The position numbers and the translations under genes were made by a program. Shown piece by piece: positions 1 to 64,000 of a stretch of 64,000 nt of DNA (within the stretch, counting starts at the first letter, position 1; each line of letters starts with the position of its first letter). Source of the DNA: Bacilli bacterium (lineage in GTDB: Bacteria > Bacillota_I > Bacilli_A > RFN20 > CAG-826); assembly GCA_017651165.1 (NCBI GenBank), contig JAGCDH010000023.1:1-64000 (forward strand). The letters run 5' to 3'. The notes below the pieces were generated by a model. That model did no database searches, was not told the origin of the DNA, and saw only the letters and a list, made by a program, of their open reading frames with translations.

Positions 1-1180
1 CATGTTCACCCGTGGTCAAACCCAAGTCATTTCCATCACTACATTAGGCGCGAAGAGTGACGCTCAAATCATCGATAACTTAACCGAAGAAGATACTCGT
101 CACTGGATGCATCATTATAACTTCCCACCATACTCAGTTGGTGAAGTTGGAAGAATGGGTTCCCCAGGTAGAAGAGAAATCGGTCACGGTGCTTTAGGTG
201 AAAGAGCTCTTTCTTACGTCATTCCAAGTGAAGAAGAATTCCCATATACCATTAGAACAGTGGCAGAAGTCGTTGAATCTAACGGTTCTTCTTCTCAAGC
301 TAGTATCTGTGCTTCCTGTATGTCCTTAATGGCCGCTGGTGTTCCAATCAAAGCCATGGTTAGTGGTATTGCAATGGGCTTAATCAGTTCAGGCCCATTA
401 GATGGCAAACACCCATACACAATCCTCACCGATATCCAAGGTTTAGAAGATCACTTTGGTGATATGGACTTCAAAGTGGCCGGTACTGAAAAAGGTATTA
501 CCGCTTTACAAATGGATATCAAGATTAAAGGTGTCACCCGTGAAGTCTTAAAAGAAGCCCTTGCCCAAGCTCATGGTGCAAGAGCGCAAATCCGTGAAGT
601 TATGGCTAAAGCCATCTCTGAACCAAGACCAGATGTTGGTAAATACGCTCCTAAGATGGATACATTCTTCATTGATCCAGATAGAATTAGAGAAGTTATC
701 GGTACTGGTGGTAAAGTCATTAACGAAATCATCGCCCAATGCGATAACGTTAAGATTGATATCGAAGATAACGGTCAAGTTACCATCTACCACATGGATA
801 GAGAAACCATCAATAAGGCTAAGGGCATGATTCAAGACATCATCCGTGAAGCCAAAGTTGGTGAAGTCTTTGAAGGCGAAGTCAACAGGGTTGAAGATTA
901 TGGTGCATTTGTCCACTTATTCGGTAATGTCGATGGCTTATGCCATGTCAGCCAATTAGGCTATGGTTACATCGATAGAGCCCAAGACGTTGTCAAAGTT
1001 GGCGATACACTTAAAGTCAGAGTTATCGAAATCGATGAAAAAGGCAAAGTGAAAGTCTCCCATAAAGAATTCACTGAAAAGCCAGCGGACTATGATGAAT
1101 CTAAAGAAAGAAGTGCTCGTCCAGAACACCTCCATCGTCCAGACAAATCCTTCAAAGGACCAAAGAAGTTCAAAAAATAA
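1..1180 (+). CDS. pnp: Polyribonucleotide nucleotidyltransferase (PNPase), 3' part only
   Basis: The gene is cut by the window edge; position 2 starts a codon that belongs to the second RNase PH domain (the FTRGQTQ segment), so the first half is missing. PNPase degrades RNA 3' to 5' by phosphorolysis in the RNA decay machinery. What is visible is the second RNase PH domain, then a KH domain around residues 220-280 with the GTGGK loop, then an S1 domain ([18 protein letters not shown]) and a basic tail rich in Lys and Arg. The reading frame is intact to the TAA and is followed by an intrinsic terminator. The family assignment is secure. Confidence 0.96.
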
Positions 1181-1195
1181 ACTTCCAAAACTAAT

Positions 1196-1226
1196 AAGGC
1201 CATTCATTAGAGTGGCCTTTTTATTT
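1196..1226 (+). terminator. Intrinsic terminator after pnp
   Basis: A 7-bp stem (AAGGCCA at 1196-1202 with TGGCCTT at 1213-1219) closes a 10-nt loop and runs into a T-rich tract. It separates pnp from the flavoprotein operon. Confidence 0.8.
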
Positions 1227-1233
1227 AAAAGGT

Positions 1234-1262
1234 TTGCAGTTGTCTCTCTTTATTCATATAAT
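1234..1262 (+). promoter_or_regulatory. Promoter of the flavoprotein operon
   Basis: TTGCAG at 1234-1239, a 17-nt spacer and a perfect TATAAT at 1257-1262 fit a primary-sigma promoter. The first gene starts 18 nt after the -10 box, so the leader would be only about 11-12 nt and no clear Shine-Dalgarno is visible. Confidence 0.75.
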
Positions 1263-1280
1263 GAATATGGTATTAAATTT

Positions 1281-2726
1281 ATGAAGAAACACATTCATGA
1301 TGTTTTAATTATAGGCGCAGGTGTCGTTGGTACGATGATTGCCCGTGAACTCAGCAAGTATCAACTTGATGTGGTGATATTAGATAAGAACAATGACGCT
1401 GGTGACGGAACTAGTAGTGCAAATAGCGCCATCATCCACAGTGGCTATGATCCTGAACCAGGTAGTCTTAAAGCTAAGTTCAATGTTTTAGGTAACGCTA
1501 AATATCCCAAACTTGTCGAAGAATTAGATGTCCCATTTATCCAATGTGGCTCTTTAACTATCGCTCTTGAAGATGAACAAATCCCTGTCTTAAAAGAGTT
1601 GATGGAACGTAGCAAACTCAATGGTGTAGAAGTTTCACTTCTAAATAAAGAAGAAGTTCTTAAAATGGAACCAAATATCAACCCAGAAGTAAAGGGCGCT
1701 TTATTTGCTCCAACTGCGGGTATTATCGATCCATTTAACTTAGTCGTTCATGCCATGGAAAACGCCATAGATAATGGTGTTAAATTCTTAAGAAGCCAAG
1801 AAGTCTTAGATATCAAAAAAGAAGACGATATTTACAAATTAAAAACTAATAAAGAAGAGTTTTATACAAGAATCGTAGTCAACGCTGCTGGTCTAAAAAG
1901 CGATAAAATCGCTAGGATGATTGAAGACATCGATTGGGCCATTACTCCTAGAAAAGGCGAATACTATTTATTAGATCATTATGCTTATGGATTAGTGAAC
2001 CATACCATCTTCCCATTACCAAGCAAAAAAGGGAAAGGTGTTTTGGTCAGTCAAACAACTTCTGGTAACTATATCGTTGGACCAAGTAGCGAACCCGCAG
2101 AAGCGGATGATGTCAGTACTGACACATTCACATTGAACAATATTAAAAAAGCCGCAATGTTAATGGTGCCATCCATTCCGTTTAATCAAACCATTAGAGT
2201 TTTTGCAGGCGAAAGAGCCACATGTACAAGACATGATTTCATCGTGGAATACGCAAAAAGCGATAATCATTTCATCAATGTCGCTGGTATTGAATCACCA
2301 GGTTTTGTTTCATCTCCCGCCATCGCGGAATATGTGGTTGAGACATTAATTAGACCACTTATTACTCTAAGGAGTAATCCAAAATATAATCCCTGCGTTA
2401 AAAAGTATCATCGCATGTTCTATTTAAGTGAAGAAGAGAAGCTTCAAACCCTCAAAGAGAATCCAAATTATGGTGAAATTATTTGTAACTGTGAACACAT
2501 CTCTTTAGGCGAAATAGAGGACGCTTTATCAAGAAGTTGTCCACCTGTTTCTATTAAAGGTGTGAAACGCAGAACAAGAGCCGGATATGGTAAATGCCAA
2601 GGTGGTTTCTGTCAACCAAAGGTCTTAATGCTTTTAGCCAAACATTATGGTGTTTCACCAACCCAAATCCCACTAGCGGAAGATGGTAGTTATATCATTG
2701 ATCACGAAATTAAGGAGGGCAAATAA
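1281..2726 (+). CDS. FAD-dependent glycerol-3-phosphate dehydrogenase-like oxidoreductase with BFD [2Fe-2S] domain
   Basis: A 481-residue flavoprotein of the DAO/GlpA type. The N-terminus has a Rossmann FAD motif (IIGAGVVGTMIARE), the middle is the substrate-binding fold, and the C-terminus has a BFD-like iron-sulfur domain with cysteines at about residues 402, 404, 439 and 444 (CX1C...CX4C). Family knowledge points to oxidation of glycerol-3-phosphate or a related 2-hydroxy acid, with electrons passed to a partner protein. It is followed without a gap by a GlpB-like flavoprotein and a DUF1667 gene, a combination I associate with anaerobic glycerol-3-phosphate dehydrogenases of Firmicutes. 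ATG 1281 was chosen because it begins just before the FAD fold; the open frame reaches back into pnp but that part is not plausible protein. Substrate is inferred. Confidence 0.85.
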   Translation: MKKHIHDVLIIGAGVVGTMIARELSKYQLDVVILDKNNDAGDGTSSANSAIIHSGYDPEPGSLKAKFNVLGNAKYPKLVEELDVPFIQCGSLTIALEDEQIPVLKELMERSKLNGVEVSLLNKEEVLKMEPNINPEVKGALFAPTAGIIDPFNLVVHAMENAIDNGVKFLRSQEVLDIKKEDDIYKLKTNKEEFYTRIVVNAAGLKSDKIARMIEDIDWAITPRKGEYYLLDHYAYGLVNHTIFPLPSKKGKGVLVSQTTSGNYIVGPSSEPAEADDVSTDTFTLNNIKKAAMLMVPSIPFNQTIRVFAGERATCTRHDFIVEYAKSDNHFINVAGIESPGFVSSPAIAEYVVETLIRPLITLRSNPKYNPCVKKYHRMFYLSEEEKLQTLKENPNYGEIICNCEHISLGEIEDALSRSCPPVSIKGVKRRTRAGYGKCQGGFCQPKVLMLLAKHYGVSPTQIPLAEDGSYIIDHEIKEGK

Positions 2727-3977
2727 ATGAAAAAAGTTGACCTCGTTATTATCGGTAGTGGCGCCGCTGGCATGGCTGCAGCAGTGGAAGCTAAAAGAAA
2801 CGGCATCGATGATATTTTAATCTTGGAAAAAGATGAACGCTTAGGCGGTATTCTTAATCAATGCATCCATAACGGATTTGGTTTAACCGAATTCAAAGAA
2901 GAACTCACTGGTCCAGAATATTTACAAAGATTCGTGGAGCAGGTAAAAGAGTTAAAAATTCCTTATAAACTCAATGCCCAAGTCATAGATTTATCTAAAG
3001 ATAAAGTTGTCACTTATTCCTCTAAAGAGGATGGCTTAGTAAAACTACAAGCTAAGGCTGTTATTATGGCGACAGGCTGCTATGAAAGAAACGCTGGTGC
3101 CATTATGCTTCCTGGCGATAGATGTAGTGGTATCATTACCGCTGGAACAGCACAACGATACTTAAACATCCATGGCCTCATGGTTGGTAAACGCGTTGTC
3201 ATTCTTGGTAGTGGTGATATTGGTTTAATTATGGCTAGAAGGTTGACCTTAGAAGGCGCTAAAGTTTTATGCGTCAGTGAAATCCAGCCTTATAGCGCCG
3301 GCCTTAATCGTAATATTCAACAATGTTTGATCGACTTTAATATTCCCCTTTATCTATCTAGAACAGTGAGCAAAGTAATTGGTAAAGATCGATTAGAAAA
3401 AGTCGTTTTAAGCGCAGTGGATGAAAACCTACAAGTCATCCCAGGAACAGCGATGGAATTTGAGTGTGATACCCTCATTCTTTCCGTTGGCTTAATACCA
3501 TACATTTCTTTATTAAATTACATTGATTGTCCAACGAGTTCCGCCAAAGGTGCGGTTGTTAATCAATACATGGAAACAATGATTAATGGTATTTTTACCT
3601 GTGGTAATTGCTTACACGTCCACGACGTTGTGGATTTTGTGAGCGATGAAGCAAGACTCGCTGGTAGAAGCGCTGCTTTATATATTAAAGATAAAATAAA
3701 TAGAAACGCGAATAGAATTAATGTTAAACCAGGAAATGGCTTATCCTACGTTTTACCACAATTCATTTTAGAAGATAGCTTGGAAGATATCGTCATTAAG
3801 TTCCGTGTGAGAAAGCCAGTTCAAGACCAAATCGTTTGGATCAGAAGTGGTGAGACAATCATCATGAAGCAAATCAAACCAGTGATGATTCCTTCTGAAA
3901 TGGTGATGATTAAAATTCCTAAAGAAAAACTAGCCGGCATTAAAGAAGACATCATCGTCTCCTTGGAGGATCGCTAA
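2727..3977 (+). CDS. NAD(P)/FAD-dependent oxidoreductase, GlpB-like partner subunit
   Basis: A 416-residue pyridine-nucleotide-disulfide-reductase-fold flavoprotein. It begins with an FAD Rossmann motif (IIGSGAAGMAAAVEA) and has a second dinucleotide-binding GXGXXG-type segment (ILGSGDIGLIMAR) near residues 155-170. It starts immediately after the TAA of the GlpA-like gene, with AGGAGG-like sequence overlapping the end of that gene, so the two are translationally linked. It probably relays electrons from the GlpA-like subunit to an acceptor. The exact acceptor cannot be read from sequence. A CXXC redox pair typical of thioredoxin reductase is not evident. Confidence 0.8.
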   Translation: MKKVDLVIIGSGAAGMAAAVEAKRNGIDDILILEKDERLGGILNQCIHNGFGLTEFKEELTGPEYLQRFVEQVKELKIPYKLNAQVIDLSKDKVVTYSSKEDGLVKLQAKAVIMATGCYERNAGAIMLPGDRCSGIITAGTAQRYLNIHGLMVGKRVVILGSGDIGLIMARRLTLEGAKVLCVSEIQPYSAGLNRNIQQCLIDFNIPLYLSRTVSKVIGKDRLEKVVLSAVDENLQVIPGTAMEFECDTLILSVGLIPYISLLNYIDCPTSSAKGAVVNQYMETMINGIFTCGNCLHVHDVVDFVSDEARLAGRSAALYIKDKINRNANRINVKPGNGLSYVLPQFILEDSLEDIVIKFRVRKPVQDQIVWIRSGETIIMKQIKPVMIPSEMVMIKIPKEKLAGIKEDIIVSLEDR

Positions 3978-4319
3978 ATGAAAGAGTTAACTTGTATTGT
4001 TTGTCCAAGAGGCTGTCGTTTAAGAGTGGATGACAACATGAATGTCACTGGTAATGCTTGTCCACGTGGTGAAAAATACGCGATTAATGAATTAACTAAT
4101 CCCACTAGAACAATCACTTCCTCTATCAGAGTGACTAATCGACCATACACTTTAGTGTCTGTTAAGACTGATAAACCAATTCCAAAGGATAAAATGTTCG
4201 ATGTCATGCGAGAAATTGACAAATTGTCAATTGAAGCCCCAACGCATATTGGGCAAGTCGTTAAAGAGAACATCTTAGGTTTAGATAGCAATATCGTCAT
4301 TACAAAAAATATTGAATAG
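3978..4319 (+). CDS. DUF1667 small cysteine-motif protein, third subunit of the flavoprotein complex
   Basis: A 113-residue protein with an N-terminal CIVCPRGCRL motif and a further Cys-Pro-Arg-Gly (ACPRG), four cysteines that could hold a metal or iron-sulfur centre. It directly abuts the preceding gene (TAA then ATG), consistent with one polycistronic unit. DUF1667 proteins are usually found beside GlpA/GlpB-like flavoproteins; a role as small electron-transfer or assembly subunit is inference. Cys-Pro-X-Gly motifs of this kind also occur in molybdopterin oxidoreductase iron-sulfur regions, which fits an electron-transfer role. Confidence 0.8.
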   Translation: MKELTCIVCPRGCRLRVDDNMNVTGNACPRGEKYAINELTNPTRTITSSIRVTNRPYTLVSVKTDKPIPKDKMFDVMREIDKLSIEAPTHIGQVVKENILGLDSNIVITKNIE

Positions 4320-4322
4320 TCT

Positions 4323-4351
4323 TTTAAATTCGTAAAATTTAAAGATATAAT
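4323..4351 (+). promoter_or_regulatory. Probable promoter of the RNase J-like gene
   Basis: A perfect TATAAT at 4346-4351 lies 17 nt downstream of a weak -35 (TTTAAA, 4323-4328). The gene starts 37 nt later behind AAAGGAG. Confidence 0.55.
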
Positions 4352-4388
4352 GTTTCCGTAAACCCAACATAATAATGAAAGGAGAAAG

Positions 4389-6077
4389 ATGGAAGACATT
4401 ATTAAAGTCTGCGCTTTAGGCGGGCTCGATGAGAACGGAAGAGACTGTTACGTTATTGAAATCAATAACGATATTTTCGTATTAGATGCCGGTTTAGCGC
4501 TTCCAGACAAAACCATTCCTGGTGTTGACTTCCTTTTAACTAACGCTCAATACATCATTAGCAATAAAGATAGGGTTAAAGCATATATTATCACTCACGC
4601 TCATGATGAAAATATGGGTGCTTTGAAATACTTCTATGATGATGCTCCTGCACCAATCATTTGTACGAGATTCACTAAACACATCATTGAGACACAATTT
4701 AACTTCAATAAATTACAAGGTACACTCGATTTCAGAGTCATTCCTCCATCATGTGATTTAGAAATCGCTGGTCGCAAGTTCCATTTCTTCCAAACTTCTC
4801 ATAACGCCGCCTATTCATTTGGTGTCGCCATTGAGACAAGTAGGGGCAACATCGTTTACACCAGTGACTTCATCGTTGACTATTCAGTCAAGAATCCCGC
4901 TTATATCTTTGATATCAAAGCTTTAGCGGAACTCAGTGAGAAACCAACCTTCCTCTTAATGAGTGAAAGTAAAGGCGCTAACTATGAGGGTTACTGTGCG
5001 CCTCGTCACAAAGTGACTCCTTTAATTGAAAGGTATTTCAAGACTAATCGTCGTATTTTTATCGATTGCTTCTGGCAAAATTCCATTCGTATCAGCGAAA
5101 TTATCGACTTATGTATTGAAAATAATAAGAAGATTTATTTCTATAATGATTTCACTAACCACATTATGCGTGGCTTGATGGAATTTGATAGAAATCGTAT
5201 TCCACCTTCCATCATCATCAATAAAGAAGATCTCTTAAGAGTGAGGGAACAAGAACTCGTCATCTTAATGCTTGGTGATGGTGAAGATTTATATCAAGAG
5301 TTAATTAAGATTGCTGAAGGTAATAACGAAGATAAACGTATCAGATTAAATAAGCGTGATATCTTCATCAACGCCGCTTTAGCGACACCGACATTAGAAA
5401 CCATTGCAACACGCAGTGTTGATAACTTATATCGTACCGGTAGCGAAGTCGTTTGGTTAAAGAAAAACCAAATCACCGCTATGCACCCAAGACAAGATGA
5501 CTTAAAGTTCTTTTTGTCAGTCTTAAAACCTAAATATTATTTACCAGTGAGAGGTAACTTCATTAACTTAATGGCGAACGCTAGGTTAGCGTTATCGATG
5601 GGCATTGGTTTAAATCACACTAATGTGTTTATCTTAGATAACGGCATGCAGTTATGCTTCAATGAAGTGGGTAGACCAAGCATCTTACCAAATAATCCGG
5701 CTATTATGCCAACTCACCCAATCTTAGTGGATGGTCGTGGCGTTTCCACGAGCGTCAGCGAAAACATCGTTAGTGACCGTCGTCAACTCAGTGTTGATGG
5801 TGTGGTGGTCATCGCCTTAACCGTTTCCTTGGGTGAGAAACGTATTATCGCTGGTCCAGACTGTCAAATGCGTGGTTTCGTCTATGTAAAAGAAGCCGAA
5901 CCATTATTAAAATCCATTGCTAATATCTTCGTTGAAGAAATCACCTTAGCGTTATCTTTAGATAAGAAGGATTTTGAGGAAGCTAAGAGCAACGCGCAAG
6001 AAAGAATTCGCCGCTTCATCAAGCGTGAGAATGGGCGCGAGCCAATGATCATCCCAATCATCGTGATAAAAGACTAA
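4389..6077 (+). CDS. rnjB: RNase J2-type beta-CASP ribonuclease with degenerate active site
   Basis: A 562-residue metallo-beta-lactamase/beta-CASP protein of RNase J length, starting behind AAAGGAG. RNase J1 carries HXHXDH; here residues 70-75 read HAHDEN, so the Asp and last His are Glu and Asn. That matches my recollection of RNase J2 of Bacillus (HGHDEN), which is a weak nuclease working in a J1/J2 complex. The later PVHGE motif is PVRGN, the SGH motif has become MHPR, and GDF has become SDF. The C-terminal RNase J domain ends in PMIIPIIV, a family hallmark. I infer a structural or regulatory partner of an active RNase J1 encoded elsewhere; pnp, also an RNA decay gene, lies close upstream. 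Confidence 0.88.
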   Translation: MEDIIKVCALGGLDENGRDCYVIEINNDIFVLDAGLALPDKTIPGVDFLLTNAQYIISNKDRVKAYIITHAHDENMGALKYFYDDAPAPIICTRFTKHIIETQFNFNKLQGTLDFRVIPPSCDLEIAGRKFHFFQTSHNAAYSFGVAIETSRGNIVYTSDFIVDYSVKNPAYIFDIKALAELSEKPTFLLMSESKGANYEGYCAPRHKVTPLIERYFKTNRRIFIDCFWQNSIRISEIIDLCIENNKKIYFYNDFTNHIMRGLMEFDRNRIPPSIIINKEDLLRVREQELVILMLGDGEDLYQELIKIAEGNNEDKRIRLNKRDIFINAALATPTLETIATRSVDNLYRTGSEVVWLKKNQITAMHPRQDDLKFFLSVLKPKYYLPVRGNFINLMANARLALSMGIGLNHTNVFILDNGMQLCFNEVGRPSILPNNPAIMPTHPILVDGRGVSTSVSENIVSDRRQLSVDGVVVIALTVSLGEKRIIAGPDCQMRGFVYVKEAEPLLKSIANIFVEEITLALSLDKKDFEEAKSNAQERIRRFIKRENGREPMIIPIIVIKD

Positions 6078-6079
6078 TT

Positions 6080-6106
6080 AAGCACAAACGAAATTTGTGC
6101 TTTTTT
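6080..6106 (+). terminator. Intrinsic terminator after the RNase J-like gene
   Basis: A 9-bp perfect stem (AAGCACAAA at 6080-6088 with TTTGTGCTT at 6094-6102), a 5-nt loop and a T run. Confidence 0.88.
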
Positions 6107-6118
6107 CTTGAAAAACAT

Positions 6119-6148
6119 TAGACACGTGCGCTTATATGCGTCTATAAT
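6119..6148 (+). promoter_or_regulatory. ftsK promoter, predicted to give an almost leaderless mRNA
   Basis: TAGACA (6119-6124), an 18-nt spacer and TATAAT (6143-6148). Only 9 nt separate the -10 box from the ATG at 6158, so transcription should start within about 3 nt of the start codon; there is no Shine-Dalgarno. Confidence 0.7.
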
Positions 6149-6157
6149 ATTGGTGAT

Positions 6158-8782
6158 ATGAAGGAAAAGAAGCCATTTGTCGCCACAAAGAATCATTTTT
6201 ATGTCTTTACAGGCTTATTTTTATGTTTGTTCAGTGTTGTTTTAATTCTTAACACTGGCGTTGTGGCACGTGTTCTATCGACACCATTTACTTATGCCTT
6301 TGGTTCCTTATCGTATTTTTTATATTTCTTTGTCTTAGCCATTGGTCTACGCATGATTTTTGCTAAGAAAGTTACTAAATTTAGATTCAACAGTTATTTC
6401 TTTGCCACAATCGTCATGCTGATTGCCGTGATGATGTTTTTCGCCCATTTCACCGCGGTGAATGAATTTAAAGGCATCATCGTCGCGTTGGACACTAATG
6501 CTACTAGTGGCACAAAGAGCTTTATGGATGTTTATGCTGGCGTCTTTAAAGGTGTTGAAGGTGGCTATATGAACACCTCATCGTTGATGCTTTTCTCTCA
6601 TCCATTTGCTTCTGGCTTTATCGGTTATTTCTTTGTAGCCGCATTTAATAGCTTATTTAGCTTTGATAAAGGTGGTCTCATCTTTGCGATAGTTATCGCA
6701 GTCATTGCGTTATTCATCTATTTCTTACCTTTAATCTTAAGACTAACAAGTCAAAGCAAAGATAAGAGTGTTAACAAAAACGAAAAAGAAGAGAGTGAAA
6801 CCATCTCTGATATTTCCACTCAAAAACAAAATCAACAAAGAGTTAAAAATATTGACGTAGTCAAACACGCTGGTGAAATCGATGTTGATAACTATGAAAG
6901 TGAAATCATGGGCGTGCCAAAAAGAAGTGCAGCGATTTCTTCACCAACATTTATCCAACAAGATAGTGGGGCTAATAACTTCACAATCTCTGATAATGGA
7001 ACTTTCGTAAAAGCCCGTTTCTTTACTGATAATGGACAATATAACCAAGAACAAGAAGAGAATCCTGTTTTAGAAGAATCCACTGTTCCTGAATTTGAAT
7101 CTGCTTTTGAAGAAGCAAAAGCGCCTGAACAATTATCTTTAGACTTTGACGCTAAACCAGAAATCAACGAAGAATTAGTAAACACTAAACCAGTCTTTGA
7201 AGAACCAAAGATGGTCAATAACGTCATGCCTCAACCACAGGTTCAAGCTGAACCAGTCGTGGAAAAACCAAAGCCAAGAGAAAGAGTGAAATGGATTCAA
7301 CCAAGTACTGAGGTACTTAATACATACGAAACAAGCGAACAACAAGAAATCAACCGTCGTGTTGCGGATGAAAGAAAAGAACTCATCAACATCGCTTTCT
7401 CCGATTTCGGTGTTGGTGCGCATGTTGAAGATTATACAATTGGCCCAAGCGTTACTCGTTTCAATATTAAATACGATCATAACGTTTCCGTTAGAAGCGT
7501 CATTAAAATGGTGGAAGACATCCAGATTAGATTATCTGGTGTTTCCGCGAGATTTGAAAATATTGTCGAAGGACAATCGACATCTGGTTTAGAAGTGCCT
7601 AATGCCTCTGTCACCACGGTGGCGTTCAAAGATGTCTTTGAGGCTCTTCCAGATGTGAAAAAGCATCCATTAGCTGTTGGCTTTGGCAAAAACATCAAAG
7701 GTGATGTTATATACGCTGACTTTGATGAATTCCCACACATGCTATGCGCTGGTACTACTGGTTCTGGTAAATCCATTTTCACTAACTCCATCATCGTAAC
7801 CTTAATCATGCGTAATTCACCAGATGATTTGAAGATGGTTTTAATCGATCCAAAGAAAGTGGAAATGTCTCGTTATAAAGATATGCCACACTTATTATGT
7901 CCAATTATTACCGAACCAAAAGAAGCGAAAGTTTTAATGGATAAACTCTGCCAAGAAATGGAAGAAAGATATCAGCTATTTGCCCAAAATGGCTGCACCA
8001 GCATTAAAGAATTTAATGAAGACGCTCCTGGACTCGGTTTAGAGAAACTCCCATACATCATGATTTTCTTTGATGAATACGCTGATATCGTTGACCAATG
8101 TAAAGAAATCTCAATGCCTGTCGTTTCTCTCGCACAGAAGGCGAGAGCGTGTGGCATCCACCTCAGCATTGCGACACAACGCCCATCCACGAACGTCGTG
8201 ACAGGCGTCATCAAAGCCAACTTACCAACACACGTTGCTTTAATGATGGCAAGCGCTGTTGATAGTATGACGATCATTGGTGAAGGTGGCGCGGAAAAGC
8301 TCATTGGTAAAGGCGATATGCTCGTGCAATCCCCACTCGTTTCACGCGTGGGCGCAGTGCGTTTACAAGGCTGCTTTATCCATCGTCAAGAAATCAACCG
8401 TGTCGTTGGTTATTTAAAAGAACATTATGAAACTCATTATGATGAGAAATATTTAAACCTTGCGCAAGAAACTGAACAAGCTACGAATGAATACGCTAAC
8501 TCAGCGGAATTCAAAGAAGCCCAAGGCAATACCGAAGAAGAACGTTATAAAGCGATTAAAGAATGGGTTTTAACCCAAGAATATATGTCCATTTCTCGTA
8601 TTCAAAGAGAATGCGCTGTGGGCTTTAATAGAGCGGGGAGATTCTTCCTTAAGTTACAAGCTGAAGGCGTTGTTGGTACAGAAACCGAAGGTAATAAAGG
8701 CTGTCCAGTTCTCGGTGATCGCCTTGGCGGTGACACCATCGTCACTAGTGACGAACAGACATCTTTTAGGAGTGATGACTAA
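6158..8782 (+). CDS. ftsK: FtsK/SpoIIIE-family DNA translocase
   Basis: An 874-residue membrane-anchored, ATP-driven DNA pump that clears chromosomal DNA from the division septum. The N-terminus (to about residue 200) has four or five hydrophobic segments. A charged, Glu/Pro/Gln-rich linker follows to about residue 380. The motor domain carries Walker A (GTTGSGKS, about residue 532) and Walker B (IMIFFDEYAD). The C-terminal gamma winged helix (about 800-860, ISRIQRECAVGFNRAG) normally recognises polar KOPS/SRS sequences. Length is normal. It overlaps the following pullulanase gene by one base (TAATG), so both are probably co-transcribed. Confidence 0.95.
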   Translation: MKEKKPFVATKNHFYVFTGLFLCLFSVVLILNTGVVARVLSTPFTYAFGSLSYFLYFFVLAIGLRMIFAKKVTKFRFNSYFFATIVMLIAVMMFFAHFTAVNEFKGIIVALDTNATSGTKSFMDVYAGVFKGVEGGYMNTSSLMLFSHPFASGFIGYFFVAAFNSLFSFDKGGLIFAIVIAVIALFIYFLPLILRLTSQSKDKSVNKNEKEESETISDISTQKQNQQRVKNIDVVKHAGEIDVDNYESEIMGVPKRSAAISSPTFIQQDSGANNFTISDNGTFVKARFFTDNGQYNQEQEENPVLEESTVPEFESAFEEAKAPEQLSLDFDAKPEINEELVNTKPVFEEPKMVNNVMPQPQVQAEPVVEKPKPRERVKWIQPSTEVLNTYETSEQQEINRRVADERKELINIAFSDFGVGAHVEDYTIGPSVTRFNIKYDHNVSVRSVIKMVEDIQIRLSGVSARFENIVEGQSTSGLEVPNASVTTVAFKDVFEALPDVKKHPLAVGFGKNIKGDVIYADFDEFPHMLCAGTTGSGKSIFTNSIIVTLIMRNSPDDLKMVLIDPKKVEMSRYKDMPHLLCPIITEPKEAKVLMDKLCQEMEERYQLFAQNGCTSIKEFNEDAPGLGLEKLPYIMIFFDEYADIVDQCKEISMPVVSLAQKARACGIHLSIATQRPSTNVVTGVIKANLPTHVALMMASAVDSMTIIGEGGAEKLIGKGDMLVQSPLVSRVGAVRLQGCFIHRQEINRVVGYLKEHYETHYDEKYLNLAQETEQATNEYANSAEFKEAQGNTEEERYKAIKEWVLTQEYMSISRIQRECAVGFNRAGRFFLKLQAEGVVGTETEGNKGCPVLGDRLGGDTIVTSDEQTSFRSDD

Positions 8783-10911
8783 TGAATACGTATGTAAAAG
8801 CGCGCCTCGTGAGCTGGCGTAGAATTAATGTCATCGTCTTTACCGATATTCCTCGTCCTAACTCGATTAAGGTCACTTTATATAAAAACGGTAAAATCCT
8901 TAAAACCGATACCATCTCAAAAGTCAATTCCACAAACATTGTTTATTTCTTTGATATCGCTCTTAACGAAGATTATGAATTAGGTGCCTCATATCATTTA
9001 TTGATCGGTTCTCTTCCAACCATCTTGGTTGATACTAGCGCAGTGGTTGATTTCGCTGACTTTGATGAGAAGTATGCTTATGACGGCGATGATTTAGGCG
9101 CTATCTACACTAAGAAAGAAACTAACTTCGCGGTTTGGGCACCAGTCGCCGAGTTTGTTAATTTAAAATTAGTGAGTCCAAAAGGCGAAATAAAAACCCT
9201 TCCGATGGATAGAAGTAAGAAGGGTGTTTATCGCTTAAAATTCACCGGAGATTTATTAAACTACAAATATCATTATATTGTTAACAATAATGGCATCATC
9301 AACGAAGTGAATGACCCTTACGCCAAAGGGGCCAGTCTAAATAGTGAATATAGTGTGGTTATTGATTATGATGCCTTATTAAAATTACCAAGAATATCTC
9401 CAAAAACTAAATATGATAATTACGTCGATTGTCTCATTTATGAAACTCACATCAGAGACATTAATGAAGGCAATAATAACGATGTTAAAAATAAAGGCAA
9501 ATACCTTGGCTTTGTGGAAGAAGGTAGAAAGACCGTTGGTGGTCATCCCGCGGGTTTGGATTACATCAAATACTTAGGTGTGACACATGTCCAAATTCAA
9601 CCAATTTTAGACTTCAATTCCTTAGATGATAAAGACACGAAGAAATGGTATAACTGGGGCTATGATCCAATCTCATTCTTCGCTATTGAAGGTAGTTATT
9701 CCTTAAAACCAGAAGATGCCTCAACGCGTCTATTTGAATTTAGAGAAATGGTGGACGTCCTTCATAAAAACGACTTACGTTTAGTGGTGGATGTGGTTTA
9801 TAACCACGTTTATGAATATGAAAACAGCGTATTTGAAAAACTAGTGCCACATTATTATTTCCGCAAAAGAAGAAACGGCTTATTAAGCAACGCTTCTGGA
9901 TGTGGCAATGATTTTGCTAGTGAAAGAAAGATGGCCAGAAAGATGATCGTCGATAGTGTCAAATATCTTTTCTCACACTTTGACATTGATGGTTTGCGCT
10001 TTGACTTAATGGGTCTCATGGATATCGAAACCGTGAGAGAAACTTATAAAGTCGCCAAAGCTATTAAAGACGATGTTATCTTCTATGGGGAAGGCTGGAA
10101 TATGGGTGAAGAACTACCCAAAGAAAAGCGCGCTAATAAAGACAACTGTGCAAAGCTTCCAGAATTTGCCTTCTTTAATGATTCCTACCGCGATATCGTT
10201 AAAGGTCCATCTTCACCATTTAACTTAAACGAAAAAGGCTACATATGCGGTAATACCTCATATCAATTTGGCTTAGATTATGCTTTCCATGCGGGCGTTT
10301 TAAAGTTATCCTACGAACCGATGTTTGAAACCGCTAATCAAAGCCTCAATTATTTAGAATGTCACGATAACAATACCCTCTATGATAAATTACTCGTTTC
10401 CAACGCTAACGAAGAAGAAAAAATGCTCTTAGACCGTGTGTCTTTAGCAAACACCATTCTCCTTCTATCCTTTGGTGTTCCTTTCCTTCATATGGGACAG
10501 GAAATCGGTCTATCTAAAGATGGACTTGATAACACCTACAAAACCCTGAGTGTTAATAATATGGATTATCGCTTAGTAGATGAACGATTCGATATGGTTA
10601 ATCGTTTCCGTATGATGAATATCTTGCGAAGGAAACTAGGGTATTCAAAACTATTTAAACGTGAAGATATGGATAATTATTTTGAAATATCTCACTGGGA
10701 CAATGGCATCTATGTCTTAGTTGCTAAGAACAAAAATGTCGTTTGCCAAGAAAAAGAGTTTGTCATCATGCTCAATCCAACCGACAAGGTTGTCTCTTTT
10801 GAACTTGATGACTACTACACAGTATTGAAAGGACTTGATGAAGGTCCAACCACCAACATCAAGAATGGTTTTCTTCAAGGATGTAAATCATTAGTGTTAT
10901 TAAGAAAATAA
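8782..10911 (+). CDS. pulA: Type I pullulanase (glycogen/alpha-glucan debranching, GH13)
   Basis: A 709-residue glycoside hydrolase that cuts alpha-1,6 branches in pullulan, glycogen or limit dextrins. After an N-terminal CBM48-like module (TNFAVWAPVAEFVNL, near residue 115) comes the GH13 barrel: YNWGYDP (typical of type I pullulanases), DVVYNHV near residue 336, GLRFDLMG with nucleophile Asp about 408, the acid/base Glu in YGEGWN about 437, and the CHDN transition-state Asp about 529. There is no signal peptide, so it acts in the cytoplasm on stored or imported oligosaccharides. It overlaps ftsK by one base, which ties its expression to that promoter although the functions are unrelated. 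Confidence 0.94.
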   Translation: MNTYVKARLVSWRRINVIVFTDIPRPNSIKVTLYKNGKILKTDTISKVNSTNIVYFFDIALNEDYELGASYHLLIGSLPTILVDTSAVVDFADFDEKYAYDGDDLGAIYTKKETNFAVWAPVAEFVNLKLVSPKGEIKTLPMDRSKKGVYRLKFTGDLLNYKYHYIVNNNGIINEVNDPYAKGASLNSEYSVVIDYDALLKLPRISPKTKYDNYVDCLIYETHIRDINEGNNNDVKNKGKYLGFVEEGRKTVGGHPAGLDYIKYLGVTHVQIQPILDFNSLDDKDTKKWYNWGYDPISFFAIEGSYSLKPEDASTRLFEFREMVDVLHKNDLRLVVDVVYNHVYEYENSVFEKLVPHYYFRKRRNGLLSNASGCGNDFASERKMARKMIVDSVKYLFSHFDIDGLRFDLMGLMDIETVRETYKVAKAIKDDVIFYGEGWNMGEELPKEKRANKDNCAKLPEFAFFNDSYRDIVKGPSSPFNLNEKGYICGNTSYQFGLDYAFHAGVLKLSYEPMFETANQSLNYLECHDNNTLYDKLLVSNANEEEKMLLDRVSLANTILLLSFGVPFLHMGQEIGLSKDGLDNTYKTLSVNNMDYRLVDERFDMVNRFRMMNILRRKLGYSKLFKREDMDNYFEISHWDNGIYVLVAKNKNVVCQEKEFVIMLNPTDKVVSFELDDYYTVLKGLDEGPTTNIKNGFLQGCKSLVLLRK

Positions 10912-10925
10912 CACCTGGAGGAAAC

Positions 10926-11228
10926 ATGATTAGTACAATTACCATCTTAGGTCAAGCGGGCGACCTAATCGAAGGGCACAGTCAATTCCGTTATGTGGAC
11001 TTTGAATCGCGTGAGGCCTTCGAAGAAAGCTCGTTCTTTAGCAAAATTCCAGTCATGTACTGGGATAGGAGTTCTTCTAATCCATTATTAAAGATTCCAA
11101 ACGGACACTTCGTTGTGATCTTTGGTAGATTAGAATCCCATCCTGAGCTCGGACTATATGTCTTAGTCGAACAAATCCGTCATTTCTCATCAAATCTGAA
11201 AATCCATCAAAGGAGAAGAAAAAGTTAA
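10926..11228 (+). CDS. Small OB-fold-like protein, possibly related to single-stranded DNA-binding protein
   Basis: A 100-residue protein starting behind CTGGAGG. Its pattern (ITILGQAGD at the N-terminus, PVMYWDR in the middle, GHFVVIFGRLES and LYVLVEQIRHF near the end) resembles the strand order of bacterial SSB, including the 'G..v.v.GrL' turn. It lacks the acidic SSB tail and ends with a basic RRRKS instead. It sits between pulA and plsC with gaps of 14 and 2 nt, so it is in the same transcription unit. The SSB link is a judgement by eye; the protein should otherwise be treated as uncharacterised. Confidence 0.6.
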   Translation: MISTITILGQAGDLIEGHSQFRYVDFESREAFEESSFFSKIPVMYWDRSSSNPLLKIPNGHFVVIFGRLESHPELGLYVLVEQIRHFSSNLKIHQRRRKS

Positions 11229-11230
11229 GT

Positions 11231-12019
11231 ATGTTCCATTACACCAAAGCGATATTAAGAGTGGGCGGTCGCTTGTTAGCGACATATTTCTTCACGCTTA
11301 AAAAATGGGCCAAACATATTGATCGTTATCCGCGCCCAAAACGCTTTGTGAAAATCCGTAAAATCATCGGTTCTATTTCTCGCGCTTTACAGGTGGATTT
11401 ATTTGCCTTTGGTTTAGAAAATCTCCCAAGCGATCGTAACTTCTATATGGTTTCTAACCATATGTCTGGTTTTGATCCAATCCCATTTATTATTAAAACT
11501 CCATCTTATTTAACATTTGTCGGTAAAAGCGAACTCATGAAAGCGCCTTTCTTACCAGCGGCCATGACCGTTATTGAAGGCGACTACATTGACCGCGATA
11601 ATTTAAGGCAATCGCTTAAAGTCATGCTTAAAGTGGAAGATGACCTTAAGAAAGGTGAAATGAGTTGGATGATTTTCCCAGAAGGTACAAGAATTCGTGA
11701 CCAACTATTACCAGTGGGTGAATTCCATCACGGGTCTTTTAGACCCGCGATTAAAGCGAAAGTGCCAATTGTCCCAGCGGCAATTTATGGCAGTTTCCGT
11801 GTTTTAAAAACGCATCCGCAGTTTAAAAGATACCCTGTCTTTATTTCGATATTAAAGCCAATCATGCCAGAAGAGTATGGGTCTATGAACACTGGCGATA
11901 TTGCCGCTCGTGTACATGAAGAAGTCCAAAGAGAAGTGACTTATCACTTAAGACCTTTGGATCATAAAACAATGTCGGAAAGAAAATACAAAAAGTATCG
12001 CTTTAACCACATTTACTAA
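11231..12019 (+). CDS. plsC: 1-acyl-sn-glycerol-3-phosphate acyltransferase
   Basis: A 262-residue membrane-associated acyltransferase making phosphatidic acid from lysophosphatidate. It has the catalytic NHX4D motif (SNHMSGFD, about residues 76-82) and the FPEGTR substrate motif at about residue 150. The start lies 2 nt after the preceding gene, with a Shine-Dalgarno-like GGAG inside that gene's end. With plsY (minus strand, 59708-60505) it would complete the two acylations of glycerol-3-phosphate. Its last four bases overlap the convergent methyltransferase gene. Confidence 0.93.
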   Translation: MFHYTKAILRVGGRLLATYFFTLKKWAKHIDRYPRPKRFVKIRKIIGSISRALQVDLFAFGLENLPSDRNFYMVSNHMSGFDPIPFIIKTPSYLTFVGKSELMKAPFLPAAMTVIEGDYIDRDNLRQSLKVMLKVEDDLKKGEMSWMIFPEGTRIRDQLLPVGEFHHGSFRPAIKAKVPIVPAAIYGSFRVLKTHPQFKRYPVFISILKPIMPEEYGSMNTGDIAARVHEEVQREVTYHLRPLDHKTMSERKYKKYRFNHIY

Positions 12020-13269
12020 AGAACAAATTTCTTTCTTAACCCTTTAGGTAAACGATTTTTAATAATGCGTCCATCGCTTTTAGCGATGTCAGCATTAACA
12101 CCGTTATATTTAATCATCACATAACCCTTTGGATAAGGGGTGTTTATTGTTTCGCCTTGATAATACTTGATGAGGGTTTGTTGGTCTATTTCTAAAGCAG
12201 GTTCAAAGTCATTTTTAAACCTAGCATAGTGGTAGTCATAACGAACCTCATTTTTATCAACTTGTCCGACCTTGACACCATATCTAATAACGTTGAGACT
12301 TTTTGTGTTAAATGGTTCGCTTATCATAAATAAGAAATCACCATATTTTACTTGTTCACTATATGGCGCTTTCTTTTCTTTTTTAACGAGAGTTCCAGGC
12401 TTAGAAATCAAAGCGACATAGTGACCTTCGCCAGGGAACAAAAACGGGAATAAATGAATACCATGTCCATTATTTTTGCTTCTGTAGAATAAAGGACTAT
12501 CTGGAATATTTTTTAAAACTGCATCTGTTCTTTCTAATAAATAATCGATAACTTCTTCATCTTCCTCGTAGGAAAAAGAGCATGTTGAATAGACCATTAC
12601 GCCACCTGGTTTGAGCATCGAGTAGGCCATTAAAATGAGACTTTTTTGAATCTCGGCGAACTTTAAGACTTTTTGATAAGACCAGTCTTCTTGCATCTTG
12701 CTTTCTTTTCTAAACATCCCACTTCCAGAACATGGAGCGTCCAAGATGATTTTATCAAAAGTATTAATAAACTTATCGTAGATAAGAGAAAAGTCGTTAT
12801 TAGTGATTAAGAGGTTGCCTCTTCCTAATCTTTCAGCGTTTTCAACGATAGAGAACGCACGTTGTTTAGCGATATCATTTGAGACAATTAATCCCTTGTT
12901 ATTCATGAGTAATGATGCTTGCATACTCTTACCACCTGGCGCGGCACATAAGTCTAAGACTAAATCGCCTTCTTCTGGTGAAAGAAGAAATGCTGGAAGC
13001 ATGGCGCTTGGTTCTTGTAAATAAAAGCATCCTAATTCGTGATAAATGCTTTTTCCAAGATCTAATTCATCCTTTTCATATAGGAAGGCATTCTTAACAA
13101 TTGGATGCTTCTTTAAAGACGGATAAAGGGATAGAAGTGTTTCTTCGTTCATCTTTTCAGTATTTAAAAGCAAGCCTCGTATGCTATGATTTTTCAAACT
13201 TTTTTTAAGGAGATTCTTTTCACAACTTGTTAAATAATCAAAATGATATTCATTGAATATAGAACGCAT
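12016..13269 (-). CDS. rsmF: RsmF/NOL1-NOP2-sun family rRNA cytosine-C5 methyltransferase
   Basis: A 417-residue SAM-dependent enzyme that methylates cytosine in 16S rRNA. Visible motifs are the SAM loop LCAAPGGKSMQ (about residue 108), motif IV DAPCSGSG and motif VI YSTCSFSYEEDE, the two conserved Cys residues being the releasing Cys in APCSG and the nucleophile in STCS. The C-terminal third resembles the RNA-binding extension of YebU/RsmF. It is transcribed alone, converging on plsC with a 4-base overlap. The exact target cytosine is not inferable. Confidence 0.9.
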   Translation of the reverse strand: MRSIFNEYHFDYLTSCEKNLLKKSLKNHSIRGLLLNTEKMNEETLLSLYPSLKKHPIVKNAFLYEKDELDLGKSIYHELGCFYLQEPSAMLPAFLLSPEEGDLVLDLCAAPGGKSMQASLLMNNKGLIVSNDIAKQRAFSIVENAERLGRGNLLITNNDFSLIYDKFINTFDKIILDAPCSGSGMFRKESKMQEDWSYQKVLKFAEIQKSLILMAYSMLKPGGVMVYSTCSFSYEEDEEVIDYLLERTDAVLKNIPDSPLFYRSKNNGHGIHLFPFLFPGEGHYVALISKPGTLVKKEKKAPYSEQVKYGDFLFMISEPFNTKSLNVIRYGVKVGQVDKNEVRYDYHYARFKNDFEPALEIDQQTLIKYYQGETINTPYPKGYVMIKYNGVNADIAKSDGRIIKNRLPKGLRKKFVL

Positions 13270-13471
13270 ACAATTATTCTAATAATTTTTAATTAGTTAT
13301 ATAAATAATTTTTAGAAAACAATTGCTAAACGTATTATTTCTTGTTAAAAAAATAATATGAAAAAGGACCATTACAACTTATTATCCTTATTTTTATGTT
13401 AGGGCCAGCACCTCGGTCACATGCCGTTTGTATGATAACTTTTTCGTGTATTGTTTTTCTTCTTAGGTTTT
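13270..13471. other. AT-rich spacer with a GC-rich patch of unknown nature
   Basis: This 200-base spacer holds the rsmF upstream region and the leader of the lipoprotein gene. An AT hairpin (TATTATT at 13333-13339 with AATAATA at 13352-13358) precedes a strongly GC-rich patch at about 13402-13430 that stands out in an otherwise about 20% GC spacer. The patch contains a small CGG/CCG stem. I could not match it to SRP RNA, a tRNA or a riboswitch class. Confidence 0.4.
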
Positions 13472-14338
13472 ATGTTAATTAAAAAGTTTCTTTCTTTTTT
13501 TGTTGTTTTGTTGCCATTGGTTTCCTGTTCAAACCAAACCTCTTCTTTTTCTAGCGATTCTCAGCCATCAAGCAAAGACAATCTTCTTGAACTGCCTTTT
13601 GTATTCGATGAAATTGGAAATAAAGACCAGTATTATATTTTAACTAATGTAAAATATAATTTTGATTTTAGTTTTTCGTTTTCTTCTAATCATTTACCTA
13701 TGGACAGTTATAGCTGGGAAAAAGGCTGTTTAATTGCAAAAAAAGAGTTTTCGAATGAAGAGATTATTATATCTTTAAACGGGATAAGCAAAACCATTTT
13801 CTTGAGCGCTTTTGATGGTCCTTTGTTTCAAAAAAGTATTGTCTTAGCCTTTGGATACGATGATAAAAATGTGCCAAAGTATTGGCCTAATTACCAAGAT
13901 AAGATTCAAAACTTTGGTTTTTTGGAAGAGCACAAAGACGAATTATTATATGGGGACATCTTGTCTTTGACATATTCAGGAGAAGAGTCATGGATAAATA
14001 GCACTGAAACATATTATGGTTCCGGTAGTTATTGCTGGATTTCACCAAGAACAACCATAATCGACATCGAAATAATCGAATCAACAATTGTGTCTTTTGC
14101 ATTTGATAATTTGGGCAGGTTGCTTCCCATTGATCAGAACATTGTTATTCAATCATACGACATGAAGAATTGTCCTAATTCAATAAATAATGGATTGGTT
14201 GCTTTCAATGCAGATGGTTCTCTTATTGAGCTAAACAAAATCGAAGGGCAAATCATTTACGGGTCTTGTAGCCAGTATAATATTCAAGACACAAAAGAAT
14301 ACAGGGTTCATGCATTCTACACTTATTATCCAAGATAG
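13472..14338 (+). CDS. Putative lipoprotein of unknown function
   Basis: About 288 residues. The N-terminus is a lipoprotein signal: Lys-Lys, a hydrophobic run and lipobox LVSC, followed by a Ser-rich linker, so it should be anchored to the outer face of the membrane. I recognise no domain. The mature part is rich in Phe, Tyr, Ser and Asp, and looks beta-rich. The ATG at 13472 was preferred over a TTG 21 nt earlier because it gives a normal signal peptide. The gene is more AT-rich than its neighbours and sits alone between rsmF and the nucleoside phosphorylase, so it may be a lineage-specific or acquired gene. Confidence 0.7.
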   Translation: MLIKKFLSFFVVLLPLVSCSNQTSSFSSDSQPSSKDNLLELPFVFDEIGNKDQYYILTNVKYNFDFSFSFSSNHLPMDSYSWEKGCLIAKKEFSNEEIIISLNGISKTIFLSAFDGPLFQKSIVLAFGYDDKNVPKYWPNYQDKIQNFGFLEEHKDELLYGDILSLTYSGEESWINSTETYYGSGSYCWISPRTTIIDIEIIESTIVSFAFDNLGRLLPIDQNIVIQSYDMKNCPNSINNGLVAFNADGSLIELNKIEGQIIYGSCSQYNIQDTKEYRVHAFYTYYPR

Positions 14339-14341
14339 AAG

Positions 14342-14365
14342 CATTTTTTATAAAAAATGTTTCAA
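14342..14365 (+). terminator. Possible weak terminator after the lipoprotein
   Basis: An AT-only palindrome (CATTTTTT / AAAAAATG, 14342-14359) is followed by three Ts. It could terminate in either direction but the stem is weak. Confidence 0.4.
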
Positions 14366-14406
14366 TCGGTTCACTATAAAGTTATATTTATTTTGAGGTT
14401 TTTGTT

Positions 14407-15714
14407 ATGAGAATGGTCGATTTAATTATTAAAAAACGCCAAGGCGAAGCTTTATCCAGGGAAGAAATTGCTTTCTGGATTGATGGCTATGTCAATGGTA
14501 TCATCCCTGATTATCAAACAAGTGCAATGTGCATGGCGATTTTGTTTAAAGGAATGAGCGAAGAAGAAGTCATTAATTTGACTGATTTAATGGAACATTC
14601 TGGAGAAACATTAGATCTATCTGATTTAAAAGGCGTCAAAGTCGATAAACATAGTACTGGTGGTGTCGGCGATAAGACCTCTTTGGTCTTAGGACCAATG
14701 GTTGCCGCTTGTGGTGCGACAATGGCCAAATTAAGTGGCCGTGGTTTAGGCCATACCGGTGGTACTTTGGATAAATTAGAATCCATCCCAGGTTTTAATA
14801 TCGCTGTTAGTGGTGATAGATTCACTAAACAAGTGAATGCGATTGGCATTGCGATTGCGGGGCAAACACAATCTTTAGTACCCGCTGATAAAAAGATGTA
14901 CGCCCTTAGAGACGTAACAGGCACGGTGGAATCAATTCCTTTAATCGCGGCTTCTGTCATGAGTAAGAAATTAGCCGCCGGAACAGACGCTATTCTATTA
15001 GATGTTACTCTTGGTAATGGTGCCTTTATGAAAGACATTAATCAAGCTAGAACATTAGCCAAATTAATGTGCAAAATCGGCAATGGCTTAAAACGTGATA
15101 CACGCGCTGTATTGTCCAATATGAACGAGCCTCTTGGCTTAGCAGTTGGTAATGCGTTAGAGGTTAAAGAAGCGATTGCTGCATTACACGGAGAAGGCCC
15201 CGAAGATTTAATGGAACTTTGCTATGGTGCTGGCGCTATTATGCTTGATCAAGCGCACCTTTGTGAAAACCAAGCTGAAGGTCGTAAGATGCTTAAGGAA
15301 TGTATCGAAGATGGATCAGCGTTTAATAAATTTGTCGAAATGGTCAAAGCACAAGATGGTGATGTTGAATACATTCTCCATCCAGAAAAGTTTGCTGTAG
15401 CTAAAAACATTGTGCCAATCTATGCCAAAGAAGAAGGCTATGTTAAGAGCATTGATGCCTTAGAAATTGGTTTATCATCCATGACACTTGGCGGCGGTAG
15501 AGAAACACTTGATGATGTTATCGATATGGCCGCTGGTATCATGCTCAATAAAAAAGTTGGTGACTACGTAAAAGAAGGCGAAGTTCTTTGCTACTTACAT
15601 TCTAATAAGAATGTGACATTGATTAATCGCGTTTCTAAAAACGTTTCTAACGCATTTGTAATTACTAAAGAATTTGTCGAAAAACCAAAGGTTATTTTGG
15701 AAGTTATTCAATAA
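14407..15714 (+). CDS. pdp: Pyrimidine-nucleoside phosphorylase
   Basis: A 435-residue enzyme splitting uridine, thymidine or deoxyuridine into base and (deoxy)ribose-1-phosphate in pyrimidine salvage. The N-terminal helical domain (MRMVDLIIKKRQGEALSREE) is followed by the phosphate-binding KHSTGGVGDKTSL motif (about residues 80-92) and LSGRGLGHTGGTLDKLES, all characteristic of the family. It starts behind TTTTGAGG with 8-nt spacing. The cytidine deaminase at 47324 would feed this route. It is followed by dtd with only one base between. Whether it prefers thymidine (deoA) or is broad (pdp) is not decided by these motifs. Confidence 0.93.
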   Translation: MRMVDLIIKKRQGEALSREEIAFWIDGYVNGIIPDYQTSAMCMAILFKGMSEEEVINLTDLMEHSGETLDLSDLKGVKVDKHSTGGVGDKTSLVLGPMVAACGATMAKLSGRGLGHTGGTLDKLESIPGFNIAVSGDRFTKQVNAIGIAIAGQTQSLVPADKKMYALRDVTGTVESIPLIAASVMSKKLAAGTDAILLDVTLGNGAFMKDINQARTLAKLMCKIGNGLKRDTRAVLSNMNEPLGLAVGNALEVKEAIAALHGEGPEDLMELCYGAGAIMLDQAHLCENQAEGRKMLKECIEDGSAFNKFVEMVKAQDGDVEYILHPEKFAVAKNIVPIYAKEEGYVKSIDALEIGLSSMTLGGGRETLDDVIDMAAGIMLNKKVGDYVKEGEVLCYLHSNKNVTLINRVSKNVSNAFVITKEFVEKPKVILEVIQ

Positions 15715-15715
15715 T

Positions 15716-16168
15716 ATGAGGATTGTTTTAACAACTGTTTTATCTGCGTCAGTGGAAATAGAAGGAAAGATCCACGGTCAAATCGATCGTGGCTTTTGCT
15801 TGTTAGTGGGATTCACCCATAGTGACACTAAAGAAATCGTTGATAAGATGATTGATAAGATGCTTTCTCTCCGTGTTTTCACTGATGAAAAAGGTCTCAC
15901 AAATCTCTCTATTTATGATGTCAAAGGTCAGATTCTTTCTGTCTCGCAGTTCACTTTATATGCTGATTTAACAGGTGGAAGAAGACCAAGTTTTATTAAC
16001 GCTATGAAACCTGATGAAGCTAAGGCCTTATATGAATATTTTAACGAACAGGTTAAAACAAAATATGGCGCCGTTGAAACAGGTGTCTTCGGTGCTGATA
16101 TGAAAGTAAGTAGTGTAAACGATGGACCATTTACCGTCATCCTTGATAGTAAGGAGATCATCAAATAA
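15716..16168 (+). CDS. dtd: D-aminoacyl-tRNA deacylase
   Basis: A 150-residue proofreading enzyme that removes D-amino acids (and Gly from tRNA-Ala) from mischarged tRNA. Both catalytic signatures are present: SQFTL (in SVSQFTLYADL) and NDGPFT near the C-terminus, the family's NXGPXT motif. ATG 15716 gives the usual MRIVLTTVLSASVEI-type start and lies one base after the pdp stop; the stop codon shares its last A with the ATG of mnmA. Proximity to alaS is consistent with a tRNA-quality cluster. Confidence 0.94.
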   Translation: MRIVLTTVLSASVEIEGKIHGQIDRGFCLLVGFTHSDTKEIVDKMIDKMLSLRVFTDEKGLTNLSIYDVKGQILSVSQFTLYADLTGGRRPSFINAMKPDEAKALYEYFNEQVKTKYGAVETGVFGADMKVSSVNDGPFTVILDSKEIIK

Positions 16169-17280
16169 TGAAAGTCTTATTAGGTCTTTCTGGTGGTGTT
16201 GATAGTGCAGTCTCTGCTTATCTCCTTTTGAAAGCGGGTCATGAAGTAACTGGTTGCTTTATGCGCAACTGGGATGCCCTCGCTAATGGAGATTATTTAG
16301 GTAACCCCACAATTAATAATGACCAATGTCCACAAGAAAAAGACTATGATGACGCCCAAAAAGTGGCCGACAAATTGGGTATCCAATTATTAAGAATTGA
16401 TTATATCAAAGAGTACTGGGATAACGTTTTCACCTATCTCATTAAAGAATATGAATGTGGTAGAACTCCTAATCCTGATATTTTCTGCAACAAATACATT
16501 AAGTTTGGTCCTTTCTTAAAGTATGCTAAAGAGCATGGCTATGACGCTATTGCGATGGGTCATTATGCCAAGCGTGAAGATAGAAATGGTCTCAGCTATT
16601 TATTGAAGAGCTTTGACGTGAATAAGGATCAAACATACTTTTTGTCTCAAATCAGCCAAGAACAGTTATCAAGTTGTCTCTTCCCACTAGGGGATATCGA
16701 TAAGAGTGAAGTGAGACGCATTGCTCATGAACTAGATTTAGAATCCGTCATGGACAAAAAAGACAGCACAGGTATCTGTTTTATTGGCGAAAGAAACTTT
16801 AAAGAATTCTTGAAGAATTATATACCAGCACAAAAGGGCGATATCATAGATATCGAAACAAATAGAAAACTTGGCGAACACGAGGGTGCAATGTATTACA
16901 CAATTGGCCAAAGAAAAGGCCTTGGTATTGGTGGTATTCACGGCGAAATCGCTAAGGGCTGGTTTGTGGTGTCTAAAGACATTAAGAAAAACATTGTTTA
17001 TGTCGCAAGTGGCGATGAAAGCAATTATTTATATTCCAAAGGCTGTACTGTTACTAACCTCAACTGGATTAGCGTGGTTCCAGAAGTGGGCAAACCATTA
17101 AACGCTAAGTTTAGATACCGTCAAGCCGATAATCCAATAATTATCGAGAAAATCGAAGGCGATGTATTAACCATCAAATTCGTTAACCCAATCAAAGCGG
17201 TCACCCCAGGACAAGCCGCTGTTATCTATGATGGAGACATCTGTTTAGGTGGTGGCCTTATAGATCAAATTATTAAATAG
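16168..17280 (+). CDS. mnmA: tRNA-specific 2-thiouridylase
   Basis: A 370-residue PP-loop enzyme that makes 2-thiouridine at wobble position 34 of tRNA-Lys, -Glu and -Gln. It has the ATP pyrophosphatase loop LSGGVDSA at residues 7-14, the nucleophile Cys in TPNPDIFCNKYIKF (about residue 108) and the second catalytic Cys in TGICFIGERNF (about residue 207). Length matches the family. It overlaps dtd by one base and is followed by the alaS T-box leader. Confidence 0.96.
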   Translation: MKVLLGLSGGVDSAVSAYLLLKAGHEVTGCFMRNWDALANGDYLGNPTINNDQCPQEKDYDDAQKVADKLGIQLLRIDYIKEYWDNVFTYLIKEYECGRTPNPDIFCNKYIKFGPFLKYAKEHGYDAIAMGHYAKREDRNGLSYLLKSFDVNKDQTYFLSQISQEQLSSCLFPLGDIDKSEVRRIAHELDLESVMDKKDSTGICFIGERNFKEFLKNYIPAQKGDIIDIETNRKLGEHEGAMYYTIGQRKGLGIGGIHGEIAKGWFVVSKDIKKNIVYVASGDESNYLYSKGCTVTNLNWISVVPEVGKPLNAKFRYRQADNPIIIEKIEGDVLTIKFVNPIKAVTPGQAAVIYDGDICLGGGLIDQIIK

Positions 17281-17319
17281 TATTAATGTCTAGTTTTTAT
17301 CATTTTTTTATGATAAATT

Positions 17320-17536
17320 ACTTATGTTAACAGGAAGCTAATCCAATTATTGACCTTTTAGCGAGTGCCGGTTGGTGAAAAGGGCATAAGGAAGATAGTG
17401 GAAAGCCACTTCCCAAGATTCGGGTAATGCCGACGTTAGAGCGACGTTTCGTTCTTAAATAAGAGCTCCCATCATAATGATGAGAGAATAAGGATGGTAC
17501 CGCGGAGAAATTCGTTCCTTAAAGAGGTACTTTTTA
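17320..17536 (+). promoter_or_regulatory. T-box riboswitch controlling alaS
   Basis: The leader contains the highly conserved T-box sequence AGGATGGTACCGCG at 17491-17504 and a Stem I segment with the GCGAGTG...GGTTGGTGAAA pattern at about 17360-17385. The 3' end can form a terminator in which GTACC of the T-box pairs with GGTAC at 17526-17530, followed by five Ts. Uncharged tRNA-Ala would stabilise the alternative antiterminator and turn on alaS. I could not assign the specifier codon confidently by eye. Confidence 0.92.
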
Positions 17537-17555
17537 TTTATTTGGAGGACTTTTT

Positions 17556-20147
17556 ATGAAATTCATGAAATCCCAAGACATTCGTAGAATGTGGTTAGAC
17601 TTCTTTGCGAGCAAAGGTCACCATGTTGAACCAGGTTCTTCTTTAATCCCAAAGAATGACCCAACTTTGCTATGGATCAACGCTGGTGTTGCCGCTTTAA
17701 AGAAATATTTTGATGGTAGTGAAATCCCTCCAAGTAGAAGAATCACTAATGCCCAAAAATGTATCAGAACTAACGATATTGAAAACGTTGGTGACGCTAC
17801 CCACTTAACATTCTTTGAAATGCTCGGTAACTTCTCCATTGGTGATTACTTCCGTAAAGAAGTTATTCCATGGGCTTGGGAAATGTTGACCAGTGAAAAA
17901 TGGTTTAATTTTCCAAAGGAAAAACTTTACGTTACCTATCATCCAGATGATTTAGAAACAAAGAAATGCTGGATGGATGCGGGTGTACCAGAAGACCATT
18001 TAATCATCAAAGAAGATAACTTCTGGGAAATCGGTGAAGGTCCATGTGGTCCAGATACCGAAATCCACTTTGACCGTGGTGAAAAGTTTGACCCAGAACA
18101 CATCGGTTTAAGACTCTTAATCGAAGATTTACCAAATTATAGATTCGTGGAAATTTGGAATATTGTCTTCTCCCAATTCAATAGTGAAATTGGTAAAAAG
18201 AGAAGTGAATATAAAGAACTTCCAAGCAAAAACATCGATACTGGTGCGGGTTTAGAAAGATTCGTCACTGTTATTCAAGGCACAGATACCTGCTACGAAA
18301 CAGACTTATTCTGGCCAATGATTGAAAAGACCGAAAAACTCGCAGGCAAGAAATACGCGGATAATATGCGCGCTTTTAGAGTGATCGCTGACCATATTAG
18401 AACCATCACCTTCGCTTTAGCGGATGGTGAAAGTTTCTCTAACGAAGGCCGTGGCTACGTTTTACGTAGACTCCTCAGAAGAGCGGTCCGTTATGGCAAA
18501 GTCTTAGGTGTGGAAAAACCATTCTTATTTGAACTTGTCGACGTCGTCGCTAATAACATGGAAGATTACTATCCATATTTACAAGGTAAGAAAGAATACG
18601 TCGCTAAAATCGTTAAAGCGGAAGAAGAAAAATTCATTAAGACACTCACCAATGGTGAAGCTTTGTTAATGAAACTTATCAAGGATAATAAAGCCGTCAG
18701 TGGTTCTGATGTCTTTAAATTATATGATACCTTTGGTTTCCCAAAAGAACTCACCTTAGAAATCTGTGAAGAACAAGGTATCAAAGTCGATCTCGAAGAA
18801 TTCGAAAAACTCATGAAAGAGCAAAGAGAAAGAGCGAGATTAGCCAGAGGTGATCAACAATCAATGAACAAACAAGCCATTGATTTAATGAACTGCAAAG
18901 TCGCTTCTAAGTTTAACTATAAGAGCGAACCAACTAAAGCCAAAGTTGTGGCCTTATTTAAAGATGGCAACGAAGTTGATGTTATAGATGATGAAGGCGA
19001 AGTCATCCTAGATGAAACCAACTTCTATGCTGAATCTGGTGGCCAAGTTGCGGATACTGGTGTCATGGAAAACGACAATATGTCTGCGAAAGTTGTTAAC
19101 GTTAGTAAAGCGCCTAATAAACAACACTTACATTCAGTAAAAGTGATGTTTGGCGAACTCAAAGTGGGTGATGAAGTCGTTGCTAAGATTGATGAGAATA
19201 GAAGAGCGTTAATCGCCCGCAATCACTCCTCGGTCCACTTACTCCAACAAGCCTTAACTGAAGTTTTAGGCGATCATATCGCTCAACACGGTTCCTATGT
19301 GACTGATGAATACTCACACTTTGACTTCAACCACTTCCAAAAAATGAGTGCGGAAGAAATCGCCGAAGTTGAAAGAAGAGTGAATAAATATATCTCTGAT
19401 GCCATAAGAGAAGAAACGTTTGTCCTTCCAATCGAAGAAGCGAAAAAAATGGGTGCGAAAGCCTTATTTGATGATAAATATGGCGATACCGTTAGAGTCG
19501 TCACCTTTGGTGATGTCAGTAAAGAATTCTGTGGTGGCACTCACGTGAGTAACACCTCTGATATCGGTGTCTTTGTGATTGAATATGAAGAATCAATCGC
19601 CGCAGGCATTAGAAGAATTCAAGCCAGAACCTCTTTTGGTGCGTACGAACTCTTAAAGAAGAGAGAAAACATTCTCAATCAATCCCGTGATTTATTAAGC
19701 ATAGGTTCCATCAATGATGTCCCAAGCAAGATTAAAGCTTTACAAAACGAAAAAGACGTTTTAAGAAAAGAAAACGAAGCTCTCAACCAAAGACTCGCTA
19801 ATGCGAATAGTGAAGGTTTAAAGAACGAATTTAAGGAAAAAGATGGCTTATTAGTCTTAACGAAGTTCTTAAAAGAACAAAAGCGTGACGCTTTATTAAA
19901 AATAGTGGACGCCCTCAAGGCCAATAAAGATAACTATCTCATCCTCTTAATCGGTGAAGAAAATGGTGGTTATCCACTCGTCTGTGCCGCTAGTAAAATC
20001 GCAAATGACAAAGGCTACCTCGCTGGTAAACTCGTCAAAGACGCTGCGATGTTATTAGGTGGTTCTGGTGGTGGCCGTCCAGATCTAGCTTCAGGTGCGG
20101 GCAAAGATATTTCTAAATTAGAAGGAGTTAAAAATCTTTTCAAATAA
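17556..20147 (+). CDS. alaS: Alanyl-tRNA synthetase
   Basis: An 863-residue class II synthetase charging tRNA-Ala. The catalytic core starts at MKFMKSQDIRRMWLDFF, with motif 2 around TNAQKCIRTNDIENVG. The editing domain has its zinc-binding HSSVH (about residue 558) and FCGGTH (about residue 658) motifs, so it should clear Ser- and Gly-tRNA-Ala. A coiled-coil and the C-Ala domain, with GGSGGGRPDLASGAG, close the protein. It starts behind TTTGGAGGAC and is controlled by the T-box immediately upstream. Confidence 0.97.
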   Translation: MKFMKSQDIRRMWLDFFASKGHHVEPGSSLIPKNDPTLLWINAGVAALKKYFDGSEIPPSRRITNAQKCIRTNDIENVGDATHLTFFEMLGNFSIGDYFRKEVIPWAWEMLTSEKWFNFPKEKLYVTYHPDDLETKKCWMDAGVPEDHLIIKEDNFWEIGEGPCGPDTEIHFDRGEKFDPEHIGLRLLIEDLPNYRFVEIWNIVFSQFNSEIGKKRSEYKELPSKNIDTGAGLERFVTVIQGTDTCYETDLFWPMIEKTEKLAGKKYADNMRAFRVIADHIRTITFALADGESFSNEGRGYVLRRLLRRAVRYGKVLGVEKPFLFELVDVVANNMEDYYPYLQGKKEYVAKIVKAEEEKFIKTLTNGEALLMKLIKDNKAVSGSDVFKLYDTFGFPKELTLEICEEQGIKVDLEEFEKLMKEQRERARLARGDQQSMNKQAIDLMNCKVASKFNYKSEPTKAKVVALFKDGNEVDVIDDEGEVILDETNFYAESGGQVADTGVMENDNMSAKVVNVSKAPNKQHLHSVKVMFGELKVGDEVVAKIDENRRALIARNHSSVHLLQQALTEVLGDHIAQHGSYVTDEYSHFDFNHFQKMSAEEIAEVERRVNKYISDAIREETFVLPIEEAKKMGAKALFDDKYGDTVRVVTFGDVSKEFCGGTHVSNTSDIGVFVIEYEESIAAGIRRIQARTSFGAYELLKKRENILNQSRDLLSIGSINDVPSKIKALQNEKDVLRKENEALNQRLANANSEGLKNEFKEKDGLLVLTKFLKEQKRDALLKIVDALKANKDNYLILLIGEENGGYPLVCAASKIANDKGYLAGKLVKDAAMLLGGSGGGRPDLASGAGKDISKLEGVKNLFK

Positions 20148-20199
20148 TCCGACAAAACTAGTAGCCTAATTTGTTTTATTAGTAGAAGAGGCTCATGGT

Positions 20200-20772
20200 A
20201 TGAAAAGAAATGTCAAAAATGTTTTAGCGGTTTTAGGAACAGCACTTTCCTTATCCGCATGTTCTAATAAAGTAGTGTTCTATCATAATGAACAGATTCC
20301 TATCTCTGAAAGAGATAAAATCTCATATAGTGATTTTAAAAGATTAGATTCTCATGCAGAGCTCATCTATGAAGATGGTTTTAAAAACGTTTACGCTACA
20401 TATGAAGAGGCAATGGCCTATAAGGCTATTTTAGAAGAGCATGAGGAAGAGGTTACTGACCAAGAAGGTGGTGGGACATTTGTCAATTACCAAGAAACCA
20501 TTTCTTTCTTTAATTCTTTAACTTCTTCGATGTTTGAGAATAAGAAACTTTTCGTGAGTGATTCTTGGATTGAAATGTCTTATAACCAAGATTCCTGTCG
20601 CTTGGAAGGTATTTACTTAAAAGATGATGTTCTTTATATCCATCGATACCGTGATTATATGAATAAAGCGATAAGCTACGCGATGTATCGTCAATGCTAC
20701 ACATTCTTTATCAATAAAAGCATTTCCTTTACTTCTTACGAGATTGAAACCACAGATTTGTTTAAATACTAA
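20200..20772 (+). CDS. Putative lipoprotein of unknown function
   Basis: A 190-residue protein with a lipoprotein signal (MKRNVKNVLAVLG, lipobox LSAC at about residues 18-21). The mature part is rich in Tyr, Glu and Ser, with no domain I recognise. It sits between alaS and ruvX, where Bacillus has a small cytoplasmic regulator (IreB), to which it bears no resemblance. AAGAGG lies 8-10 nt before the ATG; an earlier ATG at 20194 runs into TGA after two codons, so 20200 is the start. Confidence 0.7.
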   Translation: MKRNVKNVLAVLGTALSLSACSNKVVFYHNEQIPISERDKISYSDFKRLDSHAELIYEDGFKNVYATYEEAMAYKAILEEHEEEVTDQEGGGTFVNYQETISFFNSLTSSMFENKKLFVSDSWIEMSYNQDSCRLEGIYLKDDVLYIHRYRDYMNKAISYAMYRQCYTFFINKSISFTSYEIETTDLFKY

Positions 20773-20792
20773 CCTTTATTTCCCTTTTAGGG

Positions 20793-20801
20793 TAATATAA
20801 T
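20793..20801 (+). promoter_or_regulatory. Possible -10 element directly before ruvX
   Basis: The overlapping sequences TAATAT (20793-20798) and TATAAT (20796-20801) end 3-6 nt before the GTG start. If used, the ruvX mRNA would begin at or near its start codon. No convincing -35 box is visible. Confidence 0.45.
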
Positions 20802-20804
20802 AGC

Positions 20805-21230
20805 GTGGTTAAGAAATATTTAGGTCTAGATTTAGGAACAAAAACACTAGGAGTGGCTTATAACGACGCTCTCGGATTTGTCCATGGTCTTGAGACATTT
20901 AGATTTGATAAAAACCAATATATTGTCGCGAGAAAACACGTCATTGAATTAAGCGAAAAGATGATGATTAACGACATTGTCATTGGTATGCCTCTCCACT
21001 TAAGCGGAGAACAAAGTGAAATGAGTCAGAATGTCTTAAGATTCATTGAAGACTTGAAAAAAGAAAAACCAAGTCTCAACATCGAGACAATGGATGAAAG
21101 ATTATCGAGTGTCACAGCGAACAAAAGCATCTCTGAAAGAGGGATGAACCATCAGCAAAGAAAAGATAATGTCGATCGTATCGCCGCGTGTGTCATCCTC
21201 GATACGTATTTACGCATGAAAGGAATCTAA
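20805..21230 (+). CDS. ruvX: RuvX/YqgF family pre-16S rRNA nuclease
   Basis: A 141-residue RNase H-fold nuclease of the YqgF family, which matures the 16S rRNA 5' end (earlier called a Holliday junction resolvase). Metal-binding motifs are visible: LGLDLGTKTLGVA at the start, GMPLHLSG, MDERLSS in the middle and the final acidic residue in DNVDRIAACVIL. GTG 20805 is the only sensible start, since the family begins one or two residues before the catalytic LGLDLG strand; there is no Shine-Dalgarno. It is followed by the DUF1292 gene, as in Bacillus. Confidence 0.93.
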   Translation: MVKKYLGLDLGTKTLGVAYNDALGFVHGLETFRFDKNQYIVARKHVIELSEKMMINDIVIGMPLHLSGEQSEMSQNVLRFIEDLKKEKPSLNIETMDERLSSVTANKSISERGMNHQQRKDNVDRIAACVILDTYLRMKGI

Positions 21231-21232
21231 TT

Positions 21233-21508
21233 ATGGAAATCAAAAATGAAAATCAAATGGTCGTTACCGATGCTAAAGGTAAAGAACACTTAATGGAAAT
21301 TCTCTTCACTTATGAAAACGAAGAAAGAAAAACTTCCTATGTTTTTTTCTATGACACAGAAGATCCAGAACAAGAAGTTATCGTCATGCGTTATTTAGAA
21401 AGTGGTGAACTTGAACCAATCGAAGACGATGAAGAATACGACGAAGTCGAGGAAGTCTTTAATGCCTGGCAAGATGATCCAAAAATCCAGGAATTAAAGA
21501 ATAATTAA
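21233..21508 (+). CDS. DUF1292 family protein (YrzB-like)
   Basis: A 91-residue, very acidic protein with a beta-rich DUF1292 core (VVTDAKGKEHLMEILFTYE, then TSYVFFY and EVIVMRYLESGELEPI) and a Glu/Asp tail. The cellular role of DUF1292 proteins is unknown. Its location after ruvX is conserved in Bacilli, which supports the family call. ATG 21233 follows AAAGGA with normal spacing and lies 2 nt after ruvX, so both are on one mRNA. Confidence 0.88.
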   Translation: MEIKNENQMVVTDAKGKEHLMEILFTYENEERKTSYVFFYDTEDPEQEVIVMRYLESGELEPIEDDEEYDEVEEVFNAWQDDPKIQELKNN

Positions 21509-21514
21509 TAAATA

Positions 21515-21544
21515 TTGGTATTATTCAAACGATATTGATATAAT
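21515..21544 (+). promoter_or_regulatory. greA promoter
   Basis: TTGGTA (21515-21520), an 18-nt spacer and TATAAT (21539-21544), followed by a 27-nt gap with GAGG before the ATG. Confidence 0.65.
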
Positions 21545-21571
21545 ATCGCTTGCAGAAATGAGGTAATTAAG

Positions 21572-22045
21572 ATGGCAGACAAACAAAAACTTACCAAAGC
21601 TGGTTATAAGAAATTACAAGAAGAATTAAAATATTTAGTCGATGAAGCAAGAGAAGAAGTTAAAAGACAATTAGCTGAAGCTCGTGCCCAAGGTGACTTA
21701 TCTGAAAACGCTGACTACGATGCGGCAAGAGGCAAACAAGCTGAAGTCGAAGGTCGTATTAAAGAAATTGAAAACATCTTAGCGAACGCCGAAATCATCG
21801 AAGAAGGCAAAGCCTCCACGAAGAAAGTCGGTTTAGGTTCCACAGTGACCATTAAGTTTGTGGATAACGGCAAAGAGGTTTCCTACATGATCGTTGGTAC
21901 AGTTGAATCCGATCCAGTCAATGGCAAGATTTCCAACTCCTGCCCATTAGGTGAAGCCCTTGTCGGTAAGACCGTTGGCGATATCGTCGAAGTCAAAGCC
22001 ATTAAGACCTACAAAGTGGAAATCGTCAAGATTGAAATTAAGTAG
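21572..22045 (+). CDS. greA: Transcription elongation factor GreA
   Basis: A 157-residue factor that inserts a coiled coil into the RNA polymerase secondary channel and rescues backtracked complexes by transcript cleavage. The N-terminal coiled coil contains LAEARAQGDLSENADYDAA with the catalytic acidic tip (Asp-Leu-Ser-Glu), and the C-terminal FKBP-like domain includes NGKISNSCPLGEALVGK. Full length, with its own promoter and a strong terminator. Confidence 0.96.
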   Translation: MADKQKLTKAGYKKLQEELKYLVDEAREEVKRQLAEARAQGDLSENADYDAARGKQAEVEGRIKEIENILANAEIIEEGKASTKKVGLGSTVTIKFVDNGKEVSYMIVGTVESDPVNGKISNSCPLGEALVGKTVGDIVEVKAIKTYKVEIVKIEIK

Positions 22046-22063
22046 TCAAAAACAGAATTAAAC

Positions 22064-22095
22064 ACCTCCTTATCAATGAATAGGGAGGTTTTTTG
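22064..22095 (+). terminator. Strong terminator after greA
   Basis: A 10-bp stem (22064-22073 with 22080-22089, one G-U pair), 6-nt loop and a T run. It isolates greA from the comEA element downstream. Confidence 0.9.
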
Positions 22096-22115
22096 TTGCC
22101 TTTCTCCTAAAAAGC

Positions 22116-22216
22116 CAAAAATTTTTAATTCATAGAATTAAGAAAAAAAGTTTCTCAAAAAATGCAAGTTTTTTGGACAAATTTCAATTTCCTTGTCTAT
22201 TGGTTAAGTAAGGAGG
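22116..22216 (+). repeat. Conserved upstream element, copy A (before comEA)
   Basis: First copy of an approximately 100-bp block also present at 45524-45627. It has a CAAAAATTTTT tract, a perfect palindrome TTAATTC-ATA-GAATTAA (22125-22141), a 19-nt variable part, then a 50-nt segment (22161-22210) that differs from copy B only at 22193-22194. Within it TTGGAC (22173-22178) and TCTATT (22196-22201) are 17 nt apart and could be a promoter for a start at about 22208, just before AAGGAGG. The same segment can be read as a short peptide from ATG 22162 that stops at the comEA start codon. Confidence 0.85.
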
Positions 22217-22223
22217 CTTTTTT

Positions 22224-22760
22224 ATGATAAAGATCTTAATCGGTGTTGTCGTGGCTGCTTTTGTGGTCATTATGGGTTTCATGATTATCGACCCAGATTT
22301 AAGCGGCAACAAAAACAACTCAATTGTCGAAATGGTCGACAATTCTGGCAATAAGTACACCATTGAAGGGGAAGTTAAAAAAGCTGGTACATATGTCCTT
22401 ACGGATAACATTACCATGCTTGATTTGATTTCCGCCGCCGGTGGAACAAGCGCCAATGCAGATGACCTAGCGTATTTTGATGAAGCACCATTAAAGAGTG
22501 GTTCTTCATATTACATCGCATGTAAATACGACGAGACAGATATCTGCTCCAAAAACGAAATCACTAAGGTCAACATCAATGAAGATGATGCGGCGACTTT
22601 GATGACAGTCAACGGCATTACCACATCCATTGCGAGTTCTATTGTTTCGTATCGAACTGAAAACGGCATCTTTGATACCGTGGAAGAACTCATGGAAGTT
22701 TATGGTATCGGCAATGCGACCTATCACAAAATCCGTAACTACGTCATTTTGCATTCGTGA
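22224..22760 (+). CDS. comEA: ComEA-like DNA receptor for competence
   Basis: A 178-residue membrane-anchored DNA-binding protein that captures double-stranded DNA outside the membrane during natural transformation. It has one N-terminal transmembrane helix (about residues 4-24), an SLBB domain (YTIEGEVKKAGTYVL... about 45-100) and a C-terminal helix-hairpin-helix pair (VNINEDDAATLMTVNGI, EELMEVYGIG). It starts 7 nt after AAGGAGG. Its stop overlaps the comEC start by 4 nt (GTGA). The conserved element before it is shared with the C39 peptidase gene at 45635. Confidence 0.92.
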   Translation: MIKILIGVVVAAFVVIMGFMIIDPDLSGNKNNSIVEMVDNSGNKYTIEGEVKKAGTYVLTDNITMLDLISAAGGTSANADDLAYFDEAPLKSGSSYYIACKYDETDICSKNEITKVNINEDDAATLMTVNGITTSIASSIVSYRTENGIFDTVEELMEVYGIGNATYHKIRNYVILHS

Positions 22761-24766
22761 TTCTCTTATTAATCTTTCTTTCTTGTTGGTTAGGTTTGGC
22801 TTTGTCTAGCGCTTATTTAGCGCTGTCGATAGTGGCGGTAGTCTTTCTCCTCTTTGTCTTGAAAAGATTCAAAGTCAAAACGTTTATTCTTTGTGCAACC
22901 TTTTTCACTTTAAGTTTCCCTATCTCTTTTATCCATTTATCGTTCAATCACACGCTTTTCAAAGGCTTTGTCTATCAATGCAAGGAAAACTATTTTCTCT
23001 TTAACAGTGGAGGGGAAAGACTATACGTCAAATGTCAAAACCACACCTATGATATTGGTGATTATTTATCAATAGAAGGCAAAAAAGAAGATTTATCTTT
23101 TACGAGAATCGAATCATCATTTGATTTTGAAGATTATCTTCATAAACGTGGTGTTTTTAAATCACTGGTGATTAAAAGCGTCACAGTGAAATTTCATAAT
23201 CCTATTCGCATCCATAGTCGAAGAGAAAAACTCTTAGCAAATTTTAATAACGAGACAAGAAGCATCATCGGAGCGATTCTATTTTCTGAGAGTGATGATA
23301 GTGAGCTAAACACTAATATTAGAAACTTACACTTAGCGAGATTCTTATCTGCAAGTGGTATCTTCATACACGTGTTTTTTCTCTTTTTCAGTCATTTCCT
23401 TTCTAGATATATGAAGGATAAATATTCCGAATTGATATCGATCGGAATACTAAGTTTCTATGTCATCTTCACTTTCCCGAGATTTAGCGTCATGAAGGTG
23501 ATGCTCTTTCTTATTATTAAATGGATAAATACTTATGTTTTAAATAAGAAGTTTTCCTACCTAACGTTATTATCAGGTTTAGGATTATTTTGCTTGCTTT
23601 TAAATCCATATTTAGCGAGACAAGATAGCTTTATACTCGGATTTTTGATTCCACTTATTAGTTACTTAACCCGCTATATCTTTAGAAAACATAAGATCAA
23701 GCGTTGGTTTACAAAATACTTAATTATCTATCTCTTTTTCATACCTTTTGAAATATCCTATTACAATAAAATTGTAATTTTATCATTGCCATTGCAGATT
23801 TTGTTGACGCCATTATTTATGCTAATTGCGGTTATTTCATTATTATGTTTCTTTTATGTACCGCTTTATCCAGTTGTTACATTTTTAGTTAATATCTTAA
23901 AAGGGATAACTGGCTTTTTATCGCCATTATCTTTTGGGATTAATATGCCCACTTTTAATCAGATACTGATGGTGATATATTTCTCTATTTATTTATTGTG
24001 GCTGATTTATCTATCGAAAGGTTTTGTACCAATCCATAGATTCTTATTAACCGCGATGACTAGCCTATTAGTTCTCTATGCATTACCTATTAAAAATACA
24101 ATATCAAATGAGGTTAACTTTATTAATGTCGGTCAAGGCGATTGTACACTCATTAGAAATCACAATAAAGTAGTGCTTATTGATACAGGCGGGCTTACAT
24201 ATATGGACGTCGCTAATGACTCGTTAGTGCCGTTTCTCAGGAAGAAAAGAATCTATAAAATCGACGCTGTGATAATTACTCATTATGATTACGACCATTA
24301 TGGAGCGCTTTCCTCATTAGCGAAGTCCTATCCTGTCAAATCAGTTTATGACTATAACAGTGTTTTCCCGGTTACTATTGGTAACCTGACTTTTAATAAC
24401 TATAACTATTACGCTAATACGAGCGAAGAGAACGATAAATCATTAGTGATTAGTTTTACTAATTGTAAGAAAGATTTCGTCATTATGGGTGACGCTCCTA
24501 GTTATATAGAAAAAGAAATCATCAAGCATGTAGATAGTATCAAATGCGATGTCTTAAAAGTGGGCCATCATGGATCAAATACATCTACATCAGAAGAATG
24601 GCTCAAATATCTATCACCAAGCGAGGCTATTGTTTCATGCGGCAAAAACAATAAATTTGGTCACCCAAATAAAGAGGTCGTGTCTTTATTAAATAAATAC
24701 AAAATCAAAATACATCGTACTGATTTAGAGGGGACAATTGTTTATAAACAATTATTCAGTATTTAA
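22757..24766 (+). CDS. comEC: ComEC DNA uptake channel
   Basis: A 669-residue polytopic protein that passes single-stranded DNA across the membrane. After an N-terminal OB-like extracellular segment comes the Competence domain with many hydrophobic helices (about residues 160-450), then a C-terminal metallo-beta-lactamase domain (VNFINVGQGDCTLI, THYDYDHYGA, KVGHHGSNTSTS), which may be the nuclease that degrades the non-transported strand. The metal-binding motif looks complete. The GTG start overlaps the comEA stop by 4 nt, so translation is coupled. Intact comEA and comEC argue for functional DNA uptake. Confidence 0.94.
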   Translation: MILLLIFLSCWLGLALSSAYLALSIVAVVFLLFVLKRFKVKTFILCATFFTLSFPISFIHLSFNHTLFKGFVYQCKENYFLFNSGGERLYVKCQNHTYDIGDYLSIEGKKEDLSFTRIESSFDFEDYLHKRGVFKSLVIKSVTVKFHNPIRIHSRREKLLANFNNETRSIIGAILFSESDDSELNTNIRNLHLARFLSASGIFIHVFFLFFSHFLSRYMKDKYSELISIGILSFYVIFTFPRFSVMKVMLFLIIKWINTYVLNKKFSYLTLLSGLGLFCLLLNPYLARQDSFILGFLIPLISYLTRYIFRKHKIKRWFTKYLIIYLFFIPFEISYYNKIVILSLPLQILLTPLFMLIAVISLLCFFYVPLYPVVTFLVNILKGITGFLSPLSFGINMPTFNQILMVIYFSIYLLWLIYLSKGFVPIHRFLLTAMTSLLVLYALPIKNTISNEVNFINVGQGDCTLIRNHNKVVLIDTGGLTYMDVANDSLVPFLRKKRIYKIDAVIITHYDYDHYGALSSLAKSYPVKSVYDYNSVFPVTIGNLTFNNYNYYANTSEENDKSLVISFTNCKKDFVIMGDAPSYIEKEIIKHVDSIKCDVLKVGHHGSNTSTSEEWLKYLSPSEAIVSCGKNNKFGHPNKEVVSLLNKYKIKIHRTDLEGTIVYKQLFSI

Positions 24767-24776
24767 GGAGTTACTT

Positions 24777-25073
24777 ATGGCTTTTAGAATTTATAAGAAC
24801 AAGATTACTGGTCACGCTTCAGTTTCCATAAAGCAAAGAGACAAAAAACGATGGTATAACTTGCCAATGTCGCACAAAAAACCGAATGATTCTTATTTAA
24901 AAGTGAATGACCCACATCCAAGAACAGACAAAAAGGCTCATAGTTATATTCGAAAATATGTTCGAAAAGATAAAACAGGAGCTAGAGATTTTGAATATAA
25001 GAATTATAAATTTAGTCCTAAGTCCGAAAAGAAGATCAAAAACTATTTAAAAACAAGGTTTAAAAAAAGATGA
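24777..25073 (+). CDS. Small basic protein of unknown function in the com operon
   Basis: A 98-residue, Lys/Arg-rich protein starting behind TTAAGGAG, 10 nt after comEC. About a third of its residues are basic and there is no membrane segment or cysteine. Motifs such as ITGHASVSI, LPMSHKKP and SYIRKYVRKD are spread along it. I have a vague impression of similar short proteins in clostridial genomes but no function. The charge suggests nucleic-acid binding and its position suggests a link with comEA-comEC; both are inference. Confidence 0.6.
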   Translation: MAFRIYKNKITGHASVSIKQRDKKRWYNLPMSHKKPNDSYLKVNDPHPRTDKKAHSYIRKYVRKDKTGARDFEYKNYKFSPKSEKKIKNYLKTRFKKR

Positions 25074-25112
25074 TGTCAAGCACATCAAGGTGCTCAATAA
25101 AGCTACATCATC
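25069..25112 (+). other. Nested hairpin after the com operon
   Basis: An 8-bp outer stem (GATGATGT at 25069-25076 with ACATCATC at 25105-25112) encloses a 5-bp hairpin (AGCAC / GTGCT, 25079-25094). The outer stem begins over the stop codon of the preceding gene. It is followed by AT-rich sequence without a long T run, so it may be a weak terminator or an RNA end-protecting structure. Confidence 0.5.
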
Positions 25113-25182
25113 TCTTAATATAAAACACTATTTTCGCATTCAAGTCAATAAAAATAGGTGTGATTATTGGCGATAATTATTT

Positions 25183-25188
25183 TATAAT
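25183..25188 (+). promoter_or_regulatory. -10 box giving a leaderless holA mRNA
   Basis: Perfect TATAAT ends 6 nt before the holA ATG, which places the expected transcription start on the A of the start codon. No Shine-Dalgarno precedes the gene. The -35 region is not obvious. Confidence 0.6.
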
Positions 25189-25194
25189 AATTCC

Positions 25195-26175
25195 ATGATT
25201 TATCTTATCTCTGGAAAACAGAATATCCGCTTAAAAAGTCAAATGAAAAGCATCGTCAAAAAGTCATTAGGCGAAATTGACGCTATTAACTTTGTAAAGC
25301 ACGACGCTTCATATACTTTAGTGCAAGAAATCGTGGACGAAGCTAACTATTTGCCTTTAGGTTATGATCATAAAGCCGTAGTAGTGGATAATCCTTATTT
25401 CTTATTAAAGGAAAAAGGTAGAAATAAGATTGAAAGCGATCAGAATTATCAAGAATTGATTGATTATATCAATCATCCAGATGAAGGATGCGATTTAATC
25501 TTTTTAGTGAATACTTCAGATAGTGATATCGATAAGAAAAGCGAAGTATATCAGGTCATTGAAAAGAATGGGCAAATCATCGCTTTAAGTGAGCCTAAAG
25601 ACAATGAATGGCATCAAGTAGTGGCTCATTACTTTAAAGAGAAGTGGCCAAATGTCACCATCGATAATGACGCTATTCAAGAACTAGCAAGACGTACTGA
25701 AGGCGATTATGCTTCCTTGTTTAACAACGGCTCCAAACTAGCGTTATATACCGATCACATTCGTTTTGATGATGTGACACTGATGGTGACTAGACCATTA
25801 GAAGAGAATTCATTCCTTTTATTCAATTATTTAATTGATAACAAGAATATTGAAGCGGTCTCTCTTTATCGCGATTTAAAAAGTAGCAACGTTGAACCAG
25901 TGACGCTTATCTCCATGATTGCTAATCAGTTCCGTTTACTAAACCGCGTCTCTTATCTTAATAAGAAACGCTATGATAACGATCAAATTGCTCAGGAACT
26001 TAATATCAATCCAATTAGAGCGAAGATTTTAAGAAAGAATAGTATGGTTATTTCTCAAAAGGCCATCAACCAAACATTAGAAGATTTATATCAACTTGAT
26101 TTAAATATTAAAAGCGGCCTTGTGGACCGCTTCTATAGCTTTGAGTTATTCTTAATTAATTTCAAAAGAAATTAA
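25195..26175 (+). CDS. holA: DNA polymerase III delta subunit
   Basis: A 326-residue clamp-loader subunit that opens the beta clamp. It starts MIYLISGKQN, typical of HolA, and contains the N-terminal RecA-like region, the short linker and the C-terminal helical collar domain (LFNYLIDNKNIEAVSLYRDL, LISMIANQFRLL). Like other delta subunits it lacks a Walker A motif. Gene order comEA-comEC-holA facing rpsT is as in Bacillus (yqeN). It abuts the convergent rpsT gene with no spacer, so the two transcripts must overlap or stop inside each other. Confidence 0.9.
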   Translation: MIYLISGKQNIRLKSQMKSIVKKSLGEIDAINFVKHDASYTLVQEIVDEANYLPLGYDHKAVVVDNPYFLLKEKGRNKIESDQNYQELIDYINHPDEGCDLIFLVNTSDSDIDKKSEVYQVIEKNGQIIALSEPKDNEWHQVVAHYFKEKWPNVTIDNDAIQELARRTEGDYASLFNNGSKLALYTDHIRFDDVTLMVTRPLEENSFLLFNYLIDNKNIEAVSLYRDLKSSNVEPVTLISMIANQFRLLNRVSYLNKKRYDNDQIAQELNINPIRAKILRKNSMVISQKAINQTLEDLYQLDLNIKSGLVDRFYSFELFLINFKRN

Positions 26176-26439
26176 CTATCTGAGAGAATTGACTAAGCGT
26201 GATAATTCGCCTTTTTGTCTCGCGGCGGTGTTTTTGTGTTGCACGCCATCGCTCACAGATTTATCAATTAAACGGAAAGCAGCGTTTAAAAGTTCTTCAG
26301 CTTTTGCTAAATCTTTGGCTTCGACTGCTAATCTGACTTTCTTAATAGAAGTACGGATTGTGCTTTTTGCGGAAGCGTTTCTTTGACGTGCTTTTTCGTT
26401 TGTTTTGTTACGTTTGATTTGTGATTTTATGTTAGCCAT
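26176..26439 (-). CDS. rpsT: 30S ribosomal protein S20
   Basis: An 87-residue basic protein binding the 5' domain of 16S rRNA. The sequence MANIKSQIKRNKTNEKARQR and the helical, Ala/Lys-rich remainder (AAFRLIDKSVSDGVQHKNTA) are diagnostic. It is monocistronic, with a good promoter at 26470-26498 and AGAGG before the ATG. Its stop codon lies directly beside that of holA on the other strand. Confidence 0.97.
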   Translation of the reverse strand: MANIKSQIKRNKTNEKARQRNASAKSTIRTSIKKVRLAVEAKDLAKAEELLNAAFRLIDKSVSDGVQHKNTAARQKGELSRLVNSLR

Positions 26440-26469
26440 AAAGATACCTCTTTTCTAGTGCCGAGTGTA

Positions 26470-26498
26470 ATGATACCAAAACTACTCAAATAATGCAA
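26470..26498 (-). promoter_or_regulatory. rpsT promoter
   Basis: On the minus strand TTGCAT (26493-26498), a 17-nt spacer and TATCAT (26470-26475). The same TATCAT box occurs before ybeY. Confidence 0.6.
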
Positions 26499-26511
26499 TT
26501 ATTTATTATTT

Positions 26512-28479
26512 TTATTTCTTTAAGCGGGCGATTTCTTCAACGAAATCGTTAACGCAGGTGAGCTTACCGTATTTTTCTTCAGCGATTTCAATATTGAATG
26601 TGCGGTCGAGTTCTTGCACTAATTCGACATAGTTCATGGAGTCACCACCTAAGTCATTAATCCAGTGATCTTCGTCATCAATCTTAAAGGTTGGCAAGAC
26701 TAAGACTTTACTAAATAATTGTCTGACTTCTGGAAGAATGGTCTTTAATGTTTCTTCACTGAACTTTCTAGTTTTTGTGCCGGTCTTCTTCGCGTTGATT
26801 AAGACAAACTTACTAGAACCATTTTCAATCTCTTTCTTAATGACGAAGCGTTTCACTTTCATGTTATTTGCCATAGGCAAACGATTCTTCGCTAAGTAGA
26901 TTTGATCGATCTTTGTGTCGTGAGGAAGCTTGATGTCTTTGACTTGTTTTTCTAAATCTTTAAGTGCTTCTTCAGTGGCCTTATCATCAACTTCTAAAAC
27001 AAGAACAATGTCTTCATGTAAGGCTTTGTCTTTACTAACAACGCCTAAGACGGATAAGTTATTCACAAAAGGCAAACCTTTGAAGTAGATTTCAAGTTCA
27101 TCTGGGAAGATGTTTTCACCATTCGCGTTAATGATGACATCTTTCATTCTACCTTTAATGAGGTAACCATCTTCTTCTTTGCTGACGATATCTCCAGTGT
27201 GGAAATAACCGTTATCAAGTTTGGTGGTTTTTTCTTCACCAGCGATGATTTCTCTAATATGAATTGTAGGAGATTTGACTAATAATTCGTTATTGTCGTT
27301 AATCTTATATTCCACACCATGAAGTGGGTGACCAATTCTGCTGCATAATCTGACTTTGACATCATTAGATAATTCCACAGATGTGACACCGATTTCAGTC
27401 ATGCCATATCCGTTATATAAAGGATAACCAAGGCCGTTAATTGTTCTTAAAGTTTCATTAGAAAGATAACCGCCACCAGAAATGCAATATCTGACGTGTT
27501 TGCCTAAGATGTTGGCTTTGACTTTATTGTTCACTAATGGACTTGCAGCGAAACCGGCTTCTTTGTTATCGATTTCTTTAAGATTAAACTTAATCATTTT
27601 ATTTAACAAAGCTTGTTTATCTTCGCTTTGCATAGCAAACTTACGAGAAGCAGAAAGTGCTAATGAATCCCAGAATAATGGGACGCTATAGACGTGAGTG
27701 ATACCAACTTTTTGGCAAATGCTCAATAAATCGGTTGGGGTATTGCTCTTTGGGAAGACTAAGATCTTGCCATAGAATGTGTACCATAAGAAGACCGCCA
27801 CAAAACCAAAGATGTGGTGGAATGGGATCATCGCCAAGATCTTCACTTTGCCACATTTTTTGCTGTACATGATGTCGGTACTTTCTTTACCCATATCTAA
27901 AGAACAGCAGATTTGATGGACGAAGTTTTCACCGTTGAAAACCATTAATTTGGCATCGCCAGTGGTGCCACTGGAAGAGAAGATGACCTCGTTAGCCCAT
28001 TTAGCGTCAACCACGCCATCATTATCACATTGTAGGATATTATCCACTCTGACTTTCTTGATGCTGTATTCATGGTTATCATCACTAATAATAGCGACAG
28101 CTTTACTTTGTTTGGCTAAGTTTTCGGCGTTTTCTCTTGGGAGTTTTGCATCGATAAGTAATGGCACATAGCCGCTCATTAAAATAGCCCAGAAAACTTC
28201 ACCCCAACTTGGTGAGTTGCTCACTTTGAGAATCACGCGGGAGTTTTCATCGGCTTTGATTTTATTCTTGAGATAGGAAGAAAAACGTTTTACGTTTTGG
28301 TCCATCTTTTGATATTTGTAATGTTTGATCTTGTTTTTAGGTCCGAAATATTCAGCGTAAACGTTCTTTTTGTTGTTATTCACAATATAACGATAGATAT
28401 CGCTAAATTGACGGGAAGTATTTAATAATTCAGTCGCCCCCGCTAAAAAGGCGGTGACATTCTCGTTAGTTCTATTCAT
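26512..28479 (-). CDS. AMP-forming acyl-ACP/acyl-CoA synthetase fused to an acyl carrier domain
   Basis: A 655-residue fusion. Residues 1-570 form an ANL-family adenylation enzyme with the AMP-binding P-loop (FSSSGTTGDAKLM), YNGYGMTE, HTGDIV and the C-terminal lysine region (NRLPMANNMKVKR). Residues 580-655 form an acyl carrier domain with the phosphopantetheine serine in NDLGGDSMNYVEL. It should activate a carboxylic acid, most likely a fatty acid, as acyl-AMP and load it onto its own carrier arm. There is no condensation, reductase or thioesterase domain, so it is not a normal NRPS module. With plsC and plsY in the same window, a role in feeding acquired fatty acids into lipid synthesis is likely but unproven. 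It is probably co-transcribed with the phosphodiesterase 15 nt upstream. Confidence 0.82.
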   Translation of the reverse strand: MNRTNENVTAFLAGATELLNTSRQFSDIYRYIVNNNKKNVYAEYFGPKNKIKHYKYQKMDQNVKRFSSYLKNKIKADENSRVILKVSNSPSWGEVFWAILMSGYVPLLIDAKLPRENAENLAKQSKAVAIISDDNHEYSIKKVRVDNILQCDNDGVVDAKWANEVIFSSSGTTGDAKLMVFNGENFVHQICCSLDMGKESTDIMYSKKCGKVKILAMIPFHHIFGFVAVFLWYTFYGKILVFPKSNTPTDLLSICQKVGITHVYSVPLFWDSLALSASRKFAMQSEDKQALLNKMIKFNLKEIDNKEAGFAASPLVNNKVKANILGKHVRYCISGGGYLSNETLRTINGLGYPLYNGYGMTEIGVTSVELSNDVKVRLCSRIGHPLHGVEYKINDNNELLVKSPTIHIREIIAGEEKTTKLDNGYFHTGDIVSKEEDGYLIKGRMKDVIINANGENIFPDELEIYFKGLPFVNNLSVLGVVSKDKALHEDIVLVLEVDDKATEEALKDLEKQVKDIKLPHDTKIDQIYLAKNRLPMANNMKVKRFVIKKEIENGSSKFVLINAKKTGTKTRKFSEETLKTILPEVRQLFSKVLVLPTFKIDDEDHWINDLGGDSMNYVELVQELDRTFNIEIAEEKYGKLTCVNDFVEEIARLKK

Positions 28480-28494
28480 ATTTATATCCTTTAT

Positions 28495-28929
28495 TTATAA
28501 CGTATAGAATTTGACTTCTATGCTCTTTTCTTCAATGTTAAGGATGGCGTAGGAGCCATCATATTTATCTCTAGCGTAACTAATCGCGCCAGGATTTACA
28601 AATAATATACCATCTTTCATTTCGTTTCTACGAGTGTGCGTGTGTCCATGTATGACAATTTTTGCTTTATGTTCACTAATTACGCTTTTTGATACAAAGG
28701 GTGTGTGTTGGACATAAATGTTCCCTACGGGACTGGGAATTACTAAGTAATTTGGGAAATCGTAATAGTGGTCACAGTTCCCTCTCACAGAGATGAAAGG
28801 TTTAATGGAGAATTCATCTTGCTCGCTATCACCCGCATGGAGATATAAATCCATATTAGGATACTTCTTTGCAAGTAGATCTAATGCAGCATAATCACCA
28901 TGTGAGTCACTAACAAGGAGAATTTTCAT
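28495..28929 (-). CDS. YfcE/MJ0936-family metallophosphoesterase
   Basis: A 144-residue calcineurin-like phosphodiesterase with the complete metal-binding set: DSHGD (residues 8-12), the GD of LHAGDSE, GNCD, HGHTHTRR and a final NPGA. Family members hydrolyse phosphodiesters of unknown physiological identity; Bacillus YsnB is comparable. It starts with a normal ATG and is followed after 15 nt by the acyl-ACP synthetase fusion on the same strand. The substrate cannot be inferred. Confidence 0.88.
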   Translation of the reverse strand: MKILLVSDSHGDYAALDLLAKKYPNMDLYLHAGDSEQDEFSIKPFISVRGNCDHYYDFPNYLVIPSPVGNIYVQHTPFVSKSVISEHKAKIVIHGHTHTRRNEMKDGILFVNPGAISYARDKYDGSYAILNIEEKSIEVKFYTL

Positions 28930-29048
28930 AGTGAAATACTATCAAAAGACATTTTGCATGACTAGATATTAGTTAAAACTGTCAGTGCGTTTCTCCCAAC
29001 AATGTCATTTTTTGTGAAAAAAATAACAAAAAGATAACCTAAATGCAT

Positions 29049-29089
29049 TTAATGTTATTGAAAAAGCAATAAAAGTGCTTTAACATTAA
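29049..29089 (+). repeat. Inverted repeat upstream of the surface lipoprotein promoter
   Basis: TTAATGTTA (29049-29057) and TAACATTAA (29081-29089) are perfect complements; between them AAAGCA and TGCTTT pair as an inner stem. The repeat ends two bases before the putative -35 box, which is the usual place for an operator or activator site. Confidence 0.65.
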
Positions 29090-29090
29090 G

Positions 29091-29118
29091 TTAAGTATAA
29101 AACTCGGGTTTATATAAT
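29091..29118 (+). promoter_or_regulatory. Promoter of the surface lipoprotein
   Basis: TTAAGT (29091-29096), 16-nt spacer, TATAAT (29113-29118). The long leader of about 60 nt and the strong AAGAAAGGAG site suggest high expression. The rest of the 257-base spacer (28930-29186) shows nothing else I can name. Confidence 0.6.
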
Positions 29119-29186
29119 GACTAAAACCTATTTATACGTGTTTGTCTAATTAGATTAACATTCTATTTAAGAAAGGAGAAAAATCT

Positions 29187-31646
29187 ATGAAACAAATGAA
29201 AGTCTTAGGTGTTATTGCTATGGCTTTAACACTAGGATTGACAGCTTGTGGTGGCGGCAAGAAGAGTTCTACCCATAAGCATGACTGGAATGATTGGGTT
29301 GTTGTTACACCAAACACATGTACAGAAAAAGGTTTACAAGAACGTACCTGTAAAGGTTGTGATGAAAAACAAACCAAGGATATCCCAGCTGCTCATACAT
29401 ATGGTGATTGGGAAGTCGTCACAGCTGCTACATGTCAAGCAGAAGGTCTCGAAAAGCGCGTTTGTTCTGTCTGTCAAAACGAAGACACAAGACCAATCGA
29501 CAAAGTAGACCATACATGGGGCGAATGGGAAACCGTTACTGATGCCACATGTGACGCGGCCGGATCCAGAAAACACGTTTGTTCAGTTTGCTCTACAGAA
29601 GAAACTGAAACTGTTGCTGAATTAGGTCACAATTTCAAAACAGATGCCGATGGTAACATCGAATTCACTTGGACCGTTGCGCCAAGTTGCGAAAGAGCTG
29701 GTGTCGGTACAAAACACTGCGAACGTTGTGGCAAAGATATCGCTGCAACCGAAGACGAATCCAAAGCTTTAGGTCACGATGTCGAAGCCGTTGGTGGTGA
29801 AACAACTCCAACAGATGGCACAGCTGCTGTCCGTCTCTATCACTGCAAACGTTGTGATCAAACCTTCATGGGCTTCTTAGCTAACGAAGTTACTAACGAA
29901 TCCAAAGAACACGTTAGATTCGAACCAGCAGAAGTTGCAGAAGGTGAAGAACAAGGCGCTAGATTCTTAGGACGTCCAATCGGTAATGCTTTAGCATTAG
30001 ACGCTGATGGTACATCTGTTAACCAACAAAACGGTGAACGTGTCTACTGTTCAACAGAAACAGGTGACTTCATTGAATACGCGTTCAATTTAAACGCTAC
30101 TCAAGCCGCTACATTAGCAACATGTAGATTATACTGTGATGCCAAACCAGCCGATTACTTAAACGGTACCGACTTCTGGGCATACGGTGCAAGTAACGAT
30201 GAATGGACACCAGGTTACTACATTGATGGTGGTGACGAACGTTTTGAAAAGAACGAAGATGGTACTTTCCAAATGGTTAAAGACCACGCCAGAGCTGGCT
30301 TTGATAGCCAACCAGGTGCTGAATTAGAAACAGAAGTTAAACTTGGTAAACGTATTGAAGACTATAGATACGTTCTTTATGTTGATGATCAAGTCGTCGA
30401 CTTTGATCCAGAAACACAAAACCCAACCTCTGGCACTAATACAAATATGGTAAGAGCCGAATTTGAATTACCATATACATTCCACTTACATGAAGGTTTA
30501 AACAAGATTAAATTCGTTATGGCTGGTGGTTATAGATCCTTATTCTATAAATGTATCTTCAGACCTTATGTTGCTCCAACAGCAATTACTGTTAATGAAG
30601 CAAGCATCGAAGTTAGAGAAGGCAAAACTGCTCAAATTACAAGTTCAATGGAAGGTTTATTATATAGATCCTCCAACACCTCAATTTGTACAGTTGATGA
30701 CAAAGGCGTTGTCACAGGCGTTAAAGCCGGTACAGCCACAATTACCGTCTCCAAAGAAGGTAACTACAAAGACGCTAAAGTCGCAGTTACAGTTCTTGAA
30801 AAAGAAGGTATTATTACACTTAACTTAGCAGATGGCGTCATCGCCCCAGAAAACGGATGGGAAGAATACAATTCATCTTATAGTGGTAATTGGATTAGAA
30901 ATCCTGCGAAAGATGCTACCTTAACATATACATTCGAATCTGAATTAGCTGGAAGATTTGATATTCAATTAGGCTTAAGAGGCTCTATCGCTGATTTATC
31001 AACTGTTATGGGCATTAAAGTCAACGAAGCTGATGTTGCAGTTTCCGGTGCAGTCAGTTCTAACTCCAGCGCAGTTGATACCATCGTTGGCCAAGCCGAC
31101 TTAAAAGTTGGTGAAAACACAATGGTTATTACTGTCCTCACAGAAAATAGTGGTCTCTATTTGAAGTCTCTCAAATTAATGCCACACGTCTACGCTGCTT
31201 TCCAAACATACTCTATTGAAGATCTTGAAGCTAACAGATCTACCGCTGAATGGGAATCTACAAAAGAATTCGGTGGCGAAAAAGCCTTCAAGTTCAATAA
31301 AGCCGGTTATGTTGAAGTTTCCTACAATTCTACTGGTGCTCAAAAAGTCATGCTCCAATTAAAGATTGCTGTTAAATACTCCAACAGAAATAGCACAGGC
31401 TTCTGGAAACAAAGCGGTGCTGAAAAGACAAGAATTACCATTAATGGTACAGCTATTGCTGCTGGTGCCGAACCAGATTTCTCTAAAGTTACAGATTCAG
31501 GCGTTAGCGACAATGGTACAATCTCCATTCCTGAATGGTTCAACATTATTGAAATTGACTTACAAGATGGCGCAAATACCATTAAAGTCGAATTCATTGC
31601 TGGTAGTTATTCCTACTACCTTGGTGGTATCGCTTTAGCCAAATAG
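29187..31646 (+). CDS. Large surface lipoprotein with Cys-rich repeats, Big_2 domain and carbohydrate-binding-like modules
   Basis: An 819-residue secreted lipoprotein. The signal ends in lipobox LTAC (lipidated Cys 21). Residues 28-230 hold about four Cys-rich repeats (pattern TC...G...R.C..C, often followed by H...W), which may bind metal. Residues 235-460 look like a beta-sandwich carbohydrate-binding module, 461-541 is a bacterial Ig-like Big_2 domain (GVVTGVKAGTATITVS), and 545-665 and 670-819 resemble two further CBM6/35-type modules ending in ANTIKVEF. No catalytic domain is evident, so binding to glycans, mucin or cell wall is the likely job. Proteins of this build are common in gut Firmicutes. 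It has its own promoter, operator-like repeat and terminator. Confidence 0.8.
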   Translation: MKQMKVLGVIAMALTLGLTACGGGKKSSTHKHDWNDWVVVTPNTCTEKGLQERTCKGCDEKQTKDIPAAHTYGDWEVVTAATCQAEGLEKRVCSVCQNEDTRPIDKVDHTWGEWETVTDATCDAAGSRKHVCSVCSTEETETVAELGHNFKTDADGNIEFTWTVAPSCERAGVGTKHCERCGKDIAATEDESKALGHDVEAVGGETTPTDGTAAVRLYHCKRCDQTFMGFLANEVTNESKEHVRFEPAEVAEGEEQGARFLGRPIGNALALDADGTSVNQQNGERVYCSTETGDFIEYAFNLNATQAATLATCRLYCDAKPADYLNGTDFWAYGASNDEWTPGYYIDGGDERFEKNEDGTFQMVKDHARAGFDSQPGAELETEVKLGKRIEDYRYVLYVDDQVVDFDPETQNPTSGTNTNMVRAEFELPYTFHLHEGLNKIKFVMAGGYRSLFYKCIFRPYVAPTAITVNEASIEVREGKTAQITSSMEGLLYRSSNTSICTVDDKGVVTGVKAGTATITVSKEGNYKDAKVAVTVLEKEGIITLNLADGVIAPENGWEEYNSSYSGNWIRNPAKDATLTYTFESELAGRFDIQLGLRGSIADLSTVMGIKVNEADVAVSGAVSSNSSAVDTIVGQADLKVGENTMVITVLTENSGLYLKSLKLMPHVYAAFQTYSIEDLEANRSTAEWESTKEFGGEKAFKFNKAGYVEVSYNSTGAQKVMLQLKIAVKYSNRNSTGFWKQSGAEKTRITINGTAIAAGAEPDFSKVTDSGVSDNGTISIPEWFNIIEIDLQDGANTIKVEFIAGSYSYYLGGIALAK

Positions 31647-31669
31647 TTAAGCTTTAATCAATATCAATT

Positions 31670-31698
31670 AGGAGTGCGTTCATCGCACTCCTTTTTTT
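31670..31698 (+). terminator. Strong terminator after the surface lipoprotein
   Basis: A 9-bp stem (31670-31678 with 31684-31692), 5-nt loop and a run of seven Ts. Confidence 0.92.
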
Positions 31699-31721
31699 AT
31701 GCTTTAAAGCAATAAAGATGG

Positions 31722-31727
31722 TATAAT
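31722..31727 (+). promoter_or_regulatory. -10 box giving a leaderless fmt mRNA
   Basis: TATAAT ends 7 nt before the ATG at 31735. The expected transcription start falls on or next to that ATG. There is no Shine-Dalgarno. Confidence 0.55.
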
Positions 31728-31734
31728 GTTCCAT

Positions 31735-32673
31735 ATGGAAAAGAATGAATTAAAACTCGTTTTCATGGGCACTCCTGAGATATCCGCTTATGTCTTTGAA
31801 AAGATGATAGAAGCGGGATATCATTTTGTGGGTCTAGTGGCGCAACCAGATCACCCTGTTGGCCGTAAAGGCTTATTAGAAAAGGTGCCCACTAAAGTGA
31901 TCGCGGAAAAATATAATATTCCGGTTTTCCAACCAGCAAAAATCCGTGATGATTATTCTTTTATTGATGATATCAAACCAGATTTAGTAATCACATTGGC
32001 CTATGGCCAAATCGTTCCTCAAGGTTTTTTAGATAAAATACCAGTGGGATGTTTAAATCTTCATGGTTCTTTACTTCCTAAATATAGAGGGGCTTCGCCT
32101 ATTCAAACCGCTTTGATTAATAATGAAAAAGTGACGGGTGTGACTTTAATGGAAATGGTCAAAGCCATGGATGCGGGTAGAATGTACGCTAAAAAGGAAG
32201 TGGAAATCGCGGAAGATGATAACGCGACCTCTTTATTTAATAAAATCAAAATCGCCGCTAGTGAGCTCGTTTTAGAGGCTTTACCTCAATATATAAATGG
32301 TGAACTGCAAGGTGAAGCACAAAACGAAAACGAAGTGACCTTTTGTTCTTTAATTAAACCAGAACAAGAAAAACTAGATTTAGGATTGACCGCTCAAGAA
32401 ATCATCGGTTGGATTAGGGGCTTAAGCGATGAGCCAGGCGCGTATTTATATTTGAATAATCTTAAATTAAAGATATATAAGGCGAAATATATTGATGATA
32501 GTGTATCCGCAGAAGTCGGTACCATCGTTAAAGCGGATAAGTCTGGCTTATATATGCAAGCCAAAGATGGAGTTATCTCCTTATTAGAAATCCAAAAAGA
32601 AGGTAAGAAGAGAATGGATTACCGTTCATTTATAAACGGTAACCAAAATCTTTTAGGCCAAAAACTCTCTTAG
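31735..32673 (+). CDS. fmt: Methionyl-tRNA formyltransferase
   Basis: A 312-residue enzyme that formylates initiator Met-tRNA using 10-formyl-tetrahydrofolate. The family signature LNLHGSLLPKYRGASPIQ holds the catalytic Asn and His, and VTLMEMVKAMDAGRMY the catalytic Asp. ATG 31735 begins MEKNELKLVFMGTPE, the normal Fmt start; the earlier ATG at 31726 overlaps the -10 box and is unlikely. It is separated from the helicase gene by a single base. Confidence 0.95.
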   Translation: MEKNELKLVFMGTPEISAYVFEKMIEAGYHFVGLVAQPDHPVGRKGLLEKVPTKVIAEKYNIPVFQPAKIRDDYSFIDDIKPDLVITLAYGQIVPQGFLDKIPVGCLNLHGSLLPKYRGASPIQTALINNEKVTGVTLMEMVKAMDAGRMYAKKEVEIAEDDNATSLFNKIKIAASELVLEALPQYINGELQGEAQNENEVTFCSLIKPEQEKLDLGLTAQEIIGWIRGLSDEPGAYLYLNNLKLKIYKAKYIDDSVSAEVGTIVKADKSGLYMQAKDGVISLLEIQKEGKKRMDYRSFINGNQNLLGQKLS

Positions 32674-32674
32674 T

Positions 32675-35008
32675 ATGGATAAAAGTCTACGATTAAGTGT
32701 CCATCAGCTCGTGGACTTTTTATTAAGAACAGGCGATATTGATAATCGCGTTTTTAATCGTTCCAGTATGAGTGAAGGTAGTAGACTTCATTCAGCCTAT
32801 CAATCTAAACAATCTTCTAACTACATGGCTGAATATCCTTTAGCGGTCTCACTCACCGTCGATGAGATTGATATTCTCCTAGAAGGTAGAGCAGATGGCA
32901 TCATCAAGAGAAGTAACGGTGAATACGTCATTGATGAAATCAAAACGACCGTGGAAGATCTCAAAATATTCCATGACGATAACCTGAATTGGCATCTTGG
33001 CCAGGCCAAGTGTTACGCCTACATGTTTGCTAAGTTAAACGACTTAGAATACATCGGTATTAAATTAACATACATTAGACAAGGAAAAGAGAAGGAACAA
33101 TTCATTGATTCCTATGTCTTTAACTATCTCGAATTAGAACAATTTGTTATAGACTTAATCGCTCAATATTTAGAGTTTTATAACATCATTTTTGCTCATC
33201 TTGAAAAACGCAACCAAAGCATTGGAGTCTTGGAGTTCCCGTTTGCCAAATACCGTCCTGGTCAAAGAGAATTAGCGAAGTATTGTTACGCTGTCGCTAA
33301 GAAGGGAAAGAGACTGTTCGTGGAAGCGCCAACTGGCATTGGTAAGACCATGTCCACATTGTTTCCTTTTATTAAAGCCATTAAGGATGATGAAAAGAGC
33401 AAGATCTTCTATTTAACCGCGAAAACGAGTGGTAAAGAAGCGGCGCATCAAGCGATTAAAGTCTTAAAAGAAAACGGATTATCACTCAGTGATATTATCA
33501 TCACCGCGAAAGACAAGATTTGTTTCTGTAAAGGACAAGCTTGTAATCCAGATGAATGTCCATATACGCGAAACTATTACGATAAGATTCAAACAGTTTT
33601 ACGTTATTCTTTATTAAATTATGATGACTTTGATTTGAGCTTAATTAGCCAAATTGCCTATGATAATCAAATCTGTCCTTTTGAATATGAATTGGACCTT
33701 TCTTTATTCATGGATGTCATCGTTTGTGACTATAACTATTTATTTGATCCAATCTCTTATATGAAGAGGTATTTTGATGAAGATGCCTCTCACTTTTTAG
33801 CCTTAGTGGACGAAGCGCATAACCTTATTGATCGAAGCAGAGATATGTATTCCGCTTCTTTATCCTACCAAACCTTTAAAGAAGCAAGAAAATCTGTCCG
33901 TCATTCTAAACTCCATAAACTCAAACTAGCATTGTCTAAAATGAACAAGATGTTTAAAGAGTATGAGCAATTTGAAGATGGTAATCATATCGTTAATCTT
34001 TTTAATGAGAATACTTATAAAACTCTTTCCTCTTTTATTACCACAATGCAAGATATCAATAAGAACGAGAATAAAGAGATGAGCAAAGAGTTATTAACGT
34101 TCTACTTGGACGCTAATAGGTTTAATAGAATGCTCGAATTTGTGAATGATAATTACTTGCTTTTCATAGAAAAGAATAAGGAAGACATTACCTTAAGAGC
34201 GAATTGCTTAGATGCTTCTTCGTTCCTAGATGAATCATTATCACAAGTGAAAGGTTCAGTCTTATTCTCTGCGACCTTATCGCCTCTTGATTATTATGTG
34301 AATACATTAGGGGGACACGATAGTGATGCCCGTTTAGTATTACCTTCTCCATTCCCAAAAGAGAACCTAAAGATTGTCATCGCTCCTAATGTTTCTATCC
34401 GCTACAAGAAAAGGGATACTTCTTATCAAAAAGTCGCTGATTATATTAAGAGTTTTGTTAAAAACAAAGTGGGCAATTATTTTGTCTTCTTACCCAGCTA
34501 TGAATACTTGCATAATCTCATGCCTTATGTCGATTTAGGTGACGCTTTGATATATGAACAAAACCAAGACATGAGCGATGAAGAAAAAGAAGCGTTCTTA
34601 ACGAATTTTAAACCCGCTCCAGAAGTGACATCTATTGCCTTCGTCGTGGTGGGTGGTGCCTTTGGTGAAGGCATCGACTTAGTGAGTGACCGCCTTATAG
34701 GCGCAGTCATCGTTGGTATTGGTATGCCAAGACTTAACTTCATCAGTGATCAAATTGCTAAATATTATGATGAAAAGGGTTTATCTGGTCATGATTATGC
34801 CTATCTTAATCCTGGCATGAACAAAGTCATGCAGGCTTTAGGAAGAGTCATCCGTAGCGAAGATGATAAAGGCGCAGTGCTTTTGATTGATGAACGCTAC
34901 TTAAATAATGAATATCGCGATTCCTTTAAAGCGGAGTGGCGAGAATATGAAGTCGTCTTCTCAAATAGCGAATTAGAAGACATATTAAAAGTTTTCTTTA
35001 AGAAATAA
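32675..35008 (+). CDS. PD-(D/E)XK nuclease fused to an XPD/DinG-type Fe-S helicase
   Basis: A 777-residue fusion. The N-terminal about 180 residues match a RecB/Cas4-like nuclease: GRADG at 71-75, IDEIK at 86-90 and GQAKCYAY at 109-116 (the QxxxY-type motif). The helicase part has Walker A PTGIGKT at 219-225, DEAH at 379-382 and a C-terminal helicase domain (VVVGGAFGEGIDL, ALGRVIRSEDDKG). Cysteines at about 283, 285, 290, 295 and 334 could supply an iron-sulfur cluster as in XPD and DinG. It should unwind DNA 5' to 3' and may cut it, in repair or recombination. It follows fmt by one base with no obvious ribosome site. Confidence 0.87.
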   Translation: MDKSLRLSVHQLVDFLLRTGDIDNRVFNRSSMSEGSRLHSAYQSKQSSNYMAEYPLAVSLTVDEIDILLEGRADGIIKRSNGEYVIDEIKTTVEDLKIFHDDNLNWHLGQAKCYAYMFAKLNDLEYIGIKLTYIRQGKEKEQFIDSYVFNYLELEQFVIDLIAQYLEFYNIIFAHLEKRNQSIGVLEFPFAKYRPGQRELAKYCYAVAKKGKRLFVEAPTGIGKTMSTLFPFIKAIKDDEKSKIFYLTAKTSGKEAAHQAIKVLKENGLSLSDIIITAKDKICFCKGQACNPDECPYTRNYYDKIQTVLRYSLLNYDDFDLSLISQIAYDNQICPFEYELDLSLFMDVIVCDYNYLFDPISYMKRYFDEDASHFLALVDEAHNLIDRSRDMYSASLSYQTFKEARKSVRHSKLHKLKLALSKMNKMFKEYEQFEDGNHIVNLFNENTYKTLSSFITTMQDINKNENKEMSKELLTFYLDANRFNRMLEFVNDNYLLFIEKNKEDITLRANCLDASSFLDESLSQVKGSVLFSATLSPLDYYVNTLGGHDSDARLVLPSPFPKENLKIVIAPNVSIRYKKRDTSYQKVADYIKSFVKNKVGNYFVFLPSYEYLHNLMPYVDLGDALIYEQNQDMSDEEKEAFLTNFKPAPEVTSIAFVVVGGAFGEGIDLVSDRLIGAVIVGIGMPRLNFISDQIAKYYDEKGLSGHDYAYLNPGMNKVMQALGRVIRSEDDKGAVLLIDERYLNNEYRDSFKAEWREYEVVFSNSELEDILKVFFKK

Positions 35009-35032
35009 CTACTTAATGTTAGAATAATGCCT

Positions 35033-35572
35033 ATGAAAAAGAAAATGGACCCTTTAACCAAAGTCAAACTCATCTATAGTGGTGAGTTAATGCTTTTCGC
35101 AGTTGTATTTTTAGTACTAGCGATTTTAAAATTCACACAAGTGATGAAAACTAACGCCAATCGTTTGACAGTTTTTAACTGGATTACTCTTTTTGGCGGA
35201 GCTTGGATGATTGCGGATTTCTTTTGGGCACTCTTTGATAAAAAGAGACAAAAGAGAATTGCGATAATTGATAAGTTCCTCACTTTACCAGCAGGTTTAT
35301 ATCTTATTGTCTTCGATTTATATTGTTTAATTAAACACCCTCCTCTTACAGGTAGAGCGTGCACCTATGGTGTTCCAGTGATTTTCACTTACTTTTTCCT
35401 TATTTATACTTTCCAAGCCATATATCACTTCAAACACCCTGTTCCTGGATTATTAAATGCGATCGTGGAAGTTGATGACGACAAAGTCGTCGATGAACAA
35501 GAAGCCGTTGTTATAGAAGAAGAAAATAAAGAAATTGCTTCTTCAGAAGAAAAGGAAAAGCAAGATGAATAG
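35033..35572 (+). CDS. Membrane protein of unknown function
   Basis: About 179 residues with four hydrophobic helices (approximately residues 15-38, 48-68, 80-105 and 115-135) and an acidic, Glu/Val-rich cytoplasmic tail. I know no family. Two starts are possible (35027 and 35033); the second lies 7 nt after TAGAAT (35020-35025), which would make it leaderless. It overlaps the next membrane gene by 8 nt and so forms a pair with it. Confidence 0.65.
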   Translation: MKKKMDPLTKVKLIYSGELMLFAVVFLVLAILKFTQVMKTNANRLTVFNWITLFGGAWMIADFFWALFDKKRQKRIAIIDKFLTLPAGLYLIVFDLYCLIKHPPLTGRACTYGVPVIFTYFFLIYTFQAIYHFKHPVPGLLNAIVEVDDDKVVDEQEAVVIEEENKEIASSEEKEKQDE

Positions 35573-35963
35573 TAGAGCAAAAACCACCATGGTTGTAATG
35601 GCCTTTGTTTTCATGGGCTTAGCCATTATCTCTTTTGGTATTACTATTTATTACACTTGCCTCTCTTATCACGAAATCTATAAATCAACAGCGAACATTG
35701 GATCAGTCATTTTAGGCATCTTCTATTGGTTCCCCGTTGTGGCATATGGTTTTATGACCGCCTTTTTCGCGGGTGGTATCTTACCGTTTGATTTAATCGC
35801 TAGAAATAGATTCAAAGTGAGAACTTGGTATACACAAATGCTCTTTATTTTTGCTATTACAATTATTATTCTTTCGTTTGTGATGATTCTTTCGTTACCT
35901 CTGGTAAACAGCATAGTACATGCTGCACGTCAAGCCGCTAGATCATCTAGTTCTTCAATCTAA
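35565..35963 (+). CDS. Small membrane protein of unknown function
   Basis: A 132-residue protein with three or four transmembrane helices and a Ser-rich C-terminus. It starts behind AAAAGGA inside the preceding membrane gene (8-nt overlap) and ends one base before lepA. The tight packing suggests one transcription unit of the two membrane proteins and lepA. No function can be assigned. Confidence 0.65.
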
Positions 35964-35964
35964 T

Positions 35965-37782
35965 ATGGATTTCTCACAGAAAAAGATTAGAAACTTTTCC
36001 ATTATTGCCCATATTGATCACGGCAAGTCAACCCTTGCGGATCGTATTTTAGAATTGACTGGAGCAATTGAAGCCAGAGAAATGAAAGACCAAATCCTCG
36101 ACTCTATGGATTTAGAAAGAGAAAGAGGTATTACCATTAAACTTAACGCTGTGACGTTAAAATATACCGCGGATGACGGAGAAGACTATGTCTTCAATCT
36201 CATTGACACTCCCGGACATGTCGACTTCACATATGAAGTATCGCGTTCATTAGCCGCTTGTGAAGGTGCCCTTTTAGTGGTGGACGCCACACAAGGTGTT
36301 GAAGCCCAAACGCTCGCTAATGCCTATTTAGCGGTCGATAACGATTTAGAAATCATTCCTGTTATCAACAAAGTTGATTTACCTTCCGCTAATGTTGAGA
36401 TGGCTAAGAATGAAATTGAAAAGAAGATTGGTATCCCTTGTGATGAGGCAGTGGAAGTCAGCGCTAAAACAGGCTTACACGTCCATGAATTATTAGAAGC
36501 CATAGTGAAAGGCGTACCTCCCCCTCATGGTGATTTAAATGCGCCTTTAAAGGCCCTTATCTTTGATAGTTACTATGATTCTTATCGTGGTGTTATCGTT
36601 TTGGTGAGAATTAAAGACGGGCAAGTCAAAGTGGGCGATAAGATTCGTCTCATGCAAGCGGGTAAAGAGTATCAAGTCATTGAACTTGGTATCAGAACAC
36701 CGAAAGAAATAAAAACTGGTGTTTTGACCGCGGGACAAGTCGGTTATATTGCTGCGCAGATTAAAGACATCAAAGATGTCCGCCCAGGTGATACGGTCAC
36801 GCTCGCGGATACTCCTGCAAAAGAAGCTTTACCTGGTTACCGCATTATGAACCCAATGGTTTACTGTGGTCTTTATCCAGTAGAAAGCGATGACTATCAA
36901 GACTTAAAAGACGCTTTGGAAAAGCTCACATTAAACGATGCTTCTTTACAATTTGTCGCTGAAACAAGCCAAGCCTTGGGCTTTGGCTTTAGATGTGGCT
37001 TCTTAGGCTTATTACACATGGATGTTGTGCAAGAAAGATTAGAAAGAGAATATAATCTCGATCTCATTTTGACTGCGCCTTCCGTTATTTATAAAGTCCA
37101 TATGACCGATGGTGAAGTTATTAATTTAGATAACCCAAGTAAAATGCCTGACGCTAGTAAGGTCAGTTATATTGAAGAGCCTTATATTAAGGCTAATATC
37201 ATGACTCCTAAAGAATATATCGGTCCAATCATGGAATTATGCCGTGAAAGAAGAGGTATCTATGAGAATCTTGATTACTTCGATGATACCCGTATGGTTT
37301 TAACCTATGAATTACCTCTTTCTGAGATTGTTTATAACTTCTTTGATAAACTGAAGAGCTACACAAAAGGCTATGCCTCATTTGATTATGATTTTTCTGA
37401 TTATAAACGCTCTGATCTAGTAAAACTAGATATCTTACTCAATGGCACAGTGGTTGATGCTTTAAGTAGCATTATCTATCGTCCAGATGGCTATCATCGT
37501 GGTTTGGGCATCATTAGAAAGATCAAAACCGTGATTCCTAGACAACAATTTGAAATTCCGATTCAAGCCGCGATTGGTGGTAAAGTGATCGCAAGATGCG
37601 ATGTCAAAGCGGTGAGAAAAGATGTTCTTGCTAAGTGCTATGGTGGTGACATATCTAGAAAGAAGAAACTATTAGAAAAGCAAAAAGAAGGCAAGAAGAG
37701 AATGAAGAAAGTCGGCTCTGTTGAAGTGCCGCAAGAAGCATTTATGTCAATTCTCTCCATTGACGAAGATGAAGATAACTAG
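35965..37782 (+). CDS. lepA: Elongation factor 4 (LepA)
   Basis: A 605-residue ribosome-associated GTPase. G1 is HIDHGKST, G3 is DTPGHVDF, G4 is NKVD, and the C-terminal LepA-specific domain includes [20 protein letters not shown], with [20 protein letters not shown] near the end. ATG 35965 begins [20 protein letters not shown], as in other LepA proteins; there is no strong Shine-Dalgarno, and translation may be coupled to the membrane gene that ends one base upstream. Confidence 0.97.
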
Positions 37783-37865
37783 TTTAAAATTAGTAGTTTT
37801 TTAGAAATAATTATTGTAAATAAATTCGCATTAAGTTATCATTGAGCTATAAGGATGGTATACAT

Positions 37866-39344
37866 ATGGCAGGCAATGATCTAGCGATGCGTTTTACTGA
37901 AGATAAATACGCAACTAAAAACGAGGTAGCTCGTGAACTTAAAATCACATCTGTTGATACATTTTGGGCGAACATTTTAGCGTACCGCTCAAGTTTTTAT
38001 CATTATTTGGCAATTAGAACTATTGAAAAGAAAATGTTCCTTTTCTGTGGTTGCCCAGCAGTGAATGCTTCGGTCAACAATCTTGAGATGAAACTCATTA
38101 GAGTTAACCGTGAATATGGCATGTTATCGCCACAATCTAAAGCCACTCGTCAATTAACTCAATCATTTGATAGAAAGATTCTTAACATCTTAAATCAAAC
38201 TGAACAACTAGAAGTTGGTGATGATTTTATCGATAGTGTCCTACGTCATGAAGTTGTGAGCGCTATTCCAAGTAATATGCTCTTAGTTAACTACATGAAT
38301 GCTTTAAACTACATTAAGAAAGCATATGTCAATCCAATTGACGATGATTTCCTCTCAGCCTTATATTGCAAACTTCTTGGAACAGAAGAATTAACACAAT
38401 TCTACCGTTCTAACGATGATCGCAATCCAGAAAACCGTGTCCTTATTGATCGTATTTATACATCCGCGCCATACAATCTTATCGATGGAATGATGACAAG
38501 CTTGTTTACTTTTATTAGTACAAGCACACTCTCATCTTTATTAAAAGCCGTTGTTGTATATTTCTATATTAACTATGTTAAACCTTTCCCAAAATACTCT
38601 GAAGAGATCGCTATTTTGATGGCTAAAGCCGTTTTAGCCCATGAAGCATTTGGGGAAACAGTCGTGGATTTACCATTTGAACAATTAATGCTCTTATCAA
38701 GCGAAGAAATTGCTCGTATCTATGTCGAAGTCCAAAAGACCGCTGATGTGACATATTTTGTCAACTATGCTTCTAGACATTTAAGCCAATACTTTGAAGG
38801 CTTCTTAGATGAAATTGCTAAAAGCAAAGTTAACGAAATGCGCCAAGACTTCTATCAAGTCGATGAAAAACAAGAAGAAATCGAAGTGTCAGAAGAGCCA
38901 GAAGAGGAAGAAAAGAAAGTCGAAACCATCGATTTGTTTGCCGCTAGTGAGCCGGTTCAAGAACAAAAAGAACCTGAACAACCTGCTCCAGTCGTGGAAG
39001 AAGCTCCACAAGTTGAGCAGCCAAAGAAAAAGACTGTTAAGGTTACTTATGTACAAGAAGAACTCGCGGTTGCTTATATCCCAGTGGCCCTAGACGAAAA
39101 GCAAGCTGTTCTTTTAGAACAAGACCTCTTAGAAAGAGATCCTGAACTCAAAAAAGGCGAAGCGAAATTCTACGCTAGACACTGCACTAAGGGTAAAAAA
39201 TATACCATTGCTCAATACAAGAAATCCTTGAGATGTGCTTATGAAACTGCACGTACAAGTATGGATCATTTAGCAGAACTTCTTTACTATCGCAAAGAAA
39301 AAGTGAAGAATAAATATGTTTATATTCCTGTCGAAAAAGAATAA
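37866..39344 (+). CDS. Fic-fold protein with a destroyed catalytic motif (probable pseudoenzyme)
   Basis: A 492-residue cytoplasmic protein. Residues 150-250 follow the Fic pattern: DDDFLSALYCKLLG, then TQFYRS, a Tyr-Asn-Leu region, 'MMTSLFTFI', and a helix ending in the active-site loop. Where Fic enzymes have HPFX(D/E)GNGR, this protein has KPFPKYSEE (229-237), so the catalytic His, the acidic residue, the Gly-Asn-Gly and the Arg are all gone. A Glu/Pro-rich linker (about 330-390) and a basic C-terminal domain follow. ATG 37866 was chosen for AAGGAT 9 nt upstream. It is followed by a small membrane protein and hemW. Loss of AMP-transferase activity and a scaffold role are inferred. Confidence 0.6.
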   Translation: MAGNDLAMRFTEDKYATKNEVARELKITSVDTFWANILAYRSSFYHYLAIRTIEKKMFLFCGCPAVNASVNNLEMKLIRVNREYGMLSPQSKATRQLTQSFDRKILNILNQTEQLEVGDDFIDSVLRHEVVSAIPSNMLLVNYMNALNYIKKAYVNPIDDDFLSALYCKLLGTEELTQFYRSNDDRNPENRVLIDRIYTSAPYNLIDGMMTSLFTFISTSTLSSLLKAVVVYFYINYVKPFPKYSEEIAILMAKAVLAHEAFGETVVDLPFEQLMLLSSEEIARIYVEVQKTADVTYFVNYASRHLSQYFEGFLDEIAKSKVNEMRQDFYQVDEKQEEIEVSEEPEEEEKKVETIDLFAASEPVQEQKEPEQPAPVVEEAPQVEQPKKKTVKVTYVQEELAVAYIPVALDEKQAVLLEQDLLERDPELKKGEAKFYARHCTKGKKYTIAQYKKSLRCAYETARTSMDHLAELLYYRKEKVKNKYVYIPVEKE

Positions 39345-39356
39345 GGAGGAATATGT

Positions 39357-39572
39357 ATGCCAAGTTCAGTCATTATTTTATTAGTTATTATTGCCGTCGC
39401 TGGTGTAGTTGGTGTTGTGGCTTATGTGCTTTATCGTATCTTACGCCCACGCTTAAAAGAAGACAAACCAAGCGAAGAAGAAATCTTACAAGACGAAATG
39501 AAACGCGTCCTCCAAGATGTTGAAGACGAAGAAGTCGCTAAACAGATTAGCGATTATAAGGAAGATGAATAA
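39357..39572 (+). CDS. Small single-span membrane protein
   Basis: A 71-residue protein with one N-terminal transmembrane helix (about residues 4-28), a short basic stretch and a long acidic, probably helical, cytoplasmic tail. It has a strong ribosome site (ATAAGGAGG) and overlaps hemW by 8 nt. It is not UPF0154, which is present at 59421. Function unknown. Confidence 0.7.
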   Translation: MPSSVIILLVIIAVAGVVGVVAYVLYRILRPRLKEDKPSEEEILQDEMKRVLQDVEDEEVAKQISDYKEDE

Positions 39573-40629
39573 AGTTAATTCTTTATACATCCATATCCCT
39601 TTTTGTAACAAGATTTGCGATTACTGTGACTTTACCAAGTTGCAGTATTTTCGTAATTTCGCCATTTCTTATCTAGAAGCATTAAAAGATGAACTAAAAA
39701 GTTATCCAATCAAAGATTTAAAAACCATCTATGTCGGTGGTGGGACACCAACCGCTTTAGAAGATGATTTATTTGAAGAATTATTAGAAATAATTGATAC
39801 GTACACTGATGGTGTTCAAGAATACACCTTTGAGGCTAATCCAGAATCGCTATCATTAAGCAAAATCAAAATGTTAAAAGCGCATAGTGTGAACCGGGTG
39901 TCTCTCGGTGTGCAAACCACTAATGACAAGATATTAAAGACGGTCAATCGAGACCATTCTTTTTCCGAGGTTCAAGAGGCAATTAAAAACCTCAGAGAAG
40001 CTGGAATTGATAATATCAACGTCGACTTGATTCTTGGCTTACCACACACTAGCGAAAAAATCTTAAAAAAAGATTTAAAAAATATTCTTTCTTTAGATGT
40101 CAAACACATTTCCTGCTATGGATTAACAGTCAATCCACATACAGTTTTATTTACTAAAGGTTTTAAAGAACCAGAAGGCGATATTTTAAGAAAGTATTAC
40201 GATATTGTGGAAGAAACACTCACTAAAAATGGATTCGTTCATTATGAGGTTTCTAACTGGGCTGAACCTGGGTATCAAAGCGAACACAACCTCACTTATT
40301 GGCGCAATGAACAATACTATGGATGCGGTCTTGGAGCGTCAGGTTATATCAAAGATATCCGCTACAAAAATACCATTAATTTGTCTCAATATTTGACACG
40401 TGTATTCGTTTCCGAAAAAGAAGAAGTCTCAGAGCGAGACAAATTGACTTATCAAATCATGCTAAACCTTAGAACAATTGAGGGGTTAAACATGTCTTTC
40501 GTTAAAAATAAAAGGAACGTAGTTGGCGAACTGATAAAAGAAAAACTGCTCATTCTAAAAGATGATATCCTAATACCAACTTATGAAGGCATGATGGTGC
40601 TCGATCAAATCATCTTAAAGCTAATGTAA
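39565..40629 (+). CDS. hemW: HemW-family radical SAM protein
   Basis: A 354-residue radical SAM protein of the HemW (YggW) family, thought to be a haem chaperone rather than a coproporphyrinogen oxidase. The SAM cluster motif is PFCNKICDYCDF (CX3CX2C), followed by YVGGGTPTAL and the downstream barrel segments NPESLSLSKI and VNRVSLGVQT. ATG 39565 begins MNKVNSLYIHIPFC, right for the family. It ends the operon and is followed by a terminator. No haem-synthesis gene is in this window. Confidence 0.9.
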   Translation: MNKVNSLYIHIPFCNKICDYCDFTKLQYFRNFAISYLEALKDELKSYPIKDLKTIYVGGGTPTALEDDLFEELLEIIDTYTDGVQEYTFEANPESLSLSKIKMLKAHSVNRVSLGVQTTNDKILKTVNRDHSFSEVQEAIKNLREAGIDNINVDLILGLPHTSEKILKKDLKNILSLDVKHISCYGLTVNPHTVLFTKGFKEPEGDILRKYYDIVEETLTKNGFVHYEVSNWAEPGYQSEHNLTYWRNEQYYGCGLGASGYIKDIRYKNTINLSQYLTRVFVSEKEEVSERDKLTYQIMLNLRTIEGLNMSFVKNKRNVVGELIKEKLLILKDDILIPTYEGMMVLDQIILKLM

Positions 40630-40632
40630 ATG

Positions 40633-40652
40633 ACGGGGAAACCCGTTTTTTC
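40633..40652 (+). terminator. Terminator after hemW
   Basis: Stem ACGGG / CCCGT around a GAAA tetraloop (40633-40646), then six Ts. Confidence 0.88.
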
Positions 40653-40693
40653 TTGCCTTTATTTAAATCCTTATTATATAAATTTATTATTTT

Positions 40694-40720
40694 TAGCAGA
40701 TAACGCTTGACAGTGCTAAT
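40694..40720 (+). promoter_or_regulatory. CIRCE operator 1 (HrcA binding site)
   Basis: The 27-nt layout matches CIRCE: TTAGCAGAT, 9 nt, CAGTGCTAA. Right half 8/9 and left half 6/9 agree with the consensus TTAGCACTC-N9-GAGTGCTAA. It overlaps the -35 box. Confidence 0.82.
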
Positions 40721-40735
40721 AAATCATTTAAAATT
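40708..40735 (+). promoter_or_regulatory. Heat-shock operon promoter
   Basis: A perfect TTGACA (40708-40713) inside CIRCE 1, a 16-nt spacer and TAAAAT (40730-40735). HrcA bound to either CIRCE would block it. Confidence 0.8.
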
Positions 40736-40739
40736 AGAT

Positions 40740-40766
40740 TGGCACAAAAAGATGAAGAGTGCTAAA
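40740..40766 (+). promoter_or_regulatory. CIRCE operator 2 (HrcA binding site)
   Basis: TTGGCACAA, 9 nt, GAGTGCTAA: the right half is a perfect consensus and the left matches 6 of 9. It lies at the predicted transcription start, 14 nt before the hrcA ATG. Confidence 0.85.
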
Positions 40767-40780
40767 AAGGAGATTAAACC

Positions 40781-41827
40781 ATGGCTCTTAACCGCAGTGA
40801 TACAATCCTTAAATACATCGTTGAATATTTCATCAAGAAAGCGCAACCAGTCGGTAGCCATACTCTTATTGAAGAGTACAAGCTTCCATATAGCTCCGCA
40901 ACTATCCGTAATGAGATGTTTGCCTTAGAGAAGATGGGCTATATCGAAAAGACCCATTCATCTAGTGGTAGAGTTCCTTCTGCCGCGGGCTATCGTTATT
41001 ACTGTGAAAAATTAAGAGATGGTGGTGTTAACGAAGAATTGAAGAATAGGATTCAAGTCGTTCTCGATAACAAAGTCAAATCCATTGAAGAAGTCATTAA
41101 AGCCTCTTGTGAGATTTTATCTCATATGACTAACTTAGTGACCGTTGTCATGGGTCCAGATGAAAAAGAAGAGAAGTTAGCGTCCATCCAAATGGTGCAA
41201 ATCTCCCAAAATACGATTACCGCGATCTTCGTGACTGATAAGGGTTATGTGGAAAACAAAACCTTCATCGTTCCAGAAAACTTAAACGCGGATGAAATCG
41301 TCAGTTGTGTCAATCTCTTAAATGAGAGATTAAAAGGCACTCCAATCGTGAATCTCGTCGAAAAGACCGAAGCCTTAAAACCAGTCTTAAGCGAATATAT
41401 CGTCGATCATGACTTAGTGTACCAAGCTTTGCTTGAAACATTCGTGAGATTCGCTAGTGATAGATTATCACTCTATGGAAGAGACGAACTCTTCTCTAGA
41501 GAGGAATATAAAAACGACGCTAAAAAGTTAGAGCAAGTATTTAAATTATTAAGCGATCAACAACTTCTTAAAGAAGTTAATAAAGAGATTAAGGAAGAAA
41601 AAGATGGCCGTATCATCCGTATCGGTGACATCGAAGGTAATCCTGATGTCTCAATGGTCAGTGCGAAAATCGACTTAGGTGAAGAAGGCGATAGAGCCAT
41701 TACGCTTCTTGGTCCAACAAGAATTGACTATGACCAAGCCTTAAGTGCCTTAGAGTATATCGCCAAAACCTTAACCGATTACTTTAATGACTTAAACGGA
41801 AGTAAAGGAGGTAAAGGTGATGCCTAA
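40781..41827 (+). CDS. hrcA: Heat-inducible transcription repressor HrcA
   Basis: A 348-residue repressor of chaperone genes that needs GroEL for activity. It has an N-terminal winged helix (SDTILKYIVEYFIKKAQPVG, SSATIRNEM, THSSSGRVPS) and the GAF-like core with an inserted dimerisation domain (NLVTVVMGPD, VGEEGD-type loop). It begins behind AAAGGAG and is the first gene of hrcA-grpE-dnaK-dnaJ, controlled by the two CIRCE sites just upstream, so it is autoregulated. It overlaps grpE by 8 nt. Confidence 0.96.
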   Translation: MALNRSDTILKYIVEYFIKKAQPVGSHTLIEEYKLPYSSATIRNEMFALEKMGYIEKTHSSSGRVPSAAGYRYYCEKLRDGGVNEELKNRIQVVLDNKVKSIEEVIKASCEILSHMTNLVTVVMGPDEKEEKLASIQMVQISQNTITAIFVTDKGYVENKTFIVPENLNADEIVSCVNLLNERLKGTPIVNLVEKTEALKPVLSEYIVDHDLVYQALLETFVRFASDRLSLYGRDELFSREEYKNDAKKLEQVFKLLSDQQLLKEVNKEIKEEKDGRIIRIGDIEGNPDVSMVSAKIDLGEEGDRAITLLGPTRIDYDQALSALEYIAKTLTDYFNDLNGSKGGKGDA

Positions 41828-42380
41828 AGACAAAGAAGAACTCAAAGAAAAAAAGTCTAAAGAAGAGAAAAAGATTAAAGAGCTCGAAGAACAACTCGAA
41901 AAAGCAAAAGCGGACGTTGATCATTGGAAGAATGAATATTATCGAGCCTACGCAGACACAAAAAATCTACGTAACAACTTAGAAAAAGAACATTCAGATA
42001 TTATTAAATATCGCGCTATGGGATTTATCGAAGATTTACTTCCAGTACTCGATAGCTTCCATATGGCATTAGCCAATGAGCCAACAAGCCAAGAACTTAA
42101 GAACTACTTAGTGGGTTTCCAATTCGTTTATCGAAACCTGGTGAGTGTCCTTGAAAACGAAGGGGTCAAAGAAATCGCCCCAAATATCGGAGATAAGTTC
42201 TCTGATAAAACGATGAACGCGGTGGATGTCACCGAACAAGAAGGTGAAGAAAACCTCGTGACCAAAGTCTACGCGAAGGGATATGAATTACATGGTCGAC
42301 TCATTAGACCAGCACAAGTATCCGTGAGCAAAAACAAAAAAGAAGAAAAATCACAAGAAAGCGTCAAAGCAGACGCTTAA
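41820..42380 (+). CDS. grpE: Nucleotide exchange factor GrpE
   Basis: A 186-residue DnaK co-chaperone that promotes ADP release. A highly charged coiled coil (residues 1-60) precedes the helical and beta-wing region (FIEDLLPVLDSFHMAL, AKGYELHGRLIRPAQVSVS). ATG 41820 follows AAAGGAGG by 8 nt; a GTG lies directly before it but is less likely. It overlaps hrcA by 8 nt and precedes dnaK by 16 nt. Confidence 0.95.
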   Translation: MPKDKEELKEKKSKEEKKIKELEEQLEKAKADVDHWKNEYYRAYADTKNLRNNLEKEHSDIIKYRAMGFIEDLLPVLDSFHMALANEPTSQELKNYLVGFQFVYRNLVSVLENEGVKEIAPNIGDKFSDKTMNAVDVTEQEGEENLVTKVYAKGYELHGRLIRPAQVSVSKNKKEEKSQESVKADA

Positions 42381-42393
42381 TAGGAGGATATAA

Positions 42394-44220
<1,827 letters not shown>

Positions 44221-44242
44221 TTATTAATTAAACAACATTTGA

Positions 44243-44274
44243 GACTGTTGGGGACCTCGTGTCCCCTTCACGTC
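44243..44274 (+). other. Hairpin between dnaK and dnaJ
   Basis: GGGGAC (44250-44255) pairs with GTCCCC (44261-44266) over a 5-nt loop, extended by AGAC/GTCT outside. There is no T run, so it is more likely an RNA-stability or processing element than a full terminator; it would lower dnaJ output or protect the dnaK 3' end. Confidence 0.65.
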
Positions 44275-44294
44275 TATGAATAGAAAGGATCATC

Positions 44295-45428
44295 ATGGCG
44301 GAAAAGAAAGATCTATACGAAACACTAGGTGTTAATAAAAAAGCATCTAAAGATGAAATCAAAAGTGCCTATCGTAAACTCGCTAAAAAGTATCACCCAG
44401 ACAATCATGAGACGGGTAATGCTGAGAAGTTTAAGGAAGTGCAAGAAGCTTATGATATCCTTTACGATGACCAAAAAAGAAGCGCTTATGACCAATTCGG
44501 CTTTGCCGCGTTTGAACAAGGGGCTGGCCAACCAGGCGGGAATCCATTTGAAGGTGGCTTCGGCTTTGGTGGCGATGGTGGCGTCGATTTAGGCGACATC
44601 TTCTCCCAATTCTTTGGCGGTGGTAGACGCGCCCAAAGAAGCAAAGCGGGTCCAAGAAGGGGCGATGATGCAATTATTCGTGTCAAAGTTGATTTCATGG
44701 ACACCATCAATGGTCGCGATATTGAAATTCCTCTCACCGTGGATGAACCATGCAAAGCATGTGGTGGTACAGGAGCGAAAACTCCTAACGATATTAAGAC
44801 ATGTCCAAACTGTAATGGTCAAGGCTATGTCAGAACCGCCAGAAGAAGTCTCTTTGGCATGGTCGAACAACAAGAAGAATGTATGCGTTGTTCTGGTCGT
44901 GGCAAGATTATTTCAGCGCCATGTCCGTCCTGTGGTGGTAAAGGTTATAACAGAGTTAAAAAGAACATTAAGGTTCATATTATCGCTGGTATCAATAACG
45001 GCCAACAAATCCGTGTCCAAGGCATGGGCGAAAGGGGCGCCAATGGTGGTCCTAACGGCGATTTATTCGTCGAAGTGAATGTCAAACCACATCAATATTT
45101 CAAAAGAGATGGTAACGATATTCACTTAAATGTCCCAATCGACTTTGTCGATGCTATCTTAGGCACAAGCGTGGATGTTCCGACAGTTTATGGAGAAGCC
45201 ACTCTCAATATCCCAGCGGGAACACAGCCTGGCCAAATCTTCAGAATGAAAGGCCAAGGTGTCAAAGACTTAAGAAGTGGTCGTCCTGGTGATCAATATA
45301 TCCATTTGGATATCAAGATGCCAACATCCTTAAGCAAAGAACAAAAAGACTTGCTTAATAAGTATCGTGATAGTTCAAAGAAAGACGATTCCTTATTAGC
45401 TAAGTTCAAAAGAATGTTTAAAAAGTAA
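44295..45428 (+). CDS. dnaJ: Chaperone DnaJ (Hsp40, type I)
   Basis: A 377-residue DnaK co-chaperone. The J domain carries the HPD tripeptide (KKYHPDNHE), then a Gly/Phe-rich region (about 75-110), four zinc-binding CXXCXGXG repeats (CKACGGTG, CPNCNGQG, CMRCSGRG, CPSCGGKG) and the C-terminal substrate-binding domains. It starts behind GAAAGGATC. A hairpin separates it from dnaK and a terminator follows. Confidence 0.98.
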   Translation: MAEKKDLYETLGVNKKASKDEIKSAYRKLAKKYHPDNHETGNAEKFKEVQEAYDILYDDQKRSAYDQFGFAAFEQGAGQPGGNPFEGGFGFGGDGGVDLGDIFSQFFGGGRRAQRSKAGPRRGDDAIIRVKVDFMDTINGRDIEIPLTVDEPCKACGGTGAKTPNDIKTCPNCNGQGYVRTARRSLFGMVEQQEECMRCSGRGKIISAPCPSCGGKGYNRVKKNIKVHIIAGINNGQQIRVQGMGERGANGGPNGDLFVEVNVKPHQYFKRDGNDIHLNVPIDFVDAILGTSVDVPTVYGEATLNIPAGTQPGQIFRMKGQGVKDLRSGRPGDQYIHLDIKMPTSLSKEQKDLLNKYRDSSKKDDSLLAKFKRMFKK

Positions 45429-45433
45429 TTAAT

Positions 45434-45460
45434 AGCGGGGCATTATCGCTCCGCTTTTTT
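45434..45460 (+). terminator. Terminator after dnaJ
   Basis: An 8-bp stem (45434-45441 with 45448-45455, one G-U pair) and a T run. Confidence 0.88.
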
Positions 45461-45498
45461 GTTGCGTTAAAGTGCATTTTTATTCTGAAAAACTTGTC

Positions 45499-45523
45499 GC
45501 GGTTAACAAAAACCGCATTTTTT
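45499..45523 (+). terminator. Second terminator-like hairpin before the C39 gene
   Basis: GCGGTT (45499-45504) pairs with AACCGC (45511-45516), then ATTTTTT. It lies just before copy B of the conserved element, so it insulates that promoter region from the heat-shock operon. Confidence 0.75.
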
Positions 45524-45627
45524 CAAAAATTTTTTAATTCAAAGAATTAATGGAAAAACCAAAACAAAAAAATGCAAGTTTTTTGGACAAATTTCAATTT
45601 CCACGTCTATTGGTTAAGTAGAGGAGG
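45524..45627 (+). repeat. Conserved upstream element, copy B (before the C39 peptidase gene)
   Basis: Second copy of the element at 22116-22216. The palindrome is TTAATTC-AAA-GAATTAA (45534-45550), then 20 variable nt, then the 50-nt segment 45571-45620, identical to copy A except 45603-45604 (AC instead of TT). TTGGAC (45583-45588) and TCTATT (45606-45611) are again 17 nt apart. A GAGGAGG ribosome site follows. Read from ATG 45572 the segment is in frame with the downstream gene. Confidence 0.85.
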
Positions 45628-45634
45628 TGCAAAA

Positions 45635-46846
45635 ATGTACTATATCCCACAAGTGACAAAGAGCGGTTGCGGTTTTACGTGTTTGAAGATGCTTTTGGCA
45701 ATCGCCCACAATGATGAAAAGTATCTCTATTTAAAGGAAGACGAGTTCCATCAGTCTTATTCGTATCAAGACCTCGTGGAGATTGCCCAGCGTTTTGATG
45801 TGACTCTCGTTGGTGCTAAATACCCCGATAAGAGCGATTTAAGACACTTTACGAATTTTCCCCTAATCTTAACCGTCGAGAGGGAAAATCAAAGTCCACA
45901 CGCCGTTTTAGCGGTCAAAAGAAAAGGAAACTTAATCAAGATTCAGGATCCCGCGAAAGGAGTTTATTGGCAAAAGATCGATAAATTCATTCAAGAATGG
46001 GATTCGACGGTTTTAGCCATTAGCCATCTCGAAGCCAGGCCATTTACTTTACGGCAAGTTGATGCAAAAGATAGGAAAGGAGAAGTGGTTTCCTACATCT
46101 TGCAGACATGCGCTGCGATATTTATTGCTGTAGCAATATTCTTTGTGAAGCCTAATGGTTCCTTCTTTTTGCCTTTGCTTTTCTGTGCGCTTAGCCTAAT
46201 GTGCGAAGTCATTCTTAGGACGATGTTACTAAAACGCATGCAAAAGTATGATCGTTATTTAAGAAGATTTCTTCCCTATGTGCATCGAAAAGACTATTAC
46301 GACTTTTATAAACGTGGACAAGAATACAAAGTCAGCGCTTTAACGACAGGGCTTAACTTCATCTTTTACTTTTTGGTCGTCACTTTAATCGTGACCATCT
46401 CACTCATTAACTCTTTGAGTTATGGAGTTTCCATTATCGTTGCGTTTCTTTCAGCCTTTATTAATGCATTAGTCTTAAACCCCTTTAAGAAGACCGCGGA
46501 TAAAGAATTAAGAGAACAAGAAAACGAACTTCATAAAGTCAAAGAACAAACTGAGATGGAATTGAAGGTTAAAAGTTTAGAGGTGAAGTCTTATCGTTAT
46601 GCCTACTATATGTTCGCTAGTAAAGTGGTGGTTGGGGCTTTCTTCCTTTTAGCGAGCTTTCTCGTCTGTAAACTGCAGAATTCATTCGCCATTACCAACA
46701 TTGTCTTTTACACTTGTGTGAGTTTTTTAATCTACCAGTACTTGGTGCCATTATTTTCCTACGATCAAAAAGTCAGTGAGAATATGGTTAACAAAGCGAG
46801 AATTAACAATCTCGTTCATCAAAATGATGAAATTAATAGCAAATGA
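45635..46846 (+). CDS. Membrane-bound C39 family cysteine peptidase lacking the ABC ATPase
   Basis: A 403-residue protein. Residues 1-130 are a C39 peptidase: oxyanion Gln 6, nucleophile Cys 12 in SGCGFTCLKM, His 89 in SPHAVLAV and Asp 105 in IQDPAKG. C39 domains cut double-glycine leader peptides in bacteriocin and pheromone exporters. Six hydrophobic segments follow (about 141-160, 167-185, 241-257, 264-280, 331-345, 352-374), as in an ABC exporter membrane domain, but the protein then stops and has no Walker motifs. It starts behind GAGGAGG. The same upstream element precedes comEA, so a competence or peptide-signalling role is inferred. No substrate peptide or separate ATPase is recognisable nearby. 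Confidence 0.8.
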   Translation: MYYIPQVTKSGCGFTCLKMLLAIAHNDEKYLYLKEDEFHQSYSYQDLVEIAQRFDVTLVGAKYPDKSDLRHFTNFPLILTVERENQSPHAVLAVKRKGNLIKIQDPAKGVYWQKIDKFIQEWDSTVLAISHLEARPFTLRQVDAKDRKGEVVSYILQTCAAIFIAVAIFFVKPNGSFFLPLLFCALSLMCEVILRTMLLKRMQKYDRYLRRFLPYVHRKDYYDFYKRGQEYKVSALTTGLNFIFYFLVVTLIVTISLINSLSYGVSIIVAFLSAFINALVLNPFKKTADKELREQENELHKVKEQTEMELKVKSLEVKSYRYAYYMFASKVVVGAFFLLASFLVCKLQNSFAITNIVFYTCVSFLIYQYLVPLFSYDQKVSENMVNKARINNLVHQNDEINSK

Positions 46847-46859
46847 CCACATTTAATGG

Positions 46860-46865
46860 TATCAT
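46860..46865 (+). promoter_or_regulatory. -10 box giving a leaderless ybeY mRNA
   Basis: TATCAT ends 6 nt before the ATG at 46872; the expected start falls on the A of ATG. No Shine-Dalgarno is present. Confidence 0.55.
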
Positions 46866-46871
46866 TTGCCT

Positions 46872-47315
46872 ATGGAACTAGATTTTAATGCGTTTGATGA
46901 ATCGTTAAACGATTACGAACAGATATATCTTTCGTTGCTAGAAAAAACCTTAAAGCATTTGTCTTTAAACTTTGATCCATATATCAGCGTCACAATCGTA
47001 AACAACGATTACATCCATGAAATCAATCGCACATACCGTCATAAGGACGCCCCTACGGATGTGATATCATTCGCATTCTTAGATGATAATCCAGATCGGG
47101 ATGCTTTATTCCATTCTGGTAAAATGGTGGTCCTTGGTGAAATCTATATTTCTTCTGATAAGGCTAAAGAACAGGCAGTGGCCTATGGCCATAGTCTTGA
47201 AAGAGAACTTAAATTCCTCTTTGTTCATGGCTTACTACATTTACTTGGTTACGACCATATGAAAGAAGAAGATGAAAAAGTGATGTTCCGTTTGCAAGAC
47301 GAAATCTTAGCGTGA
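46872..47315 (+). CDS. ybeY: Endoribonuclease YbeY (rRNA maturation factor)
   Basis: A 147-residue zinc-dependent RNase involved in 16S rRNA 3'-end maturation and ribosome quality control. The metal motif HGLLHLLGYDH (HX3HX5H) lies near the C-terminus, and RHKDAPTDVISFAF in the middle is conserved. ATG 46872 was chosen over a TTG six bases earlier. It heads a tight ybeY-cdd-era-recO unit; the ybeY-cdd-era order is typical of Bacilli. Confidence 0.95.
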   Translation: MELDFNAFDESLNDYEQIYLSLLEKTLKHLSLNFDPYISVTIVNNDYIHEINRTYRHKDAPTDVISFAFLDDNPDRDALFHSGKMVVLGEIYISSDKAKEQAVAYGHSLERELKFLFVHGLLHLLGYDHMKEEDEKVMFRLQDEILA

Positions 47316-47323
47316 GGTCAAAT

Positions 47324-47728
47324 ATGAATCCTAATCAATTAATCGAAAAAGCTCTCGAAGCGAGAAAACTATCCTATAGCCCTTATTCCAATTTCCAAGT
47401 TGGAGCGGCCTTACTTTGTAAGGATGGAAGTGTGTTTGTCGGCACAAACGTAGAGAATTCTTCCTACCCACTTTGTATGTGCGCTGAGCGTAATGCTTTA
47501 TATAACGCGATGATGAACGGCTATAAGAAAAGTGACTTCTTAGCGTTAGCGATTGTCGCTGACACCGATGAACCATGTTCACCATGCGGAGCTTGTCGTC
47601 AAGTGATTAGTGAATTATTCCCAAAAGAAGGAAAGATTTATCTTTCTAATCTTAAAGGGGCTTTGAAAGAGACTAATATTGAAGAGTTATTACCATTCGC
47701 ATTTTCTGGAGAAGATTTAGGTAAATGA
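47324..47728 (+). CDS. cdd: Cytidine deaminase
   Basis: A 134-residue zinc enzyme converting cytidine or deoxycytidine to uridine or deoxyuridine. The catalytic CAERNAL motif (Cys ligand and Glu) and the PCGACRQ motif with two Cys ligands mark the tetrameric Gram-positive type. ATG 47324 with GAGG upstream is preferred; a GTG at 47312, overlapping the ybeY stop, is possible. Its product can be used by the pyrimidine nucleoside phosphorylase at 14407. It overlaps era by 4 nt. Confidence 0.95.
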   Translation: MNPNQLIEKALEARKLSYSPYSNFQVGAALLCKDGSVFVGTNVENSSYPLCMCAERNALYNAMMNGYKKSDFLALAIVADTDEPCSPCGACRQVISELFPKEGKIYLSNLKGALKETNIEELLPFAFSGEDLGK

Positions 47729-48609
47729 AATCCGGATTTGTCGCGATCTTGGGTCGCCCTAATGTTGGTAAATCAACCATCATTAATCGCATTGTTAAAC
47801 ACCATGTTTCCATCGTGACAGAAAAGTCACAAACCACGAGGAATAATATTATTGGCATTTATAATGCCAAAGATACACAAATCGTCTTTTTGGATACCCC
47901 AGGAATCCATAAGCCTAAACAACAATTAGGTAAGGAAATGAACAATATGGCTTATAGTGCCGCCCATGACGTGGACGTCGCCTTATTAGTCGTTGATGCT
48001 TCTAAACCTTTTGGGTTAGGGGATCAATTTATCGTTGATCATCTCGATATCCACAAAACACCATTAATTGTTGTTTTCAACAAAATCGATTTAGCGCGAT
48101 TAGATGAAACAGAAGAATTAAAAGCCACGTATCGCGAGATTTTCCCAAAAGCAAACTTTATTGATACAGTGGGGCTTGATGGTTTCAACATTGATGAATT
48201 AATCAAAAGAATAGTGAACCTTTTGCCAGAAGGACCAGCCTATTATCCAGTGGAAATGATTACTGATAAAGATGAAATCTTTCAGATTAAGGAAATTATT
48301 AGAGAGAAGATTTTAAAGCAACTTAGAGAAGAAGTTCCTCATTCCATCGCTATTTTTATTGACCATATCGAATGGGAACATAAGCCATTACAGATTTTTG
48401 CTTCAATCATCGTTGAAAAAGAAAGTCAAAAAGCGATCGTCATTGGCGCAGGTGGCCGCATGATTAAAGAAATCGGCTCCAGAGCCCGTGTTGACATCGA
48501 ACGTTTGCTGAATAAACATATCTTCTTAGAACTCCAAGTCAAAGTAGTGCCAGATTGGCGCAACGAGCCGAAGGCTCTTAAAACTTATGGATATAAGTAC
48601 GAAAAATAA
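47725..48609 (+). CDS. era: GTPase Era
   Basis: A 294-residue GTPase that binds the 3' end of 16S rRNA during 30S assembly. G1 is GRPNVGKST, G3 is DTPGIHKP, G4 is NKID, and the C-terminal KH domain includes VIGAGGRMIKEIGSRARVDI. The start overlaps the cdd stop by 4 nt (ATGA). It works in the same process as ybeY two genes upstream. Confidence 0.97.
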   Translation: MKSGFVAILGRPNVGKSTIINRIVKHHVSIVTEKSQTTRNNIIGIYNAKDTQIVFLDTPGIHKPKQQLGKEMNNMAYSAAHDVDVALLVVDASKPFGLGDQFIVDHLDIHKTPLIVVFNKIDLARLDETEELKATYREIFPKANFIDTVGLDGFNIDELIKRIVNLLPEGPAYYPVEMITDKDEIFQIKEIIREKILKQLREEVPHSIAIFIDHIEWEHKPLQIFASIIVEKESQKAIVIGAGGRMIKEIGSRARVDIERLLNKHIFLELQVKVVPDWRNEPKALKTYGYKYEK

Positions 48610-48611
48610 TC

Positions 48612-49322
48612 ATGCAAGTAATTATTTTATCGATTAGCACATATAAGGAAAAAGACGCTGTGATATCAGCCATTTCCGAAAATGAATTCATTACTTTTTT
48701 AGCGCGCGGTATTAATGGACCAAAAAGTAAAAACTTGGCCATCAATAACGCTTTAACCATCGCTGACATCGAACTCATGGATGGTAATTTTAAATATCCA
48801 GTCCTCAAGAGTTCAAAACAACTATTTACGCCTATGCGTCTAGAAATGGACTCGAAATATCTTGGGTCATTATTATTAATGAACGAGATTACGAACTATC
48901 TATTTCCTGACGAAGAAAAGCCCAAACTATTCAAAGCATTAGGGGAAGGGATTACACTTCTTAAAAAGAAGAATGATTGGCTCATGACCCTTTTACTCTT
49001 TTTTGCGACCGCCATCAGGGAAGGTGGCTTTGAGCTCGAAGTCAATAAATGTGTCCGTTGTGAAGGAAAAAACCGTATCGTGGCGTTCTCTTTTGAAGAA
49101 GGTGGCTTTATTTGTGAGAAGTGTGTTGACGAGGAAGTGAACCGCGACTTAACGAAGAATCAGATGATCTTACTACGTAAAATATTTAACGCTCGTGACT
49201 TTGCCCTCCTCGATACTGATTACGATAAAGAAGATGCGGAAGTTCTTCTTAGAAGATTAATCTCTTTTATGGAAGAAGCCTTTGGCTACCACTTTAAAAA
49301 TCTGCGTTTGATTTTAGACTAG
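48612..49322 (+). CDS. recO: DNA repair protein RecO
   Basis: A 236-residue recombination mediator that helps RecA replace SSB. An N-terminal OB fold (residues 1-80) is followed by a helical domain and a zinc-binding CVRC...CEKC motif (about residues 148-179). It starts 2 nt after era. The era-recO-glyS order is common in Bacilli. Confidence 0.9.
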   Translation: MQVIILSISTYKEKDAVISAISENEFITFLARGINGPKSKNLAINNALTIADIELMDGNFKYPVLKSSKQLFTPMRLEMDSKYLGSLLLMNEITNYLFPDEEKPKLFKALGEGITLLKKKNDWLMTLLLFFATAIREGGFELEVNKCVRCEGKNRIVAFSFEEGGFICEKCVDEEVNRDLTKNQMILLRKIFNARDFALLDTDYDKEDAEVLLRRLISFMEEAFGYHFKNLRLILD

Positions 49323-49351
49323 AAATAATAGTTGATAACACTTATAATAGG

Positions 49352-49378
49352 TTGACAACAAATCCTGCAAATTATAGT
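49352..49378 (+). promoter_or_regulatory. Possible glyS promoter
   Basis: A perfect TTGACA (49352-49357) is followed after 15 nt by TATAGT (49373-49378), a short spacer. An overlapping TAGTCT gives 17 nt but a poorer -10. Confidence 0.5.
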
Positions 49379-49418
49379 CTTTTCGTTGTGCATACATTAA
49401 TATGTAAGAGGTAACAAT

Positions 49419-50792
49419 ATGGCAAAATTTGAATTCGATAAACTATGCAATCATTTCATTGTCTCTGGCTACTATTTTCAAGGCTCAGAGATTTATGGTG
49501 GCTTAAGCAACACCTGGGACTATGGTCCATTGGGTAGTGAAATTAAATCTAACATCAGAAAGATGTGGTGGAAGAAGTTCGTCCAAGAAAGTACCACTAA
49601 TGTGGGTATCGACGCCGCCATCATGATGAATCCAAAAGTTTGGGAAGCGACAGGTCACGTTGCTACCTTTAATGATCCATTAATTGACTGTAAGAGCTGC
49701 AAACAACGCTTTAGAGCAGATCAACTCATTGAAAGTGAATTCCCAGATGCCGATGTGAATGGCATGACCAATGAACAAATGATGGCCTTCATTCGTGAAA
49801 ACCATGTTAAATGTCCAAACTGCGGTAAGGAAGATTTCACTGATATCCGTCAATTCAATATGATGTTTAAAACACATATTGGTGTGACTGAAGATAGCAA
49901 ATCAGTAGTGTATCTAAGACCAGAAACCGCTCAAGGTATGTTCGTGAACTTTAAGAATGTCTTAAGAACCACAAGACGTAAATTACCAATCGGTATTTGC
50001 AACGTTGGTCGTGCATTTAGAAATGAAATCACACCAGGACAAATGACCTTCCGTACTCGTGAATTCGATCAAATGGAAATGGAATTCTTCTGTAAACCAG
50101 GTGATGACTTAAAGTGGTTTGATTATTGGAAACAATACTGCCTCAACTTTGTTGACTCTTTAGGTATTAGAAAAGAAAATCTCCGTTATAGAGACCACGA
50201 ACCAGAAGAATTAGCCTTCTATAGCAAGGCCACAACCGATATTGAATACCTCTTCCCGTTTGGTTGGGGTGAAATCTGGGGTATCGCTGATAGAACTGAC
50301 TATGACTTAAACCGTCATATCAAGTATAGTGGTGAAGCTTTAGATTATTTAGATCCGGAAACTAACGAAAAATATGTTCCATACTGCATCGAACCTTCGG
50401 TTGGTCTTGATAGATTAGTCTTAATGACCTTATGCGATGCCTATGATGAAGAAGCTGTTGGTGAAGATGATACACGTATCGTCATGCACTTATCTCCAGC
50501 CGTTGCTCCATATAAAGCTGCCATCCTTCCTTTAAGCAAGAAGCTTGAAGCTAAGGCTCGTGAAGTGGAACAAGAATTAGCCAAATATCTTAATGTCATC
50601 TATGATGACACAGGTAGTATCGGTAAACGTTATCGCCGTCAAGACGCAGTGGGCACTCCATTCTGTGTGACCATTGACTTTGATACTGAAAATGACGGCG
50701 CTGTCACCGTTCGTGACCGCGATACGATGGCCCAAGTTCGCTTACCAATCAGCGAATTAAGAGCCTATTTAGAAGAAAAAGTGTTCTTTTAA
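49419..50792 (+). CDS. glyS: Glycyl-tRNA synthetase, single-chain (alpha2) type
   Basis: A 457-residue class II synthetase. N-terminal [17 protein letters not shown] and class II motifs 2 ([20 protein letters not shown]) and 3 ([13 protein letters not shown]) are clear, followed by an anticodon-binding domain. This eukaryote-like single-chain form is the one found in Mollicutes and some Firmicutes, in contrast to the alpha2beta2 enzyme of Bacillus. It has a GAGGTAAC ribosome site. No T-box precedes it; the 96-base spacer is too short. Confidence 0.96.
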
Positions 50793-50826
50793 TCAAAGTA
50801 GAACATTAGTTGAAAATTAGTAAAGG

Positions 50827-50832
50827 TATAAT
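50827..50832 (+). promoter_or_regulatory. -10 box giving a leaderless dnaG mRNA
   Basis: TATAAT ends 7 nt before the dnaG ATG at 50840; no Shine-Dalgarno is present. Confidence 0.55.
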
Positions 50833-50839
50833 TTATTAT

Positions 50840-52624
50840 ATGGCATTTGATGAAACTTTAGTAAATGACGTATTAAAGCATTCTGACATCGTTAAAGTGG
50901 TGCAGGCTTATTTGCCATTGGTCAGAAAAGGTAAAGACTACTTAGCCAAATGTCCTTTCCATGACGACACTAATCCATCAATGCACGTCTCACAAGAGAA
51001 ACAAATCTTTAAGTGTTTCGTCTGTGGTACGAGTGGTAACGCCATCGGCTTTGTAATGAAATATGAGCACCTTTCCTTTAGGGAAGCGCTCAAAAAAGTC
51101 GCAGAGATTTGCGATTACCACGATCCAAGACTTGAGGGCATTAATGAAGTCAGAGTGGTTGATCCACGTCGTGTTCCATTAATCAAATGCCTTCATGACT
51201 TAACCGTTTATTATCAATATTCTTTGAATTCACCAGAAGGAAAAACCGGTTTAGATTATTTTGAAAGCCGCCATCTTGATAGTGCGATGCGCGCTAAATT
51301 CTTGCTCGGCTATGCCTTTAAAGATGGCAAAGCCACTTGCCGTTTCCTTCAGGAAAAGGGTCATTCTTTAAAGACTATTGAAGATATCGGCATCGCTTCA
51401 TCGAACAACGGTGTTTATAGCGACCGCAATGCTGGAAGGGCAATTTTCCCAATTATGGACGCTAATGGTGAAGTCGTGGGCTACTCCGCAAGAAGAATCG
51501 GTGATGGTCCAGAAGCCAAATACGTCAACTCTCCAGAGACTTATTTATTCCATAAATCCAACATTCTTTATAACTACCATAATGCCAAAGAAAAGGCACG
51601 TATCGCTGGTTATATCTATGTTTTAGAAGGATTTATGGATGTCTACGCCTTATACCGCATTGGTATTGAATCATGCGTTGCCATTATGGGTACAGCCTTA
51701 ACCGCTGAACATATCCGCCTATTAAGAACGCTCAATGTGGAAATAAGACTATGTCTTGATGGTGACTTACCAGGCCAAAAAGCCATGATGAGTATTGCTA
51801 ATGATTTAGAGAATAATGGTCTCAAAGTTCGCATTGTTGATAATCAAAACAGTAGCAAAGACCCAGATGAGATTCTTAATAGCGATGGTGAGATGGCGCT
51901 CAACGCTTATTTAAATAAACTCATCTCACGTGTTGATTTTGTTCTTAACTATTACAAAAACACCAATCCACTTCAAACCACAGAACAAAAAACACAGCTC
52001 GTTAGTGAGTTCATCCCAATTTTATTGGGAATCCGATCCTCGTTAGAATTAGATAGCTATCTCAATCGTTTATCTGCCATTACGGGATTTGCGCCAGAGT
52101 CTATTAAGAGTTTATTGAGAACGGCCAAGAATAAACCGGAAGAGAAGACATTTAAAAAAGCGATCATGGAACTCCATCCTGAAAGAAAGGTGCTTAGAAG
52201 GCTCTTTACTGCCGAGCGTGAACTTTTATACCAAATGTTACAAAATCCCGACGCAGTGGCCTTTTATGAGGCAAAAGTGGGTGGATTCTACGACGAGACA
52301 TACCGCATGATTGCGAATTACCTCATCGAATACGCTAAAAAGCATGAACATTTCGTTCCAAGGGACCTACTCGCATCATTAGAGGCGAGTAATCTCGAAG
52401 GAAAAGATGAATTAATCAATCAAATATCGGAATTATATCTTGAAAGGAACCATCCGAATATTTGTAACGAAGAACTATTAGATAATCTTCATAAAGTCAT
52501 TGAACAAGAAAAAGATCGGATCTTTGAAAAAGATACACTCGACCAGTCTCTTGAAGGCAAAGATCCACTTGATAAAGCGCGCATTGTCTCAGAACACAAT
52601 CGCCGCAAGATGAAAAAGAAATAG
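50840..52624 (+). CDS. dnaG: DNA primase
   Basis: A 594-residue primase that makes RNA primers at the replication fork. The zinc-binding domain has CPFHDD and CFVCGTSGNAI (CX2H...CX2C), the TOPRIM core has YVLEGFMDVYAL and CLDGDLPGQKA, and the C-terminal helical region should contact the DnaB helicase. ATG 50840 begins MAFDETLVNDVLKHSDIVKV, the family norm; an upstream start at 50810 lies before the -10 box and is unlikely. It precedes rpoD, as in the classical macromolecular-synthesis operon, here without rpsU. Confidence 0.95.
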   Translation: MAFDETLVNDVLKHSDIVKVVQAYLPLVRKGKDYLAKCPFHDDTNPSMHVSQEKQIFKCFVCGTSGNAIGFVMKYEHLSFREALKKVAEICDYHDPRLEGINEVRVVDPRRVPLIKCLHDLTVYYQYSLNSPEGKTGLDYFESRHLDSAMRAKFLLGYAFKDGKATCRFLQEKGHSLKTIEDIGIASSNNGVYSDRNAGRAIFPIMDANGEVVGYSARRIGDGPEAKYVNSPETYLFHKSNILYNYHNAKEKARIAGYIYVLEGFMDVYALYRIGIESCVAIMGTALTAEHIRLLRTLNVEIRLCLDGDLPGQKAMMSIANDLENNGLKVRIVDNQNSSKDPDEILNSDGEMALNAYLNKLISRVDFVLNYYKNTNPLQTTEQKTQLVSEFIPILLGIRSSLELDSYLNRLSAITGFAPESIKSLLRTAKNKPEEKTFKKAIMELHPERKVLRRLFTAERELLYQMLQNPDAVAFYEAKVGGFYDETYRMIANYLIEYAKKHEHFVPRDLLASLEASNLEGKDELINQISELYLERNHPNICNEELLDNLHKVIEQEKDRIFEKDTLDQSLEGKDPLDKARIVSEHNRRKMKKK

Positions 52625-52661
52625 TCATAACGCTAGTAAACAATGAAAGGGGCATTGATTT

Positions 52662-53972
52662 ATGGGTAGAAAAAAGAAAGAAGCGACCGAAGTTGTCGCA
52701 GAAACCGCACCAAAGAAAAGGGGCAGACCAAGAATTAGTGATGGGGCAGAAAGCTCACCAAAACTAAAGCTTGAAAAGAAGAAGAAAGTTAAAACCATCT
52801 ATGATGATGACGGAGAAATCCTCTCACTAGATGATATTAAAGAGAACTTACTTAAGAAAGCCAAGAACTCTGGCATTATCGATCAAAGCGATATTTATGA
52901 TGCACTCAGTCAGTTCGATCTCGATGATGATACCGTCGTTGATTTAATGAACTATTTCAAAGAAAAAGGCATCGAAGTAATCTCCGATGATGAAGATAGC
53001 GACGATGAAGACTTTGAAGACTTTGACGAGAGCAAGATGAATCTCGATGAAGAGCCAGACGATGATTTCTTTGCCGAAGACGATGGTGAAACAGAAGAAG
53101 ATATCGACATCGACTATTTAGGTAGCGAAGTCAGAATTAATGACTCCGTTAAGATGTATCTTAAAGAAATTGGTAAATACGACCTCTTAAAAGCGGAAGA
53201 TGAACCAATCCTCGCTAAAAAGATTATCGAAGGTGACGAAGAAGCTAAGCAAACCTTAATCAATGCAAACTTGCGTTTAGTTGTTAATATCGCTAAACAC
53301 TATGTGGGCCGTGGCATGCTCTTCTTAGACTTAATCCAAGAAGGTAACTTAGGCTTAATGAAAGCGGTTGATAAATTTGACTACACTAAAGGCTATAAGT
53401 TTTCAACTTACGCCACATGGTGGATCCGTCAAGCGATTACTAGAGCGATTGCAGATCAAGCCAGAACCATTCGTATTCCAGTCCATATGGTTGAAACCAT
53501 CAACAAGATGACACGTATCCAAAGACAACTCATCCAAGACTTTGGCCGTGAACCAACCGCGGAAGAAATCTCTGAAGCAATGAACGGTGAATTAAGTGCG
53601 AAACGTATTCGTGAAATCCAAAGAATCGCCATGGAACCAGTTTCATTAGAAACCCCAATCGGTGAAGAAGACGATTCCCATTTAGGCGACTTTATCGAAG
53701 ATAAGGAAAGCGAATCACCAGTGGATTTCACCACCAGACAACTCTTAAAAGAAGAACTTTACTCCATCCTTAAAGATTTAAGCGATCGTGAAGAAAGAGT
53801 CATTAGACTCCGTTATGGTTTAGACGATAATAGACCAAGAACACTTGAAGAAGTGGGCCGTGAATTTGGCGTCACTCGTGAAAGAATTCGTCAAATTGAA
53901 GCCAAAGCCATTAAGAAACTCAGACACCCAACTCGTAGTAAGAGATTAGGTGACTACAAGGAAAAATTTTAA
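52662..53972 (+). CDS. rpoD: Primary RNA polymerase sigma factor (SigA/RpoD)
   Basis: A 436-residue housekeeping sigma factor. Regions 2 ([34 protein letters not shown]), 3 and 4 ([20 protein letters not shown]) are fully conserved, so it should read TTGACA/TATAAT promoters. The first about 140 residues are unusual: PKKRGRPRI with the RGRP core of an AT-hook, then a Lys-rich and a long Asp/Glu-rich stretch around a region-1.1-like segment. It has AAAGGGG before the ATG and overlaps trmK by one base. Confidence 0.96.
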
Positions 53973-54634
53973 TGATTAAACTCTCAAAACGCTTAAAGAT
54001 CATCCATGATATGGTCCCAAAATCAGTCGTCGCCGATATCGGTAGCGACCATGGCAAACTGATGATTGCGTTAGTGCAATCTGGCATTGTGACCAAAGGT
54101 TTTGCTGTGGAAAACAAAGAAGGACCATTCGAGAGATTACGCAGTAATCTAATTAAGTATCACGTCGATGATAAAGTCACTCCTTTATTCAGTGATGGCA
54201 TCAAAGATATCACCCGTGATGTTAGCACAATTGTGATCGCGGGAATGGGTGGTCAATCAATCGTTAGCATTTTAAAAGCCCATCCTGAAAAGATGGTGCG
54301 TGTCCAGACTATCATCATAGATGCGCATACCGCTGTCCCATTAGCTAGAAAAGAAATCTGCCAAATGGGTTTTGCAATTGCCGATGAAAAAATCGTCAAG
54401 GAAGATGATATTTTCTACGAAATTATCAAGTTCGTGAAAGCGGAAAAAGCGATCATTAGCGATGAGGATTTAGAATTTGGACCAATCTTAAGAAGAGAAA
54501 AATCAGCGACTTTCAAAGAAAAGTATCAAAACCGTATCTTTGAAATCGATAGCATCCTCGCTAAAGGAACATTGCCAAAAGGTCGCATTCATTCTTTGAA
54601 TGTTGAAAAAGAAAAGTTACAGAGGTATTTATGA
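53972..54634 (+). CDS. trmK: tRNA (adenine(22)-N(1))-methyltransferase
   Basis: A 220-residue SAM-dependent enzyme methylating A22 of tRNA. It has the SAM-binding VADIGSDHGKL motif near residue 20 and VIAGMGGQSIVSIL near residue 90, diagnostic of TrmK. It shares one base with the rpoD stop and overlaps the Nif3-like gene by 4 nt. The rpoD-trmK-nif3-like order is the Bacillus one. Confidence 0.93.
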   Translation: MIKLSKRLKIIHDMVPKSVVADIGSDHGKLMIALVQSGIVTKGFAVENKEGPFERLRSNLIKYHVDDKVTPLFSDGIKDITRDVSTIVIAGMGGQSIVSILKAHPEKMVRVQTIIIDAHTAVPLARKEICQMGFAIADEKIVKEDDIFYEIIKFVKAEKAIISDEDLEFGPILRREKSATFKEKYQNRIFEIDSILAKGTLPKGRIHSLNVEKEKLQRYL

Positions 54635-55398
54635 AAACTAGATTATTGCTTCGTCAATTAGCGGTTCGCTTCCCTAAACGTTACGCCAAAATGAATCACG
54701 ATTATGTGGGTTTAATGACGGGCAAATTACCAGAAGAAGTGCATAAGATTGTGCTCTGCTTAGACTTTGACCAAGAAGTATTTCCTTTAATAAAGGAAAA
54801 TAAACCAGATTTAATCATTACTCACCATCCATTTATCTATGGCACCAAGTATCGCGTCTTTAAATGGGACAAGCTTAAAGAACGGCTTTGTAACGAGATT
54901 GACGCTTTAGGTGTTCCTGTTTATAGCATGCATACGAACTTTGATACCGGGAATGGTGGTATGAACGATGCTTTAGCGGAAGCACTTGAACTAGAAAACA
55001 TCTACGCTCCTGAAAAAGACATTATGATGCGTATTGGCGAATTAAAAGAAGCGAAGCCAGTGGAAGAGTTTGCTAAATTTGCTAAAGCAAAACTCAACGT
55101 TGAGTATGGTTTATTAATCGCTGAAGGCAACAAAAAGATTAAGAAAGTTGGTGTCGTTGGTGGTGCAGGTTCTAGAGCCTGGAACATTGCTAGAGATGAA
55201 GGCTGTGATATCTTTATATCAGGTGATGTGCCACATCATATTAGAAGGTCGATTGTAATTGAAAAATTCAATTATCTAGATTTGCCACATGAGATTGAAA
55301 AGATCTTCATGCCACAGATGAAAAAGATTCTTCTTTCGCTCGATCCAACACTAGAAATTCTCATGGTGGACCACGAAGAATTGCCAAAAGTGATATAG
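54631..55398 (+). CDS. Nif3-like dinuclear metal-centre protein (YqfO family, short form)
   Basis: A 255-residue NIF3/YqfO protein annotated in databases as GTP cyclohydrolase I type 2-like, with a function that remains uncertain. Metal ligands are visible in ITHHPFIYG, VYSMHTNFDTGNGGMNDALA, and the C-terminal GDVPHH region. It is the short form without the PII-like insertion found in Bacillus YqfO. ATG 54631 overlaps trmK by 4 nt. Confidence 0.88.
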   Translation: MKTRLLLRQLAVRFPKRYAKMNHDYVGLMTGKLPEEVHKIVLCLDFDQEVFPLIKENKPDLIITHHPFIYGTKYRVFKWDKLKERLCNEIDALGVPVYSMHTNFDTGNGGMNDALAEALELENIYAPEKDIMMRIGELKEAKPVEEFAKFAKAKLNVEYGLLIAEGNKKIKKVGVVGGAGSRAWNIARDEGCDIFISGDVPHHIRRSIVIEKFNYLDLPHEIEKIFMPQMKKILLSLDPTLEILMVDHEELPKVI

Positions 55399-55432
55399 TG
55401 ATAAATTAGTGATAAATTAGTAAATATATACT
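55396..55432 (+). promoter_or_regulatory. Direct repeats and possible promoter before the cyclophilin gene
   Basis: TAGTGATAAAT occurs twice in tandem (55396-55406, 55407-55417) followed by a partial third copy. TATACT at 55427-55432 may be a -10 box with TTAGTG as a poorly spaced -35. Confidence 0.4.
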
Positions 55433-55451
55433 TTGTATAAGGAAAATGATT

Positions 55452-55928
55452 ATGAAAGCAATAATTGAAGTAAATAAGTTCGGAACAATCGAAGTTGAGC
55501 TCGATAGGAATAACGCTCCTATTAGCGTGGATAATTTTATGAAACTCGCTAAGCAAGGCTTCTATAACGGTCTCACCTTCCATAGAATCATCAATGGCTT
55601 TATGATTCAAGGTGGTTGCCCTAAGGGCAACGGCACAGGCGGACCTGGCTATTGTATCAAAGGCGAGTTTGCTGAGAATGGTATTAATAACCCAATTAAA
55701 CACAAACGTGGCGTTATCTCGATGGCTAGAGCGATGGATCCTAACTCCGCTGGTAGCCAATTCTTTATCATGCATCAAGACTGCCCACAATTAGATGGTA
55801 AGTACGCTGCTTTTGGTGTTACTACCAAAGGTATTGAAGTTGTTGATGCTATAGCATCAGTGGAAACAAATTACTACGATGCACCTTTAGAAAAAGTAAT
55901 AATTAATTCAATTAAGATTGAGGAATAA
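55452..55928 (+). CDS. Cyclophilin-type peptidyl-prolyl cis-trans isomerase
   Basis: A 158-residue cytoplasmic foldase without a signal peptide. Core residues are present: [16 protein letters not shown] with the catalytic Arg, and SAGSQFFIM with the substrate-binding Gln and Phe. ATG 55452 lies 8 nt after AAGGA; an ATG at 55446 would be only 2 nt away. It is next to nfo, which starts one base after its stop, so they are co-transcribed. Confidence 0.92.
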
Positions 55929-55929
55929 T

Positions 55930-56820
55930 ATGGCAAAAGATTTATTAATTGGCTCCCATGTGGGAATGAATGGTCCAGACTATTATCTTGGAAGTGTGAA
56001 AGAAGCTATTAGCTATGGTGCTTCAACTTTCATGTTTTATACTGGTGCCCCACAAAATTCCTATCGTAAGCCACTTAATGAATTAAGAATCGAAGAAGGG
56101 CGTTCTCTTTTAAGAGAAAACGGCTTTGATGAAAGCAAAATCGTTGTTCACGCCCCATATATTATTAATGCCGCGAATGCTAGCCGTCCTGATCTTTTAG
56201 AATTATCAATTAAAACCATTATTAATGAATTGCAAAGAACCGCCGCCTTTGGCGCTTCTATCTTAGTCCTTCATCCAGGCAATCATCTAGGTGCTGGTCC
56301 AGAAAAGGCTATTGAAGTTTTAGCGGAGTCTTTAGACCAAGTGCTCGCTAATGACGGTACAAATGTCAGAATCGCCATTGAAACAATGGCGGGCAAGGGC
56401 TCTGAAATTGGAACTTGTTTTGAACAAGTACGAGATATCATTGAAAAATGTCATCATAAAGACCGTCTAGGCGTCTGTTTAGATACTTGCCATGTTTCTG
56501 ATGCTGGTTACGATATTAACGACGCAGATGCGCTTTTAAATGAATTTGATCAAGTGATTGGATTGGATAGATTACTCGTTGTTCACGTTAACGATTCCAA
56601 GAATCAACGTGGCGCGCATAAAGATAGACACGAAAACCTTGGCTATGGCGAAATTGGCTTTGATGCTTTATGTCATATAGCTAATCATCCACGTTTAAAA
56701 GACATTCCAAAGATTTTAGAAACTCCTTATATAAATGAAAAAGCCCCTTATTCTGATGAAATCAGAATGTTAAGGGACGAATCATTTGTGGAAAACTGGA
56801 AAGACAAATATTTAGCTTAA
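55930..56820 (+). CDS. nfo: Endonuclease IV (AP endonuclease)
   Basis: A 296-residue TIM-barrel zinc enzyme that cuts DNA at abasic sites in base-excision repair. It starts IGSHVGMNG; metal ligands lie in VVHAPYIIN, LVLHPGNHLGAG, IAIETMAGKG, CLDTCHVSDAGYD and VVHVNDSKNQRGAHKDRHENLG. ATG 55930 follows TTGAGGAA. The last 9 bases overlap the convergent ispG gene. Confidence 0.95.
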   Translation: MAKDLLIGSHVGMNGPDYYLGSVKEAISYGASTFMFYTGAPQNSYRKPLNELRIEEGRSLLRENGFDESKIVVHAPYIINAANASRPDLLELSIKTIINELQRTAAFGASILVLHPGNHLGAGPEKAIEVLAESLDQVLANDGTNVRIAIETMAGKGSEIGTCFEQVRDIIEKCHHKDRLGVCLDTCHVSDAGYDINDADALLNEFDQVIGLDRLLVVHVNDSKNQRGAHKDRHENLGYGEIGFDALCHIANHPRLKDIPKILETPYINEKAPYSDEIRMLRDESFVENWKDKYLA

Positions 56821-57861
56821 GCTATCAATCTCTTTAATCATCGCGTCATAAGCTTCGTCTTCTGACACTTTTTTTATGACTTCGCCTTTTTTAAAGATGA
56901 CATATTGGCCTTTGCCACCGGCAATACCGATATCAGCGTTCTTGCCCTCGCCTGGTCCGTTGACGACACAACCCATGACCGCAACCGTTAACTTGATGTT
57001 GTTATCTTCAAGGTATTTAAAGATTTTCGCACCTAATGGTTTGACGTCAACTTGGGTTCTTCCGCATGTTGGGCAAGAAATAAATGTAGGGTAATTTGGA
57101 TATAGACCACAATCGTGTAATAAACGCTTAGCGGCGATCACTTCATTTTTTGAATCCCCAGTGATGGAAATACGGATTGTATCACCAATCCCTTCTAAAA
57201 GAAGGGGAGCAAGACCAGCGGTGCTTCTAATGACTGATAATTCATATGGTCCAGCCTCTGTGATACCGATATGAAGTGGATATGGGAATATCTCACTAGC
57301 GAGTTCATACGCTTTAATCGTTTCTTTGATGTTGCTAGCTTTTAATGAAATAACTATGTCATGGAAATCGTATTTTTCTAAGATTTTGACTTGTTGTTTG
57401 ACTGACAACACTAGTTTATGGGCTAATGGGATGTCAAATTCGTCTAATTCTTTATTCACAGAACCGGAATTTGCACCCACGCGAATAGCAACGTGCTTCT
57501 TTTTCGCAAGTTCAACGATTTCTTTAATCTTATTTTCATCACTGATGTTACCAGGATTTAATCTGATTTTATTCGCGCCACATTTAATCGCAAGAATCGC
57601 GAGTTTAGGATCAAAATGAATATCGGCGACGATTGGAATATTGATACCTCTTTTGATATAAGAAATCGCTTTTGCGTCTTCTTCATCTAAGATAGCAACA
57701 CGCATTAATTTCGCGCCTAATGCTTCGCATTCATTGATTTCTTTGATAATTGTGTCCACATCTGATGTTTTGTGTTTGCACATCGATTGGATTAAAACTT
57801 TATCTTGACCACCTAGAGTTAAACGGCCAATTCTGATTTGTTTAGTTTCTGTTCTTCTCAT
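56812..57861 (-). CDS. ispG: 4-hydroxy-3-methylbut-2-en-1-yl diphosphate synthase
   Basis: A 349-residue [4Fe-4S] enzyme of the MEP isoprenoid pathway (GcpE), shown by ADIHFDPKLAI, LNPGNI, and the cluster cysteines in ISCPTCGRTQ and VMGCVVNGPGEG. It implies that isoprenoids are made by the MEP route rather than by mevalonate. It is monocistronic on the minus strand and overlaps nfo by 9 nt at its 3' end. Its promoter must lie in the 96-base spacer shared with rpmG. Confidence 0.96.
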   Translation of the reverse strand: MRRTETKQIRIGRLTLGGQDKVLIQSMCKHKTSDVDTIIKEINECEALGAKLMRVAILDEEDAKAISYIKRGINIPIVADIHFDPKLAILAIKCGANKIRLNPGNISDENKIKEIVELAKKKHVAIRVGANSGSVNKELDEFDIPLAHKLVLSVKQQVKILEKYDFHDIVISLKASNIKETIKAYELASEIFPYPLHIGITEAGPYELSVIRSTAGLAPLLLEGIGDTIRISITGDSKNEVIAAKRLLHDCGLYPNYPTFISCPTCGRTQVDVKPLGAKIFKYLEDNNIKLTVAVMGCVVNGPGEGKNADIGIAGGKGQYVIFKKGEVIKKVSEDEAYDAMIKEIDSLS

Positions 57862-57901
57862 ACCGAAACATTATAACCTAATTTATAAAATAAAAATATA
57901 T

Positions 57902-57929
57902 TTGCATTATCTTTTACCTGTGGTAAGAT
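57902..57929 (+). promoter_or_regulatory. rpmG promoter
   Basis: TTGCAT (57902-57907), 16-nt spacer, TAAGAT (57924-57929) preceded by TGG as an extended -10. Confidence 0.65.
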
Positions 57930-57957
57930 ATTAAGCGACTTTGAAGGAGAAAATCAA

Positions 57958-58125
57958 ATGGCAAGCAAAGATGATAGAATCTCATTAACACTTAAATGCA
58001 CAGAATGTGGCGAAGAAAACTATCTCACATCTAAGAATAAAAAGAAACATCCAGATAGAATCGAATTAAAGAAATATTGCCCACGCTGCAAAAAAGTCAC
58101 TCTCCATCGTGAGAAAAAGAAATAA
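57958..58125 (+). CDS. rpmG: 50S ribosomal protein L33, zinc-binding form
   Basis: A 55-residue protein found by reading the sequence directly; it begins [18 protein letters not shown] and ends REKKK. The two zinc knuckles CTEC and CPRC show the zinc-dependent (C+) form. GAAGGAG precedes the ATG. A terminator overlaps its stop codon, so it is monocistronic. Confidence 0.93.
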
Positions 58126-58145
58126 TAGGCTTTGCCTATTTTTTT
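58124..58145 (+). terminator. Terminator overlapping the rpmG stop codon
   Basis: Stem AATAGGC / GCCTATT (58124-58140) around a TTT loop, followed by five more Ts. Confidence 0.88.
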
Positions 58146-58151
58146 GTGCCT

Positions 58152-58784
58152 ATGATTAAAGTTATCCCGTTCATATACGATAGTTATGATGACTTATACG
58201 CTAATACGTATCTTTTAGTTGACGAATCAAACCAATGCGTGGTTATCGATCCTGCTAAAGCTTATGACGGATTAGTCAATTACATTAAAAAGAACAATCT
58301 GACTCTCAAAGGAATTCTTATCACACATGGACATGCCGACCATATCAGAGGCATTGACTCTTTAGTGAACGCTTTTAACGTCCCTACATATATCGGCTAC
58401 GAAGATTTAGATAAACTCACTAATTCTTATTCTAACTGCAGTGAGTTTTTAGGCGAAAAAGTCATTATTAACGCTAAAGCTCAAGCGGTGGGAGATACCG
58501 CTATCTTGCGCTTATTAGACGAAGATATCCGTGTCATTTACACGCCATATCACACCTCTGGTAGTGTCTGCTACTATCTAAAAGATAGTGATATCTTGTT
58601 TACTGGTGATTTCATCATTCCACACGGTATTGGAAGATGTGACTTACCAACCGCCAAACCAAAAGAATTAGAAAACTCTATGAAGAAGATTTTAGACTTG
58701 CCAAGAAGCGTTAAAATCTATGGGGGTCATGAAAGACCTTCAACTTTAGAAACCGAGATTAGAGTTAATCAATACGTCAAATAA
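58152..58784 (+). CDS. Metallo-beta-lactamase-fold hydrolase (glyoxalase II-like)
   Basis: A 210-residue hydrolase with intact metal motifs: ITHGHADHIRG (HXHXDH), the later His in YTPYHTSGSVCYY, the bridging Asp in LFTGDFI, and the last His in GGHERPS. Proteins of this size are often annotated hydroxyacylglutathione hydrolase, but thioesterase or other activity is equally possible. ATG 58152 lies very close to the terminator of rpmG and has no Shine-Dalgarno. Confidence 0.88.
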   Translation: MIKVIPFIYDSYDDLYANTYLLVDESNQCVVIDPAKAYDGLVNYIKKNNLTLKGILITHGHADHIRGIDSLVNAFNVPTYIGYEDLDKLTNSYSNCSEFLGEKVIINAKAQAVGDTAILRLLDEDIRVIYTPYHTSGSVCYYLKDSDILFTGDFIIPHGIGRCDLPTAKPKELENSMKKILDLPRSVKIYGGHERPSTLETEIRVNQYVK

Positions 58785-58785
58785 T

Positions 58786-58817
58786 TTGTCAAATAATGAA
58801 TATTTGATATAATATTC
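58786..58817 (+). promoter_or_regulatory. efp promoter with overlapping palindrome
   Basis: TTGTCA (58786-58791), 16-nt spacer, TATAAT (58808-58813). A perfect 7-bp inverted repeat GAATATT-N6-AATATTC (58798-58817) covers the -10 box and could be an operator. Confidence 0.7.
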
Positions 58818-58848
58818 AAGGAAATTTATTGAAAGGAAATAAATATTT

Positions 58849-59406
58849 ATGGTTAACGTAACAGAATTAAGACCAGGCAACTATTTCATTGATGAAAACA
58901 ATCTTTATCAAGTTATGGACATCTTACTCAATAAAACAGCGATGAGAAAGATGGTCGCTAAGGTCAAAGTCAAAAACGTGCGTACAGGCACAATTAATGA
59001 AATCGCTCGTAACTCTGGTTACATGGTGGAAAACGTTCGTCTTGATAAAAGACAAATGCAATACCTCTACGATAGTGGCGATTTCTTAGTATTCATGGAT
59101 CAAGAAACTTATGATCAAGTGGAAATTCCAGTTGAACGTCTCCAATGGGAAAAACAATTCCTTAAAGGCGACGAAGTCGTGGAAATTACTTCCTACGAAG
59201 GCGAAATCCTTGGTGTTAACTTACCAGCGAAGGTCGCTCTTAAAATTACACAATGTGATCCAGGTGTCAGAGGTGACACAGTCAACAAACCAACCAAACC
59301 AGCCACATTAGAAACCGGTTTAGTGGTGAGAGTGCCATTATTCATCGAAGAAGGCGAAGAAGTCTTAGTTCGCACCGATACAGGCGAATACGACGGTAGA
59401 GCCTAA
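58849..59406 (+). CDS. efp: Elongation factor P with mycoplasma-type loop
   Basis: A 185-residue, three-domain translation factor that relieves stalling at polyproline. It aligns without gaps to Bacillus EF-P over the tip loop, but the modifiable Lys in KPGKG is replaced: the loop reads NKTAMRKM, with Met where Bacillus has the modified Lys and Arg beside it. Hence the usual lysine modification cannot occur at that position. The remainder (MQYLYDSGDFLVFMD, GVRGDT) is typical. It has its own promoter, and the yneF-like gene follows 14 nt later. Confidence 0.95.
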   Translation: MVNVTELRPGNYFIDENNLYQVMDILLNKTAMRKMVAKVKVKNVRTGTINEIARNSGYMVENVRLDKRQMQYLYDSGDFLVFMDQETYDQVEIPVERLQWEKQFLKGDEVVEITSYEGEILGVNLPAKVALKITQCDPGVRGDTVNKPTKPATLETGLVVRVPLFIEEGEEVLVRTDTGEYDGRA

Positions 59407-59420
59407 TAAGGAGCAATAAA

Positions 59421-59636
59421 ATGGAAGTTTGGCAAGCTATCTTATTGGCAGTTGGAACTCTTATCGTTGGTGGTATCGCGGGTTTCTTTATCACCCGTTA
59501 TATCTTCCAAAAACAACTCAAAGAAAACCCACCAGTTAACGAGAAAATGATTCGCGCAATGTTTAGAAGCATGGGTCGTACACCAAGCGAAAAACAGATT
59601 AGAGAAATCATGCGCAACATGAACTCAAACAAATAG
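59421..59636 (+). CDS. UPF0154 (YneF) family membrane protein
   Basis: A 71-residue protein with a single N-terminal transmembrane helix (residues 5-28) and the conserved UPF0154 tail KENPPVNEKMIRAMFRSMG and GRTPSEKQIREIM. Members are found throughout Bacilli and Mollicutes; their function is not established. It shares the efp transcript. Confidence 0.92.
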   Translation: MEVWQAILLAVGTLIVGGIAGFFITRYIFQKQLKENPPVNEKMIRAMFRSMGRTPSEKQIREIMRNMNSNK

Positions 59637-59654
59637 TTTTTAAAGAAAAAAACA

Positions 59655-59680
59655 AAAGCACTCGGTTGAGTGCTTTTTTT
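59655..59680 (+). terminator. Terminator between yneF and plsY
   Basis: A 9-bp stem AAAGCACTC / GAGTGCTTT (59655-59676) with a GGTT loop and Ts on the + side and As on the other, so it can serve both convergent genes. Confidence 0.9.
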
Positions 59681-59707
59681 GTTGAGAATATATAATATTC
59701 TATTCTA

Positions 59708-60505
59708 CTAATTTTCTACTTGCTTATTCCTATGAAGGATTTGGTCGACCCATTGAACTTTTCTCTCGGTTCCAGCCTTAATTCTAGCGATATTTTCGTG
59801 GTGTCTGAAGACCATAACGATGACGATAATGGTCATGACAATGGCGAAGACATAATTGCAGTAGAACATCGGTCCCCAAAGGATGAACCAATACATTTTA
59901 GCAGGGATGACTTTGCACATTAATAAGATGGCCCAAACCCAGCTAGCAATGGCATTTTCAATGCCACAGATAATGGAGGAGAAGGAAACGTACTTTGTTT
60001 TGAAGATGCAGATGAGATATGTAATGACACCTGTTGTGGTTAATCCCCAAGAAGTGGTGAAAGTTAAGCCTAAGTATGTAGAAGCGGCTTTTCCACCTTT
60101 GAATTTGAGGAAAAGTGGGAAGACATTACCAAACAAAGCACCGAGACAAGCTAACCAATAGACTGGCCATTTGATGGCAAAGCCATCAACATTGCCAATA
60201 TACATGTTATAAGCATCAGGCATTAAACCATGTCCGTGATGAATTGGCACATATGTTAAAAGTGACCAACAGAGATAAAGAGGAGCAATTGTTTTAAGTG
60301 TGTCAAATAAGAAAATGAGCCAAAACCATTTTCTGCCCCATAATCTTCCACAGTTTGTGGCACCAACATTATGTGATCCATATTCTCTTGGATCTTGTTT
60401 AAAAATTAACTTTCCAATTGGAATTGAGATATTAGCGCTGCCGATAATGTAACCAATTAAAATACAAGCGATTGGGGCTAAAATATTAACTAATAATATT
60501 TTCAT
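59708..60505 (-). CDS. plsY: Acyl-phosphate:glycerol-3-phosphate acyltransferase
   Basis: A 265-residue integral membrane enzyme that puts the first acyl chain on glycerol-3-phosphate, using acyl-phosphate. Motif 1 is GSHNVGATN, motif 2 is GNVFPLFLKFKGGKAAS (family usually GHXFP; here the His is Asn) and motif 3 is HHENIARIKAGTE. It is longer than the usual about 200 residues because of a loop around residues 90-120. With plsC it makes phosphatidate. It is monocistronic behind GGAGGAAG and divergent from parE. Confidence 0.92.
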   Translation of the reverse strand: MKILLVNILAPIACILIGYIIGSANISIPIGKLIFKQDPREYGSHNVGATNCGRLWGRKWFWLIFLFDTLKTIAPLYLCWSLLTYVPIHHGHGLMPDAYNMYIGNVDGFAIKWPVYWLACLGALFGNVFPLFLKFKGGKAASTYLGLTFTTSWGLTTTGVITYLICIFKTKYVSFSSIICGIENAIASWVWAILLMCKVIPAKMYWFILWGPMFYCNYVFAIVMTIIVIVMVFRHHENIARIKAGTERKVQWVDQILHRNKQVEN

Positions 60506-60532
60506 TTTTCTTCCTCCAAAATTACTCTTTAT

Positions 60533-60560
60533 ATTCTACTAAAACGCTTTATATTTGCAA
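60533..60560 (-). promoter_or_regulatory. plsY promoter
   Basis: On the minus strand TTGCAA (60555-60560), 16-nt spacer, TAGAAT (60533-60538). It lies back to back with the parE promoter. Confidence 0.6.
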
Positions 60561-60571
60561 CTTAATTTGTA

Positions 60572-60577
60572 TATAAT
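60572..60577 (+). promoter_or_regulatory. parE -10 box
   Basis: TATAAT followed by about 18 nt of leader to the GTG start. A fitting -35 is not clear. Confidence 0.5.
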
Positions 60578-60601
60578 TAAGTCTTGCAAAGGGTTAAAAC
60601 T

Positions 60602-62545
60602 GTGTCAGATATTAGAAAAACAACATATACCGCCGACGATATTCACGTGATGAAAGGTCTTGAAGGCGTTCGCAAAAGACCAGCCATGTATATCGGTTCC
60701 ACCAATAGCGCCGGCCTTCATCATTTAGTGTGGGAAGTCGTCGATAATAGTGTTGACGAAGCACTTTCTGGTTACGGTAAAAAGATCGTCGTCACCATGC
60801 ACAAAGATGATTCCATCAGTGTGCTTGATGAAGGACGTGGTATTCCGGTTGGCATTAATAAAGAGACTGGTCGACCTGCGGTCGAAGTCGTTTTTACAGA
60901 ACTTCACGCTGGTGGTAAATTCAATAACGCAGTTTATAAATCCGCGGCTGGTTTACACGGTGTTGGTGCTTCTGTCACTAATGCTTTAAGCGAATGGGTA
61001 GACATTAATGTCTACCAAGACGGAAATATCTACCATCTCAAATTCGAAAATGGTGGTAATCTTGTCGTACCATTAGAGGTCATTGGAACCACTAAAAAAC
61101 ATGGTACTTATGTGAGATTTAAACCAGATGGTTCTATTTTCAGCACAACTGAGTTCAAATGGGACACAATTGCCTCACACTTACAAGAATCTGCCTTTTT
61201 AATGAAGGGTGTTGAGTTTGTCTTGATTGATGAAAAAACAGGACAGAATCAAAACTTTTTATATGAAAACGGCCTTGTTGAATACATCAATAACATCAAT
61301 GGTAACAAGAATGCTTTATCTAATGTAATCGACTTCTCTGATACAGATGAAGAAACACAAATTGATGTTGAAATCGCTCTTCAATATTGTAACGAAGACT
61401 ACAATGAAACAATCTATTCTTACGTTAATAACGTAAGAACAAGAGATGGTGGTACCCATGAAACTGGTTTCAGAAGTGGCATTACTAAAGCCGTTAATGA
61501 TTTCGCGGAAGATAACAAAGTTTTACGTGGAAAGAAGCTTGAAGGTAGTGATATTCGTGAAGGATTAACCGCAGTTATTTCCTTAAAAATCCCAGAAACA
61601 CTCCTCGAATTTGAGGGTCAAACCAAAGGTAAATTAGGTACTCCGCAAGCCACATCTGTGGTCAGTAATTTCATTTATAATAAGTTTACTTATTATCTTA
61701 CTGAGAATAAGGAGTTTGCAATTAACTTAATTAATAAGTGTGTGGCTTCTCAAACTGCTAGACTTGCTGCTAGAAAAGCAAAAGAAGAAGCAAGAAGCAG
61801 TAAAAAACCAAAACAAGATCTCATTTTGAGTGATAAATTGACCCCTGCCCAAAGCAAAGATTACGCGAAAAACGAACTTTTCATCGTTGAAGGTGATTCC
61901 GCTGGTGGTACTGCTAAGAAGGGAAGAGATAGATTACATCAAGCTATCTTACCACTACGTGGTAAACCATTAAATACTGACTCAATTTCCATTGATAAAT
62001 TAGTCCATAATGAAGAAATTGCGACCATTATTAATACCATTGGTGCAGGATTTGGACAAAGTTTTGATCTTGAAGACATCAAATACGGTAAAATCATCAT
62101 CATGACCGATGCCGATACCGATGGTGCTCATATTCAGACCTTACTTTTGACGTTCTTCTATCACTATATGAGACAACTTATTACCAGTGGACACGTCTAT
62201 ATTGCCGTCCCACCTTTATACCGCGTCTTCAAAGAAGACGGGAAGAAAGTTATTCAAGAATATGCTTGGGATGACGAAGGTTTAGAAAAAGCCAAGAAGA
62301 TCGTTGGTGGTGGCTATAAAGTCAGCCGCTATAAAGGTCTTGGTGAAATGGATGCTATCCAATTAAAAGAAACCACAATGGATCCAAGAACAAGACTCTT
62401 AATCCAGGTTGATATTGAAGATCCAATCTTAGTCGAAAAACGTGTAAACGTTTTGATGGGTAGAGATACTTCTATTCGTCGTGCTTGGGTTGAAGAAAAC
62501 GTCGATTTCAATAAAGTCGACTCTTTCATGAAGGAGGTAAAGTAA
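60602..62545 (+). CDS. parE: DNA topoisomerase IV subunit B
   Basis: A 647-residue GHKL-ATPase/TOPRIM protein that with ParC decatenates daughter chromosomes. The ATPase site has VDNSVDEAL, DEGRGIPVG and GLHGVGASVTNALS; the TOPRIM has FIVEGDSAGG and MTDADTDGAHIQTLLL. KLTPAQS followed by NTDSI after ILPLRGK matches ParE rather than GyrB, and the partner gene is ParC-like. GTG 60602 with AAAGGG 8 nt upstream is preferred over TTG 60584. Confidence 0.92.
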   Translation: MSDIRKTTYTADDIHVMKGLEGVRKRPAMYIGSTNSAGLHHLVWEVVDNSVDEALSGYGKKIVVTMHKDDSISVLDEGRGIPVGINKETGRPAVEVVFTELHAGGKFNNAVYKSAAGLHGVGASVTNALSEWVDINVYQDGNIYHLKFENGGNLVVPLEVIGTTKKHGTYVRFKPDGSIFSTTEFKWDTIASHLQESAFLMKGVEFVLIDEKTGQNQNFLYENGLVEYINNINGNKNALSNVIDFSDTDEETQIDVEIALQYCNEDYNETIYSYVNNVRTRDGGTHETGFRSGITKAVNDFAEDNKVLRGKKLEGSDIREGLTAVISLKIPETLLEFEGQTKGKLGTPQATSVVSNFIYNKFTYYLTENKEFAINLINKCVASQTARLAARKAKEEARSSKKPKQDLILSDKLTPAQSKDYAKNELFIVEGDSAGGTAKKGRDRLHQAILPLRGKPLNTDSISIDKLVHNEEIATIINTIGAGFGQSFDLEDIKYGKIIIMTDADTDGAHIQTLLLTFFYHYMRQLITSGHVYIAVPPLYRVFKEDGKKVIQEYAWDDEGLEKAKKIVGGGYKVSRYKGLGEMDAIQLKETTMDPRTRLLIQVDIEDPILVEKRVNVLMGRDTSIRRAWVEENVDFNKVDSFMKEVK

Positions 62546-62548
62546 GCT

Positions 62549-64000
62549 ATGGCTAAGACAAAAAAGATAGATTTAGTCGAAGAAAATTACGCTGAAAATA
62601 TCTCCATTCAACCTATGGAAGATGTCATGGGTGATCGTTATGCAACATATGCTAAATACGTCATTCAAGATAGAGCAATTCCTGATGTGAGAGATGGTTT
62701 AAAACCTGTTCAAAGACGTATCGTCTTTACGATGTACCGTAATAACAACGTCTTTAATAAACCAACCAGAAAATGTGCTCATACCGTTGGTGCGGTTATG
62801 GGTACTTTCCACCCACATGGTGATACTTCAATTTATGAAGCATTGGCTCGTATGAGCCAAGATTGGAAGGTTCGTTACCCATTAATCGACTTCCAAGGTA
62901 ATAACGGTAGTATCGATGGTGACTCACCAGCGGCCTATCGTTATACCGAATCTCGATTAAGCGAATTATCTAATGAATTGGTCCGCGACATCGATAAAAA
63001 GACTGTGGATATGCAGCTTAACTTCGATGACACAGAGTTAGAACCAATTGTTCTTCCGAGTAGGTTCCCAAACCTCTTTGTTAATGGCACAGAAGGTATT
63101 GCTGTTGCTTTAGCAACAGAAATCCCACCTCATAACCTTAGAGAAATCACAAATGCGATCATTTATCGTATTGGTCATAAGACTGCAACCATTGAAGACT
63201 TGATGCAGTTTGTTTTAGGTCCAGACTTCCCTGGTGGTGGTATTATTTACGAATCCGAAGGTCTCAAAAATATCTACTTAACTGGCCGCGGACGTATTGA
63301 AATCGCTAGTAAGACAGAAATCGTCCAAAATAAAGATAATCAACAAATTATTATCACAGAAATCCCATATAAAACACAGAAAAACCAATTGGTTTTTGAA
63401 ATCGATAAAATCGTCCACTCCAAAGCCGTTGATGGTCTTTTAGAAGTGAGAGATGAAAGCGACTGGAAAGGCATTAGAATCGTCATTGATTGCAAGAAAG
63501 ACGCCAAGTGTGAGCTCCTCTTACAATACTTGATGAATAAGACTGGTTTAGTCTCTTCATATTCTTCGAATATGGTAGCAATCGTTGATGGCCGTCCAAA
63601 GACCTTAAATCTCATGACTTATATCGATGCATACATCGCTCACCAAGTCGATGTTGTGACCAGAAAGAGCCAATTTGATTTAGATAGATTTAACGCTCTT
63701 TTACATATCGTTGAAGGCTTAATTCAAGCTTCTTTAAACATCAACGAAGTGGTGGAAATCATCAAAAAGAGTAAAGATAAAGCGGATTCTAAAGTTAACT
63801 TAATGAACCGCTATGGTTTCTCTAACGAACAAGCCGAAGCGATCGTCACAATGCCACTTTATAAATTGTCTCATACTGATGAAATCACCCTTCAAAAGGA
63901 AAGAGATACCTTACTTAAAGATATCGAAACATTACACGGAATCCTTGAAGATGAGGCTAAACTTAATAGAGTTTTAGTTCGTGAACTAAAAGCGATTGCG
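62549..64000 (+). CDS. parC: DNA topoisomerase IV subunit A, 5' part
   Basis: An open frame of 484 codons that runs off the window end, read directly from the sequence. It begins MAKTKKIDLVEENYAENISI and shows DVMGDRYATYAKYVIQDRAI, the breakage-reunion domain with FHPHGDTSIYEALARMSQDW (the quinolone-response region) and the active-site Tyr in YRYTESRLSEL. The position equivalent to Ser80 of staphylococcal ParC is Thr. It starts 3 nt after parE, with AAGGAGG overlapping the end of parE, as usual for parEC operons. Confidence 0.94.
   Translation, partial: MAKTKKIDLVEENYAENISIQPMEDVMGDRYATYAKYVIQDRAIPDVRDGLKPVQRRIVFTMYRNNNVFNKPTRKCAHTVGAVMGTFHPHGDTSIYEALARMSQDWKVRYPLIDFQGNNGSIDGDSPAAYRYTESRLSELSNELVRDIDKKTVDMQLNFDDTELEPIVLPSRFPNLFVNGTEGIAVALATEIPPHNLREITNAIIYRIGHKTATIEDLMQFVLGPDFPGGGIIYESEGLKNIYLTGRGRIEIASKTEIVQNKDNQQIIITEIPYKTQKNQLVFEIDKIVHSKAVDGLLEVRDESDWKGIRIVIDCKKDAKCELLLQYLMNKTGLVSSYSSNMVAIVDGRPKTLNLMTYIDAYIAHQVDVVTRKSQFDLDRFNALLHIVEGLIQASLNINEVVEIIKKSKDKADSKVNLMNRYGFSNEQAEAIVTMPLYKLSHTDEITLQKERDTLLKDIETLHGILEDEAKLNRVLVRELKAIA

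Follow-up and report, generated by a model that had tools for sequence, protein, structure and literature searches.

A recurring promoter-like element before DNA-uptake and recombination genes in an uncultured gut Bacilli bacterium

The window, that is, the whole stretch of 64,000 nucleotides analysed (GCA_017651165.1, contig JAGCDH010000023.1, positions 1 to 64,000), comes from a metagenome assembly of an uncultured gut bacterium with a genome of 1.14 Mb, 79% complete. Two distant genes, comEA and a gene for a C39 peptidase, are preceded by nearly the same block. The relevant features are the following.

22125..22141, forward strand: palindrome TTAATTC-N3-GAATTAA, candidate activator/operator site, centre about 42 bp upstream of GGAC
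22171..22205, forward strand: core element copy 1, with T tract, -35-like TTGGACAAA, -10-like TCTATT (22196-22201) and GGTT; exact match to the 16-member genome set, 0 expected by chance
22210..22216, forward strand: ribosome site AAGGAGG of comEA, from sequence
22224..22760, forward strand: comEA, with SLBB and helix-hairpin-helix (Pfam HHH_3 8.6e-19 and SLBB; TIGR01259 1.8e-17; TIGR00426 above cut-off); proposed regulon member
22757..24766, forward strand: comEC, in operon with comEA (TIGR00361 1.1e-55, 189.0 bits against a cut-off of 190.05)
45534..45550, forward strand: palindrome TTAATTC-N3-GAATTAA, with spacing equal to that of the copy at 22125..22141
45581..45615, forward strand: core element copy 2, -10-like TCTATT at 45606-45611
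45621..45627, forward strand: ribosome site GAGGAGG of the C39 gene, from sequence
45635..46846, forward strand: C39 peptidase domain and membrane region (PF03412 1.2e-14), no ATPase domain; proposed regulon member
46866..49322, forward strand: ybeY-cdd-era-recO, following the C39 gene in the same direction
58146..59406, forward strand: metallo-beta-lactamase-fold gene (58146-58784), then efp (58849-59406), with 64 bp between

The first-pass annotation of this DNA had described a block at 22116-22216 that recurs at 45524-45627, built in both places from a tract, a palindrome, a segment with two adjacent differences and a ribosome site. Both copies were found at these positions with this architecture; the repeat finder reports a direct repeat of 54 nt (22157-22210 and 45567-45620), with 52 identical positions (96%) and two adjacent bases, TT vs AC, as the sole differences. 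The CAAAAATTTTT tract, the TTGGAC-N17-TCTATT pair and the ribosome site are present in both copies, followed by ATG at 22224 (comEA) and at 45635 (C39 gene). The palindromes are exact (TTAATTCATAGAATTAA at 22125-22141, TTAATTCAAAGAATTAA at 45534-45550), with 0.13 expected in the window by chance at one mismatch or fewer and no shuffle reaching 2. For the 35-nt core, the window contains 2 matches at up to 3 mismatches vs 0.00 expected. No RNA family was found at the gathering threshold in an Rfam scan of the window. Inspection by eye spoke against a hairpin at the ribosome site.

The genes hrcA-grpE-dnaK-dnaJ (40781-45428, named by gene order) seem to precede the C39 gene, so that the element would separate a heat-shock operon from ybeY-era-recO. 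Judging by the spacing, the C39 gene and ybeY-cdd-era-recO are possibly served by one promoter.

In terms of the whole genome, the pattern TTTTGGACAAATTT-N11-TCTATTGGTT is present in 16 copies, with 0 matches for the reversed control. Under a looser pattern, 12 of these sites have 0-1 mismatches, 4 have 2 and none has 3; the long version of the core has 4 copies. The T tract with GGACAAA is invariant at 16/16 sites, as is ATTGGTT, and the distance to an ATG with a good ribosome site is 17-21 nt at most of them. The unit that recurs throughout the genome is the 35-nt core with the ribosome site, without the rest of the 100 bp.

A regulon reaching beyond the two window genes had been proposed, with comG, comFA, dprA and recA as the genes to look for. 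The search of the genome bears this out, the 16 copies standing before nearly all DNA-uptake and recombination genes. Both dprA (PF02481 2.8e-61) and recA (TIGR02012 6.9e-159) carry a site as predicted, and so does the gene of a ComFA-like helicase, which has four cysteines in its start and a ComFC-like ORF after it (the two names rest on architecture only, as no ComFA model matched). The expected comG pilus is not among the members; the element instead precedes a Tad-like pilus operon, whose first gene is MPN403-like. Other sites precede comEA-comEC, the C39 gene and the gene of a 60-aa membrane peptide whose 3' end overlaps the start of radC, and one lies about 400 nt upstream of rpsF-ssb-rpsR. 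Given 6 independently placed late-competence units, and assuming 400-600 units in the genome, the chance of finding all 6 among the 16 is approximately 1e-9 to 1e-10.

The remaining sites precede genes for a MacB-like ABC transporter, two ORF6N proteins (the domain comes from a scan of one, to which the second is paralogous in sequence), small basic proteins, an LPD3-domain protein, a Nudix/NOV_C protein and, about 260 nt away, an esterase-like SASA lipoprotein. Copies before unrelated genes, which the first-pass annotation had named as evidence against its reading, thus exist beside the competence set: around half of the 16 sites front genes without a known competence role.

Some sites show additional features. 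At four of them on contigs 7 and 8 (L114, L123, L124, L126), the ribosome site has no start codon after it and lies in a possible hairpin, e.g. GAGGGAC-T run-CCCTC; another ribosome site with its start codon comes 44-51 nt or more downstream. On contig 23, two elements stand in series (L127 and L120), the first ahead of a 189-aa LPD3-domain gene and the second ahead of dprA; it looks as if the LPD3 gene was inserted upstream of dprA along with its own copy. In the own species and in relatives, the element is repeatedly followed by, or close to, genes for small basic proteins of 107-145 aa (L113, L121, L107:2733-3065); the two scanned have no Pfam or NCBIfam match. The MacB-like transporter gene (L116, L110:3718-5826) has the element in several species.

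This gene set would also suit a recombination or DNA-stress regulon similar to that of Mycoplasma genitalium sigma-20, induced by DNA damage and not by a competence signal, with uptake genes as one part. Its members would be recA, radC, dprA, ssb and possibly recO; sigma-20 controls recA and ruvAB (PMC9262362), and the first gene of the pilus operon belongs to the mycoplasma MG284/MPN403 family. However, DNA entry is the task of comEA-comEC, the comFA-like gene and the pilus operon, none of which is known to act in repair, and neither ruvAB nor other classical damage genes are among the 16 sites. We regard a DNA-stress regulon as rather unlikely.

Next, the element was followed in same-genus genomes, where it is present in a diverged form, approximately TTTnGGACAAA-N15-CCTATT. 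Conservation in sister genomes, which the first-pass annotation had left to be checked, is observed at comEA (15/15 printed upstream regions, with the sixteenth recovered by script), dprA (13/13), the C39 gene (14/14) and the pilus operon (13/13). A near-exact search for the own-species version in 95 relatives gave nothing outside genome G000; the relatives carry diverged versions. A pattern scan of the genus shows that other species, too, have sites before the genes for the 60-aa peptide, the ABC transporter and small basic proteins.

The copies also vary together by genome, with dialects common to the copies of one genome, e.g. AGGAAAA in G004, CCGATTAGTAA in G013 and CCTACT in G003 and G005. 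Identity between the copies of different genes is 79% within a genome vs 62% between genomes, and 76% vs 58% when near relatives are thinned, with 0/5000 permutations as large in both cases. This co-drift would fit one shared trans-acting factor; gene conversion, which copies one site onto another, could also cause the likeness within a genome. Old promoters that decay independently do not drift together by genome; sites under a shared reader, or copied from one another, do.

These observations also bear on whether the copies are ordinary housekeeping sigma-A promoters, alike by common descent or as a spreading repeat. TGGACA has 5 of the 6 bases of TTGACA, the copies within the own genome are unusually alike, and some stand before ORF6N and other apparently mobile genes. 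On the contrary, the -10 region (TCTATT, CCTATT, CCGATT, CCTACT) does not fit TATAAT, some relatives have AGGAAAAA in place of the TTGACA-like sequence, the copies drift together by genome while staying at the same genes, and no match to the element was found in plasmid and phage records. Taken together, this makes an origin as sigma-A promoters quite improbable.

The 51 copies extracted all measure 27 nt from GGAC to the last base of the -10-like motif; they are a selected set, as the pattern used admitted 27 or 28 nt and nothing else, and three copies of G013 measure 26 nt. In two species, the element lies 300-400 nt upstream of rpsF, a position open to a promoter and not to a translation signal. 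It is therefore very hard to credit a translation-level element, in which a CC-rich stretch would pair with the ribosome site and hide it until a signal: CCTAT or CCTCCTA upstream can indeed pair with ATAGG or TAGGAGG at the ribosome site in several genomes, but by eye many copies do not have the pairing (comEA of G000, comEA of G002 and all of G013), and a -35-like part with steady spacing would have no use.

In terms of the palindrome, only 3 of the 16 sites of the own genome have it. At comEA it is limited to the own species, and at the C39 gene to the own species and G013. Pilus-operon promoters have it more regularly: a script found an exact copy at 9 of the 12 measured, and G004 adds one more seen by eye. 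Wherever measured, its centre falls 41.5-43 bp upstream of GGAC, and more distant relatives (L144, L145) have TTAATC-N3-GATTAA in similar surroundings. With its fixed geometry the palindrome resembles an activator site; it is accessory to the core and mainly tied to the pilus operon. Of the dedicated promoter plus operator first proposed for the block, the promoter fits the spacing, the distance to the ribosome site and the position 300-400 nt before rpsF, and the palindrome falls back to an accessory part.

We consider it likely that the element is the promoter of a competence regulon, for DNA uptake and recombination, with a single trans-acting reader. Gene content and co-drift together show that the original finding was right and larger than stated, with one competence-type regulon that has its own promoter-like element. 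A single activity, whether a sigma factor of an unusual kind or RNA polymerase helped by an activator, would read the -35-like GGACAAA and the -10-like TCTATT or CCTATT, which stand at near-constant spacing. It would switch on jointly the ComEA receptor, the ComEC channel, the ComFA-like helicase, DprA, RecA, RadC and probably Ssb, along with a Tad-type pilus in the place of ComG and the C39 membrane protease, and cells would then take up DNA. At the pilus operon, and in the own species also at comEA and the C39 gene, we infer that a second factor binds the palindrome approximately 42 bp upstream. For Bacilli of gut and rumen that have not been cultured, this offers a competence regulon open to testing; the open papers searched gave none.

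As for the factor that reads the element, RpoD is the one protein to pass the cut-off of a sigma region-2 scan in G009, G010 and the 95%-complete G002 and G013. G002 and G013 carry elements with no detectable sigma factor except RpoD, so the element does not require an ECF sigma. Beyond RpoD, a single sigma was found in the own genome, an ECF gene on contig 5 (L130:3220-5237), rejected as the regulator: its own upstream region has no element, and two near-complete relatives have no ECF sigma. The 495-aa product of the neighbouring gene is a possible anti-sigma factor to it.

What makes the MPN403-like protein a candidate reader is the place of its gene, first in an operon behind the element. 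Its structure model (pLDDT 89) has sigma-28 as the four best Foldseek matches, at E 0.33 or worse. HHalign of the family vs RpoD and ECF profiles gave nothing, a sequence search for solved structures gave no match, and nothing relevant was found in the literature on MPN403/MG284. As the reader, this weakly sigma-like protein is a candidate only slightly less probable than a divergent sigma that escaped detection or RpoD with an activator, these two being about equally probable. For the MG284/MPN403 family, shared with mycoplasmas and with no known function in the sources searched, the operon offers a first functional context.

The pilus operon itself is Tad-like. A scan for the T2SSE ATPase gave a single match above the cut-off in 13/16 genomes and 0 in three incomplete ones; no genome of the 16 has a second above it. 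In 10 genomes this ATPase is encoded about 2 kb downstream of the MPN403-like gene, on one contig with it. It is closest to the TadA/CpaF/VirB11/FlaI types (best NCBIfam match TIGR03819, 3.2e-33, below the curated cut-off; CpaF structures 3e-17). Two adjacent membrane proteins of 220-245 aa are candidates for the short T2SSF platform proteins TadB and TadC. The TadC-like model (pLDDT 68) has OutF/EpsF/PilC T2SSF domains as best matches, insignificant at E 0.37, and the T2SSF profile gave one match at 0.018. The A24 prepilin peptidase (TadV) is above the cut-off in 0/16 genomes, with the same search positive in 12/14 control genomes. After a 113-aa gene comes a 47-58-aa peptide starting MSEIKGQLLG, without the Flp G/XXXXEY site, which could be a pilin without a leader. 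MAGs under the names Erysipelotrichaceae, Bacillales and Coprobacillus have the same gene order.

The comG locus of Bulleidia extructa is flanked by a beta-lactamase-like gene and efp (PMC12786226). This comG site of related Erysipelotrichales is empty in the window, with only 64 bp between the metallo-beta-lactamase-fold gene and efp, and from this one comparison comG may have been lost at that spot. The Tad-type pilus seems to have replaced the usual ComG DNA-uptake pilus. In Bacillota, which as a rule use the ComG pilus, the shared control links DNA uptake to a pilus of the Tad type.

The C39 gene had been described as peptide-exporter-like. As in C39 ABC exporters of the ComA type, a C39 domain adjoins a membrane region, and its catalytic residues Q6, C12, H89 and D105 are invariant in 13 genus members. 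Unlike those exporters, the 403-aa protein has no ATP-binding domain in Pfam or NCBIfam scans, and it is therefore better read as a membrane protease than as a streptococcal-type exporter. One guess is that it cleaves the 60-aa peptide. The start of this peptide, LLSKEEMQNHYVG|EAITV in relatives, has a vague likeness to a double-glycine leader, and the peptide has a weak, sub-threshold match to a DNA-delivery membrane protein of phage PRD1.

Joined into one novel machine, comG would be lost, with a Tad-type pilus of small pilins working without an A24 peptidase; the C39 protease would mature the 60-aa peptide as a pilin-like or signal peptide; and the MPN403-like protein would be a small sigma-like factor that reads the set and controls its own operon through the element. 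That all of this holds together is unlikely.

Among known systems, the ComX/SigX regulon of Streptococcus and Lactococcus places one short promoter element before comEA-EC, comFA, dprA, recA, radC and ssb-type genes. The arrangement here is alike, one short element before a matching gene set, and differs in that the pilus genes are Tad-like and not comG and that only RpoD was detected in two 95%-complete genomes. The cin-box consensus TACGAATA is found at -10 in 0/16 sites by inspection. ComK boxes are paired AAAA-N5-TTTT; by inspection of the 16 sites, AAAAAATGCAAGTTTTTT has N6 and is missing at most of them. The SigH consensus is AGGAWWT/GAAT, which the diverged AGGAAAA and CGATT forms resemble. 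In Staphylococcus aureus and Lactobacillus sakei, the alternative sigma SigH governs com genes (PMC3486894, PMC3364868), while here the spacing and -10 of the own species differ and no sigH-type gene was detected.

Mycoplasma genitalium, a genome-reduced relative within Bacillota, likewise has recA under a dedicated factor, sigma-20 (MG428; PMC9262362), with a different gene set. Lastly, Micrococcus luteus has a TadV peptidase and a Flp processing site, while here no A24 peptidase was found among the 16 genomes and a 49-aa pilin-like peptide has no evident leader. Its transformation is Tad/Flp-dependent, with the Tad pilus as the only type IV filament, together with ComEA and ComEC (PMC4322843), and this combination of a sole Tad pilus with ComEA/ComEC is the one seen here.
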